A stretch of 64,000 nucleotides of DNA, from the NCBI GenBank assembly GCA_015501075.1, contig JADNYJ010000089.1, forward strand, positions 1-64,000. The letters are read 5' to 3'. Position 1 is the stretch's first letter; every line of letters starts with the position of its first letter. Source of the DNA: Gymnopilus junonius. Lineage: Eukaryota; Basidiomycota; Agaricomycetes; Agaricales; Galerinaceae. Position numbers and translations under genes: made by a program. Positions 1 through 64,000 of the stretch are shown in pieces. A model generated the notes under the pieces. It worked only from the letters and a program-made list of their open reading frames with translations. It was not told where the DNA came from and searched no databases.

Positions 1-92
1 GGATAAATCCCGGAGAAAACTCACTTGTTAATTATTGGGTCAGGTCTGTTTCAAATGAAACCTAAGGAAAGCATAGTCAGCGATCGTCCTTC

Positions 93-1416
93 TCAATACG
101 TTTGAAATAAATAAAAAAGCATCAGAAGAAATGGCACTGGCAAGTACACTATGCGCCCCTTACGGAGCCATTCATTGTTTGTCCTTTCAGTCTTTCCCTG
201 TACATATGACAGTTCATTAGTCCTTGATTTGCTGATATGGGCTCTGGAATATGGTAAAGTCTCATCTGCCATAATTCCAAGATATTTATATTGTTCCACT
301 TTATCAATAGTTCCATGACGCGTATTGAAAGTTAGGTTTTTAAATCTCTCCTTTTCATTAGAATCAGAGGACCATAATATTACAACAGACTTTGGCAACA
401 ACATCTCCATCCACCAATATTTGCACCAGTCTTCGAATTCTTCCAAAAAGGCTTTCAAACTGTCAGCACTTTCATGAAGACTTACTATATCATCAGCATA
501 CAATAATCCATATAATGTGCCATCAGAGCTGGATGTAATGTTTCTGTCAGGTGTTCTGACCCTGCCATGAGGGTGAAGGAACTCAAGTATATTCAAAATG
601 AATATAATGAATAGTACTGGTGAGAGGGGTCACCTTGGCAAAGACCTTGCCAAAGTTCATAAGAATCACCATCCTGACCTCCTGCACATACAGTCATGAG
701 GGTTCTCAAGTAAATTTTCCTTATTAGGCTAATTAGCTTTTTAGGGAATTTAAACTTCCTCATACACACCAATGCAAGCTCTAGCAGAACTTTATCATAA
801 GCCTTTACCAGGTCTATGAATACCACAAAAGTGGTGTACCTTTAACAATTAAGTCAAGGTTATATTGGCATCATATGACTTCTGCTAGCACAGTGAATTG
901 CCCAATAGCTTCTTCACCTGGTCAAAACCCTCCCTGATTTTCATCAAACAAATCTGAGATTGCCATATGTTTATATGTAAATTTTGTAATGACCCCAGTT
1001 AAAATTTTCTGGAGGATGCTGATCAAGGTAATCGGCCTATAATTAGTTGGCATTTCTGGATCTTTCCCTTTAAAGAGTGAGACTATGATGTTCTCTTCCC
1101 AAGCGACTGGGATTTCCTCATCATTCCATACTTTGCTAAGCAGGTTCCAAACTGCTTTTCTGAATTTCATCAGAGGTGTTGTTGGCAATAAATCAAAAGG
1201 TAAATCAACCTGGGTCCCCTCCCACTGAGTTCTTCCAGGTAATAGGTTGGTTTGTAATTCTGCCCTTGACTCCTCCCTAACCAATGCTTTAAACAAATTA
1301 ATGTGAAGTTTGTCCTTACCAGGGGATGTATTGTGGTTCATACCCCTGATCACTTCCAGAACATCTGGCCACATTAAGATTGGCTCCAAAGGAACCCCCT
1401 CATTGTTGCTTTTCAT
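93..1416 (-). pseudogene. LINE reverse transcriptase fragments
   Basis: Three blocks in different frames form one decayed RT. At 922-1416 the finger region is readable, with the SPGKD motif and NYRPITLIS, ending at ENQGGF. At 593-826 is the palm motif A segment VFIDLVKAYDK, then an LCQGDP motif B. At 93-596 is motif C, LLYADDIV, with the two catalytic aspartates, followed by thumb-like sequence. Frame changes between 826 and 922 and near 595 break the gene, and the C-terminus is lost by about 93. No promoter or 3' tail is visible. Confidence 0.85.
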
Positions 1417-2039
1417 TTCTTTTAAAGTATGGATAGTTGACTGCCAGTAACATGAATTATGTGCATATCGTCATGGATCATCTTGATGTAGTGATTTATA
1501 ATGCTCAGTCATCACTTCTAACACCTCATCAGGGTCAGAATGTAATATGTTATTTCTGTCCCTTATTGGTTGTGTGGGTTTCATCAGTGAACCAATGCAT
1601 CCCATACTTCCAGTCTGGTGTGTGTGCTTACTGGCTCAATTCCATGCAGACTTTAAGTCCCCAGCTAGCATGTCATCAGAAATTCTATTAAATTCTTTCA
1701 CACATTGAGACTTTTCCCACTTATCAACAGCTATATGAAACTTAAGCCTCCTGTGGTTCATTTTATTGTACCTACTAATTGACAGTGAGCCTGTATACTC
1801 TTCAGTTGCTCTTCAGTATGTCTTTTCCATGGATTGAATATATTTTGAGAAATGTTTAGGGGCTTTTTTCTCATCAACAAGATCTTTCTTTATACCAAGT
1901 TGTCTGGTAATCACATCAAAGTCCTCATTAAAAGTGTTGCATATTTCATCAATGCTGCCCTCTAAACATGCCAATGGTTATGGTTAGCAATAATTTCCCT
2001 GTTACCATTGATTCTATCCCTGTTAAAGACAACTCTTTT

Positions 2040-3305
2040 CCTATTAGGAACTGCCAAAACTTGCACTTTAGCAGTTAATAGTACAGGTCTATGATCACTG
2101 GCATTGTACTTTATCAGAACTCTAGGTCATTTAAAATAAGGTTTAACCATGTGGTTCACTAAGACATGGTCCAAGTTACTTGGATTCCCGAACTTGGGGA
2201 ATCTAGTTAGAGAACTACCCTTTGTCATTTGGTGAAAGACACCATTATTCCATTTACCTAGGATATGATCTAATGAGTCATAAGGCTCATTAAAATCTCC
2301 TAGTATTACAAACTTTGAGTCTGGTCTGGTACTACGAGTTTCAATTATAATTTGACACAATGTGGAAAGGATTTTTTTACGATCCCTTCTATGGTTCCCT
2401 CCTGATGGAAGGTACACTAAAAAGATGTCCAATTGGATTGTACCTATTGGAGTACTCCAGCACAAAACTTGTACATGTAGAAGATGCTTTTCTACATGGG
2501 GGATTTGATACGATGGTAACAAAGTATCTATGAGGATGGCTTGTCCTCTAAATCCCACTTCCCGATCTATACCATAAGTTTCATAGCCTTTAATAACTAA
2601 AGGCTGTCTGGCACTGTTAAATAACATTTCCTGTAAACAGGCAATGCCAATCTTCTGGTCATATAACATTTTCGCAATGTAATTATACTTGGAATGAAAA
2701 CCATTAATATTCCAGGTTACAATATTTGAAAACAGAATTTGGTTGGGCACATTCAGTTGTGCAACTACCTCTGATGTTGCTAATTTTTGTTTGTTCCAGG
2801 GGAGCCATGGAACACATTGCCACTTCGATGGAAGTGTATTCCCAAATGATCTAGTTCTCATATCATTCGAGAAAAGCAATTGTAACTGGGTGTCTGAATC
2901 TCTGAGCAATTCTCTGAAATGTCATTTCCATATATCTGCAAGTTCATTCTTTACAGAAATAATTATGTGGGGTCTATTTCCACATCCAGACACTCTATCT
3001 ACTTTAATAATAGCATGGAACCATGCTGCAACTAAGCTTTGTTGAACCACCACATAAAATTGCTCTTTAGTAGTGTCTCCCATATTAAAAATAACAAATT
3101 TTGGGTACTTAAGATTCGTAGATCTGGGTTGGGCTGATATATTTATGTGCAGAGCACTTGGTGCATTAACCTCAGCCATAGAGTCAATGTCCAATAAAGA
3201 AGGGTTGTTTGTCAAATCTATATTGAGATTAATCATTCCATCCACAATAGATGGGCATAGGATAACATTTATCTTTGGCACTACTAGCCCACTTAACCTT
3301 TTCAT
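2040..3305 (-). pseudogene. LINE endonuclease (EEP/APE-like) domain with upstream N-terminal segment
   Basis: The apurinic-endonuclease-like domain is readable from about 2790 down. Motifs in order: VTWNING, the catalytic glutamate in ACLQE, GDFNEP (Asp and Asn), NLDHV, and finally NASDHRPV just past the TGA at 2127-2129. The final SDH motif is in the same frame as the rest, so one stop codon separates it from an otherwise complete domain. The preceding ~130 residues (3305-2925) end in another in-frame TGA and have no recognised domain. The family nicks DNA to prime reverse transcription. Confident in the domain; inactive because of the stops. Confidence 0.85.
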
Positions 3306-3455
3306 AAGGGTGGTGTTTGAATTTTCATGTTATCATACTACTTGCATGTTGTGTCCAATAAAAGCCAATCCAATAAAGCAAAGGTCATGCAAAGTACTTG
3401 GCCGAAACAAAATTAATATTCAAAAAAGACAAGAATACAACTAAGTACTATATAA

Positions 3456-4668
3456 CTAAGTTTTCTTCTTGCCTTTGGTGGCAGAGGAGGGGCCAGCGGT
3501 GGATTTCGGGGCAGGCTTTGCTTTCTTCTGTGACTTATCCTGAGGGTCATCAGTGGTGTGTTTCTTCACCATCTTCAGTTCCAACTTCATGACCCTCTTC
3601 TCCAATTCACTGATCCTCATCTCCAACACCTTCACCCATTTCTCAACATCCATCTGTGATTTCTCCAATGTTATGTCCAGGACAGTACCATTGACCTTGA
3701 TGATTGAGTACCCCCCCTGTTCTCGCACCTTATTCATCATCCCCACCAACAGGCATTGAGTGTGGTCATGATAGTCAGCATAGGGGGGGCCTCTTATACA
3801 AAATGCACACCTTTTGACCATTCTCCATTTGGTCTCTTTCCCATTGGTCTGCATTATGAAATCCTTACAAAGGTCAAGGTCTGCATTGACCACCCGGACA
3901 ACCCCTGCATTGACCACCCAGACAACCCAAACCCCAGAAGGTTTGCCATTGGTGAAATAACTAAAGTAATCAAGTAAAAGCATTAGTAACATTCAGATGA
4001 TTGGATAAAATCTTACCATCTAAACATCACTGCTGCGGCACCATTTACTTGCTTGCTAAAATCCTCGAGGTCCACCAACCCATGCTTCTGATCAGGAATG
4101 GTAGCCTCCCAGCAAGTTGAGGCACTGCCAGACTCGAACGGAGATTCAATGGGTAGGGGCCATGCCACCCACATGTCCATAAAGTTCATGTAGTGTGGGC
4201 CTTCATTTTGTTGTCCTCCAGAGAGGTCCTCGAGCATGGAATGTCCATCTACATCTTTCCATGTAAAAATATTGCTGTGTGTCATGATTGATGTGGATGA
4301 TGGGATTGTCTCTACTCTGGCCTTAATGGCCTTCATCAACCTGGACACCAAGAGACTGCCATCTTTGGAGAAAGCCTGATAAAATGTGGTCAAGATAATG
4401 ACCATCTGCAAGCATAAATTAACATGCAGGTTATATGAAACATTAAGCCTGAACATACATTCATTACTCCGAACCCCCCGACAAATGCCCCAATTGACTT
4501 CACAAATTTGTCGGTGATATTGGCTTTGAACCTTGCGGTGTCCACCATGTGCATGGCAAAGTGCATGGCCACCTTCTCTGTCATCATGATGGCCTGGTTC
4601 TTGGAGAGCTCAAGTTTCCCCGTCTTCTTTTGTGAGGCAACAGCAGCAGAAGAGATAGCGATAGACAT
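3456..4668 (-). CDS. Three-exon zinc-knuckle / coiled-coil protein next to the LINE
   Basis: Unrecognised protein of about 367 residues in three minus-strand exons: 4459-4668, 4017-4405 and 3456-3960. Intron 1 (4406-4458) has donor GTATGT and acceptor TTGCAG, phase 0. Intron 2 (3961-4016) has donor GTAAGA, a CTAAT branch-like site and acceptor TTTAG, phase 2. The frame is open throughout. Exon 3 has a CCHC-like pattern C-X2-C-X9-H-X4-C beginning CAFCIRG, then a heptad-like coiled coil (VLEMRISELEKRVMKLELKM) and a Lys-rich tail. Position just upstream of LINE ORF2 and the gag-like motifs suggest an ORF1, but introns should not survive retrotransposition, so it may be a host gene or a captured one. 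I chose ATG 4668; ATG 4698 is also in frame. Confidence 0.6.
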
Positions 4669-5454
4669 GTTAAGAGTTGGAAGATGTGTTAGATGCACAA
4701 GTTAGAAAGCAAATTTCTGGGGATTCCTGTACAAATCTCCTCTCTTTTATATCCACCATACTTTGTTTGTTTCCTTCTATTCCCAAACAGAATGGCATGG
4801 AACATTGCCTTTGTTCTTACCAATCTTCCCCCCCATCTTTGCTAAGGATGTTCTTGGCAAAATTGTCCTAACCCCAATGGATACTGCGTGGAGGTGTGGG
4901 GGTCCAATCCTATCCAAATATGGCCTTCAATTTCCATGCTTATCCACCTGATTTCACATCTAATTTGAGCATATGACAACAGGATGATTACCCTATATTC
5001 ATTTATAAGGGCATGCACAGCGTGAAGGTATCAATGGCTAAGTTTGTAAGACCAGCCTTAAAACCAATGGAAATACCCCTTCCTCTTTGAGGAATCTCAA
5101 ATTTTACAAAGATGGGTGTTCAAATCTTAGAAAAAGCATTCATTTTTCATCACACCATTTGTCTAAGTACTGGGGCTGCAGCCTGTTCCAAAGTCATACT
5201 AAGCAGGCTACTAGACAAGGCCATCTTAGATCAGTTACCATCTAAAAATTCAAATAGGCCTACTCATCAGTGCGTCACTTCAACACTGATGGCGAGGTAT
5301 GGGTATCATGCTTAAGCACCATCGTTTCCAGGATTTCAGTGACTTTTCAGTCCCAAGTTGTCACACATGATGCCATCCATCAAAACATTCATCAGAAAAC
5401 AGTTGGTTCTCACTTGAATATTCCTTTGAGAAACCCTAAGTAACTAGCAGTACT
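4669..5454. other. AT-rich stretch without a recognisable gene
   Basis: Upstream flank of the zinc-knuckle gene and of the kinase-like pseudogene. Short open frames exist (for example 5112-5315 on the plus strand) but none has a motif, a convincing start context or splice support. It may include the lost N-terminal part of the kinase-like pseudogene that follows. Confidence 0.5.
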
Positions 5455-6150
5455 ATGGCAACCTTGAAAGAGAAGGGGCTTGAGTTCAAACATGCCACAT
5501 ATAGCACAGAGGTGTATGAACTCCTTGCTGAATCTGGATTTGCCCCTCTGTTGTTTGTCAAATTCAACCCTGATCTAGAGAAGGAATTGAAAGATATCAG
5601 CAAGTGGAAAGAATTTGAGGCATTGAGTCCTAAGCCCTTAATCCATTACATTTTGATGCAGTATCTCACTCTGCCAACTGAGTAAGAAGCAGGATATCTC
5701 AATCTTGATGAACTCAAAATTGAAGATAGTGTGGCTGCAGTACAGGCAAAAGACAATATCAAAAAAACTTTGGAGGTTGTATTACATATTCTGAAAGGGC
5801 ATGGTATGGTCCATGGGGATCTATGCCCTGCAAATATCTTGGTAAATGTGAAAAAGATCAATGGCTCTTGCTGTCTCTACAGGAGGGAACAGGACCCACC
5901 ACTTGTCAATCTGAAAATCATAGATTTTGACTAGGCTGGCAGATAGGGAGAAGGGCTGTATCCAGCAGTTAGAAATCCTAAGGCCCCATTTTGACTGAGA
6001 GGTGTTGGAGAGGCAATCTCCACAAATGATGATAAGAAGATGATTCGCTCATGGATGAAGGAATGGCCTAGCTCTACACCTGAGAAAAAGAAGAGAAAGT
6101 CTGGACAGAGGATGTCAATGAAGGTCAAGGTCCAGAAGTAACTTACACAA
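5455..6150 (+). pseudogene. Protein-kinase-like pseudogene
   Basis: The frame beginning ATG 5455 reads through to about 6140 with in-frame stops. Around 5806 is HGDLCPANILV, matching the kinase catalytic loop (H-x-D-x4-N) with Gly in place of Arg. About 30 residues on, KIIDFD is followed by a TAG stop and AG, fitting the DFDWAG-type metal-binding loop I associate with basidiomycete kinase-like proteins, where the stop replaces Trp. Another stop lies at about 5683. The glycine-rich loop and N-lobe lysine are not recognisable. Family assignment rests on the C-lobe core only. Confidence 0.6.
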
Positions 6151-6426
6151 TCTGTGCCTTGGTGCTATGCAGATGTGCTGGGTGGACTCCCTGCTTGTCA
6201 AACTTTCCATTGATGGTGTGTGTCAGCTCTATGACCTACTCCAGAAGGATTATGAAAATCCAGTATATAAACCTATCATTGAAGCAACTTGTAAGGCTTG
6301 GTACAATGACCTAAAGTAAGTTAGTTTGATCACTTTACTTGCAGTTTCTTATAGGTTTCAAAACATAGAGATCGATCCAAGAAAAAAAAAATCACACAAA
6401 CCCCATCCTGCTAAGCAGTCAAATCT

Positions 6427-6590
6427 AGCTGGTCAGCAGCATTTTCCCACTCCCCAGCAATATCCACCTGCTCAGCAGCATTTATCTACTTCTTCACGAT
6501 TTCCACTTGCTCCTCTACAATTTCTGCTCCCTCAGCAGCATTCACTCCTCCTTCAGCAGCATTCACTCCTCCCTCAGCAGTATCTGACTT
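6427..6590 (+). repeat. CAG-rich tandem repeat encoding Gln-rich peptide
   Basis: Imperfect tandem units of about 24-30 bases built on CTCAGCAGCATT and CTCCCTCAGCAG. An open frame at 6326-6592 translates them as repeated PQQ/LPQQHS blocks. The repeat follows the kinase-like pseudogene on the same strand, so it could be the low-complexity tail of that gene, but I see no splice sites that join them. Confidence 0.6.
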
Positions 6591-6599
6591 GACAATTGT

Positions 6600-7689
6600 G
6601 GTCTTACCCATGCTGGCATCTCCAAACACTCCAATTCAGTAGAATTCCATAATGGCTTAATGCAAGATGTCAGTGTTGAAGACAGTGCAAAATCCAGAGG
6701 CTCTACCTTGAATGTAGCATGATGCAGTAAGATAAGGACATATAAAAAAAAGATGATAATGGTGGTTGAAGAAAAAGATGTAAACTGTCAAAATTTAAAT
6801 GGCAAGGAAAGCTTGTTGCAGATTCTCGGCTAAGCTGACCCAGCAGTGGCTCTTGCTGCTGACAAAGTTGATATGTTTTCATCCACTGGCTCTCAGATAT
6901 GACTCAATAATGATGACAAGCCAAATCATGCAGGTTGGCTAGTGGGTTGTGTATGACTTTTGCTCTTGCAATTTCTGAGCCAGAGGTAAATGCTTGGATT
7001 GAGATACTGAGATGGTCAAATCAATAGCATGTAATACTGTAGAAAAATGAGAGTGACTCACTGTGAAGGCTACTACCACCAGTGAGCTGAGATTGAGAAG
7101 ATTGTTGGTGGACTGAACACTGCAACTGCAACTCAATGTGTGGGAGAACATGCTTCACCTGCACCTACAACTCAATCAGTGGGAGGATAGGCTAAGGCTG
7201 ATGTCATGACTGCCTCACATTTCCCTCATTCCCCTCATTCCATTTTCCCCTGTTTCATTCTTCAATCATCTATGCCTCTCCCATGTGCTGCAGCCTCTGT
7301 AGTAGCCTTGCCTTATCCATATGCTAACCTCATGGACTCTTATATATACTAATATGGTCATTTCTACTTAGTATAAATACTGGTTGGTTGTAGTAGATAG
7401 TCTTCAGCTTCAACTTGGTTTAGCCTCAGTTCTGACAGCTGAGGTTGATGATGCAGAGGTTGATAAGGCTGAGACTGAGGCTGTAGTTCAATCAATGGGA
7501 GAAGGTCATTTGAAGGAATAGCCAGATAGGTCAAAGAGAGAGATTTGATTGATTTGCCAATGTTTCTATAGGCAGAGAGCTCTGGTAGCCAAACTCCTGG
7601 GGAATCTTTTGAATATGTGAGTAACAGCAACATCTAGGGTGCAGAAGCTAATGCACCAGGTAACAACATTCAAGGATGCTGTTCCTCTA
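6600..7689. other. AT-rich stretch, no intact gene
   Basis: Degraded sequence. A minus-strand frame at 7364-7633 (89 codons, Gln/Leu-rich C-terminal half) is the longest open stretch, but it has no motif and lies next to one arm of the inverted repeat. No RNA gene or terminal repeat is evident. Confidence 0.4.
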
Positions 7690-7921
7690 CCCTCAATGTT
7701 TACTTGGTGAAGCTGATCATCAAATCCATAGCTGTCATATTTTTGTAAAACAGATTCATGCAGTAATTGATGGGCATCTCAGTGCTATCTGTATATTTCA
7801 TCCAACCCTACCAGGTGATGTGACTTGAGGTTTGGAGAACCTATTCATTCTAAGAAAACTTTTAAGTTCAGTGTGTGACCTGGTGCCAAACCTACCAGTC
7901 TAGCACTATCACCCTAGTCTA
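7690..7921 (+). repeat. Left arm of ~235-bp inverted repeat flanking the Rep-like gene
   Basis: The reverse complement matches 11000-11234 over the whole length with scattered differences. The best conserved core is GATGTGACTTGAGGTTTGGA at about 7814 and the sequence after it. Both arms, read away from the Rep-like gene, give similar short peptides (for example GWMKYTD versus GWMQYTD), so the repeat may derive from a coding fragment. No target-site duplication was found at the outer ends. Confidence 0.75.
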
Positions 7922-8875
7922 CTGATAGGGTACCTACTACATGACTACCCATAAATTTTGTATTTTTACTATATTTATATTGGAATACTAGGCACAAACA
8001 CAACCCATCTCAATGTGCTGTTTCCATCAATATCATGAGGTGACATGTTCTCTCCATAATTTCTACTCATGATATACTCTATCCTATCCTTTGCATGCAC
8101 CTTGTACCCTTAGATTGCACTGGAGCTTGGCAACAAGCTTAGACATGTTGGTGACCTCTAGACAACAATAAGATTATAAGAGGGAGGGTGAGGAAGCTTC
8201 CCAAATGGTGGAATAAGTGAGTTTATGATTACTGTTCTTTCAACAAGTTACTTACAAATGTTCTATAAGCAAATATTTTCTGATGCTGCTGCTTGTCATC
8301 AATCAAACCCCCAGCTTCTTTCAATGTCATAAAGAGACAATGAGCAGCATGGTCAAAAACACATGTTTAGCTTTCTATGTCATTGACCTAGAATGTGTCC
8401 ACTTACCCTTCTGCATAGCTTGCCTACTGGATGAAGCTAAGCCATCTTCATTAGAATAGGCTGAGATAATAGACTCAGTGTCTATCAGAGGATTGGACTG
8501 ATAACTGATTTACATAACAAGGTATAGTATATAGAAAGAATATATATACACCTATGCTCTGTGGGTCTTGTTCTTTGACATTCCTAATTTGGTTGTTCTA
8601 GACCAGCACAATCCTATACTTTTTGTAATAAGTATTAGAGGACAACCAGTGAATAAATTACTTTCCAAAAATATCCTTTGTGAACAAAAACTAAAATAGA
8701 ACCTAAAATCAAGTGAAAAGGCTATTCTTACTTATCAATGCACATCTCACAATCTTTGTTTATAAATAGAAGTAGAATTAGTAAGTGTTAGAAATTTATT
8801 AGTAATATTAGCTACTAGATGAGTAATCTACTTACTAATCAACATATTTGATCACATGGATGTCCTTCTCTAGCA
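7922..8875. other. AT-rich sequence upstream of the Rep-like gene
   Basis: About 1 kb between the left inverted-repeat arm and the Rep-like promoter. No open frame of interest. It carries several TTACTAAT/AGTAATA words near 8800-8850 and a nonanucleotide-like hairpin, listed separately. Confidence 0.4.
8800..8817 (+). promoter_or_regulatory. Small hairpin containing TAATATTAG
   Basis: TAGTA and TACTA form a 5-bp stem around an 8-base loop. The nine bases TAATATTAG at 8803-8811 differ in one base from the TAATATTAC origin nonanucleotide of geminiviruses, which also sits in a hairpin upstream of Rep. It lies about 120 bp before the Rep-like start codon. In AT-rich DNA such a short match can arise by chance, and part of the motif is in the stem rather than the loop. 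Confidence 0.25.
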
Positions 8876-8883
8876 TATAAATA
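8876..8883 (+). promoter_or_regulatory. TATA box of the Rep-like gene
   Basis: TATAAATA begins 56 bases before the ATG at 8932, with pyrimidine-rich sequence between. It is plausible for a fungal promoter, but no other promoter element is recognisable. Confidence 0.4.
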
Positions 8884-8931
8884 GTCAGTACAATAATCTA
8901 AAAGCCCATCAATTCCTTTCTCTTTACATCT

Positions 8932-10302
8932 ATGTCTTGCAACAGAACTCCAAGACCTAGCCACAGGAGAGCTACCAGGCCATATGAGCATATTATGGTT
9001 TTAGATCCTCTTGCCAGTCAGGGAGAAGCTATGCAGGGACCCACCCAGGAAGATAGCAACATTCCAGGAGAGGACCTCCAGGGTGATTTTATTACACACC
9101 AAAGACAGGGTGCTACAAAGTTTAGGTTTTCTGCAAAAACATATTTTCTGACTTATAGTCAGGCAAGTATTTCATTACAGTACATTCTATTCAATTGTTA
9201 ATGCATTTTTTAGATTGGTGACCATTCTTGGGCAATGCTAGAAGCAGTGTTCAACAGAATGAACAAAAGACCCAAATGGTGGGCAGTCAAAGAGCAACAT
9301 GCAGATAGAGGCTGGCACTGGCATGTACTGGTTGTTTTTGACACTGTTTATCGTGGAAAGAATCCACATGTGTGGGATGTTGATGGAATACATCCTAATA
9401 TCAAAATGTGAGTATTCTTTTTAAGCTATTTTACCAGACTACTTATATATTATTTAGTGTAACACGTTCATATGGGGTAGACAGGGTTGCTGCCTATATG
9501 AGGAAAACTGGCAATCCAGATTCCTCAGGAAACTGGTGTCCTCCAATTGTAGATGAAAACAATATGCCTAAACAAAAAAAATGGGCATATATAGCTGATG
9601 CAAGTCTTTTATTTTGCTTTAGATTATTAAATTACTAACTTATCTCTTTTTAGTCTAAGGATGATGAGGAGTTTAATGCTAGATTAAGGGTCCATGCACC
9701 CTATGAAATGATCAACAATCACACCACCTTGAAAGCATATAGTAAAGACAAATTTGCTGCCAAGTCCCAGCCTTACAAGTCCAAATGGAAAAAGGAAGAC
9801 TTTCAAATGTGCCAAGAGTATTGAAGGACTGGGTAAATAAGTATGTTGAAGGTGAACCTGGAGATCGCCCAAAAACACTTTGTTTATGGGGACCTACACA
9901 TACTGGCAAAACACAATGGGCCAGAAGCTTAGGTGAGCTATTTCTTGTATTTTGTACTAAATCAATCAGTAACCATATTCCTCAGGTCATCATGCTTATA
10001 TGAACCTAACATTCAACTCTGACAAGTTGAAAGATGAGACAGTGGATTATGCTGTCTTTGATGATATTTCTTCTGATCAAATGAAGGGAAACAAGTACAA
10101 AGCATTTTTTGGTGCTCAAGAAGAAATAGAAGTAACAGACAAGTATCGGCCCAAGAGTACTCTTCATTGGGGAAAGCCACTTATCTGGCTATCTAATGAA
10201 GATCCAGAATTAGATCCTAATTTTGACCAACAGTGGCTGAAGGGAAATTGCATTTTCTATTATTTAGATTACAAGTTGTATGAATCTTCTGAGGATCAAT
10301 GA
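8932..10302 (+). pseudogene. Endogenous CRESS-DNA-virus-like Rep (HUH endonuclease + SF3 helicase), intron-bearing, one frame break
   Basis: Five exons: 8932-9162, 9214-9407, 9458-9599, 9654-9932 and 9986-10302, together coding for about 387 residues, usual for Rep. The N-terminal HUH domain has motif I FLTYSQ at the end of exon 1, motif II WHWHVLV in exon 2 and motif III VAAYMRK with the catalytic Tyr in exon 3. The helicase has Walker A GPTHTGKT in exon 4, Walker B YAVFDD and motif C IWLSNED in exon 5. In viruses Rep nicks and joins the origin and unwinds DNA in rolling-circle replication. Introns 1 and 3 use GCAAGT donors, 2 and 4 GTGAG donors; phases agree everywhere except inside exon 4, where a one-base deficit near 9806, between the two domains, shifts the frame. 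Fungal genomes are known to hold geminivirus-like Rep insertions; presence of introns points to long residence in the host. Confidence 0.85.
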
Positions 10303-10354
10303 TTTATGCATTCTAGAATACAGTATATATTTAAAGTCAATATACATGTAGTTG

Positions 10355-10422
10355 GCTATCAGAAAGAAGTGCAGAGGTGCTAGTAAACAGATTTGATCTT
10401 TTTATAGATAGACATTTGTTAA
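10355..10422 (+). repeat. Dispersed direct repeat, copy 1
   Basis: About 68 bases, containing GGTGCTAGTAAACAGATTTG, nearly identical to 12940-13007. Similarity stops abruptly at ...CATTTGTTAA in both copies, after which a different repeat begins in this copy, suggesting an insertion junction. Confidence 0.75.
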
Positions 10423-10426
10423 GCAC

Positions 10427-10563
10427 CTATAGGCTCTACCCTCTACCCATCCCAATAAAGCAATATCTGACTTCCCACCTGCCAAATTTTGTGCCTGACT
10501 ACCCAAACAGGAAGGGCACATGGTGGACTACGCTTTCCAATAAGGCAATATTTGACTTTCTAC
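10427..10563 (+). repeat. ~130-bp dispersed repeat, copy 1
   Basis: Starts GGCTCTACCCTCTACCC and ends GGCAATATTTGA. It matches the reverse complement of 14868-14992 at most positions, including a shared TGTGCCTGACTACCCAAACA. The size and ends suggest a MITE or the terminus of a larger element, but I see no clear terminal inverted repeat or target duplication. Confidence 0.7.
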
Positions 10564-10995
10564 TAGCTATTTCTTGTGCTTCCCTAGTTAAAATAAACAT
10601 GACAGGATGGATCTTCTTCACATATGATATCATATAGCAATACCTTTTTTTACAAACTTTACTATTCATTTTTCTGGCTTATTATCTTTCTTACTCTATA
10701 TCATATATATGCTAAGAATTTCTATAATATATGCCCTAGTCTTTGTTCTGAGCTATCTATCTTTACTTTCAGACAGATCAAGATTGCTAAATAATAGCTA
10801 TCAAGTAGGTCTTTAGATTTCTTAAGATAAGTAACATTTATGGTATTCAAGCAAAAAATTATTCACCTAGCTGAGAACCCCTACAGAATCACTCATGTTT
10901 ATTAACAGAGCAATCCTATGCAGAGCACCATAGTGGTAAATGTGACCAGAAAGACCATTGTACATCCCAACCCCTCAATGGATGTAAAATAATCA
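10564..10995. other. AT-rich stretch between the dispersed repeat and the right IR arm
   Basis: No gene. Contains runs such as ATATCATATATATG and no open frame of note. Confidence 0.4.
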
Positions 10996-10999
10996 CCTT

Positions 11000-11234
11000 G
11001 CAGACTAGAGGGATAGTGCTAAACTGGTAAGTTTGGTGCCAGGTCATACACACTGAACTAACAAGTTTCCTTAGAATGAATAGGTTCTCCAAACCTCAAG
11101 TCACATCACCCAGTGAGGTTGGATGCAATATACAGATGGTACTGACATACCCATCAACTACCATATGATTCTGGCCTACCATGATATGATGGCTATGGAT
11201 TTAATGGTCAGCCTCATTAAGCAAACACTGAGGG
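11000..11234 (-). repeat. Right arm of ~235-bp inverted repeat flanking the Rep-like gene
   Basis: Inverted counterpart of 7690-7921. The shared core includes CCAAACCTCAAGTCACATCA and ATAGGTTCTCCAAACC. Beyond 11240 and before 7690 similarity fades, so the pair is bounded at about 235 bp. The Rep-like gene is the only recognisable gene between the arms. Confidence 0.75.
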
Positions 11235-11239
11235 TTGGG

Positions 11240-12939
11240 AATTACAATGACCACCAAGGCTATTTCTGAACTACTGCTAAAATCACATAAGTGCATCAAC
11301 CAATGAAAAAGTAAGCACATTTAGCAGCATAGCATTAGCTATGGCCTGCACTGCACCACCAATAGCAGCACCATCTACAATGACAACCACATCACTGTCA
11401 CCTTACATCCAATGAAGGGACATATCCATGTTTATGTCAACTCTGATTTGGAGGTGCCTATGAAAGAAATGCAAGTCAAGACAGAGACATACAGACCATC
11501 TTGCAACAAGGACAAGCACATGAGGCAGTTTTCATATGCACAAACTTGGGGTGCCAGTGGACTGGCAGTTGGCAGTAGTCACATTCATATATACATGTAA
11601 ACTTAGTGAAGAGGACAAGAATTCTATGCAATTATCATCATTGAGCTCATGGCATTTTTTCCTTTAAATGGTTCAGCAACTCCTCTATCTGAGCTGCTTC
11701 AGCAATTGGCAGCCTGTTGATCTGCTTTCAAGGCTACCACTCTACTAAGCATGGCCTTGGGGGTCATGTCTGATGTAGAGGATGTAGTAGTAGGGTTGGA
11801 AGGGGCCATATGTAAGAGAGAGGGAGAAAGAGAAAGATATATAAGTGTTATGATGCTTTATTTAGATGTGACCTGTGCTAATTATAGTAATACATATATG
11901 CACAAAAAAAATCTGACAAGAGCCCATGAAAGAAAGTGATAGTGACATCAACCCCATGTGAGAGGCAGTTTTTGATTTGTGGAGGGAGCTTCATATTACT
12001 CCCATACTCTGCAAAGTCAATGAATCACATATGGCTAGTGCCCAGAGCATCCTTGGCCTCTGTCACCAGCCTTTCAGTACAAGGGGTTACCTAGGCATTA
12101 TCAGTGTCAAGTTGAAATGTACCATGGTCAGCAGGTTGATATTGGGTTATATATTTGGATTGGATCCTCATATCCATAAAAGCAGCAGCAGGAAGCAGAC
12201 TGGATTCTGGGTGTTTCTACTGACATAAAATTACAAAATTAATCCTATTTAATGAAAATTTAATGCCAAAGGAGTAGGGGGTGGTCTGAGAGCCCTTGAT
12301 TTGGTCAGTCAAGAAGAAATCAGACACATTGAATTCTCCTCCAACTTTGCATTTGACTGCCATATGTCAGAGTGCCAAACACTTCAACAGGCCTTGTGGT
12401 GTCTGGCACCAACATTGGCTGACCTGGATGGGTTCTTGGAATGTAAGGTCTATATTGTAGACCATTGTTTTGATTCAGACATCAGATTTTTGTACAGCAT
12501 CTGACAGGCACTTCAAAGCCAGAAAGTACCACCTGGCCTTAAATAAAGGGACTGCTACCTGCTGTACCTGATGATATACTAGGCCAGCCAGAAGCAATGG
12601 CATGGTAGTGACCAGGAAAGGGGCCACACTGCTCAGCACCTGGTTTCTATTTGGCAGGATATGCTAGGTGATTTGGAGCCTAAGTCCATACCCTATGACC
12701 ACATGGACAAGGCAGCTCCCTCTGAGTGGCTGGCCTGCAAACTCAATATCAATTTGTTGTTGAAATGGGGTATATGTCCCCCCAGCACCAATAAATTTTG
12801 AGCAATGCATTTTGAACCTAAAGAGTCCCAATCACCACTGTCACTAGTTTTCCAGAAGCAAAGATGGGCACCAATTATGCAAAACCTGTTTCTAGCATAA
12901 ATCAAGAGATCAAGAATTGAAAAATTGGAAATAGAGATG
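11240..12939. other. AT-rich, CpG-poor stretch with decayed coding traces
   Basis: No intact gene. On the plus strand 12301-12900 reads as several open pieces separated by single stops, with protein-like composition, which looks like an old gene or transposon fragment. I recognise no family. Confidence 0.35.
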
Positions 12940-13007
12940 GACTACCAGAAAAAGGTACAGAGGTGCTAGTAAACAGATTTGATCTTTTTATATATAGACA
13001 TTTGTTA
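12940..13007 (+). repeat. Dispersed direct repeat, copy 2
   Basis: Copy of 10355-10422 with few differences (for example TATATATAGAC in place of TATAGATAGAC). Here it is followed by unrelated AT-rich sequence. Confidence 0.75.
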
Positions 13008-14445
13008 ATAAATTAGACACACAATACTCTTCATTATAAAACTGATAACTAAAGGCACTTCCAGATCAAGATAGGCAAATTGATGGTCAATGTGAGGTCA
13101 ACTTGTTCATGCTACAATCCAGCATGTCAATGGATCAGCTGGCAGGTATTTTGAATGCAGTATTATATTTTTCACAAAGAAGATCCTCAGCTTTCACAAG
13201 TGGAACTCTGTATTTGATACAAGAAATTCCAACAAAGCTATGAGAAGGACCCAACTTTACAACAACCAGCTCCTTAACAAAGAGGACAAATTACCAGAGG
13301 GCTTGGTTGCCTACTGGTATAGACCTTATGGGTAGGGTATCAGTAGTGAAGTCCACAAAACAAAGTCCCCATTCAATTCAGAGACTTCAATGCAGTTTGC
13401 TAGCTGTGCAGCATGATGTGGGAGGTTACTGGCAATATCTGGAGTAGTAAGGAGCTGCTTTGAGTCATTAGAGCAGGAAATACTTCAGAAAGGAGTAAAC
13501 TCACATTGGGAAGGTCTGTCAAGAGGGTTGACATCATCTGGATCTATCTCACCAGATTTGACATCTGCATAGATGACAGACATCATGTTAGAGTCCATTG
13601 ATTTATCCATGGAAAAATCATAAGGCTGTGTACTACTTTCAGCAAATGAAGTACCTTAAAGTCTACCAGGGGAACACTTGCAGTCAAACTGCATTCATGG
13701 AATGTCTTCTGCCTATTGGATCCTATAGTACTCTGCATTTGTAATCCCATCAATGAATATTTCTCCTTGCATGGACAGTCTGAATATTCAGCTAAAGATA
13801 AGAAAGGGTCAGGGGTTTCTATGAAATCAGCCTTCCTCTGCATGGGTGTGCTGGTAAGTGATAGGGATGTATAAAGGCATGGCAGGGGCTGGGGATGCTT
13901 GTAAAATGCACTCATAGAGTTCACTCCAGGTTGATTTTAAAAGTGACTTCAGCTTTTGGGGACATAGAGGCTGGCACAACAGAGCACTCATCTTTATATG
14001 ATGTGGTTAAATGTAACTGATATGTAGGTCCCACAATACAGATCACAGATATTACCTATGCCTTCTTTCCAACCTATGCAAAAGAAGCACAAAGTTTGGC
14101 CACTTGGTTGAAGCTGATAAGTATGAGTCATGAAGGGCTGGATGTTTGCTATCCATCTGTCAAGTTTTTATATCAGAGGAAGTCAACTCAGTGATTCAAC
14201 TTCTAGAGCATGAACCACAGAAGAGATGCTCATCCTATTGAAAATGATATGAGAGAAGGTCAGAACAATACAGAAGTACTGAAATCTAGGATGATGGAAA
14301 TAAGTAAGATGCCATAGAGTTATTTAAAGGCAAGCCATGTTGCTCCCAGGCCTAGTAAGCTAGCTTGCACAACCAGAGCAGAGAAGATGTGTTTTGAAAC
14401 ACTGACACTTTTGCTCCTGAATATTCCAAAACTAAGTATTAATTA
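13008..14445. other. AT-rich stretch, no recognisable gene
   Basis: A minus-strand frame of 113 codons (13583-13924) and plus-strand fragments overlap here. Neither has a motif or splice support. Probably transposon-derived debris. Confidence 0.35.
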
Positions 14446-14665
14446 TTGCATACAACTCCATCTTTGTCTGACTTCTTAGAACTGGACTTGACCTGTGCCT
14501 TCCTTCTCTTTGCCTTCACCTTCAATTTTGCTTCCTCTTCCTTCCATGTTGCCTTTCATATTTTCTTCTCTACTTCTGCTGCCTTCTCCTGTGCTGCTTC
14601 AGCCAATTTTTGCTTCTGCTTCTTCACAATTACCTTCTAGTCTGATAATTTCTTGTAATCTTTCT
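14446..14665 (-). pseudogene. Lys/Glu/Ala-rich C-terminal protein fragment
   Basis: Read on the minus strand, this gives a strongly charged segment (KKQKQKLAEAAQEKAAEVEKK, then further Lys-rich sequence) with two in-frame stops, ending at a TAA near 14435. The composition is that of a coiled-coil or basic tail. The plus-strand reading of the same DNA is Phe/Ser-rich and is only its shadow. Origin unknown; likely the tail of a decayed transposon protein. Confidence 0.4.
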
Positions 14666-14867
14666 GTATATTTTACCACATTAGACAAGGACACAGACTG
14701 TCAGTGCACTCACATATATTCCAGTACTTAGTATACAATTTTTTGCATAATAGTACAGTGTTATTTCAGTCTATCTTGATGGAAAAATGCAGAGAAATAA
14801 TTGAAAATTTGGTTTAATCAATGGATGGTGACAAGAATAATGGAGAGCAGGAAGGGGTGCCAGAGAT

Positions 14868-14992
14868 CCTCAAACATTGCCATATTGGAAAGGGTAGTCT
14901 ACCCTGTGGCCTTCCTGTTTGGGTAGTCAGGCACAAGATTTGGCAGATGGGAAGTCAAATATTGCCTTATAGGGAAGGGTAGAGGGTAGAGC
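14868..14992 (-). repeat. ~130-bp dispersed repeat, copy 2 (inverted)
   Basis: Reverse-complement match to 10427-10563. Near its left end is the palindrome GGGTAGTCTACCC, degraded in the other copy. Confidence 0.7.
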
Positions 14993-16560
14993 CTATATTA
15001 CAAAGTTAGATGTTAACTCCCATATATTACTAATCATAGCTCTACTCTACCCATTTACCTAGATCATGTTTCAAAGCAATGGCAGTTAAAAAATGAAAAG
15101 TATGGACTTTTGGTTATCAACCTTTTATTCTATCTTTTCTCATATTCCCTCTTTGAGCTTTGGAAGGGCTTCAATATTTTAACTTTCAATGTATTTATAA
15201 TAATTGAAGTGGTATACCCTTCAGACAAATTAGATGATATTGGAAATCAAAAGAAAGATCTACTAATTCTAGCAAGACCATGCATAGAAAGAAAATGAAA
15301 ACTGCCAGATTTGCAGAAAGGACAGTCACAGTAGGACAATTGCCACCTGTGCAGGCCACAGCTGCAGCATGATGGGGTTGTTGTATAGATCAAACTGCAG
15401 GCCTGGGCATGGGAGACCTGCACATTGAACCTTGAGCAAAGCCATCAATGTCACATGTAGCAGGACCCTATCTTGAATTCTGTGGCACTTTACCCTCCTA
15501 GAAAAACTTTACATTCAAAGTTGAATGCAAATTGCAGTCCACCAATAATTGCTACACTTTATCAGTTCTATAATCTGTCTAACTCTTACCAAGCTGCCCC
15601 CTACCCTGCCTAGCAGCACTCCAAGTCTTGCATTCTTGTTAAAGTGGTCTGCATGTCAACTCTGGGAACTCTCACTCCTTTCACTATTCACAACAGGGGG
15701 AAGAACTGGTCAAAATAGCAAAGACCATCCCATCTATCATCCATCTAGCTCTGATTCTGGATTCTGATTTGTTACTATTAGAAAATCTTAGTATAAAGAT
15801 GTTATATCCCAATGTGTGTAATTTTTGGACATACATTTTTTTTTTGAGCCCGTCTTAGGGATCATGACAGAATTTGCAATTTGTGGAAAATGTCTTTTGA
15901 AATAGGCAATACAAAGCTGATGCATAAATTGGAACAGACAATTAAACTTGCTTGCACACAAAATAGGTCATTGGGGGTACAGCAATGCCTCTCTTCTTCT
16001 GTGTCTGAGCTAATTAGATTGATTTTTATGTGAAAATTTCCAAGCAAGAATGTGGGATATTGCAAGTGAGTGAGACCTTTGAACTCTATACCATGCCATA
16101 GGAGAGGAATGCAGAGGCATTTGAATGGGAATTGTGCTAGGATTAGAAGATGCAGAAGGTGAGTTTGAAGAGCATAAAATCAATTATGGAACTGGGACTA
16201 TGAAATTTATATGACAGTCTTCTGTGCCCCCTAGTCCTGCTTATTATTTCATTCCTTTGGTTACTCCCTGCTTAAAATCTCTCAAACATATTTAAAAATT
16301 ATTCTCAGGGCACTATACATACAGATTTATGTCATATCATATGATATAGTGAGTAAGAATATTTTTTCAGTCATCTATACTCTATGGTAAGTGTTATGGA
16401 GTAGTCAATGTCAGGTATTCAATATTGGGCAGTGGTAAATGTTGAGTATCAGCCATGAAAATCTCCCAGTGGCATATGGTCAGTGAGAAAGATGAGAAAA
16501 GAAATTTCGTTTGTCAGGGCCCTGCAGAGTGCTACACTGATACTTTGAAGATGGAGAGCT
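14993..16560. other. AT-rich stretch up to the next gene
   Basis: No intact gene. The frame at 15549-15767 has a Ser/Leu/Pro-rich plus reading and a broken minus reading; neither is convincing. Base composition changes sharply near 16540, where the CpG-rich gene region begins. Confidence 0.4.
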
Positions 16561-16783
16561 TAGAAGGACGCCATGAATCATGATGACGGTGGAGGACGAG
16601 GAGAAACTGATCCGCATCAAAACGTTCCGGCATTCCCGGGCTTTGATCAATTTGAGCTTCCTCATCGACTATCACGATGATGATGGCTCTCACACATTGC
16701 AGCCAACGACATTCTCTCCCCTTTGCACACCGTCCTCTTCGTTCCCTGCTTCCTCTAGGCGTTATTCTTTCTTGTACACTAAA

Positions 16784-19306
16784 ATGCCTAGCTCAGCTTC
16801 CCATTCTAGCACCGGCAGCAAAGCCAGGCCGCCATTTATACCCGGAACACCCTTTCTCTCTGAATCCCCAGCATGGGTCGACTCCCGCTCCCCTCGTCCT
16901 CGGAGTGTCTACACCATGAACATCGATTACTCAGGTCGAGCCCATCCAAACACTCTACTGGATAACCAACCCCAGAACCCCCGCTTCTCAGACGAACTGC
17001 GCTCGCCCATCCCACCTCCGCCCGCGAATCTCTATCCAGGCTCGCCAGCTGCATTCAACGTGGATCCTAACGTACCGTTCCTCGCTACAGCTGGTCCTAG
17101 CGATGCTCGTGCCTCTGAAGATGGTGATAAGGAGGAGCCCCAGTCAAGTCGATTCGTCGGCGGGTTTGTTACTGGGCTTAGGAAGGCCGTCAGGAACTCG
17201 CTGAGGCGGTGTCGACCTGTACAGTTGGAGCAGCAGCAGCAGCAGCAGGAGATGTACGCCCAACCGCCTGAACTTCGAGATTCCGGATACGCCTCCTCCG
17301 CGCCCCAAGCAGGTCCATCCCAAGTCCCGCCCATACCCGACTATGGCTCTTCACCGGCTTCATCCCGGAGTACCCCTGTCTCTGCCCGTCCTCCCTCCGA
17401 GACTCTCGTAGGCCATGAAGATCCTGTCTCAAAATTTCCTCGTAAACCTCAAGAAGAAGATGAGTTCACCATAATCGACCCCATTCCCTCCCGCTACCGG
17501 CCTTCCCACCGGCCTTCCCGTTCCCATCCCTCCCACCGCCGTCCTCGCAATGAAATCATCCCTCCCGACACGATCATGAGCCCCGTCTCAGCTGATCCCG
17601 AATACGGCTCGGACTACGCCCAGATGAATCCACCCACGCCGCCGCCATCTGATACCTCCTTCAACACGTATCTCTCCCGCATCTCCAAAGTCGTGAAGGA
17701 CATCAACAGTCTGCCGTGGGTGATGAAGGAACGCGTAACGGTTGATTACTACCCTGAAAGATCGAAGAGGAGGGATGAGCCGAAGCGACATCCAGCAATC
17801 GCGTGGCGGAGCGAGGAGTATTATCGGGTGGAGTACGAGCGTGAAGCGCAGGCACAGGCGTTTGGTGGAGGTGGGGAGGGGGATTTGGCAGATCGGATGG
17901 GCGGATTGGGTATGTCGGAAGCATCAGCGAGTGCTGTGAGGCTTATCACGCCCCGTCGAGCAGCGGTTATGGATCTAGACGCGGAGTTTGACCCTACGCC
18001 GCGTCCAACGCCCTTACCCGCCAAACCGCCGAATGTTGCGCCGTCTGCGCCTACGACTCCCTCGCGCTTTGGATTTGGGGGTCCTTTTCCTCCTCTTCCT
18101 GTTTATCCGCCCTCAGCTCAACTGCCAATTACACTGCTCACCCGAAATGCCAACCCACTAACTCCAAATCCAAATCCAACCATGCTTCCCTTCGATTCCA
18201 CCCTCTTCTCCAATCAAGCGCCTCCACCTCCAAATAATCCAATGTCGACTCCGGATTGGGATCCTACGCACGGTCCTCATATCAATGGGATGTGGCAGCA
18301 GTACTCAAGCAATAGCAATACGAACCACCAAGTGCCTGTACCCAATGCGCCCAATACGCCGAAATCTTCGAGGTCGAGGATATCGCAGCGCAGTGCGAAT
18401 GCGAGTCTTCCAGTGCAAACTCAACCTCCTCAAACACCTCATAGCAGCTACTCTGGACTCTCTTACCTCAGCCAGCCCTCTCAACCTCAGGCTCAGCCCG
18501 TCACCCCCTCCCTTTCTCAACACCGCCAACGTCTTTCAACAGCTACCAGCACCACGAACGCAAACTCACCCACACCTAGTCGCGGTGCTGGCAGTGTACT
18601 CAGGACCCACGGATACCTAAACAAAGGCAAAGGTAAAGAACGGGCTCCAGACACCGACCATGACCAAGAACCCAGACAATGGCAGTCCCACCCCGCCGCC
18701 GGCCTTCACAGTCCCCATTACGATTACAATCGCAGCCACGAGCCCAATCTCACTTACGAACACACCGAATATGATTCGAGGAACAGGAGCGGCTACGTAC
18801 CCTTCGAGGTGGCGGAACAGTATCGCAATAGGATGTCGTATGGAAGGCGGAATGGGGGTGATGGGTACCCTGCCGCGGCTGTCGATGGTAGTGCTGCGTC
18901 TGCGAAAGCGGCACGGTCGCCTCGTCCTAGTGGTGGCGGTGGTGCTGTCGACACCGCCGCCGCCGCCGCTTCCATTGCTAATGCACTCAATGCAGCATGG
19001 TCGCCTGGTGGCCGTTCTGTGCGTGGATATCCTTCTTCTCCGGCTCCTTCTCCGACTCCATCTCAAGCTCACTCTCCGTTTGTCACTGGTCCTCCTGGGT
19101 ACACTCCTCGACCTCGACCTCGATCTCAACCAGAACCTCAACCTCAATCTCAACGATCACCTCAACTACCACCTCAACCTCAACCTCTTCCTCTGCTGCC
19201 GCCGGCGGGTATCGATGCTCCTAGACCTGCATGGTCGAATTCGAAAGCTCCAGCGTCGGCATCGGTGCCTGCGCAGGAGCAGTGGGTATATTGGCCTCGA
19301 CCTTGA
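16784..19306 (+). CDS. Pro/Ser/Gln-rich orphan protein, single exon
   Basis: An open frame without introns. It is open from 16580, but the start is most likely ATG 16784 (about 840 residues, MPSSASHSSTG...), because the upstream part reads as pyrimidine-rich leader. No catalytic domain is recognised. Features in order (numbered from 16784): ordered-looking VYTMNIDYSGRAHPN near residue 43; a basic segment FVGGFVTGLRKAVRNSLRRC near 120; poly-Gln near 150; acidic DEFTIIDPIPSRY; a mixed segment SRISKVVKDINSLPWVMKER near 295; then long Pro/Ser/Asn/Gln-rich and Ala-rich tracts. It is probably mostly disordered. Codon usage is GC-rich, unlike the block to its left. Its 3' end is partly duplicated downstream. 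Confidence 0.7.
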   Translation: MPSSASHSSTGSKARPPFIPGTPFLSESPAWVDSRSPRPRSVYTMNIDYSGRAHPNTLLDNQPQNPRFSDELRSPIPPPPANLYPGSPAAFNVDPNVPFLATAGPSDARASEDGDKEEPQSSRFVGGFVTGLRKAVRNSLRRCRPVQLEQQQQQQEMYAQPPELRDSGYASSAPQAGPSQVPPIPDYGSSPASSRSTPVSARPPSETLVGHEDPVSKFPRKPQEEDEFTIIDPIPSRYRPSHRPSRSHPSHRRPRNEIIPPDTIMSPVSADPEYGSDYAQMNPPTPPPSDTSFNTYLSRISKVVKDINSLPWVMKERVTVDYYPERSKRRDEPKRHPAIAWRSEEYYRVEYEREAQAQAFGGGGEGDLADRMGGLGMSEASASAVRLITPRRAAVMDLDAEFDPTPRPTPLPAKPPNVAPSAPTTPSRFGFGGPFPPLPVYPPSAQLPITLLTRNANPLTPNPNPTMLPFDSTLFSNQAPPPPNNPMSTPDWDPTHGPHINGMWQQYSSNSNTNHQVPVPNAPNTPKSSRSRISQRSANASLPVQTQPPQTPHSSYSGLSYLSQPSQPQAQPVTPSLSQHRQRLSTATSTTNANSPTPSRGAGSVLRTHGYLNKGKGKERAPDTDHDQEPRQWQSHPAAGLHSPHYDYNRSHEPNLTYEHTEYDSRNRSGYVPFEVAEQYRNRMSYGRRNGGDGYPAAAVDGSAASAKAARSPRPSGGGGAVDTAAAAASIANALNAAWSPGGRSVRGYPSSPAPSPTPSQAHSPFVTGPPGYTPRPRPRSQPEPQPQSQRSPQLPPQPQPLPLLPPAGIDAPRPAWSNSKAPASASVPAQEQWVYWPRP

Positions 19307-19689
19307 ACGTGCAGTTGAATCGCGGCTTGTGGATTGTGTGGGATGGGTCCATGGAGGGGTTCGTGGCTCATGGCTCGTAGTGGAACGAGAGTCGATGGCG
19401 TGGGTTGAAGGCTACAGGAGAATGAGGAAGGAAGGGTTGATGTATAATAAGCTGAAGCATGGATCTGGACATCCGCTCGTCGCTGACTGCTGGCCGTCAG
19501 CTCGCTCGTCAATTGGAAGATTCGGACGAACTCTATCATGTTCATGTACGTCGCGGATCTCACACTGCATTGCTTTGCTTTCTCTCATGGATGTAAAAAT
19601 ATTTAACCAGCGACAATGGGTGTGTTTATGGTCCCGCCTCCTACCCATATGATTGAACAAAAACAACATATCAACATCTAGTCTCAGCC

Positions 19690-20245
19690 TGCCCAACCCT
19701 CTCAATCCTCTCAGCAGACTCAGCAACTCAACCCGTAACTCCCTCACAACGACGTTCTTCCTAAGCTAACATCCTCACAAACGCAAACCCACCTACGCCT
19801 CCCAGGAGAAATGACAATGGTGTTTGGTACGCTCCTGCTAGTCCTATCGGTACCGTTGCCAGTGCTGGTGCTGGTCCTGTTACTGGAACGCAAGCAGCTT
19901 GATCGCCTCGTCCTGGCGTTGGTCCTATTGGTCGCAACGCTGCGCGGTCGCCTGCCTGGTGGTGGATCTTTGAGTAGAGACACACCTCGGGCGCAGGCTC
20001 GGTCTCCGTCCGTTACTGGCGTTGCTGCCAATCTCAACCTCAACCTCAACCTCAACCCCGATTTCAACCACAATCGCAACTACACTCTTAGCCTCCTCCT
20101 CCGCAGCCTCCTCCTCCACCACAGCCACAATGCCTGTCAGTTTTCCCGGATCGAATGGCATTGACGCTCCTCGATCTGCACCGTCGGAGTATGAATTCTC
20201 CAGTGTTGGCGTTGGCATTGTTACCAGCGCCAGGAGCCACACGAG
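19690..20245 (+). pseudogene. Degenerate tandem copy of the 3' part of the orphan gene
   Basis: The order and sequence parallel about 18470-19290 of the upstream gene. Matches include AACGCAAACCCACCTACGCC (gene: AACGCAAACTCACCCACACC), GGTCGCCTGCCTGGTGG, the AACCTCAACCTCAACC run, and GGCATTGACGCTCCTCGATC (gene: GGTATCGATGCTCCTAGACC). No single frame stays open. This is a partial tandem duplication that has decayed. Confidence 0.7.
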
Positions 20246-22300
20246 TGATCACTTGCCGTCGGTACCACCAATGGACCTTTCTTTCAAACAGACGACTCCA
20301 TCATTGTTCCCAACGTCAATGAAGAGGACGATGAGGGTGATGGGGGCTGCAAACCGCATGTCTCAGCATCTCCGTATGGCGGACTCGCGTCCTGACTCGC
20401 GCAGATCATTCATCCTATCGTCGCACGCCTCCGTACGTTCCTCCTTCTCTCGGTCTCTCTCCATTTTTCCCAATTCCAACCCACTCCCTTTCAGGTGGTA
20501 CTTTTCCTCTACTATCTTCGAGCGGGATGTAGAGCCTCACTAGTCACTTACCGCCCTCGCTCCCCGGCAGTTACCCCCACCATTACACCCACCGATGTCA
20601 CCTCCCTCCCAACCCAAACCGCATTCCGTGCGCCAAAGACACTCGAGCAGAGCATGGGGCTCATGTCTGGTGGCGCCAAGCCACTTTCAGCTTCCTCTGT
20701 TCTCCAGGTGATCCTAGCGTCGGGTTTAACTCTGCAGGTCAAATCGCCATGGCCGACCCCACCTCCATCTCATTCTCACCGGTTTCCAAGGTCCTGCCTT
20801 CATATCGCTGTTTGCTCATCTTCGGCGTGGGCAATGGAGACCGCATTAGTGGCTTTTCAAACCTTATCAGAAGCTTCCAGAGTCGTAGCTTGAGCCCACT
20901 CGGGTCAAGGAGCGGTGCACTGGGGTCCTGCTTAATATCCCCACCCAGAGCTCGGCAACTTTGTCTATGGGGGCTTACGCTGTGTTATATCTCCTCCCCG
21001 GATCCGTCGGCGTCTGGGCTGTCATCATCCGCCTTCCCGCCCCAGCGGATGCGGGGTGCGCACTCTGCGACGACTATGTTACAAGTCACAAGAGGCGGTA
21101 CCTACGTATACCTCCATCCGCATCTTCATCCGCGTCAAAATTACACGAAGAACGACACCCAACCATTCACAAGCACAAAGCTAACTACCTTCGCAGCGGA
21201 TGTCCTCTACCACTGTCTCCCCTCCATCGCAGCACTAGCCCCAGAGCAATTCAAGCCTCCTAGCGTGACGTACACACACTCCCCCATCTCTTCATGCTCG
21301 CGCTCCTCATACCTACATCAGCCTTGGCCTTAACCTACCACCATATGTATTACGTTTCCCGCGTCTCACTCCGAAAAAGCCGCTCTTCATGTCCTGCGTG
21401 CACCTGCTCATCTCCACCAAGTAGCGAAGCAGCCCTTGTCGCCGGTCATGACGTGTGTCCGCGGACGAGCCACCGCCGCATATACCTGGGGTTAATGGCT
21501 TGGGTCTGCACGGGTAGACTGGGACGAGCGCGGTAGGGGAAGTTTGCCATGTACAGAGCGCAGTGGCGTAGGGTTTGCTTAATATGTTTGGTGTGTGAAT
21601 TGGACGGTGGTGTCATGGTGTCGTTTTCGTTTCTTTTTTCCCTCCTTCCCAGCATTGTTCCTTTCTTCGAGTCCCATGTTTGGTTGGTATTTTACTTCCA
21701 TTCTCGGTTTAGTGGCTCGCGTTGCTTTCCTTCGTTCTCTCTATTTTTCTCTCCATTGCTTTCCCCTTTCACTGCACCTACTTTGATTTTTTCTGGCCCT
21801 TCTTGTTTCTTTTCCCAAAGGCCCATCATCCATGTATAACCCCCCTCCTGTGCCTGCCTGCTCCTCTCTGCTGTATCACGAGTACGAGTATGACCCTATT
21901 CATTGTGACCTGCATTGTTCTGGCTTCCTTTATTTTTTCTGCTTTGTCTTTTCAGGTTCTCCACATCTTTACATTTATGCATCACTCTGGACTAGCCAGT
22001 AAATAAATAGATAAACACTCTTCTGCATCCTCCATCTATCCGAGTATCAAGAGTGCTTCAGAAAGTACAAAGCTCGATACCCTAATGGCCAGAACAATCT
22101 GGTGGTGACGGTGAAATGCATAGAATACAGTGTACGCAGGAAAACGCGACCAGACGTTATGAATTTAATACCAGACATAGCTCAGAGGGGAACAAGTTCA
22201 TCATGAGCGGGATCGCACCAACTGACCACCAGTCTGCAGGGCTTTAGTGCAAGAGCTGAGAGTTAATCGACACGGGCTGGACCCGATACTGGAGACGATT
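20246..22300. other. CpG-rich stretch without an intact gene
   Basis: From 20280 to 21540 several plus-strand frames are open for 100-190 codons and a GTACGT...TTTCAG intron-like pair lies at about 20431-20494, but no consistent spliced frame emerges, so this may be an eroded gene. From 21550 to 22040 the plus strand is pyrimidine-rich with no coding sign. From 22040 to 22300 nothing is seen. Confidence 0.35.
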
Positions 22301-22309
22301 GAGAAGAGC

Positions 22310-23200
22310 TGTGGATAAAAAGCATGGTGAATTGGTTTCCAACATTTTAAATGGAGTGAGAAATAGAGCGTCGACTGACATGCTGATCGAGGATAATGAA
22401 GGTCACGTTGTTGGGGAGCTGAGGGCGGAAGTGAATGACCGAACCTATGGTTTGGTTCACATTCAAGAAACTGGTGTACATTATTAGCAAATCCTGCAGG
22501 AAGACGTGAATAACAAAACGAGTCGCACTTGATATCCATGATGGCATTTCCCTCGGTTTGATTGTCTCTCACAGTGGCATCGAGCTGACTAGTAACAATG
22601 AAGGAGGTCTGCACGCCAGTGTCCCAAAGGCACCAAACATTTTCAAAAACTGATCGAGGGGGATCTTCAGACATGTCTGTAGTGCTTGTCATGACGATAC
22701 GTGAGGCGAGTATGAAAGGAAGCTTATTGGCGGTGACATCCTGGACAGACTGAGCTATGCTGATGTAAACAGACCTGGTACCTTGCCATCAGGGAAAGAC
22801 TGTTTAGTAAGTTCAAGGAGATGATGACGGTGTTCCTTCGCTAACGGATCGACGTTGGTGGGCTTGGTAGGCTTGGGAATGAACTTAGAGATGGTAGTGA
22901 ATTTGAGGCCTGCAGTTGCCTCAGTTGGTTGGAGAGCAACTAAAAGCATGGGATGGGTTCATTGTCAGAGAGCGAGCAAGGAGTTGGGAGTTGACTTACG
23001 CATAGACAGTGCAGCACGACGTTGGGACGCTTCAGTGGTCAATTTACATGCCTAGCTTCGTCCTCATCATGTATGACCTTGAGGAGGTCCTCGATTGAGA
23101 TATTGATGTTTAATTTGGCGAGAGCCGCTGCGAGGGAGGAAACATGGACAACCTGAAGAGCATCAGCCATAGGAGGTGCGGGTAACATTGGAGGCAATGC
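22310..23200 (-). pseudogene. Retropepsin-like aspartic protease gene, decayed
   Basis: Minus strand. The core CLWDTGVQTSFI (around 22600) is a retropepsin active-site motif (D-T-G). About 70 residues on, in a shifted frame, LPNNVTFIILDQHV resembles the I-I-L-G-x-[DH] flap/closing motif with Asp for Gly. Upstream, starting at ATG 23170 or 23188, are MADALQVVHVSSLAAALAKLN and, across a GTAAGT...TTTTAG intron (about 22946-23001), a conserved-looking stretch with PKPTKPTNVDPLAKEH. Small frame breaks near 23050, 22775 and 22520 disable it. It could be a domesticated retroelement protease or a piece of a gag-pol element; no RT or integrase lies nearby. Confidence 0.55.
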
Positions 23201-23347
23201 TGAAGACAGGAGTAGTCAGAGTGCAGAATCCCCCCAGATTAGATAACATTCCTGTTTTGTCCCACTGCCGGACCTGACTTTCCAGCAGACTGGCAGGAAA
23301 TAGACTGAGATTTGCATGAGCTAATTTTCTGGTTGGTCATCGATAGG
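23201..23347. other. Short spacer between retropepsin-like pseudogene and hAT
   Basis: No feature seen other than a CTTCAG acceptor-like site that could belong to the pseudogene. Confidence 0.3.
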
Positions 23348-23360
23348 TAGTGTTGTCCCC
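23348..23360 (+). repeat. hAT-A left terminal inverted repeat
   Basis: TAGTGTTGTCCCC; perfect inverse of 27511-27523. Confidence 0.8.
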
Positions 23361-23759
23361 AGAGTGAACTGACTTCGAGGTGAACTTCATTTCAGTTCGA
23401 AATCAAGGCACTTTGGGTCACTTCATTGACAATGAGTTGGGCTGAAGTCACTCCATCGAGGTCAGTCGAACTCATCAATTTACACACGTGATGCGGTTGC
23501 ACAGATGCTTCTGGACGCACCTCTGAAAATTAAAGAGAGTGCTCTCCTCTCCTCTTCCTCAAATTCCCATTCCGCACTGGTAAAACAGGAGAATTACTGT
23601 ACCTCGCAATGCTAATATATATTTTGATCTTTGTTGCTCTGTAAAAATTTCTTGTGCACATGGTTTTTTTCAGCAAAGGTATGGATAAAAAGTATAAATT
23701 GGCCTCTGCAGGGGGATTTGAGACCATCACTCTCACTTTGAGTGACCCATACTTAAACG

Positions 23760-26700
23760 ATGACCTTACAGACACCTTCTACTTCTAATCCTCTGTCATA
23801 CTTAGATCAGGAATTTTTATTCCTTAACCAATGTGATCTTACTCCACCTGGCTCTCCTTCATTAGGAGGAATGTCTGCTGCTATACCTCAGACCAAAATT
23901 TCTATGACTCAGAGTGCTTCTCAACATCCCTCTCATGTTTACTCATATCCAATGATGTACCATCCTCAGATGCTGCCCAATACCCCAGGCTATTCTTCTC
24001 AGTCAACATTTCCTCTTACCCACATTCCACCACATATGCAACAAAACTCAGCTCACTGCTATCCTGGAAGCATTTTATTTCCTCAGAATTATCAGCCTCT
24101 TTCACATCAAAATGTTCTCACCCCGAATTGTCTTGTGAATAACCTTCCAGCAGCTCAGTCAAGTAAACGGAAGAGACCAACAACAAGTGGTACATGAAAT
24201 AAGCGCCAGAGATGAGCTGCTGCATCAGATCTACAGACAATAACTCCTTCATCTTCTTGTGTTGGCCCTCCATCAACTTTACAGGAAGGAATTGAAAATC
24301 AAGACCCTAATCTGGGTAAGTGACCAATTAGATCCTTCTTGACAGTTATTAACTTGAAATAATTAGCACCAGTTTCTTCTGCAGCTCCTTCCAATACAAT
24401 GCAGGAAAATAATGACTACCACTACTCACACCATTATCATGACCTTCCTGCAGCTGCAACAGATGTATATTATTTTCTACAGCCTCTCGAGTCTGAGAAA
24501 GAACCAACCACTTGTAAGGCCAACCAATGAACCAATCTTGACTTGTAAGCCATGCAGTCCATTTGTCGGTTGCAAACTCTGCATGTAAGACTCTATCTAT
24601 TTTGGTTTAATACAAATTACAATTGATAATCTACCTTGTTTGAACAGGAAATAGAAAGTCTGGAAACTCACAGATGGCATGACCACCTGTATTCGCCATC
24701 ATCTCAGCAAGCAGCATACCAAAGTTTATGAGACAACTATTCAGGTCAAAGGTCTCAAACATGCCAATATGTCCCCTCATGCTTCTCAGACCTCGAATTC
24801 ATCAATTGACTTGAATGCACCATTTTCCGTTGAAAAATTCCTCGACCTTCTTCAAAGATGGGTTGTCATTGATGATCAGGTAATTGCCTCTGAGTTTTGA
24901 AAGATTTATTTGTCTACTGACAGCTAAATTTACAGTTGATCCACATCTTGGAGTGCCCAGAATTTTGTGATCTTATGCTCTACTTAGGTGCTGGAAAGAT
25001 AGATGATAAGGACTTGCCTCACTGCCACAAAATGATGGATATGATCATAGATGCCTATAAAAGGTGATTGATCACAACCAAGGAGGAACTTAAGAAATCT
25101 CTGGGGCATATTTCCTTTACCACAGATCTCTGGAGTGATCCTAACCTCAACTCCTTCATGGCTGTGACTGTCCATTTTTACATCCGGGATGAGAAGGGAT
25201 GCCTTGTGAAATGAAATGGACTGATTGCTTTCTGGTTTATAGAGGGAAGTCACACTGGTGAGAATCTCACAAAGCACTTTATAAAAATTGCCAATGAGAT
25301 GGGTATCCTTGACAAGGCATGTTTATTTTTCTTTCTTCTAAATATCATATCTAACTGACACTATTTAGATTTGTTCTATTACAATGGATAATGCTTCCAA
25401 TAACAACACATTCATGGAAAACCTGGAATATGAACTCAATGCCAGGAACATCCCTTTTCATCAAGATGGAAACCAGATACAGTAAATTCTATCTAAAAGG
25501 TATCTATCTAAGTTGCTGACTTATTATTATCCTAGTTGCTTTCCACATGTTATCAATATCACCTGTCAAACCATTATAACTGAACTCAAATGGAACAACA
25601 TGTGCAGTATTGAACCCCCACCAATGAGCATACCACCAACAAATGATGAGCTCACCTGCTGGAATGCATATCTCGAGGCGCTCAAGCAAGATTTGATAGG
25701 AAAGTGCTGGAACATTGTTGCTTCATGCTGTTCTTCTGGCCAGCATCAGCAAGCCTTGCTTCTAAAAATTGAAGAGGGTAACAAGACAGGCTACTGGAAG
25801 GGTAAGCTCGATGATGGGAAGGACACAATTCATCCTGTTCAACTGCTCCATGACTGTGACACCTGGTGGTCATCAACCTTTAATATGATTGACTGAGTTC
25901 TTGAGCTTTACATTGTAAGTACCCTTACTCCATGCATCAACTTTCTATTTCTAAAATTTGTAGGCTATTCATGACTTTCTGCTTGACTTGGGCCAGTCAG
26001 ATGTGTTGGACTCACTGGCCTTAAGTGAGTTGCAGAAGAGTATCTTGCAGGACATCCACCAAGTCCTTCAAGTTGCCCATCTCACTCAGGAGCTTCTTTC
26101 AGCTGAATGGACTCCTACCTTATCAATGGCACTGCCAGTCTTTGAGACCTTGATTTTAAAGTGGAAAATGCTTGCTGCTACAATACCAGAACTCAAGCAT
26201 TTCATTGATCTGGGCATATTGAAATTGGAGGAATATGTTTCTCAAACTAGAAAAACATGGCTGTATGCCCTTGCAATGAGTACAATAATTTCTCTTTCCT
26301 TTTCTTTGATCTTTGAACTGACAGATACCATGTTTACAGTTTTGAATCCTGGACAGAAGTTCAGCTGGTTCAATGAAAATGACCCTACAGGAGAGGATGA
26401 GAAGAATGCCTGAAAATGGATTCTCGAAGCAGTTCATTCAAAGCATGGTGATTTTATTTTCCATCTTGACCTTTTTGATCTGACCTAGATGATGAGTTAC
26501 AAACAACATGAACATACAAAAGAACCACCAGTACCAGCATCAACTTGGTCTGTGCAACTTCCAAGCAGGTTGCAGTCAGTCTCTGCAATTGCAGCAGCCA
26601 ATATTGGTCATGGGTACAGCCATCTGCAGTCTCTTAATGTCATGGTCCAGCGCTCTTCATCATTGGCAAGTATTCCAAATGCAGAAGTGCCCAATTCATC

Positions 26701-27233
26701 TCAACACATGCCATCTTTTCCAGTCCAAGAAACCAGAGAAGAGGCTTCTGCACAAAAGGCTCGAGAACTGGCCGATGACAGGGTATTTGTCAAGCAAGAA
26801 CTGAGTAGATACAAGGCCATGGGAGTTGTTGCATCAATTGACAACTCAGGCATGATTGACATTGATGGGTTTTGGTCAGTGTGTATACCTTACTCTCAGA
26901 CCCTGAATCATTAATAGCTTCTTATTTAGGTACACAAGCATGAATACCCATTGCTATTTCGAGTAGCAATGGATGTGTTACCTGCCCAAGCATCATCCGT
27001 CCCATGTGAACAGGTTTTCTCATCAAGTAAAGAGACTTGTGCATTGCGTGGAAACCATGTCTCTTGATATTGCTTGAAGCACTTCAAGTATTGAAGTTTT
27101 CTTACAAATCTGAGAGGCTATCTTTTGTGGAGGAGCTCGCTAGGGAAGTTGATTATACCATAGCGGGTCCTCTCACAGAATCTGCAATTGACGAGCTTTT
27201 AAAGGCCGGAAGGTGGATGAGTTGGAGGAATTA
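23760..27233 (+). pseudogene. hAT transposase, multi-exon, with stop codons
   Basis: Begins with a Pro/Ser/Gln-rich N-terminus (23760-24197) ending in the basic SSKRKRP. After a GTAAGT...CTGCAG intron come BED-finger remains (KLTDGMTTCIRHHLSKQH at about 24675). The RNase-H-like core is readable as FTTDLWSDPNLNSFMAVTVHF (about 25115), TMDNASNNN (about 25385) and CFPHVINI (about 25545). The C-terminal dimerisation domain is EYPLLFRVAMDVLPAQASSV to PCEQVFSSSKE (about 26945-27030). In-frame stops, mostly TGA, interrupt nearly every exon. Such transposases cut and paste the element by binding its ends. Not functional as read. Confidence 0.85.
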
Positions 27234-27510
27234 ATTAAAAACACTAATAATTCATCTTAATATACATACTCTACATACTCTATGTACTCTACATACCCTA
27301 TTTCGCTTTGAAAGGCCATCTGTTTCCGACTACTGTATACTTATCTACTGTAATCAGTCATCCCAATCCAGATATCTCTGCGACCTCATTGGTCCGAAAT
27401 TTGATGGCGGTTATCGCCGACTTCGTGTCACCTCGCGAGGTGAACTTCGGCCCAGTTCGTTCTCGTCGAACTGGGTCGAAGTGTCACTCCGTTTCGCTTC
27501 GCTTCGCTCC

Positions 27511-27523
27511 GGGGACAACACTA
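27511..27523 (-). repeat. hAT-A right terminal inverted repeat
   Basis: GGGGACAACACTA; perfect inverse of 23348-23360. Confidence 0.8.
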
Positions 27524-28399
27524 CTTCCATGCTTGTTCCCTGCCCATGACTATAGTACGCCTCGACTTTGCATTTTTCCACGAGCTTGTTACAACGAGAT
27601 CGACACAGTGAAATAAAAATTTCTTTCTAGGCCGCTCTTTCGATCTGTCTGCTTCATCAGTTGTGTGGCTTGAACCTTTTCTAGATAACGTGTTCTGTAT
27701 TCGAAACTGCTGTCGCTCTATCTTACGTCTGCCATGCATGCACAATCGCTGCTCTTCTGAGTACCTATCCATTAACTAGGAATTTTGAACTATGCTTCTT
27801 TATCTCTGTAAGTATCACAAATAATCCATTCTCTTGAGCTGCAAAGTGGTGACTCCTACTCGCTTTACAACAATTCACCTTGTTAACTTCATTCGCAATC
27901 TCCTCCCACTGAAAACTGGTTTATGTGCCCTGCTCATAATGAGTAACTGCCATCTTTTCCCCTAATCTGAAAATATTTTCAGTCTTGTTTCGACTCGAGA
28001 AATCAGTTGCGGTCGCTGCTTATCCAGCTACGGCGTGTCATCGCTAGTTGTCTTGTATCTATGGACTACTTTGCTCTGCCAGTATTATATCGGTGCTCCA
28101 TCAAAACTCACGTAAGTACCATCCTCTCCAGCCGCAAGCCTCTTTGCTAATTGTGTCTACGATTTTTTTGCTCTCTTCGTATTCATACCACTATCACCAG
28201 CATTGACTTATGTAAGTTCCCTTAGTTCGCGGGCGATATGATTAAATTCATTACCGTTCACGAAGAAGTTGGAGCAGTAAATCACCCAATGAGATGCGGA
28301 AAAGTCGCATCTTCTATTATGGAGTGTTCAAGACAGATTCGACTAAGTAAGTGGTATTTTACTACATTTCCTGCACAAATATCCTACTGAAAAATTCGT
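27524..28399. other. Intergenic region with intron-like signals
   Basis: No coding frame of note. Good donor and acceptor pairs lie on the plus strand (GTAAGTATC near 27809 with TTTTCAG near 27983; GTAAGTACC near 28111; GTAAGTTCC near 28211), so a spliced non-coding or very short coding transcript is possible. Nothing else is supported. Confidence 0.3.
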
Positions 28400-29798
28400 C
28401 TACTTCTTGAGTCCCATCATGCGCTTCCAGGTTCCCTTTTTTGTTTTCTCTATATTTTCCCTCGACAATCTGAATAAATCTTTCCTGTAGGATCCAAGAC
28501 GGTCATAGCTCTGATCAGTGAACCTAAACTTGACTTCGTCCTGGAACATTTCGAATTGCGAGATGGCCTCTTTATCAAGGTACGGAATTGGATCACTTGT
28601 CTCGCGTTCGCAAGTGACGTCGAAAATCTTCAAAGGTCGTCGACGGCTACCAGTGCCGCGATCTTGGGAGACCGGAACTAGGAACCACGGAATAATGGTA
28701 CATGGGAATGGGCCCTTTCCGGACCATTTGAAACATTTCAGGAGCGGGAGACATGGCTTTGTCGATGTGGGTACGTTAATAGCACGGTTTGGGAGGTGAT
28801 TCGTAAGAGCCTGACACAAATTCTGCAGATGCCCCTCAATGATACCACCCCGCATGATCTCGAGTGTTTCCAAGAAAGGTGTCGATTGCAGTATCTGGAC
28901 GAACTCGTCAGGTCCGAATTCGCTCTCAATAATTTTCAGGCTTATAAGAGGACATCGAGACCGATGTAGGAAGGAAACCAGGGTGTCAGCATTTGACTTG
29001 ACGTTCCGGACGGCAAGGTGCTTCAACTTCGGAAGCTTGACGTTGTCGAAAAACAGTGGTGCTCCTCCTCTGAAACGAAATTCAATTTGCAAAGACTCGA
29101 GCTTTTCAAGAATGACGACATCAATTGAACGAATTGGGATGTTCAACAGAGTCAAGTCGACAGTTGCGTAGATTCGGGACGGATTGTAGGATTTTGATAA
29201 TGCAGTCGATTGGCTCGGAACACAAGGTAAGGTCAGTTATGGATGGCCCGTTTAGATCGTGAATGTTGAATCGTAGTCCGCTTTTGATAGTCACAACCTT
29301 TGGTGAGACTTCGGATAACAAAAGACGCGTGTTGACGACGTCGGATACGATTGGATCCAAGGAGAGCTGATACAGGGTAGAAGGGGCACCAGAGGTCGTG
29401 AATAGTGAAAGCAAGGAGGATGGCATGGCTAGATCCAAAGAATACCAGCGATCGCAATGTCCATTGAGAAATCTAATCAACCGATGAACTTGGGAAAGGT
29501 CTTCGTGCATTGAGTAGTCGACAAAGAAGATGATTGACAGAGGAAGCTTTCCAGACCTGCGTACCCAGTCCTCGAAAAATCTAGCTCGTTTTGTCGTCAA
29601 AGATTTTTGAATGGAAATGTATACAAATGTCCAGATATCAGGTGTTGACCAGGCAAGCCGGTGCCATGCTTTGGACACTGCTGCCAGTGTAAGTGGCGAG
29701 GTACCATTCTGAGAGTTGGAAACCTCGAATACGGCAGAGACGAGTTCAGGAGGAAGGTAGTCGTTTATAGAGCGACGACCACGGCCACGTTGAGCCAT
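28400..29798 (-). pseudogene. F-box protein with one frame break
   Basis: ATG 29798 opens a frame with an N-terminal F-box: INDYLPPELVSAVFEVS, then LAAVSKAWHRLAWSTPDIW, in the usual L-P-x-E-[LI] and W-x-x-[AP]-x-[LI]W pattern. The frame ends at 29121 after SVPNLRNCRLDS. A second frame overlapping it from about 29155 continues with leucine-rich sequence (LLNIPIRSIDVVILEKLESL) to a stop at 28400, giving about 470 residues if joined. The break is within CGACTTGACTCTG near 29150, where one extra base or two missing ones explains it. F-box proteins recruit substrates to SCF ubiquitin ligases; the Leu-rich part would bind the substrate. No intron fits the break, so it is either real decay or an assembly error. 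Confidence 0.75.
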
Positions 29799-32700
29799 GA
29801 GATTTTTTCCGAACGGCCTGTAAACTCAAGGGTGTTAGCTACATTCGAAAGTTAAAATAATTCCTCTAAACACTTGCCGTTAGTCAAGAAATAGAAAAGA
29901 AATGGACAGAGTCAAAGAGGTGCGGCAACAAATGAAGATGAAGGCGCGTTAGAGTTAGAGTACACGAATGAACGGGAACCGTTAATGAATCTTTTGAGAA
30001 TGAGGCGGCTTATAAGGATGGACGGCTTTCCCCCGGAAGTCAAAAATTAGCCATATAAAGAAAGGAACAACATGGCCCGATTTTGCCTGAATTGTATACC
30101 GCGTGTATTAGGCATGCTGGCCCTCGCCGACGTTTAAATGGCTCAACTCCCATAGGCGCTCTAAAAGTAATTTCCTTATGGAGTACGGCCGACAGAAAAT
30201 TTGGTATCCGGTTAGAATCTATTTCGCACCTCAGAACATTGCATGAGCAATTTTTTCATATACAAATGATGAACAGTTGAGCCCATCTTCCAGAAATTTT
30301 ATTGTATAGCCGAGTGGCTTTGTACGTCGTATGCTGATGTTGCCTGATGCAACCGTGTGTAGACATTGGTGGCCAGACTTGACTTCTTCAGAACCCCGAT
30401 CGAGGTGCATGGCCCTTATTCCGGCTATAAACTCTGCGTGTTACTGGCATTGTGCAAAGTACGACGACGTGCGGCCTTCAGCCCATTGATTGACGAGTAC
30501 TCTTCCCAATTGGGAATGCTTCCTAAACGAAGTAACCCCGTCGAAGTCGGACATCCTCCGCATCGAATCGGGATTCCGCTGCCCATGTCAACCACCTGAG
30601 CTTCTCAGACCCTGGTGCGAATAAAAAGGAGGTAAAATTTCAATCAAACGGATCCATGTTTGAAATAAGGATTTTGTTGCCAGGGACTAGGGGCATGTTG
30701 ATATCTGAGATGGTTTATGGGCTGAAATTTTCGCCCCGCACAGGATTGGTGCGGCATTGAGTAGGCGGAAAGATATGTCCCTGGCCAGTGAAGAAACTGA
30801 AGAAAGACGCACCGCAGGGAACAGTAACGCATTGATGTCAATGGCCCAGAAGATGAGCCTTTGTACTTCGGCGAGATAACAACAATTCCGTAAAGGCGGG
30901 ACGACCTTAGACTTGTGTGGGCCAACGACAGAAATGAGCTTCGTGCAAGAGTAAAATAAGCCTCTTGTCATGCAGAACGGGGATATCCTTAGTCGTGCTA
31001 AAGGAAATAAAAAGAAATTTTTTCTCAGGCAGTCGACTCATTGGGAGTCCGAGTTTAAATACTTAAATTGTGTTTACTGATTCAGCCTAGTACCCACGAG
31101 AAAGTTATGCGCACGTACTTATTTAATTAGTTTCAAGCTGTGCATAGAGCTACTCTTTCCTGAGGACAACTCGACCGGATCCACCTTCGATGCTCAAACG
31201 ACTTCTTACCACTCCACATCACCAACCAAGAATGACAGAGATATAAGCCACTCCAGGGCCGCTGTCTAACGACCCAATAAACCTATGCGCGTCAGGCACG
31301 GACTTACGGCGTCCTGAAGGGTCCTGTTACGTCCCTCGAGTAAAAAGGTAGACTGTCGAGGCAAATCTGCAACAAGAGTAAATAGGGTTAGCATGCATGC
31401 GGGATGAGGATTGATCAGAATGAGAAAAGTCGGCTTACCATATCGATATATATCCACAGCACATACGCCACGCTTTCGCTTTCGCCCAAACATAAGGAAT
31501 ATCTGAGAGCAACACGTCATCAAAGTGCACAGTAGCGGACAAGGTATACACAAACGGTGAGATCCTTTTTGCAACATGAAGAGGAGATAAAAGGCTGAAA
31601 TTGAGGGTAATACTAGTCAAGCTGAATAAGACTACCAAAATGCGCAAGAAATGAGTTAACTTACCTATTCCCAGTAAAGGGACGACAGATGAATAAACAC
31701 TCTATGATGAACCGACCCGTATTCTAACTGTTGGTGACCCACTTGGAACCGACCTCCGACCTCCGTATTGTCAGCATTTTTTCCATGATCCTGAGTGGCC
31801 TTCGTATATCGAGTGGAGGAGCATAGCATGCTGCAAACGTCCTTGTCGGTGAAGAAAGATTGTGGCGGTCAATGTGTGGAATCGCAGAAGAGGGCTGAGT
31901 CGGTGAGAACTATGCACAGGAGAGCAGGAGGCACAAGTCTCTTCATCGACGAGTGACGTGGCTGTATGCGTAGACGGAAGAAGAGCTGGTAGACTGAAGA
32001 AGGATTAGCAAAGCTATAGCGTATGTGAGAAAAACAGCGATGCTTACTAGTAGGACACGAAGACGGGTTGAGAGGCCATGAAGATCGCGCGAATAGTACC
32101 CCGTCTCAAAGATATCAAAACGCCCTGGGCTTTGACGCGTGAATCGCGTCGAAGTTTATTGATGAAGTCGAGGAAGCGATTACCCAGTGTATTCACGGAA
32201 TGTCTAGTCGCGGAATGTCTCGCCTTGGGGTCATGGTGGGATCGATATGAAGAGCATATAAGCGATACTTCGACGTCCAGCAATGTATTCGTAGATTTTC
32301 CGTGGAGAAATGAGTTCTGACGCTGAGATGAGTGAAGGTAAGCGTCGCCCGAAACGTCCCGCTCGCTTGGTGAACTGTTTGGCTCTGGTATTTGAAACAA
32401 ATAGTGCCTGAGTCGAGTCCGGGATCCGAAGTTCGTCCGACTCTTTCTTTCCGCCCTTCACACTCCCTTGCGCCATTCTACACTGCGCCATCCATTGAAA
32501 TAGCTCATCGCCTTGATCTATATCGACTGCTTGCTGCCTCATTTTGGACAAACGTTCAACTATGTTGTGTTACTCTGCTCCAGACTACGCAGTCTTTTCC
32601 GCACACGACTAGTGTGTAAATTTATCCGATATGTTCGTATGTTTTACCAGCTTATTTTCATTCTGTACATCAATGTTTGACTTCGTACACCATGAAGACT

Positions 32701-33187
32701 ACCGTTTGCTTTGGTTTTTCTTTCACAGATTTCTGGTCTATTGCATTGTGTATTTACGGCGGTCATTTCTGAGTTCTGCGTCCTATGGTTAAGTTTCCCT
32801 GTCGATTTGACGACTGGCGTTACTTTGTCCTTTATATTCTGATCCCTCTGTGGGTGAAGCTTCTACTCGTCTGGGCATGTATTAAAGGCAACTTGATTAA
32901 AACGCTGGACGTGAAATCTCAAATAAGTGTGGTATTGACATTTCACGACTATTTATATTATAGGAGACTAGCGATGATTTAGACCATGCAGGGGTACTTA
33001 TTTGGAGGCAGAGAGACTCTTATTCTTCTTCTTGGTCCGTCCCTTGTTCTACTCCAGCTGTTATCCGATAACTTTCTCTATCAACCGCACTGTCTCCTTA
33101 ATCTCATTTCGCCACTTATTTATCTCTACACGGTGAATCAATCTCTTTTCCTGATTCATTCTTTCGATCACCGCCTACCTAGCCTCT
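29799..33187. other. Gene-poor stretch
   Basis: No recognised family. Minus-strand frames at 30687-30971, 31266-31647 and 32047-32551 have protein-like composition and lie near good splice signals (GTAAGCCGAC at about 31437, TTGTTGCAG at about 31369), so an eroded multi-exon gene on the minus strand is possible. I could not build an open spliced frame: joining those two sites creates a TGA. Confidence 0.35.
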
Positions 33188-33753
33188 TCAAGGTTTCGCG
33201 AAAAACCTGTTGTAGAAATCTCCCACAATTTGTGTACCCGGAAGGCGTGACTCGATGTGCGCGATCAGTCTGCTTTGCCCACCAGAAAGCTCAGACTGAC
33301 AGATGTCACATATCATCCAGTGAGCCTTGAGGTGCTTGCGTTGAATGTGCCGAACAAGTTTTGCTATCGACATCGCGGAGTATGCGCTTCTGCCACCATG
33401 AAACCGGCACTTATCCCAACAGCAACGGACTTTCGAGATCAGTGAAAAACACCGCGCATTGAGGTTGTATGTTTGAATGAGGTGTTTCCGGAGTTCCTTC
33501 CAAGAACTAAGGATGATTTTATTGCACTTATCCCAGTCGCAAGTCGTGGTATCATGTGGATTAGCATACTGTGCCAGATTGAGATCCACAACCTGAATAT
33601 CGGTACTGGTAGATGGGTCGGCCAACACAGCATCAGGATCCCTGAGTGGATCATAGCGGGAATTAATGAGAGGAGTCTGAGTAGTCCTAGAATATGAAAG
33701 CAAATAGTGTGACTAGGGACCTTTTAAGGCCTAAAAGAAACATACTTTGTCAT
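33188..33753 (-). CDS. Small C2H2-type zinc-finger protein
   Basis: Two exons: an 8-base first exon 33746-33753 (ATGACAAA) and 33188-33686, joined across a 59-bp intron (donor GTATGT, acceptor TTCTAG) to give 168 residues. The large frame has no ATG of its own near its start and begins exactly after an acceptor, which is why I chose this model. One classical finger is readable: CCWDKC, then HIQRKH (C-X4-C...H-X4-H). A degenerate finger precedes it (CDWDKC...HLIQTY, second His replaced by Tyr) and a CDIC...H segment follows. C2H2 proteins of this kind usually bind DNA. No partner is suggested by the neighbours. Confidence 0.65.
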
Positions 33754-34656
33754 TCTGTGCTGTAGGAAGAGAGAAAGAGAGCAAATGTGTGATGGATGCT
33801 GCTGTACAAGATTAAGGAAAAAGCAGTGTGGGCGAAACAATATTTATATCATTGGAACAATGGAAAATATTGCACACAACTGGCTTGAAATGATTAGATT
33901 ACTGCATGGGGTACAAGAGCTAAATAGAATAATAGAATTGCTGTAACCTCAGACACGCGCAGGTCCAGCTGTCCACAGCCCGACACAGCCTGCAAGGAGT
34001 CACGCATTCACGGCGCTGTTGGGGGAGTCAGAGTTCCATGACTCCGACTTCTGTCTCTGAGGTCTGAAGTAATGAAATTGAAAGAACTGCAGTTTAATCA
34101 AGACTCAAGACAGCTTACCACTGGGCAGGGCAGGGCCTGTACCAGTTACATGTATGCGGCGCGCAGTATTGTTACGTGCTGAGAAAACATCCAACAGAAA
34201 TGGAGCCAAAACTTAAATTTATATCTATTCAGACAGCGACATGGATTCAGACGCACGGCACGTCTACTTGACGCTATAAGTACCAGGCGATGCCTACACC
34301 ATACATTGATCCGCAACGAAAGAGTAGAGTATTCTATTTCCTTCAAACATTTGACAATCTAAACCGACAATCGAGAAGCATAGAAAAGAGTAAAGTAAAC
34401 GTGTAGAGAGCATTAGCGATTGAGGTATACGGAATGAAATGATAAAAACACCAGTTGGAGTTGTAGATATATGTGTGATGTACGTAAAAGAAAAGATCGA
34501 AAGCAAGGATTCGAAGGAGACAAACAAAGGAGAAGGGAATAGAGAAGATGACGATGAAGAAGAAGAAGAATGAGACGAAGAAGAAAGAAAGAAAGAAAGA
34601 AAGATCAACCATTCAAATAATTCCCAGTTCCAGTCCTAGATAACCCAAACCGTCCC
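33754..34656. other. Intergenic region
   Basis: No gene seen apart from the purine microsatellite listed next; presumably promoter of the zinc-finger gene and the 3' region of the decarboxylase gene. Confidence 0.4.
34553..34606 (+). repeat. GAA/GAAA microsatellite
   Basis: Runs of GAAGAA then GAAAGAAAGAAAGAAA. The minus-strand Ser/Phe-rich frames over it are artefacts of the repeat. Confidence 0.8.
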
Positions 34657-37600
34657 TCATCCTTCCATTACCGGGGTATTCGTATTCGTATTCACAGTCG
34701 CATTCGTAATGGCGTTGGCGTTCAGCGAACCACTAGCAGGCCGACCACGCCCAATGCCCACCCTGACTCTCACTAGCGTCTCCAGCGACGCCCTGCCATT
34801 AATCAACAAATCCTCATCCCACTCCACACGGCCCTTCTCAAACAGGATGACGATAGTCGAGCCGCCTAAAACCGTAAGAACGTGCACGGTCAACACCCTA
34901 TCCCATGTGATATGAAACAAGGGAACAGCGGAACGTACCAAACGCAAAGTACCCAAACTCCTGCCCGCGACGCACATAGTCGCCTTCTTCCACCGTCGTC
35001 TTGATACTCCCCACCATCATCGCGCCCACGCACACCGCCATGACGCGTCCGAACTGGGGGCTGTCAATCGGCACGATCTTGCGCGCGTTCTCGCCGTACA
35101 CATCCAACGTGGTGCGGATCGCTTGAGGCTAACCATGAAAAAATTAAAAAAATAAGAATACAACAATCAGAACATGAATGATGGGATAAAAGACCCGTCA
35201 AGAAACAAACTTACATTAACAGTATAATACTCCCCAGCGATATACGTCATTCTCCCAATCTTCCCATCCACAGGTGAATGGAACCGATGATAATCCTGCG
35301 GGGCCAGTCGGAAGATGGCCAGTGCGCCCCCGGTGTACTTGTGCGCCTCATTCTTGTAGGTGTCGCCTAGAGCCGGGCGACTGTGAATTCGCGGCCTTTG
35401 ATCCACAATCGCGTCGCTTCAGAGACGGACTCGAATGCCATGAAGCGGCAGTCGGCGGCGCTGACGAGGCGGTAGGGGTCTTCGGGTGATTCGACGGGAC
35501 GTGCGGAAGATTTAAGTTTCCTAGAGTTGAAATGGTCGTTAGTCAAAAAATGTGGGAAGACAGAGAGATAGGGTGAGTGATTAATCACCTATAGAAAAAC
35601 TCATTGAATGTCTCTGAGGAAAGAAAAGACAAGCCAAATGAGCGAATACCCAGTGAGTCACAGAAAAATCAAGCTTACTGAAAGAATCAATCGGCTCCAA
35701 AATTTCATCCACATTCAACCCATGGAACTGGATAAACGTCGGGATATCCTTGGCCGACTCGGGATCATCATACTTGACACCTTGTTTGATAGAAAGGGAT
35801 TTAAGCAACCGGCGAGCTGAAATAGATAAAATGGGATCAGTACACAATCAAAGACAAGTGGAAGAGAAAAGAGTGTACCTCTGGCACCCTCCATCCGACT
35901 GGAAGCGCCCTTGTACAACAGCCGTATCCCCAGGCGGACGTACACCTGCATCTTCTCCTCCTCCAACTGACCCGTCAACCGATTCTGCACAATGATATTT
36001 GCCGAGTTCTATAGATAGGAAAATGCGTCTGCATCAGCTCTCAGGTTCCAACACCTCCCAAAGAAAGAAAACGGGTAAAAAAAAAGGCGGGGGGAAAGGC
36101 CAAGACAAAAAGAATGAAAGGCAAAGGTCCTCAAGGACGTAGCCATCACGAGACTTACCGCACCGAGTCTATAATCCCCCTTGCCCACCCTCCCCAGCAC
36201 CTTGGTGTACCACTTCCTCTGCGCCTGACTCGCCGTCACGAAGTTGCCCACCATAATCTTATCGACCTTGTTCCAATCCTCGCTAGCGCATATCGCCAAA
36301 TGCGTGATAATGTCGATCTCCGCCTTGGAGTTGAGCCGCGGGCGGTGGCATAGAGGACAATTCTTGATGTTGATCACACGTTCCACGGACGATGTGGATT
36401 GCGACGCGGATGTGGATTGGGATTGGGATTGGGATTGAGATTGAGATTGGGAGGAAGGGTCCTCAGGGGAAGGTGAAGAAGAGGAAGAGGACTCATCGAG
36501 AGGTGTTGGCGTGCTTGGCTGTGACTGAGAATCCGTCGAGGCTTTTTTGGATGCACGCCGGAACGGGATCCGTCTATATCTCTTCCTCCCATTCCCAGCG
36601 GCATTATTCCCACTATTCACAGCCAACGGTGTCGAAGACGAAGATAACGTCGGACTCGTGTTCCCACTCTCACCCCCATTATCATCCGAGCTCAGATCAG
36701 GCGTCTCCGAGCCGTCGCTCACACCCCCACCACCACTCACATGCGCAGCCTGCTTGAGCGGCATTTGCATCGGCTCCGTCGTAAACGCACCCACACCCCC
36801 ATCCACCCCCATCCCCACATGCGGCGGCCCCGAAAAATCCATCCGGGCCCAATCGAGCTCTTCACCCCGCTCACCGGCCATCATCATCACGGGCGTAGCA
36901 CTGACACTACTACTCCCCTCCCCTTCCTTCATCCCCCCTTCTTCCTCGTCCACCCTCCGCCGCTCTTCCACCGGCCGCCCGAGTTCTTTCTCCAGACACA
37001 TCACCGCTTCGTCCACCGTCAACTCGTCCTCTCTCGGATTCTTCCCGAAGCGCGTGAAGAATGAGGCGAGCGTGCTTCGCGTCAGCGTGGACCCGAGGGA
37101 ATCGAGCATGGCGCTCAGCTCGAGGTGCGAGAGGGTGCCCGTATTATCCGCGTCATACTGACGGAGATATTGTCGCCAGAACCTCTGCCTTAGGGCATCA
37201 TAAGGCTGGTACTTTGCCCTGTAGGAAAAAAAAAAATAAGTGAGCTTACATAACCGAATGAATAAATTAAATAAAAAAAAAGGAAACACTTACCGAAAAC
37301 GAATAGCAGGCGAATGCCTCGCCTCCCAAGCGACATTCTTGCCCGTCTCCAAACGGAGCTTGAACTCCTTCATCCCCTTCTCCCTCTCTCCTTCCCCCCA
37401 TCCTGCCCAACCGGCCCTTCCCCGTCGTCCTCATCATCAAACCTATACAACCCCCCTTCCCCGGGAGCGGCTGCATCCCGCCCTCCATGATCTCTCGCAC
37501 CTCGAACCCGGCTTCGCCGACGTGGTCGTTGCTGCTCAGCTTATCCCAATCTAGGACTGTGAGTTGGACTTTGTAAGAGGTCTCGTACCGCCGTACGTGG

Positions 37601-40600
37601 AAGAGCAGTTTTTCATCCCATGTGGGGGTTAGGGAGTGTCGGATGACACGCGTGCGGAAGACTTTTTTCCCAAAGGAGATGACGACGAAGGGGTCCATGT
37701 CCCAGCCTGTGCGCGTCACTGTAAAGGAAAAAAGAAATTTAATTTAATTTAATTAGTTTTTTTTTTGGCTCTTTGTCTTTTTTTTTTGAAGACGAAGCAA
37801 GAAAAGACAACACAACTCACTATTTGAAATCTTGGGTAAATCATCCGCACCCTGAATCTCAAGCATCACAATCCCCACAATATCATTCGATCCCTTGAAC
37901 TCGTACCCGACTTCTTGTTCCTTCTTCCTCCTCATCCGCCTGATCCTACTTTCACTCGCAGCAGCAGCAGCAGTAGTGGTACCTCCCGGCGTCGCCCGAA
38001 TCCACTCTCGCTGCCGACCCCGAAGGCGACACCGAGCCGTTCCTACTTCCATTCCTGCTCCTATTGCCTCCGTTGTTTCCGTTGTTGGATTGCCACCACC
38101 ACCACCACCACCACCACCATTCCTCCCAACACCACTCGCACTCCAACTCCTCCCAAACCTCTTCCGTCCCCCCTCTCCCTCCCGCTCCCGACTCGCAGAG
38201 CGCATAGTAGTCCTCGGCGACTGGGACTGGGCCTGCGACTGCACTTGAGGCCACCAGGTAAAGGTAAAGGTAAACCCAAAGGAGCGACGAGATTCCCCTG
38301 CGCATCCACAGCAGGCGATACCGGAGCCTGCGCCTGCGCCTGCGACTGTGCTGGACTGCGACTGGACTGCGCCAGCGCAACATTAGCGTTCACCCCTCCT
38401 CCTCCTCCCCCTGTCAACCCCGATATCTTCCTCACGAATTTCTTCGGATTCGGAATAAACCTCGACGACGACGCCGACACCGCCAGCCCCGCCTGGGGCT
38501 GTAGAGCGGGCAAACGAACCCGCAGACGCTCTCGGAGTATCCTCCTGCCCCTGCCCCTGCCCCTGCCCTTGAGAACCTTGAGCAGACCCAACGCGCCTGG
38601 AGAGCGGTACAGCCGTGGGCATGTTCCCCCCTGGGGTCGGCGTAGCCGGTGAGCTGGGGAGGATGTTCAGTTCCGGCGGGACGCGGAAGGGTTTCGGAGC
38701 GGTTTTAGTCGATTCTGGTATGCTAGGGTGTAAAGGCATCGTCCTCGGAACCAATTCCGAGGAGGCTAACGCCGACGTGGGGACGGGCACGGGCACGGGC
38801 ACGGGCACTGTAGGAGGGATGGACAATGGGGACAGGGATAAGTCAAGCTCCGTAGTGGAGGGATGAAGATATCCAAAAGCGGTTTAGGAGACGGCGAGGG
38901 CGAGGGGAGTTGCGAGTGGGGTCGAGAGTTGGGTCGTGAGTTGGGTTGGGACTGCGATTGAGGGTGAGTTGTGGCGAGTTAGGTTGAGAAAGCAAGCTGC
39001 GAATGCGATAGAGGCGGATCGTAGTATTATCCGAACTATCCACAAACTCCGCATCCGACTCCTCATCGTCCGAGTCCGACGATAAGCCGCCGTCGTCGTG
39101 GTAGTAGGCTTCAGGGTGCGAGCGGATAGTGCCCACGCCTTCAGTCTGTTGGGGGAAAAAGAGGTCAGTTGATAAGTGGATGCAGAGACAAGGAAAGGAG
39201 GATATGGAGGGGGAAAGGCGGAGGGAGAAGAATATTGAAGGACCACGCCGAAAAAAAAAGGAAAAAAAGGAGAAGGAAAAAAGGGTGGAAGAATAGAGCA
39301 TATCCATGATCCTAAATCGACAATATCACACAAAACTTTGTAAAAGGCCAGGATGAGGGAGACGAAAAGCGACGAGGAAACGGCACAGAGTGAGCAACAT
39401 GAGAAAAAAGAAAAAAGAAGGGCACAATTTGGGCGAAGAAAGAAAAACGACCCAGGAAATGAGAAAGAAAGGAACGTGTGTAAGATGATATCAAAGGGGC
39501 AGATTAAAGAGAGAAAAGAGAGAGAAAATAAAAATACGCAACGATGATGAATGGGAATGAGCAGACGTCCAGGCAAACAGATGAATCCATGGACGACAAA
39601 AAAAAAAAAGATGGGAAAATGCGAATACAGAAGAGGCGGAAGGACCATGGCAAAGAAAAATGATGAGTAGATGAACTATAGGATATGATATCGCATAGGC
39701 AGATCAAAGACGATAGAGAATATGTAAAAATGCGCAGGCACGCATGGTTGTTAGATGGGAGAAAGGCGGATGAGAGGATGTCAAGACGAGAAAATGGAGA
39801 CATGAATGAAAAAAGTCGAATATAAAAAAAAACGGAAAGATGACAGCGAAGAAAAGAAAACAGCTTTCACAATATAATAAAATAAACGTACATCAAAATA
39901 AAGGGAAAAAATGAAAAAGGAAGAAAAGAATATTTAACGAGCGGGAGTGCAAGTACTCACAGGAGGGGCGGAGACGAGTGACGGCCTTGACCTCTTCACT
40001 AGTTCTCCGTATATCTCGTCGAATTCCATGAGATTGAGGGAGTTGGGTGTGGGCGCAAAGCCGAGTTTGACTGAATACTGCCCGAGGTAGGCGTATTCGC
40101 CCGGCTCGAGACCAGGTTCAACGAGAACGGCTGCAGAAGAGGGCGACGATGAGACCAAGTAGAGTTATATAGAATGTCAGAAACCAGCGCCGTACCTTAT
40201 TTCCGGGAGAGTCGAACCCAAACTCCTCATTCCCATTCCCATTCCATTGGCGTCGAACCAGTCTTCCAGAGGGATGGACACCTCGCCGAGGTAATCCTTC
40301 TTCAACATATCCTTATCCCACACTACGAGCTCGACGACGCCCAGGCGATCGGCGAGGGAGAGGTAGATGGGAAAGTCGAACGTGGCATCTTTAGCTGCAT
40401 ATACCGGGTTCAAAGTGCGTTTGGAGACGGGTGTCTGATCCTTCTTGTTCAGCACTGACACCACAACGAACCTAGCATCCAAAAAAAAAAAAACAAAAAA
40501 AAAAAGATATCATCAGCTGCGCAGATTCCTCTCGGGTGGCCGTCACAACAGCACAAGAACACCACGCTGGAACAATGAGACTCACGGATCGCTGGTGCCA

Positions 40601-40836
40601 CCCCGATCCTTCGCCAGGAGGCCCATGCACCCCAACACCTGCAGTCTAAGCAGCACGACAGGCGGTTCCCCCGGTCTCGGCGAGAAGTTCCTCCTCCCGC
40701 TCAACACCCTGCTGCCTTTGATAGCTGGCACGCGCGGGAGTCGGGCGGCGGATTTGATGAGGGCGCGTTTGATTTTGGTCTTCTTGTTGGGCTGTTGTAG
40801 GGGTGGCACTGGTGGTGGTGGTGCCTCGGAGGACAT
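34657..40836 (-). CDS. PSD2: Phosphatidylserine decarboxylase, C2-domain (PSD2) type
   Basis: Makes phosphatidylethanolamine from phosphatidylserine with a self-made pyruvoyl group; yeast Psd2 acts at Golgi/endosome membranes. Exons I could place: 40586-40836, 40196-40471, 39961-40130, a segment from 39145 to 37821 with unsettled internal structure, 37294-37718, 36159-37218, 35879-36008, 35679-35816, 35590-35614, 35215-35520, 34939-35128, 34657-34865. Domains: first C2 ([15 protein letters not shown]), a low-complexity linker, second C2 ([15 protein letters not shown]), an EF-hand ([13 protein letters not shown]), a CPLC zinc-binding-like motif, then the decarboxylase with catalytic [10 protein letters not shown] and the GGST cleavage motif, where cleavage before Ser leaves the small alpha subunit. 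One base appears to be missing near 35370, the phase fails between exons 2 and 3, and a frame shift lies near 37400-37460 (a 49-base intron would restore it). Confidence 0.85.
35590..35614 (-). other. 25-base microexon of the decarboxylase gene
   Basis: Between acceptor CCTCAG and donor GTGATT. It supplies TFNEFFY, completing a conserved block, and both flanking phases agree. Confidence 0.7.
39146..39960 (-). other. 815-bp intron of the decarboxylase gene
   Basis: Donor GTGAGT at 39955-39960 and acceptor CAACAG at 39146-39151. The minus strand is strongly pyrimidine-rich (TTTTCCTTTTTC-type runs). Much longer than its neighbours (about 60-115 bp). Long Phe/Ser frames inside it are artefacts. 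Confidence 0.6.
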
Positions 40837-42165
40837 TGGCAGGGTTGGTGAAAGGAGGGTTCGAAATGAAGGTTGGAGGGGGTCGTTAGGAGAGACAAGG
40901 GGTCGTGACAGGGCTAAGGTTTCAGCCAAGGGGCGTAATGCTGTGGAGTTTGGAATCGAGTACAATGGAAAATTCGCAAGTCGTAATAAACACAGCTGGT
41001 CAGTGATTCAGAATAGAGGAATGACAGAGGAGCGTGATAAACAAAATGAAAATGCCCTCGGTGACGCGGCCGCAATTTGCCGCTTACTAGTGCTGTTGAC
41101 TTTACTCAGCCAATCATCACCGGCCTCCTCATTCTTCCGACGCCCAACTCCCATGCATACATATGACTTTCAGCGCTCTCAAACGGCATCTCGTTGCTGG
41201 TGCGCTTATCAAAATCTACCTATGTTTCACCTTGACTTGAACGCTTCTTGTTGCTCTGGCTATGCCATGATCTGAATCATAATCATAATCACATCACTCT
41301 GGGCTGTCACGGTGTTCATTCTAGTCAACTATAGTCCCGGTAACAGCTTTCTTGCGACTAGAATCACAATTTGACAATGAAAGTATGGTATGGCATGGTA
41401 CTGGACAGGCTTCTGCTCTTCCTTTCCTTCTGATCGGTGTCACTTCCTGCACAATACTTACTGTTCATTCCACTCTTCAATCTTACACTCGAATTTAGCA
41501 CTAACGATTACGGCTAACCAAGCATGACAGCACCAGACAAACCAAGAGACATCATCTATCATCTATCACCTATCTCCTATCATTTAAGTATCAAGATCCA
41601 AACCACACCGACTTCTCGTCAACTAGAAGCTTCCGCCCGCTCTACATCTTCTTCTGATCCAAGTATCAAGAACCATATCTTATCTAAAAGGAAAAAAAGA
41701 AAAAGCTCTAAGTATTGTCCACCAAACGCCTGGACCTCCTCTCAAGTCTCTAATCTAACACTTCAACCGACCTCAATACCCCAATCAGATAATGGAGATA
41801 CATAACATCCCATATTATCGATACCTTACACATCAGATTCAGATTCTCACATCACTACAGTACTTCACTCACCCACCTCGATCAATGGCGCCCGTCATCT
41901 CTAGCGACTCCGGTCCGCCTCATTTCCTACTCGAGTATTTCCGCATTTCACTCAGAAGAGCTTCTTTTCTTATTTTGAAGCTCGGTTCTATGACTTGTGT
42001 CAGTGCGCTCATGTATTCATGGATTTGAGTAACCGTGGAGAGGCGGTGAGTTTATCTATTCTATTCTTATTAGATATGAAACTAGATTAAAGCCCGTTCA
42101 ACCAACACAATCATGCAAACACCATCCCAGTCCGAAATGGACCATCGTAGTCATAATGTACCATC
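40837..42165. other. Intergenic region
   Basis: Promoter side of the decarboxylase gene. Plus-strand frames at 41524-41805 (93 codons, Ser/Lys-rich) and 41792-42028 lack motifs and splice support; I do not call them genes. Confidence 0.35.
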
Positions 42166-42194
42166 TGTCGGAAAGTCGGAAAGTGCCTTATAAT
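42166..42194 (+). repeat. Plavaka-type left terminal inverted repeat
   Basis: 29 bp, about 23 matching the inverse of 53155-53183. Confidence 0.65.
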
Positions 42195-42483
42195 GCCGAT
42201 ATCCGGCATCTCAATTGTAATGCTTTCATAATGAGACCTAGAGTTTATAATTTTGACGGTACATTACAATGACTTACTACTTAATTACAATGTTACAGTA
42301 CTTGATCATGATGTAACTAGTGACGTTATAAGGTGCATTACAATGTAGGTAGTTTTTGTATAGAAAAGATAAGTTACTAATCCACTACCAATTACTAACT
42401 TACTAACTACTAGGCGACACAGTTAGATCGTAAGGAAAGCTACTATCACGTGCTTAGGTCGTTACAATTAATTACTTTACACC

Positions 42484-42555
42484 AGAATCGAACGCGAGAC
42501 TACATACCTTGTCTAAAAGACTACCTACTAATTATCAAAACTTACCATTGAGCCA
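42484..42555 (-). other. Pol III promoter-like A and B boxes (tRNA-derived remnant?)
   Basis: Minus strand: TGGCTCAATGGTAA (42542-42555) fits an A box and CGCGTTCGATTC (42484-42495) fits a B box, spaced as in a tRNA. The T-stem and acceptor stem do not pair, so it is not an intact tRNA; a SINE-like relic or chance are the options. Confidence 0.3.
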
Positions 42556-42993
42556 AAGGGTTTTATAAATTACACTAGCCTGAGATCAATATAAGGGCAG
42601 AGAATTATGTGCATAGCTAATTTGGTAGCAATAGAGTCTCCTCACCTTTGCACATCAAAATGAGGGCCGATCGGAACACCATGCACTACAGGGCATGCAG
42701 ACACTTAAGATGAAAGCAAAGAGAGAATAACAAGCCCATAGTTATGTCTTTGGTAGTAATAATCAATCAACAATTTGTCTATATGTCTAAGTACTTTGAC
42801 TTGAGCAATGCAACACCACACTGAACTTGTCTAAGCACCACGGGAGCTAGGCGGTTTGGAGCCTGCTGCAACAGAATGTGAGCACAGGGTCCGCCGAGCA
42901 GTTGTAGCTACCTGAGGTAGTTCTGGCGCAACTTGTTCAGGTGCTTTTGCTGGACCCCTCCTGGACTTTTTGCGTACATTCAATGCAGTAGGA

Positions 42994-45183
42994 TCATCTG
43001 GAGCTGCTGGCCCTGGTACCTCTGCAACTGCAGGCAGCATGGCATCCAATGAGGAAGATTGGACGTGGGCATGGGCGTGGGCGAGGGCGAGATGGAGGAG
43101 CTGGTATCTCTGCAACTGCAGGTGGTATGGTATCCAATGAGGAAGATTGAGAAATCAGATGTGGGCATGGGCGTGGGTGAGGTGGAGGTGCTGGTACTTC
43201 TGCAACTGCAGGTGGCATGGTATCCAATGAGGAAGATTGAGAAATCCGATGTGGGCGTGGGTGTGGGTGAGGTGGAGGCGGAGGCTCAGCCACTGTAAAT
43301 GCAGCTGTATCCTGGTTCCCAGATGTTGAATGGGACACATCAGCAGGGGCTGGTGTGGACTCTTCACCAATAAAGGCATACGTGCGCTGTAAGGGAGTTG
43401 TTCGGGATGGGAGGGGATTTGCAGGTTGAGGCAGGATTTCACTTGTGGCAGAGTTACCCTGGATTGTGGCAGTGGACAGAGGGCTGTCGACATCTTCAAG
43501 TCCTTCTTCCTCATCTGTCTCCTCAGAAGGATTCCGGTCTGCAGTCTTACCATTGTTACTAACAGCAGATGACTCTAGGGCTGGTGAATTTTTAGTACTG
43601 GCTCCCTGACCAGATAAATTTTGGACATCACCTGTGGCATATGCATCAGATGAATTTTTGCTGGCGGCATCTGCTTTGGCCAGTTGTATGCGGTTGAGCA
43701 TTCCTGTGAGTTCATCCTCAGAGTCTACCTGTTCTTCATTTTCTGCAGGACCGTCAGCAGCATCATCTTCATCACCAGAATCTGAAGCGGCACCAGAGAC
43801 GCCACTCGGGAAGATTTCCTTTTGCCAAGTCGAGATCAGTGCCTTGTACCACTCAGTGTTGTGTGCTTGGATAATCAACTTTTTGTATGACTCGAGGCAT
43901 TTGGCATAGTTAATTTTAGAGATGTTACCCTGGCCAGTGGTTGTGAAGTCACCGTCTCCGGAGAGTAAATAAAGTGCCTGTAGGAAAAAAATTAGATCTG
44001 TGCAGATTTACTATATAGTCTCAGAAAATATACATACCACTATAGCACACCAAGCAATTAAGCCCGGCATAATAGAGACCATTGAGCCCAATTTTTTAGT
44101 GCTAAATGCACTATTCCCTCGAATCTTTGCTGTCTTGGATTTATTGAGGGATGTCAGACCATATATCATAACACGTGCAATCTGAATAAGTTCTCATCAA
44201 CCAAACAGAATTGTGAGCTCTTCAGAGCATGAAGTAACTCTACCTCAAAAAGAACATTGTTAAGAAAAAGTCCACTGGGCTCACTTGATAACTGGTTCCG
44301 AAACAAGATTGGAGGTGTCTGTCTGAGCTTCTCCTTCAGGTTGTCAAGTTCCTCTGGATCAGAAAGTCCAAGATAGTGTTTCCATAATGTTTCATTGTCC
44401 TGACGAGCTTCACCTGCATTTGCAGATGATCCCAGAAGAGACTTATCAAGCCCAAAGAGGTTATAGAATACACTGCGGAGGCGCAGGATTGCAGATCCAC
44501 GGGCAGACCAAAGTTGCAATACAAACTTGAGAATACAGATTAAATTAGTAAGAAAGTAACTTGATAAAATGATAATTTACCTTCGAGACAAAAGCAGGAT
44601 CCTTCAGGAGTGGTTCGAGCTTCTCCACTTGCTCTGAGCGACCCAGTAAGGCAAAGAGTTCTGCAAAGAAACCCTTCGTGATATTCTCAGGATGATACCG
44701 GGAGGGATCATCAGGAAGGAGATCAGGGTTTTCTATATTTTTAAAGTGATTTTCATTGATGAAGGGTGACCAGAGTAACTGGAAGATGGTAGCAAGGTGA
44801 CGAATAAACTCATCAAGTTCGGAACTCCCCTTCTTTTTCTTGGCCTGAGCAAGTTGTAGTCCTTGATGTTTATGCAAGATATCCTGCTTTTCCTTATGCA
44901 AGGTCGTGATGATATGCTGAGCACATAGTAATGCCTGAAAATTATAGTCAGTAAATACTAAAAAGATATGACAAGACTCAGTTAAATGAGGACGTACTGC
45001 TAGAATGTCATTCGGACTGAGCTCGCCCTTCTGCGCAGCTCCAATCAGCGTATCCAGTACTATGGCCTCAAGATCAGCTTCAGAAAGCTGGCCCACTGGC
45101 TGGTTGGGAATGTTTCCGGCTTCAGCAGATGTGACATTTGTAGTGGTAGTAGTCACCGAGGCAGTAGTAGATGCAGCTGGCAT
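42994..45183 (-). CDS. Five-exon passenger gene inside the Plavaka-type element
   Basis: Exons 44998-45183, 44581-44934, 44244-44525, 44038-44181 and 42994-43977, every intron 55-63 bp with GT-AG ends and phase 0, giving about 649 residues with no stop. No family recognised. The N-terminus is Thr/Ala-rich; the middle is helical and charged (ELDEFIRHLATIFQLLWSPF); exon 5 begins ALYLLSGDGDFTTTGQGN and then becomes acidic and Ser/Pro-rich, ending in three ~30-residue repeats with the core SSSLDTMPPAVAEVPAP. In the last repeat an 8-base deletion shifts the frame; the alternative frame continues the repeat pattern to a stop at 42831. Clean splicing and its location inside the TIRs suggest cargo that is or was expressed. 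Confidence 0.7.
43014..43285 (-). repeat. Three-unit ~90-bp minisatellite in the passenger gene
   Basis: Units begin near 43014, 43102 and 43192, each with CTGCAACTGCAGG and CCAATGAGGAAGATTG followed by a GTGGGCATGGGCGTGGG-type tail. The first unit (last in coding order) lacks 8 bases after GATTG. Confidence 0.8.
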
Positions 45184-46290
45184 GGTTGAAGAAGAAAAGT
45201 ACACTAAGTCAAGGTGCTTGGGATGTAAGAACTAAAGATACCTGCTTTTTATACATGGAATGATTTGTTGGCACCAGCGGCAAGGGTCCTGTAGTACATA
45301 TTGATCAGTACTGGTTGGTCTTCATTCAGAGAACAGCTCACCGACAGATTGGCATTCCATATTTGGAACAACAATAAAGAGTGCAGGACGTAAAGATGTG
45401 GTAGTGATAAACCCACTGCAGATGATTCACCATTGTAGTTGTCAGTTGCAAAGATGCATTTTGGGCTCTACGTCTAAAGAGCTGAGGGATAAGTGAAAGA
45501 TAAGTGTAAAGAATGACAGAAGGATGTCACAATGCGTACCTGAAATCTAATTTTTTGTATCATATAGTACTTTAGCTCCGGAACATGGGTTGAAGGGAGT
45601 ACTGAGTCCCTTCATAATCTCGCATATTGTTGAACATAAATTCAAGGGAGTTCATAAGGTTGCTGCAGAAACGTAAGTGTGCTAGTTTTAAATGAACATG
45701 GAGAGTGGAATTTTCCGGTCAGTGAGAACAATTGCAATAGCAAACCAGGGTGTTGACGATGCTAGACAGTGACTTCAGTTCAGCAATGAGCCATATGGTA
45801 CGACAGAAAGAGGCTTAGATATTTCACACACCTCAGACCAGAAGGTCCTAATGGTCCCGGAGTGGGGTAATGATTGCTTGCAATCTCAGGATGCAAAGTG
45901 GAAGACAGGATCAGATGACAGTACCGGGTTGATTGACAGAGTATTTCCTTTCATCAGAGGAAGCCCAAGCAAGGAGTGTTAGAGCATGGTCAGGGAACAT
46001 TTGTAGATAGTGAGATTTGGGGTTCTAAGATGCCATAACCTCCAACTCAAGTTCTCGAGCATCGTTGATCATTGATCAATCACAATCACGTGACAAACCA
46101 CTTTCAACACTTCGGAAAGATGATCTCCATGCCTTGACCTGTTCCACTTTCCTCTCGTCGACCTGGAATTGTGGCTGCGAGCCCCTCCCCTCTTCTGAGG
46201 GATGTGGGCCAGCCTTCCTTTGCTGGATAGGAACTACATAGGCCAGGGGGGACCCGTGAAGTGGGAGGACCGGCAAGGTGAGTGCAGAAT
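45184..46290. other. Spacer inside the Plavaka-type element
   Basis: Promoter side of the passenger gene; no open frame or motif of note. Confidence 0.4.
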
Positions 46291-46315
46291 GAGCTCACGA
46301 TGATATCGTGAGCTC
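46291..46315. repeat. Perfect 11-bp inverted repeat (palindrome)
   Basis: GAGCTCACGAT and ATCGTGAGCTC with a 3-base centre. A degraded version lies at about 46594-46618 in the same relative position of the next tandem unit, following GTGAGT in both cases. Confidence 0.8.
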
Positions 46316-46404
46316 GTTCTCCTCTTTTTTTGTTCTTTCTTCCGCGCTAATCATCTTCCCCCAGCTCGTCGTCGCTGCCATCTGCCGCCGCCGCCTTTTC
46401 TCCC

Positions 46405-47110
46405 CTTCCCTCGCTTGCAAATGCGAGATGGAGGTTTTCCGCCTAACCTGGAGTCTAACTCCTATTGGGCAGTTCCTTCATGGATCAGCATGCTTCAACA
46501 CATCGCAGTGGCCGTGGTTTGGCACACTGGCATGTCTGATCAACCAGACGTGCCGATTTCGTCTGTTTCTTCCTCCCTCAGGTGAGTAATAGCATGGGCT
46601 CGTGATCATATCGTGAGCTTGTGCTTTTGTTTTTTTTTCTTCTTTTTTTCGTTACTAACTATGTACCTATTACTTCCCACAGGTCCATCTCGACCACCGC
46701 CCCCCACCGCCGCCATTTCTCACCCCCCGCCACTGACTGTGCTCCCCTCCCTCGCTTGCAAATGTGAGATGGATGCTTTTCGCCCCATGCGAGGGTTTCA
46801 ACTCCAGCAGGGTGCTTCTTTCGAGGGTGAGAGGGCCTGAACGTACTGCAGCAGCAGTAGGTTTGCCCTCTGGGATGTCTGCTCAACCAGACATCCCTAT
46901 TTTCATCTCTACGCCGCCTCCCTCGTGGGTTGGCGGCTTTTTGGCTCATGCAGAGGTCAAACCGCTGCATAGTGCTTTTTCACGAGCAGGAAGGGTAAGG
47001 CGAGTTGCGCTAGTGGCTCGTATGCCCTATGGCACATCTATTTATCCAGACATGCCAATATCGTTCATTTCGCCGCCTCCCCTGCAAAGGCGAGATGGCA
47101 GCTATTCACG
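46405..47110 (+). repeat. Degenerate tandem repeat, period ~335 bp, three units
   Basis: The block CCCTCGCTTGCAAATGCGAG recurs near 46408, 46748 and (shortened) 47077. A second block that translates as GMSDQPDVPIS / GMSAQPDIPIF / PDMPISFIS recurs at the matching place. Plus-strand frames over it resemble repeated exons separated by GTGAGT-starting introns. No known protein is recognised. Confidence 0.6.
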
Positions 47111-47317
47111 TGTTTTCTTTGTATGGGGTAATGGGTATATACCCTTGGTTGTCTTCGTTAAGCAATGTTTTTAATATTATTATGTAAATTAGTTCTCGAA
47201 TTCATTTATGTGCTCAGACCGACTACTGATTGCAAACGACTGTGGGGTAGGAGAGAACCTCCTACATTGGCCTAGCTCAAGATAAAAAATTAATTTATAG
47301 AGGTATCCTTGCTAATC
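47111..47317. other. Spacer downstream of the transposase gene
   Basis: Short non-coding stretch, the 3' flank of the minus-strand transposase. Confidence 0.4.
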
Positions 47318-48575
47318 CTACAAATTCAATGATACAGCCAACTGAAGGGATTTCATCCTCATCCAAAAATCCTCATCCAACTGGTCAAAGACCAGAAACT
47401 CGTCACCATACTCTTGGCTGTCATGTGTGGGTATTAAAAGAGCTCCGCGGACAATAGATTCAATATGAATAAAAGTTGCCTTGGATCGGGGTCGTCCTCG
47501 TACTCGAGTAAATTGTAGATCTTGATCACCCCGCGGCTGCTCTATCCGAGGTATTGGCACATCAAATGGGAGAATCAGAGCCAAGTACTGGACTTCGCTC
47601 TCCACAAATATGCCAAATATATAAAGTAGGCAGGTGAAGAAATGTTTTCCTTGCCCTGCATCAACTAAAACACAGTCATAGCGAGGGCTGTTGTAGAAAT
47701 TTGGATGTGCATGCACTATATCAGTAGTGATGCCCCAGGAAACCATGGACTCATAGCTGACATGAAGGGCTTGATACGGAGAGACCTGCAAAGTCAAAAT
47801 GATTACCTATCTAGAATCAAGGATAAAAAATGTTCACCTCATCGTATAAACCCACATCGATTCGGGTGCAGAATATTGATGTGAGCCCTTTTCCGAGGTG
47901 CTTTCAGAAATCTTTAAAGGCATTGTCTCCTGGTCCTAACTTTGTCTCGATGAACTCAACCGTGCATGGTGCCAAAGCAGAACTGAGAGAAACGTGTTCT
48001 GTTCCAATCAAGTGATGCTTTCTTGTGCTGTTGTTCACCTCTTCTTCCAGCTTTCGATGTGCAAGCTCATCTAAAATGGTAATCTGCTCCCAAATCATTG
48101 TTGATATAACATCCTTTTCATTCAGCTTTAGGATCTGTCTCCAGTAATTAATACCATCATGGATAAATCAGTATATTAGAAATAAGAAGCACACCTGAAC
48201 TCCGAAATTTTTGAAGTTTGTCATAAGCTGATAAAAGTCCTTAAGCGGGGAATGTGCCTTCTCATTAGGTTTCGTGCTGAAATTCCAAGTAACTCCCTTG
48301 CGCATAATGTCATTGAAGACATGCTTATGACTATGGGCCTTGATAAAGTGCCAGTTTTTCATTGGTGAAACCCTGGAATATTCCTAGAAGCATCATTCAA
48401 TTATCACAGGTCCAAATTAATATGAAGTGAAGTTACCTGATGAGCAATTTTCAAATGCAAGAAGAGCTTTCTCACCAGCTTCAATGGTAGACTCAGAGTG
48501 AAGTGAAAGTGAGGTGTACATGTGGAGCTCCAGATAACTGCAGAGAAGTTGGAGGATGGCATAGCCCTCAGGAGA

Positions 48576-48583
48576 CTCATCCT
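48576..48583. repeat. hAT-B left target-site duplication
   Basis: CTCATCCT, identical to 50475-50482. Confidence 0.9.
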
Positions 48584-50474
48584 TAGGGAAGAGCACGGGT
48601 CACCCGTGGGTATTCCGAGGCCTACCCGTACCCGTACCCATCAAAACCCGTACCCGTTCACCCGCGGGTCACCACGCCATGGGTATATGGGTCACAGGTA
48701 TCTCCTCAGTCACACATAGGATACATGCAGATGTCAATTGTAAGCATATATTTGAGAAATACGTTACAAGATGATGCTATCCCACCCATCCTCGAGCTCC
48801 TCCTCCTCTTCCTCATCAATATCTGGAAGCTTGGTGGCAACAAGGACATCCAAGTCCTTGACAATGAATTCACCAAGCAGAGACCAGTTGCCAAGGCATA
48901 GGAGAGCGTGAGTAGACTGAGCCGAAAGGCGATTATGGATGTGGGAGAGAATGAGGCGTCCACAACTAAAAGCACGTTCAATGTCGACAGACGTTGCTTG
49001 AAACCAAATGAAATAGTAGTCAGTGTTGTATAAAAAAGATGGAGGGCAACTCACCAGGAATTGTAAGGTAGTCCAAAGCCATATGCGATAAAGAAGGATA
49101 TGTTGTTCGGCACTCAGACCACCAGGCGATAGGGTCGTCAATGGTCTCAGTGTCCACGGAAAGGTAGCGTTCGACCTCGCCGCGTGGATCTGCTGAGGGC
49201 TTAGTGGGCTTGAGGAGATTGTCGAACATGTTCTGCTTCTTCTTGGATGAAGCCTCCTTTCGCGAAGAGGTCGAGGGCTAAAGAAAAGAAAAGAGAATGT
49301 TAGTAATAACTCATAATTTAATAAGGGCACTCACCGTCGAGTCCGTCTGAGACTGCATTGGGGTATCCTTCTCACCACTCGAAGCGAACTTGCGGTAATT
49401 TGCTTCATATTCTGCCCGGAAAATGTCTTCGGCAGTGCTGATCCACGAAGACTCCCTCGACACCCCAGCAGGCCTTCGCATGCTTGCGCAAGTTACTGGT
49501 TGACCCATTGTCCTTGGTGTCGGGATAACGCTTGACGGATGCCTTGCAGGACTTCATGAAACAGTGGAATTTGTGATAAATGCGGCCGTCGTCGTCCTTC
49601 TCAATGGTTGGGACTGGGTGGAAAAAAGCATAGATAGGTGAGTTCCAGTTTTCCATCATACATTCTATTGACTGATTAGTTTACAGATTCTTCTCAAATG
49701 TTGCTGAGCTTACCGAGCTGGGCTTCCGGGGTTTCATCATCCTGTTCATCGTCATCGTCATCGTCATCGTCTGAAACCTCAATGACGGAAGGCTGATGGG
49801 CAGAGTCATGGCGAGAAGACTTCTCCGTTGGGGTTGGGGCAGTCGCTGATTTAACAGAGGCCTAGTGTCCACATAAAGAAGGTAAGTCAAACATTTTCTT
49901 ATTTCACGCTGTGTTAACTGACCTCACTGACAGACTCCTTGTCGCTGTCTCCATTTTCCGAGGCTGACCCAGACACCTTCTTCATCCTGGGCAGAAATTT
50001 AAATAAACCCTTGCTCTTCTTCTTCGGCGGCTGCGACTTCAAGTCTAAAGTTAGTTGCACGTGCATTGTTTTTGACAGATCAATACTCACGGAAGTCATA
50101 GAAGCTTCCTCATCACTGTTGAGCACTGCTTTGCTGATTCGTTTCCGAGTCTTTGGTGCGAGGGACTTCATAGCCGCGATGGCGACGTTTTTGATAGAAG
50201 GGACCTGACCGGACCGTGTGGCATTGCCACTAGTCACGTCCTTGTCCTTCGCCATGCTGGAAGGAGAATTGACAAGCTGCCACTTAGATTAGATAGCGTA
50301 GATATTTTTTTCTCGGTGGCGTGGTCCTGTATAGTTAGTTATATAAGATTTTCCCTGATATTTATACCTCGGGTATCTCCGGGTCATGGGTCCAGTGGGC
50401 CATACCCAGACCCGTACCCATGAGTACCCGTACCCGTGACCCATCCGGGTAGGCATGACCCATGCATTTCCCTA
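48584..50474 (-). mobile_element. Non-autonomous hAT nested in the Plavaka transposase (hAT-B)
   Basis: 1,891 bp flanked by perfect 8-bp duplications CTCATCCT (48576-48583 and 50475-50482). The ends are similar inverted repeats, TAGGGAAGAGCACGGGTCA on the left and TAGGGAAATGCATGGGTCA on the right. Both subterminal zones are packed with CCCGTACCCG / CGGGTACGGG words, typical of hAT transposase-binding sites. It encodes one shortened transposase gene. Confidence 0.9.
48764..50255 (-). CDS. Core-less hAT transposase (BED finger + dimerisation domain)
   Basis: Exons 50091-50255, 49923-50036, 49714-49861, one from 49664, and further exons down to the stop at 48764. The N-terminus is Lys/Ser-rich with an acidic poly-Asp stretch; a BED-type finger follows (CFMKSCKAS, then HAKAC). 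The C-terminus is a typical hAT dimerisation domain (WWSECRTTYPSLSHMALDYL, then TSVDIERAFSCGRLILSHI). The RNase-H-like catalytic core expected between them is absent: the finger is followed within about 20 codons by AEDIFRAEYEANYRKF, normally found just before the dimerisation region. The junction near 49447 is out of frame by one base. Such a protein could bind ends but not cut. It may be a pseudogene. Confidence 0.6.
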
Positions 50475-50482
50475 CTCATCCT
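50475..50482. repeat. hAT-B right target-site duplication
   Basis: CTCATCCT, identical to 48576-48583. Confidence 0.9.
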
Positions 50483-53154
50483 TTGTTAGAATATTATAGG
50501 CAGCAAATAAGACAAGCTGTAGTAAAGTTTGTTCAGAGACCTGATGATATATAGCCCAAGTGATTGCAAGGGAGTAACTCACCTTTGCAATATCGCTAAA
50601 CTTTCCTCCATCTGTGAAGTCCATTTTCATCACCTCACGGAAATGATTGAGGCCACTCCATCGTGGTGTTTTATCAACCCTTTGACATTCACATCATTAA
50701 CTGGATGATAGGCAAAGGAGGGGTAAAATTACTGAGTGTCTAGTAACTTCACATATTCCTTTCCCAGGACATCAACCAAGCACTTCAACTCTGGCAGGAT
50801 GTGAGCCCCGAAAAGGCCACTATCATGTGCATGAAGCCCATCCCAAGATGTTGCTTGATAAGGATCACAATATTTAAAGTCCCAAAAAACATTCTAAGCA
50901 AAATTTAGCACTAATGGTAGGTCAATGTATATTATTCAGATGTACCTCAACATCTCGAAGACCATATATTTTGAGCAGTTCTTCCTTATCTGTTGCATTA
51001 AGTTCTTGTGCTTGTTTGTATATTTTCATCATATTTTCTTTTGTCTGTAGGTTGAATGTCTTAGACAGGTCTGCAAGCTCATCTGGAGGAACAAGGCAAA
51101 CCGGACATGGCCCATTGCTCCCAAGACCACAAATCAATGTCATTACGCACCTAGTAAGCAAAGAACATTTCAATCAGTTTGAGCAGTACATATAATTATA
51201 ACAAATCAGCTTACTGCTCTTTGTAGTCTGCAGATAATATTAATATGATAGGCCAGAGCCACCTCGCTATATTGTCCCCACAAGTTTTTAAAAACCCTGT
51301 TTTGCCGTGCAACCAAATGGAGTCCAAAATTTCATATAGCGACTTGTGCCACACAATGTGCTTGAAATTTACATAGCCTTTCTTTCTAGTCTCACCAGCA
51401 TCTTCTGTTACCTGGTGCAAAATTTGTACTCTCAGATGCCAAAGAAACTAAGTAGACTGTCTGAAACTTACTATGGGTAGCCATCCAACAAGGCACCCAC
51501 CCCCAGTCCCCTTGCCATTGCGAATGTCAGCTGGAAGGTTTGCGCACCGTGCGAAGACAGGATATCCCTTTGCAGTCCCAAATGATGATAAGCAACTTTT
51601 ATCTGCATAAATAATTATGAAGACTGGGGAGGCATTATCTGGGAGAGCCGACTGCCAAAGACAACATCATGTTGGGTATCTGTTCAGTTTATCAAGAACT
51701 TACTTGAATATTCCACCAGTCATCTGCTGTGCAGGGCTCGTTAATAAACCTCTCCCATTTTGAGCCATTGTACCTGTAGCAACGCTCTGCATCCCATTTA
51801 AATAGAGGGACAATATTACCATTATCTATGATGTCCTCTATCCAGCTCCATATCGGATGTGTTGAGACCTGGAACTCAATCTCCTTTGCCTTATAGTCGA
51901 CTTTGACTGATTTATGCTCAAACTTGTTCAATTCTAGAATATGAACTACGAAAATTCAAATAATAGATGCAATACTTACACCAGTGCCCCAGGTTTCACG
52001 TGCAGCAGTCCAAAACTTTTCCAATTCATCTGTACTGGAAAGTGTAAAATCAGCCAGCTGCGCAATGGCTTTTCGAATGAGAGAGAGAAGAACTGATGAT
52101 TGCCCCACATTCAAATGTGAGTCTAACATGAGTTCCGCAATCTCAAAATCCAGGTGGGTACGAAAGGGTTTCCAAGGTTCTTGATCAGCGACTGGTTCTT
52201 CAGCAGGTTGGCCTTCCTGCGCCGCATAGTCATCAAGGTGGTAAAATTTTGTTGGGTGGTGCGATTTGGGATGATATTCAACTTTGATGTCATCAATCTG
52301 TGGCATCCAGTTGGGCTGTGGGGCATCGGCGTCAGGTGGATATGCACCTGGATCCAGGTCCATTGATCCTATAGGATAATAAAAGATAAGAAAACATCAT
52401 TGAGGCTCAAACATATTAAACGATGTCAAACTTACCTGCATCTGATGGCATCATTGTAGCCTCAGGCTCTTGGGACAATAATACTGACCGCCGACATCGG
52501 AGATGCCTTCTGGAAGACCCTGATATCATTGAAATGGACCGACAGATTCAGAACGAAGAAGATTTTGTGGTTGAAAACTAATGTTAACCCACCTAATAGA
52601 CCCTCTGCAAAGTTGCTCTCATCAACGAACCCGGTCGACAAACTAGGCTGTGCATCTGGATATTCTGATCAAATAATCCATCAAACTACAAGGGATGCCA
52701 GTCACAAAATGGGAGCATACTGAATGTTTGCACCAGCTCCTCAAAACCTTGAGAGATCTCTTGCTTAGATGAGCAGGAGTTTTCATGTTCCTCGATGACT
52801 CGAGTTGAGAACGAGTTTTCACAATGTCGGCATTTCCTCTTTTTTGCTGAGAGTTGGGTGCTTTTCTTTTCCTTCGCTTCTTTAGCTTTCGGCATCGTAG
52901 ATGGTGGAATGAGTCGAAGAGGGCTGAGAAGGCAGGTGGGGAAGTTGAGAACATTGTTCCAAACCACTCATCTTTCGAAGATCGATAACATCGCGGCATG
53001 TCATTAATTCACTGATGAGATGACAGCATTACAACTCCCTATGGGAATTATCTTATCCCATCTATATTTGTAAGGCCGCATCACCGCATATAACCGTGCC
53101 GCCCAGATTGCAAGGCCCTTATAATGGCAATTGCCGCATTAATAATCCCACGAA

Positions 53155-53183
53155 ATTATAATGCACTCTGCAGGTTTCCGACA
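53155..53183 (-). repeat. Plavaka-type right terminal inverted repeat
   Basis: Inverse partner of 42166-42194; ends TTTCCGACA. Confidence 0.65.
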
Positions 53184-54187
53184 TCCCTCTTCCCTCCAAA
53201 TTCCAATTATAATCCCATTCCCAATAACAACTGCATTGGAGTAGACTGTTCTGCCTCAGATCCGGGGAGCTGGTGCTCAGAGATGTGTCTGTCGAGCAGG
53301 CTGTGTGGATAGTGTCACATGTAGTGGCAAGAGGCAAGCAACACAATGATATTGTGAATGCAAGACCACACTGGCACACAGCCTTACTGACATGACAATG
53401 ACTAATTGCAACATAATCTCCAGACAACACATGTCTGCATCTGTGATAAAATCAGATTCAGAACAGGTACATTTTTTTCTAACTTTTTCAACCAAATCTT
53501 GCTGTGGTGTTGTACATCCTGTAAGTCTCAACACCTCCATTCCTATTTCGAACATGGAACTCCCACTGGCAGAGATGTCCAACACCACATCAACATCAAT
53601 ATCACCATCAACAATGACATTGCTCCAGCACTTGAAACTCATGAACTTGGGTCACCAGCGGTTCATTCAATGTGAGATGGAGGTGTCATCCTTCCTCTGC
53701 AAGCTGTAGCACCCATCCTACCCTGCAGCAGGAAGTCAGAACCTGCCCACTGACATGTCCCTTAAATTTCCAATGCTTCTATATCCCATCTACATAAGGC
53801 CTCCCATGTATCAACATGGTCCATGTCAGAAGCCAATGAAAGAATGTGAGGACTGGAGGTGACCCAACAATATTGATCCAGAAGATGGTTATGCCTAATG
53901 CTCTCAAACAGCTTTTCATTAGCAATATTGAGTGATAGACATGTTAGACAATTACAAAACCATACCATTTTCCCCTCTGGTTATTGATCATCATTATCAC
54001 ATCTGCACTGGACAGAAAACTATGCCATGGGAACCATTAAAGGCTGAAGCATTGAGTAAGGTGAGAACATGATGGGTTTGAACTTTGTCTTTCAGGTGTT
54101 TAACATGTGGAGCCCATCTCGAGAATGGGGAGAATGGTGAGCTCATATTTGGTTGTGTGTGGCAGCAACCTTCTATGGCAGAATTCA
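53184..54187. other. Stretch without a recognised gene
   Basis: Plus-strand frames at 53392-53709 (Ser/Thr-rich) and 53406-53675 overlap each other and have no motif. Composition is AT-rich and CpG-poor, probably old transposon DNA. Confidence 0.35.
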
Positions 54188-54195
54188 GTCAAAGC
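54188..54195. repeat. hAT-C left target-site duplication
   Basis: GTCAAAGC, identical to 56517-56524. Confidence 0.92.
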
Positions 54196-56516
54196 TAGGG
54201 TTGCCGAAGTTCAGTTCTGAACTGACAGTTCAAACCCGAACCGGCTGAACCAGACCAATGGTTCAGGTTCAGTTCCAGTTCAGTTCTGCTCTGGGCTGAC
54301 CAGGTTTGGTTCTCAGTTCGAAATTTGGGCAAATCTGTGAACTGGGTTTGAACTGAACTTTTAAGCATAATTTTCTCAATTTTTTTCACATAGAAATGAG
54401 AGGCAGGAGGGGAAATATCAAGTTTTGTGCAACTTGATGAGGGGCCTAGATTTAAGTCAGAGCTTGAATCTAATTACAGCCACCTGCGGAAAAGGAATCA
54501 ATGAAAAAAATAGGATTTGATCTGCTTACTCTGCTGCTCCTCGCTGCTCGCTATGGACCCTGATGCCCCAGCTCTCAACACCGACGGTACTCTGAAGGAT
54601 GCCAGTGAAATCCAGTGGTTCAACTTGCTGAGTGATGAGTGCTGCACCATCAACCTCAAGGACTCAGATGTGCAGAAGAAGCACAAACATGCTGACAGCT
54701 CAGCTCATGGGTCTGACACTGACAGCAAAGATGGATTACCAAGGTCTGTGTTAACAGGACTTAAAGGTAAAAGCCCCACTCGGCAAGTTGGTGGGAAGCG
54801 CACCCAACTCCTCTCCAACAAGGCCAAGGCTGCAACTTCACAGCTTATGGCCAAGGAGCATGGCTTTTATGAAAAGCGATTTACAGGTAAGCAGTAATTT
54901 TATTTATCTAATGTCCATTTACTTACTTTGTATCAATATTGAAGTCAGCTTAGGAAAAGGTAAGTCTTATTTGTTATCTTATCTAAACATCAGCTGACTA
55001 TTATGATGTTCTAGACAATGATTCCATGACTGCCATGTCTTCTTCCATGACTGTCAAGGCCAAACCCACACAGCCGAAGCCCAAGAAAACTCAACCCAAA
55101 CCTCCACCCACCACTCGACGTGCCAACTCAGCCCCTCCCTCTCCCAAAAAATGCCCTCCTGCTCCAGATCCGACCACCCCTCCTAACAAACCCACCCAAG
55201 CATCAACGTCAAAGGCAAGGTGCAATGTCATCACAGATACTGATGATGACATGACAGAGGACAACATGGAGGTTGATGAGGGCAATGAGGATGGAGAGGG
55301 CAATGAATCCAGCAATGAGCAGGATATGGATGAAGACCCTCTGCAGAAGTACCTGTGAATGAGGGATGACATTCAGGCTGAGTGAATGGTAAGGATCGCT
55401 TTTGGCTTAATATTGGCTACACTTACCTCTGTTTATAGCCAGCTCACAAACACTTTCATTGAGGAGAAGATCCCTGCACCCAAGACATACGTGAGATGTT
55501 CACGCCAGGTGAACTTAAAGATAAGGCATCAGACAAGTCAAAGAAGGGTCATATCTGCAAAGGATGCATGTAAGCCCTCTCTCCTTCATATTACTTTTTA
55601 CTTACAGGTTCAATTTTCAGTGCTATGGGTCATAGCGAGAAGAATAGCTTCTTTTCAGGTGATAATAGCATGCTCCGAACATATGTCCACTGGTAAGAGT
55701 CCTTGTCTTTTATACTGGTCTATGTTATGTACTAATACTTAATACTTCCCTTCAGGAACTGGGGTACTCATGGTGAAATGTACCTGAAGATATGTCAAAA
55801 AATAGGCATCAAGCCCAATGAGTGTGCGCTACCCAATCCTGAAGATATGCCTTCAGATACAACTATGCAGACACATCTTGATGGGTTCGTACAAGCTACT
55901 CTGAATGTCAAATGGAGCAAGGAAGGCCTCTTGGAACATATCCTTGACTTCATCATTTCAGGTGATCAGGTATGCTGGTTATATTTTCTTCTTAAAGCTG
56001 TTTATGATTCTTTTTCTAGTCCTTTCATGTTGTTGAAGAGAAACCATTTCGAAAGCTCCTCAAGTACCAGCATCCAGCCACACAAGAATCTGATATTCCC
56101 CATCACACCAAGATACAGGAGGAGGTCATTGAAAAGGCGAATCTTGCTATTCAGCGGCTCAAAGAGGAGTTCAAAGTAAGTACTCCTATCACCTTTACTG
56201 GAAATCTTTGCTTATTAGAATTTAGATTGTGCCTGCTGGCTTCCTCGATGCTACCATTGAGGCTGGTGCTCATAAAGTATGCAACTATATTGAGATTAGT
56301 AGCTAGATATATTTTTATATGTAATTTATATATTTTTCTTTTGAATCTCACAGTTCGCCAGTTCGAACTGCCAACTGGACTGAACTGAACTGGTAGAACT
56401 GGTTCTTTGAGGTTCAGTCCAGTTCTCAGTTCAGTTCTGGCATATCTCTAGCAGTTCAGTTCTCAGTTCTCCAAAATGGGCAGAGAACTGGACTGAACTG
56501 AACTTCGGCAACCCTA
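54196..56516 (+). mobile_element. Non-autonomous hAT with perfect TIRs (hAT-C)
   Basis: 2,321 bp. The ends are perfect 22-bp inverted repeats beginning TAGGGTTGCCGAAG, and 8-bp duplications GTCAAAGC lie on both sides (54188-54195, 56517-56524). Subterminal zones are built from GAACTGAACTG / CAGTTCAGTTC words. Contains an N-terminal transposase fragment only. Confidence 0.92.
54553..56280 (+). pseudogene. N-terminal hAT transposase fragment in hAT-C
   Basis: Starts ATG 54553 (MDPDAPALNTDG). Exon 1 runs to about 54889 and joins at 55015 a Pro/Lys-rich then acidic exon. That exon ends with two in-frame TGA codons (after LQKYL and after DIQAE) where Arg and Trp are expected. Later exons carry a Cys-Cys finger remnant (KKGHICKGC), WSKEGLLEHILDFIISGDQ and HVVEEKPFRKLLKYQHPA, the hAT segment that normally precedes the catalytic core, then QEEVIEKANLAIQRLKEEFK. 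The coding similarity stops there and the 3' subterminal repeats begin, so the whole RNase-H core and dimerisation domain are gone. Confidence 0.75.
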
Positions 56517-56524
56517 GTCAAAGC
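56517..56524. repeat. hAT-C right target-site duplication
   Basis: GTCAAAGC, identical to 54188-54195. Confidence 0.92.
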
Positions 56525-58860
56525 TAGAGCTGTTTCCATTTCCTTTCACCCTGTATGTTGAGAATTTCTACAGCACTATTTGGACTAAACAGTGTTAATG
56601 AATGATAACTGATCTGCTTCAAGGCTTTTTGCAGAGTAGCCTGATCTATTGAAATGAACTCTCATTTTTGGTACATGGCTAGAATTCTGTCAATGTTCTG
56701 AGATGACTGGATTCAATAATTCATTACTTACTGTGACTCAGGTTTCTGAACTATCTGTGCTTTGTTGTGGTACTAGTGTCATCCCATCTCACTTTGCCTG
56801 TCATATGGATGAAAGGAGCAGTATCTTGATATTCTTTTGCCTGTGGTTCAGGCTTGCCTCTCCTTTGCTTATGTATCTCCAGAGTCCAGCCAACAACATC
56901 ATCTTCTCTTGATCTTCCCTGATGATAAATTGACCATGGGTACCCCAGGCTCATGGTGAGTGAACACCTTACTCATATCTGATGAAAGTAACTGTTAAGC
57001 AGAAAAATACCACTGATAGAGCTGCTGCATTATCTCCAACCACCAGAGATAAGATATCCTGTCACCCTTTCACTTAGTCAGAGCAGTTTGAACTCATCAG
57101 TGAGTCAGATGTCACATTTCTTCCCTTTTTCATCAACTGAAAATGTCAAAAGAAAGTCTTTGTCCCCTCAAAAAGTGATCACATGCCCTTTCCCATCTGA
57201 ATCCAGCTCATGATCTTCCACATGAGGCAGATTTCAACTCTGGGCAGACTGCTTGGAATGTCAAACCATATGTTCCTTCTCCTTTATTCCAGACCATTCC
57301 TGAAAAGGTATCCTTTTCAGATAGATGAGCCATCCATTGATCCTTATCTCACATGGAAGAGATACAGCTACTACAAAGTTGTGCGAACAAAGAAAGTCAC
57401 TGGCTGTGGGTGGCATGCCACAATATGGGACACCAACACTTATATAAAGGTACTATATTTCCTCCCCCTTAATTCACTCCCTGTCTTTCTTTTATGCTTA
57501 CTGCTGATCCATTTACTGCAGTGCAGTTGCCTGCTTAATGCATACCTCTTTCAAATACTAGACACTTGGTTCTTCTTCTTTTTTCACAAGTTCTCATCTT
57601 CACCTACAATGCTTCTCCACACCCATCTCACCATGTCTGCTCATGAAGATATCGAGGTATTTTTTACTCAATACTCATCAATATCAAGCACTGTATTACT
57701 TACTACTTCATCATACTTACTCTAGTCTCTGACAAATGAACCTACCAAATGCGATGGAGCCCACGTGCATCATCATGCCAAGATGCAAAGTTCCCCAAAG
57801 GGTCCCTCTTCTGAGCCAGCACTCTAAAAGTCATTTGAGCATCCACTACAAGTTGTGGACACAAACATCAATGCTGAATCCAATTCAGGTGATCATTTAT
57901 TTGCTCCCACCCTTAATACTACTCTGTGTGTACTCTCTCCTCCCTCATCCTTACTGCCTCATATCCATCTATAAATGCCACTCTTACCACTCTTACTATC
58001 CATTCCCCCTCCTTCTGCTCAATTTTCATTTGCATTCTCATCTAAATTTAGCCAACCTGACTTGCCCCCCTATCCTGACTTCCCAACCAATGAGCAAAGA
58101 TAATTCTTCTAGCTTAAGTGTGAACAACATCATTCCCTTGCTGAACATTTTATATGGGAAAATCTTGGAATACATACCAAGCTTCCAGGTCAAACAGCAG
58201 GAGTGGTGGCAGCAGCCACTTGGTTCTGACCACCTCAACAGCACTGTAGCCATTTCATCCATGCAAGTAAACCACATTCATACCAGATTCAAGATCCCAG
58301 AGGGATTGGGGTTGGGAGGACTTGTTCACAACCCTCCCCCACACAAATGCATCCACAGCACCAGCAGATTCCCAACTCAAAGCTGAACATGCAGGGGTGG
58401 AACAACGACTGGATTATGAATTATGAGCATGCCAATAGCACCATAGTGGGTCCATCCAGGCATGTAAGACCCCCACCTTGGATTTTCAGACCCCCTTCTG
58501 TCTCCCCCATTCACCCCCATTGGGCATCTCACACATATTCTTTTGCAGCCATTTTTGAAACCAGCGACTAACCCATCTACACCTCCATCTGACCAATCCC
58601 GCAGCCTGCAGCCCCAGCCCCAGTCCCACCTGCCTGCTCCAGTGCTTCGAGCAAGTATCTTGACCCTTCCTGAACTCAGTCCAAGTGACATTGTAGCACT
58701 TGGTGCACTAGGCGGGCCTTGGGATCCCAGGGCAGGAGGCAATGATCCAGTTTACAGTACGAGTCATTCCATATGATGTGCCTGGACACGGGGCTGTGCT
58801 GTTGTTCAGGGAAAGACGACATCCGGCATTTTTGATTTCATCCCATCAAGGTAAGATTCA
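56525..58860 (+). other. Decayed multi-exon, Pro/Ser-rich coding region of unknown kind
   Basis: Plus-strand open pieces at 57210-57725, 57736-58386 and 58543-58776, with plausible donor and acceptor sites between them, suggest an old spliced gene. Readable segments include EPSIDPYLTWKRYSYYKVVR near 57330, LNILYGKILEYIPSFQVKQQ near 58140 and a Pro/Ser-rich end near 58600 (LTLPELSPSDIVALGALGGP). Stops occur inside most exon candidates. No family recognised. Confidence 0.35.
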
Positions 58861-59482
58861 GTGTGAGGTTACTTAAAATTTCTTATGAATCAGTTTTTAT
58901 CGTAAAATTCCCTGCATGCCGCCTCGAGCTCATTCTTTCTAGATTTGTTCCAACCCGATTGGGTTGTCGACCCATCCAGCCATCCTTTGGTTTAATTCCC
59001 CTTGTTATCAATTCCACATTCCTTCCTCGTCGATCTTTACCTTATTGCATTCCCTTATGTCCTAGTATACGTATCCAAGTTGTACTACTACTAGCATTTA
59101 TCACACTCTTTCGTGTACTCTATATTACCCTCAATGTGTATTCTCTTCCGTCTTGATGATTTGCTTCAAAAGAGGTCCCTGCGCTGCATCGAGAGCGATG
59201 CGTTCTTTCAGTGTTAGATGTGGTTCTCACAGAAACTCATAGTCAAAAATAAGTACGGACGACGGGAAAAAGACTTGCCAGTAAAAATACCCAAGAGAGA
59301 AAAAGAAGACGAGAAATGAAAATGAAAGGAAAGAAAAGGAGCGAAAAACCAAAGAAAAAAAAAGTAAAGAGACCCAATTTGTAAAACCCAAATCAAAGAA
59401 TCAAAGAATAAAAGCAGCAAACTCCACCCACAGCACCACCCACAGCACCAGTCAGAACATCACACCGCACCCTATCTACTCA
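58861..59482. other. Intergenic region, 3' side of the kinase gene
   Basis: No gene seen. The plus strand is purine-rich from about 59270 to 59420. It probably includes the 3' untranslated region of the minus-strand kinase gene. Confidence 0.4.
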
Positions 59483-62400
59483 CTACCTCACCATCCCCAA
59501 CGCCTTCCTTGCCTCCTCACTCGCCCTCCTCGCACTCGCCAGTGAAGGTCTCGCTCCGGCCCCCGATGTATGGTCATGCACCGACTCCCCGGCACCAAAC
59601 GACCCTAAATGTACATGCGAATGCGGTTGGGAGTGCGGATGGGGAGTGCGGTTGGGAATGCGGTTGGGAATGCTCGACACCGCTCTCAGAGTCTACAGGC
59701 GACGATGAAGAAGAAGAAGGCGACGGTGAGGAGTTGATACGTCTTCCGGCGTTATTAGCAGCTGCGACGGCGCGTAGGAGACCGCTGCTTCCTCTTTTCT
59801 TGGCTCTCGTGCTGGTACTTGCAGTACTGGTACTGGTGCTGGTACTGGACTCGCGCTCGCGCTCGTGCTTATACTTGTGCTCGTACTTGAGCCAGCGCTG
59901 GTGTGTCCATAGAACTAGACGCCAAAGCCCACGGCAAACTCTTCCCACCCACACCCGCCCCCCCGCCCCGCACCCCATTCCGCTCCCTCTCCACTCTCCT
60001 CAAGAACGGACTGGGGAGGTTCTCTTCATCTTCAAGATCATACTCGGGCGACGGATGGTGGTGGTTCTCCTTGCTTTTACTGTCCTTGCTGTTGCTGCCA
60101 TTGTTGTTGATGGGGTTGGCGTTGATGTTGCTTACGTTCGCACCGGTACTGGCACGTGCAGCAGCAGCAGCCGACGCGAGATTAAGATTAAGATTCGACC
60201 CGCTCCTGGACTGCCTCAAATGCGGATGCGGGAGCGGCTTCCCTTGACCATGGACTTGAGCTTGAGATGGAGGGCGTAATGTCGAAGAAGAGGAAGCGGC
60301 AGCGGCAGTGGAGGAGCCAATAGCCGACTCTGAGGATGAGATGGGGATGGTGCTTGTTCTTGATGGCGGACGTGTTGATGACCGGATTGAGGGCCGGCGG
60401 ATACGCGTGGGCGGGTGTGCTTGGGCTTGAGCTTGATGGGCTTGAGATGTGATGGAAGAAGCAGCGGCAGCGCTGGCGGTGCTCCTACTAGTGCTCGTCC
60501 CCGTGCCCGTGCTCCTGCTCGTACTAGTAGCCCCAGAGCTGGAAGATGACGATTCAGAAATATCGTCCTTTTCCTTGTCCCGCCCTCTTTCCTTCTCCTT
60601 GCTCTTGGTCTTGGTCTTGGCCTTCACACCACCACCGCCACCACCCCCCTTCACTGAACCCCCCCCTCTCTCTCTATGCTTCCTCTCAGAAGGACTAGGC
60701 GGCAGCTCCTCCTCCTCCTCCTCATCATCATCATCATCACCCACATCCACATCCACAACATTCGCAGAACCACCGGGACCACCAGCCTTCCCAACGCCCT
60801 TGTCGGCCTCCTCACCAACACTAACACCCGTGCCCCTATTAACACCCCCAGCTCTCCCGCCTGCACCACCGGCCCCCCTGGCCCCTCTGACCCCTCCAAA
60901 CTCAAATATCCGCCCAAAATCCAACCCCACCCTCGGACTCCGCTCAAACAGACTCACAATCTCCGCCTGCGAAGGCGTAGCTATCACCTGGCCCGTGGAA
61001 GTCAGCACGACGCCTTTCATCGCGGAGGGCGGGTTCTCAGTGTTACTACCCCCACCCCCAACGCCTCCACCGCTGCCGCCGCTGGTGGTGCTGGGAAAGG
61101 CCGTGGTGCCGCTGGTGGAAGGGAAGGCCGTAATGCTAGCCAAAGGGAAAGAAGGAAAGGCGGGTCGGTTGAGGGGTGTTTGTAGAGCGGCGATATATGA
61201 AGAGGCTGGCATGCGGGGTGTGGGTGTAGCGTCGAGCTTCTGCCTCCATTGGTGTTGTTGGATTTGATTCTGGTCCTGGTCCTGGTCCTGGTCCTGGTCT
61301 TGACGCTGCTGCGCAGAGGACGTTACCTGTGCAGCAGGCTGTGCAACAAGTCGTCCAAGCGGCTCCAAGACGTTCTTCACTTCTTCCAACGGCACCTTGT
61401 CCTTGTCCTTGTCCTTCTCATTCCGACCTGGCGAACAAAGAGACACGTATCACCATCATCATCAGCATCAGCATAACCCAAGCAAGCGAAAAAGAAACCC
61501 TCAACCCACCTTTCACGCCCTCCACCTCCTCTAACACCCTCTCCCTCTCCTCCACCCACCGCACCCTCTCATCCACCTCCCTCCTCACCTCCTCCTCTCT
61601 CTCCAAACACGCCCTATCCACTTCCTCCTCCCTCTCTCTCACCATCCGCAGAACCTCCTCCTCCCTCTTCCTCACCGCCTCCATAATCTCCTCCTCCCGC
61701 CTCCTCACGGCGTGCATAATCTCCTCCTCGCGCTTCCTCACAGCGTCCATAATCTCCTCCTCGCGCTGAGTGATCGCCAGCGCCACTTCCTCCTCGCGCT
61801 GGGTGACGAGGACGCGTAGCTCCTCCTCTCGAGCCGCGACGGCAGTTCTGATAGCTTGGTCCAAGTCGCGTTGGGTATATGCGTTTGCGTGTGTGCTGGC
61901 GTCCTGCTGGTACTGCTGCTGGTGCTGGTGCTGGTGTTGAAGTTTGGGTTTGAGTTGCGCCTGCTGCTGCTGCTGCTGCTGTTGAACAGGCTGAAGTTCC
62001 CGTTGAAAGCGAAACACCTGTGCTTGTGCTTCTCCCAGCGCACTTTGCAAGCGGGCGATCTCAGCGTCTTTCGACGCGAGGAGGGAAGCGAGTTGGGTTT
62101 CGGTTTGGAGGAGCGAATGTTCCCTTGCGAGGAGTTCTTGTTCTTTAGCAGTTACAGCTGCGCGGTGGGATTTTACGGTGGATAGCCTGGGAAGAAGGGA
62201 GGACGGAGGGAGGGCGTGTCAGTGTCTGGGATGTTATAGAGAGAGAGGAGAGGGAGGGAAGAAGGAAGCATGGAAAGAAAGAAGCAGGGAAGGGACACAA
62301 AGAAGCAGGCAACCAAGAAAGGACGGACAGCCATGGAAAGAAAGAAAGAAAGAAAAAAAGAAGGGGGGATTGAAGTGACGAAAAACACGGACAACGTACA

Positions 62401-63985
62401 TCTTCTCAGTCTCGTTCACCTTGAACACTAATTCCAGACGTTCATGTTGGAGGAGCTGAGCGGCCGAGGGACGCATGGCGGGCTGGAAATTTCAAACCAA
62501 GGGGGGTTAGGTAGGTTGAAAATTTTAGGGATGGGGAGAGAGAATTCATGGGCGTACGTTTAGGTTTAACATCGACTTGATGACGGAATTGAGGGCTTGT
62601 GAGTATCCTCGTGGTAATGGCGGTATGCGGCCGTTTCTGTGTACAGGGAGAAGTTAGCTATGGGAGGTGGGAAGCGATGATGGAAGAAAGGTAGATAGAA
62701 TAGTGTCATGAAAGACCGAAAAATGTAAAAAGAAGAAAAATAAAAATAATAAAAAACAAAGAAAGGAAAGAAAGAAAGTGCAACGAAAGAAAGAAAATAA
62801 AGAAAATATTAAAAATCCCTCAACGCACCGAATAAAAATACTCAGCTCCGAATGCGTCTTGGCCTCGTGAAACGGCGGTTTGAGCGCGCAGAGTTCGTAG
62901 ATCAGACAGCCGAGGGACCATATGTCCGATTTGGAGTCGTATGCTTTTTCCTGCATTAGTTCGGGGGACATGTAGTACGGCGTCTGTGGGGAGGGAAGGG
63001 GGGTTAGTGATAGGGGTAGTGGCAGGGGCGAGTGATAGGGAATAGGGACGGATAAGAGACAAGCTGGGGAGGGATGGAGATAGAGGGAAGATGGGAAGAG
63101 GGAAGAGGAAGAGAGGAGGAGGACGAGATGGAAAGAGGAGAGGAACACGTACCCCGACGTAGGTATTAGCGAAACTCGCCTGCGCGAGATCTTTAGCGAG
63201 TCCAAAATCGCCTAGTTTGACGGAATTATTTTCGTCTAGGAATACTTTGAAAGGAAGGAAGCAGCATCAGTAAACCACACGGGACATCAGAGAGTCGAGA
63301 ATGCGAACCATTATCCGGCTTCACGTCCCTATGCAGAATCTGCACCCTTCTCGTCGTCGCACCACCCGCACCACCCGCACCACCACCACCCCCACCCCCA
63401 CTCCCCGACCGCACATGCCCATACCCATTCGGATGATGACAATGGCTCAACGCCATCAAAATCTGCAAGAAATAATGCCATATCGTATCCTCCGGAATGA
63501 GCCTCCCATGCTTCGCAGCTTGCTTGATGACAGCGGAGAGGTCGCCGCCGCCGCAGTATTCCATGAGGATGTACAGGATCCCGGCGGAGCGGTCGACGTG
63601 GCGGTCGTGGTACCTGACGATGTGGTCGTGGTGCAGGTCTTTGAGGATGTTTCTGTGTTGGGGGAGAAAAAATGAGGTGAACATGAGGTGCGTGGGGAGG
63701 GGAGGGAGGGGACGGACACTTCAGCTACGATCTGCTTCCTATCCCGTTCGCTCATCCTCTCAAAGTTCAGTTCCTTCCTTGCGAAGATCTAGCCGAAGCC
63801 ACAAAGCATGGAATCAGCATACAAAGGTGGTGGTATAGAGATAAAGCCGTGGCACAGTAACAACATACCAATCCATCACTCTTCCGCCTCACTTTCCTGA
63901 TGATCCCAAAAGAACCATTCCCAATGACATCGAGCGGTTCGTAGTTATCGAGGAAGGCAGAGGAAGAAGAAGAAGAGGAGGACAT
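59483..63985 (-). CDS. NIMA-related (Nek2-like) serine/threonine kinase
   Basis: Mitotic kinase family (nimA, Fin1, Kin3). Exons 63869-63985, 63718-63788, 63309-63652, 63153-63244, 62829-62983, 62558-62636, 62400-62482, 61510-62186 and a last large one from 61427; phases agree through the start of exon 9. Kinase motifs: Gly loop GNGSFG, lysine in [43 protein letters not shown] Gly-rich insert of about 30 residues lies just before HRD, as in other fungal family members. Exon 8 encodes a long coiled coil with repeated REEE heptads and poly-Gln; exon 9 encodes a Ser/Ala/Gly-rich tail. In the last ~400 bases the plausible frame changes at least twice before the likely end [15 protein letters not shown] at 59483, so the C-terminus is not settled. 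The start ATG is 15 bases from the window edge, so the promoter is missing. Confidence 0.88.
61510..62186 (-). other. Coiled-coil and poly-Gln exon of the kinase gene
   Basis: Repeated units near 61560-61830 encode REEE-I-[MD]-[DHE]-AVRK-type heptads, a tandem duplication at both DNA and protein level. A CTGCTGCTG run near 61960 encodes poly-Gln. Family coiled coils mediate dimerisation and centrosomal targeting. Confidence 0.7.
62338..62366 (+). repeat. GAAA microsatellite in a kinase-gene intron
   Basis: AAAGAAAGAAAGAAAG-type run inside the 213-bp intron between exons 7 and 8. Confidence 0.75.
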
Positions 63986-64000
63986 GCAAAGATGCAGAGG

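What the first reader, a model, noticed from the sequence alone, without database searches (positions are those of the whole stretch)
8932..10302. Endogenous CRESS-DNA (geminivirus-like) Rep gene in a fungal chromosome, with all replication motifs
Seen: HUH motifs FLTYSQ, WHWHVLV, VAAYMRK; helicase motifs GPTHTGKT, YAVFDD, IWLSNED; five exons with agreeing phases except one single-base deficit near 9806. Known: geminivirus-like Rep insertions have been reported in fungal genomes. Inference: retention of every motif and acquisition of introns suggests a period of selection in the host, or a Rep-encoding mobile element rather than a dead viral insert.
Basis: partly seen in the sequence, partly recalled or inferred. 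Interest (0 to 1): 0.85.

Follow-up and report, generated by a model that had tools for sequence, protein, structure and literature searches.

The report
Genomovirus-like Rep gene in mushroom chromosome
A mushroom chromosome carries a replication-protein gene that came from a small circular DNA virus, nearest to the genomoviruses, and now has four introns; insertions of this kind are already known in fungi, so this is a well-preserved new example rather than a new kind of thing.

Summary
Window 8932-10302 (+) encodes a CRESS-DNA Rep in five exons with the HUH and SF3 motifs in order, plus a GRS-like motif. Exon 5 matches virus-type proteins (best E 4.5e-20), and named genomoviruses (7 rows, 33-44%) more closely than geminiviruses (11 rows, 23-30%; one further mastrevirus-named row 38%). 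Its tree branch is long and lies outside 122 relatives. Two of four introns are GC-AG. A second copy of a 20.3-kb block lies on contig C196 with the same splice sites. The window's exon-4 frame break is absent there; C196 has one in exon 5. Single-base indels between the copies pile up in this stretch (9 to 4 substitutions; elsewhere 7 to 354), so consensus error is likelier than decay. A truncated third copy on C153 is dead. TAATATTAC lies 121 nt upstream on the opposite strand (about 1% by chance). The flanking inverted repeats belong to another repeat. Comparable insertions are published for Laccaria, Tuber, Serpula and Pisolithus. New member of a known kind.

The parts
8932..9162 (+). Exon 1: 71 residues before motif I, then HUH motif I FLTYSQ 9145-9162
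   Evidence: no Pfam or PHROG match for this piece, so the N-terminal extension rests on the open frame alone
9163..9213 (+). Intron 1, 51 nt, GC-AG (CAG|GCAAGT...TTTTAG), phase 0
   Evidence: same sites in C196
9214..9407 (+). Exon 2: HUH motif II WHWHVLV 9313-9333 and GRS-like VWDVDGIHPNI 9370-9402
   Evidence: Gemini_AL1 E 0.0045, 17.4 bits, below the cut-off of 24; over the cut-off only on C196 and only with its neighbours in the frame (27.7 bits)
9408..9457 (+). Intron 2, 50 nt, GT-AG
9458..9599 (+). Exon 3: HUH motif III VAAYMRK 9486-9506
   Evidence: no Pfam match for the piece
9600..9653 (+). Intron 3, 54 nt, GC-AG (GAT|GCAAGT), with branch-point-like TACTAAC at 9633-9639
9654..9932 (+). 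Exon 4: Rep central domain and Walker A GPTHTGKT 9890-9913; one single-base frame break in this copy
   Evidence: Gemini_AL1_M on the 3' piece, 25.1 bits; whole exon open on C196, 50 bits
9933..9985 (+). Intron 4, 53 nt, GT-AG, phase 1
9986..10302 (+). Exon 5: helicase part, Walker B YAVFDD 10048-10065, motif C IWLSNED 10183-10203, stop codon
   Evidence: E 4.5e-20 to virus-type proteins; predicted fold matches genomovirus Reps best
8802..8810 (-). Candidate origin nonanucleotide TAATATTAC, 121 nt before the start codon, on the strand opposite to Rep
   Evidence: on that strand in 49 of 5000 shuffles of the 300 bp upstream and 52 of 5000 of the 500 bp upstream; no significant stem-loop
8876..8883 (+). 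TATAAATA, possible TATA box
   Evidence: read by eye; not tested
7689..7920 (+). Left arm of an inverted repeat around Rep (83% to the right arm); not specific to Rep
11002..11235 (-). Right arm of the same inverted repeat; homology to contig C154 (no Rep match there) runs past the arm end to 11652

Best explanation
This is an endogenous, genomovirus-like (order Geplafuvirales-like) Rep gene that entered the genome of an Agaricales mushroom long ago, gained or carried four short spliceosomal introns, was probably constrained for at least part of its stay, and now behaves as a resident chromosomal gene rather than an active virus or transposon. Shown: the motifs, the exon layout, the kinship, a second copy of the 20.3-kb block, and a decayed third fragment. 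Inferred: the mRNA is spliced; the product would be an HUH endonuclease joined to an SF3 helicase that could nick a TAATATTAC-type origin; the single-base frame breaks in the two assembled copies are mostly consensus errors. What it does for the host, if anything, is not shown; the likeliest roles are leftover Rep activity or interference with related viruses.
For: Motifs in order, open pieces, agreeing phases. Relatives: 8 at E <= 0.01 for the exon-5 frame alone; 908 by profile, of which 120 are listed, 87 of those 120 with a longest contig of 2.0-2.4 kb; one named row is a Gemycircularvirus. Identity and fold nearest genomoviruses. Splice sites identical in both copies. Single-base indels to substitutions 9:4 in window 8-12 kb, 7:354 in the rest of three aligned blocks, Fisher p 2e-11. 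C153 fragment: 3 stops, 10 nonsynonymous and 4 synonymous codon changes in exon 5; the window keeps the family state at 5 of 9 informative sites, C153 at none.
Against: Neither assembled copy has a complete frame. No RNA evidence. At 4 of the 9 informative sites neither copy has the family state, and the window agrees with only 23 of 31 columns that are at least 95% uniform among 122 relatives. Five one-way sites are few (chance 0.03 under equal decay, by hand). A branch-point-like pattern was found in only 2 of 4 introns. Raw reads were not available to test the error reading.
Confidence: 0.57

Rival explanations
1. A dead insertion: the Rep was integrated, came to hold introns, and both copies are now pseudogenes with real frame breaks.
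For: A frame break in each assembled copy; a third copy is clearly decayed; most endogenous sequences of this kind are degraded (PMC3198968 section 9).
Against: Exon pieces otherwise stop-free with motifs intact; splice sites the same in both copies; the breaks are not shared and fall in a stretch with an excess of single-base indels.
Confidence: 0.27
2. A domesticated host gene (a stronger form of the best explanation): the Rep nuclease-helicase has a cellular or antiviral function and is kept by selection now.
For: Introns, no neighbouring viral gene recognised, less decay than the C153 fragment, presence in both copies of the block.
Against: No orthologue could be examined; no expression data; only one block in the genome.
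Confidence: 0.22
3. A Rep-encoding mobile element (transposon or integrated replicon) that moves by rolling-circle nicking at its TAATATTAC origin.
For: Oriented nonanucleotide upstream of Rep; inverted repeats around the gene; a Rep transposon with 37-bp TIRs is reported in Tuber (PMC3198968).
Against: One block (two copies sharing 20.3 kb) and one truncated fragment in 58 Mb; the inverted repeats occur on C154 without Rep and their homology crosses the arm end; no transposase domain in 10 flanking frames; no significant stem-loop.
Confidence: 0.1
4. An assembly artefact or viral contamination joined to host sequence.
For: Draft assembly of 898 contigs; the C196 block changes flank at both ends.
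Against: Two contigs carry the same locus within 20.3 kb of shared sequence; four introns are not expected of a contaminating virus (inference).
Confidence: 0.03

Closest known systems
Genomoviridae Rep (Gemycircularvirus and kin)
   Same: HUH and SF3 motifs with a GRS motif and Gemini_AL1_M; nearest in exon-5 sequence and predicted fold
   Different: Lies outside 122 sampled relatives on a long branch; 8 of 31 uniform columns differ; five exons; chromosomal; no capsid gene recognised; nonanucleotide ends in C, while all 12 Genomoviridae rows in the table passage of PMC6186406 end in T
Basidiomycete Rep sequences of Laccaria bicolor, Serpula lacrymans and Pisolithus tinctorius
   Same: Rep-type sequences in Agaricomycete genomes whose next kin are Geminiviridae/Genomoviridae (PMC3198968 section 6; PMC5618006 section 23)
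Tuber melanosporum geminivirus-like transposon
   Same: Fungal chromosomal Rep (PMC3198968 passages)
   Different: 42 copies, 37-bp TIRs and transposase ORFs there; none of these found here
Geminiviridae Rep
   Same: HUH, GRS and SF3 architecture; Pfam Gemini_AL1_M; TAATATTAC as the usual geminivirus nonanucleotide (recalled)
   Different: Lower identity on exon 5 (11 named rows, 23-30%; one mastrevirus-named row 38%)

Membership tests
CRESS-DNA Rep | HUH motifs I, II, III in order, with a Tyr in motif III | tested here: met
   FLTYSQ, WHWHVLV, VAAYMRK
CRESS-DNA Rep | SF3 helicase: Walker A, Walker B, motif C | tested here: met
   GPTHTGKT, YAVFDD, IWLSNED; the exon-5 model (mean pLDDT 79) has SF3 helicases (papillomavirus E1, AAV Rep) among its best PDB rows, but weakly, best E 0.0098, none at 0.001
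Gemini/genomovirus-type Rep | GRS motif and Pfam Gemini_AL1 / Gemini_AL1_M | tested here: met
   GRS-like VWDVDGIHPNI (named by comparison with GRS letters quoted in PMC8309985, passages); Gemini_AL1_M 50 bits on C196 and 26.2 in the window; Gemini_AL1 over its cut-off only on C196 with frame neighbours, 18.2 bits and under it in the window
Genomoviridae | Rep within the genomovirus clade | tested here: inconclusive
   Nearest named relatives are genomoviruses, but the branch is long, outside the sample, and no geminivirus rows were in the tree
Genomoviridae | Circular genome of about 2.2 kb with a capsid gene | tested here: not met
   Chromosomal; 10 chosen non-Rep frames of 45-100 aa in 7566-11597 give no Pfam match; a diverged capsid is not excluded
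CRESS-type origin | Nonanucleotide in the loop of a stem-loop upstream of Rep | tested here: inconclusive
   TAATATTAC present and oriented; fold z-score -0.72, 51 of 200 shuffles fold as well
Rep transposon (Tuber type) | Terminal inverted repeats bounding multiple dispersed copies | tested here: not met
Domesticated gene | Expression and purifying selection among orthologues | not testable with these tools
   No RNA data and no relatives of the host are held (one search states that this genome has no relatives here)

The most novel reading that the evidence does not exclude
A five-exon genomovirus-derived Rep that Agaricomycete mushrooms keep and express as a working nuclease-helicase gene, possibly still recognising its own TAATATTAC origin, used by the host, for example against related ssDNA mycoviruses.
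Probability: 0.2. Interest if true: 0.75.

Novelty: new member of a known kind. Interest (0 to 1): 0.42.

Why it matters
It adds a well-preserved, intron-rich Rep from another Agaricales genome to the few reported in basidiomycetes. The age of ssDNA virus infection in mushrooms, and the question whether hosts use such Reps, could then be tested with ordinary RNA-seq and synteny.

Tried and rejected
Inverted repeats as Rep-element ends: rejected, because the repeat occurs on C154 without Rep and its homology runs past the arm end.

Iterons around the nonanucleotide: a 7-mer present three times is matched by 272 of 3000 shuffles, a repeated or inverted 10-mer by 390 of 3000, so neither is significant. 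Stem-loop: z -0.72. The wider pattern TAATATTAS occurs 3 times in the window, and 10 of 100 shuffles reach that; the nonanucleotide was noticed first and tested afterwards.

C196 as a plain allelic haplotig: not settled. It is colinear with window 3073-23347, but C196:1-627 and C196:20,924-45,397 do not match the parts of C878 compared (1-7000 and 16,000-104,000 of 158,539). Two stretches tested outside the block are single-copy and one inside is double. Rearranged haplotype, segmental duplication and wrong join all remain. My notes 20 and 38 call it an allelic haplotig; that was too firm.

Databases: four viral-contig scans gave no confirmed relative. Phages: none for exon 5. PDB by sequence: none for exon 5; for exon 2 only a sulfatase (E 0.023) and a replication-associated protein (E 0.52). 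PHROGs: best row an ATPase at 0.0033 for the exon-4 3' piece. Eleven phytoplasma plasmids match the gemycircularvirus Rep P0018 at 27-30%; I did not fetch them.

Literature: ten searches, open-access library only. No title or abstract start listed concerned introns in a basidiomycete Rep.

Codon positions of substitutions against C153: 9, 3 and 7 at positions 1, 2 and 3, no third-position excess, as expected if the C153 copy decays neutrally.

On checking, the polarisation count was mended from '5 of 5' to '5 of 9, neither copy at 4', and confidence in the best explanation lowered from 0.6 to 0.57.

Full report
Observation. The stretch 8932-10302 (+) was read and translated in separate pieces. 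Four introns of 51, 50, 54 and 53 nt separate five exons with agreeing phases; introns 1 and 3 use GCAAGT donors (GC-AG), and intron 3 has TACTAAC near its end. A branch-point-like pattern is found in 2 of 4 introns (1 and 3). The copy on C196 has the same donors and acceptors. GC-AG introns are a small minority in fungi (recalled, no call), so two of four is unusual; both donors fit the strong consensus usual for GC donors (recalled).

Kinship. Pfam on six pieces gives Gemini_AL1 on exon 2 (E 0.0045, below cut-off; REP_ORF2-G2P scores a little better there, E 0.0016, also below its cut-off) and Gemini_AL1_M on the 3' part of exon 4 (25.1 bits, over cut-off). At E <= 0.1 those two Gemini families match the genome only at this locus and its C196 copy: Gemini_AL1_M 50 bits on C196 and 26.2 in the window, Gemini_AL1 27.7 bits with frame neighbours on C196 and 18.2, under the cut-off, in the window; 0 of 14 control genomes match. 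The exon-5 frame finds 8 proteins at E <= 0.01 (37-47% identity). A profile with those finds 908, of which 120 are listed; 87 of the 120 have a longest contig of 2.0-2.4 kb, 32 shorter, 1 longer. Apart from a 1,662-nt molecule, the 12 Genomoviridae rows of a table passage in PMC6186406 are 2.1-2.3 kb. The one row with a virus name is Mosquito VEM virus SDBVL G, a Gemycircularvirus in NCBI taxonomy. A model of exon 5 (mean pLDDT 79) matches 39 predicted viral structures at E <= 0.001: 7 with genomovirus names at 33-44% identity, 11 with geminivirus names (family by recall) at 23-30%, 'Insect-associated mastrevirus 1' at 38%, 5 others, and 15 without a name. In a tree of 123 sequences the window lies outside the 122 relatives, on a very long branch that the program flags as unsure; the relatives were found through the window's own profile, and no geminivirus rows were included. 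So genomovirus-like is better supported than geminivirus-like, but membership of Genomoviridae is not shown.

Copies and frame. In 58.0 Mb and 898 contigs the gene matches at three places: the window, C196, and a fragment on C153; exon 2 matches at the first two only. C196 is colinear with window 3073-23347 at 93-99%, yet its outer parts match none of the C878 parts compared, so allele, duplication and wrong join all stay open. The exon-4 break of the window is not in C196, where exon 4 is open; C196 has its own break in exon 5. In three aligned blocks longer than 500 columns, single-base indels number 9 against 4 substitutions in window 8-12 kb and 7 against 354 elsewhere (Fisher p 2e-11); 7 of the 9 lie in runs of three or more. 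This looks like long-read consensus left unpolished where two copies are nearly identical (inference); reads were not available.

Constraint. The C153 fragment (window 9970-10421, 90%) has in exon 5 three stops, two single-base deficits and one three-base insertion, and 10 nonsynonymous against 4 synonymous codon changes. Of 9 nonsynonymous or stop sites where at least 70% of the relatives share a state, the window keeps it at 5 (residues 3, 16, 26, 45, 55), C153 at 0, and neither at 4 (residues 34, 35, 75, 101). Between the window and C196 copies, exons 1-3 differ by two synonymous changes and one nonsynonymous. This favours constraint on the full copy but is thin.

Surroundings. TAATATTAC lies at 8802-8810 on the minus strand, 121 nt before the start codon, the arrangement expected of gemini/genomovirus origins (recalled). 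It arises on that strand in 49 of 5000 shuffles of the 300 bp upstream, on either strand in 71 of 5000, and no significant hairpin holds it. Inverted arms at 7689-7920 and 11002-11235 belong to a repeat that on C154 has no Rep match and whose homology passes the arm end. Downstream lies a dispersed repeat, 10428-10640. Ten chosen non-Rep frames of 45-100 aa give no Pfam match. A gene at 16784-19303 has 35 matches at E <= 1e-10; the best four with names are Flammula, Psilocybe, Galerina and Hebeloma (41-45% identity over about half the query), so the host is most likely an Agaricales mushroom, species unknown (lineage of Flammula, the rest recalled).

Known background. Liu et al. 2011 (PMC3198968; abstract, passages, sections 6, 7 and 9 seen) report geminivirus-like Reps in fungi, five in Laccaria bicolor and 42 in Tuber with a transposon form, and place the fungal ones nearest SsHADV-1. 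PMC5618006 (passages and section 23) finds that Serpula, Pisolithus and Laccaria sequences recognise one another first, then Gemini- and Genomoviridae. PMC6186406 (passages and section 17) places fungal insertions near Genomoviridae and Geminiviridae. PMC8309985 (passages) gives the Rep motifs of Botrytis genomovirus-related elements. PMC6668415 (passages) was looked at and says nothing of fungal insertions in the passages seen. The present locus fits that picture.

Verdict. Identity as an endogenous CRESS Rep is near certain. A resident, once-constrained gene with assembly-level frame errors is the likeliest reading (0.57). Mobile-element claims are not supported by the present evidence. New member of a known kind.

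Noticed in passing
window 93-2921 (-): Non-LTR retrotransposon remains: reverse transcriptase (RVT_1) and endonuclease (Exo_endo_phos) frames. The C196 colinearity starts just beyond them at 3073.
   Followed up: partly
window 3073-23347 and C196:628-20923: A 20.3-kb block is present twice with different flanks; aligned identity falls from 99% on the left to 93-95% on the right.
   Followed up: partly
window 10428-10640: Dispersed repeat with 18 further matches of 43-213 nt in the genome, one inverted at 14870-14997.
   Followed up: partly
window 7918-7980: Repeat of about 55 nt found at 14 other places besides C196, some in pairs 1.5-2.8 kb apart; may be part of a transposon end.
   Followed up: no
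window 10876-11652: Stretch 78% similar to C154 over 782 columns, where it is inverted relative to a second shared stretch (window 7224-7437).
   Followed up: partly
window 48764-49330 (-): hAT-like dimerisation region, below the Pfam cut-off.
   Followed up: no
window 375-383 (+): A second TAATATTAC, inside the retrotransposon remains; probably chance.
   Followed up: no
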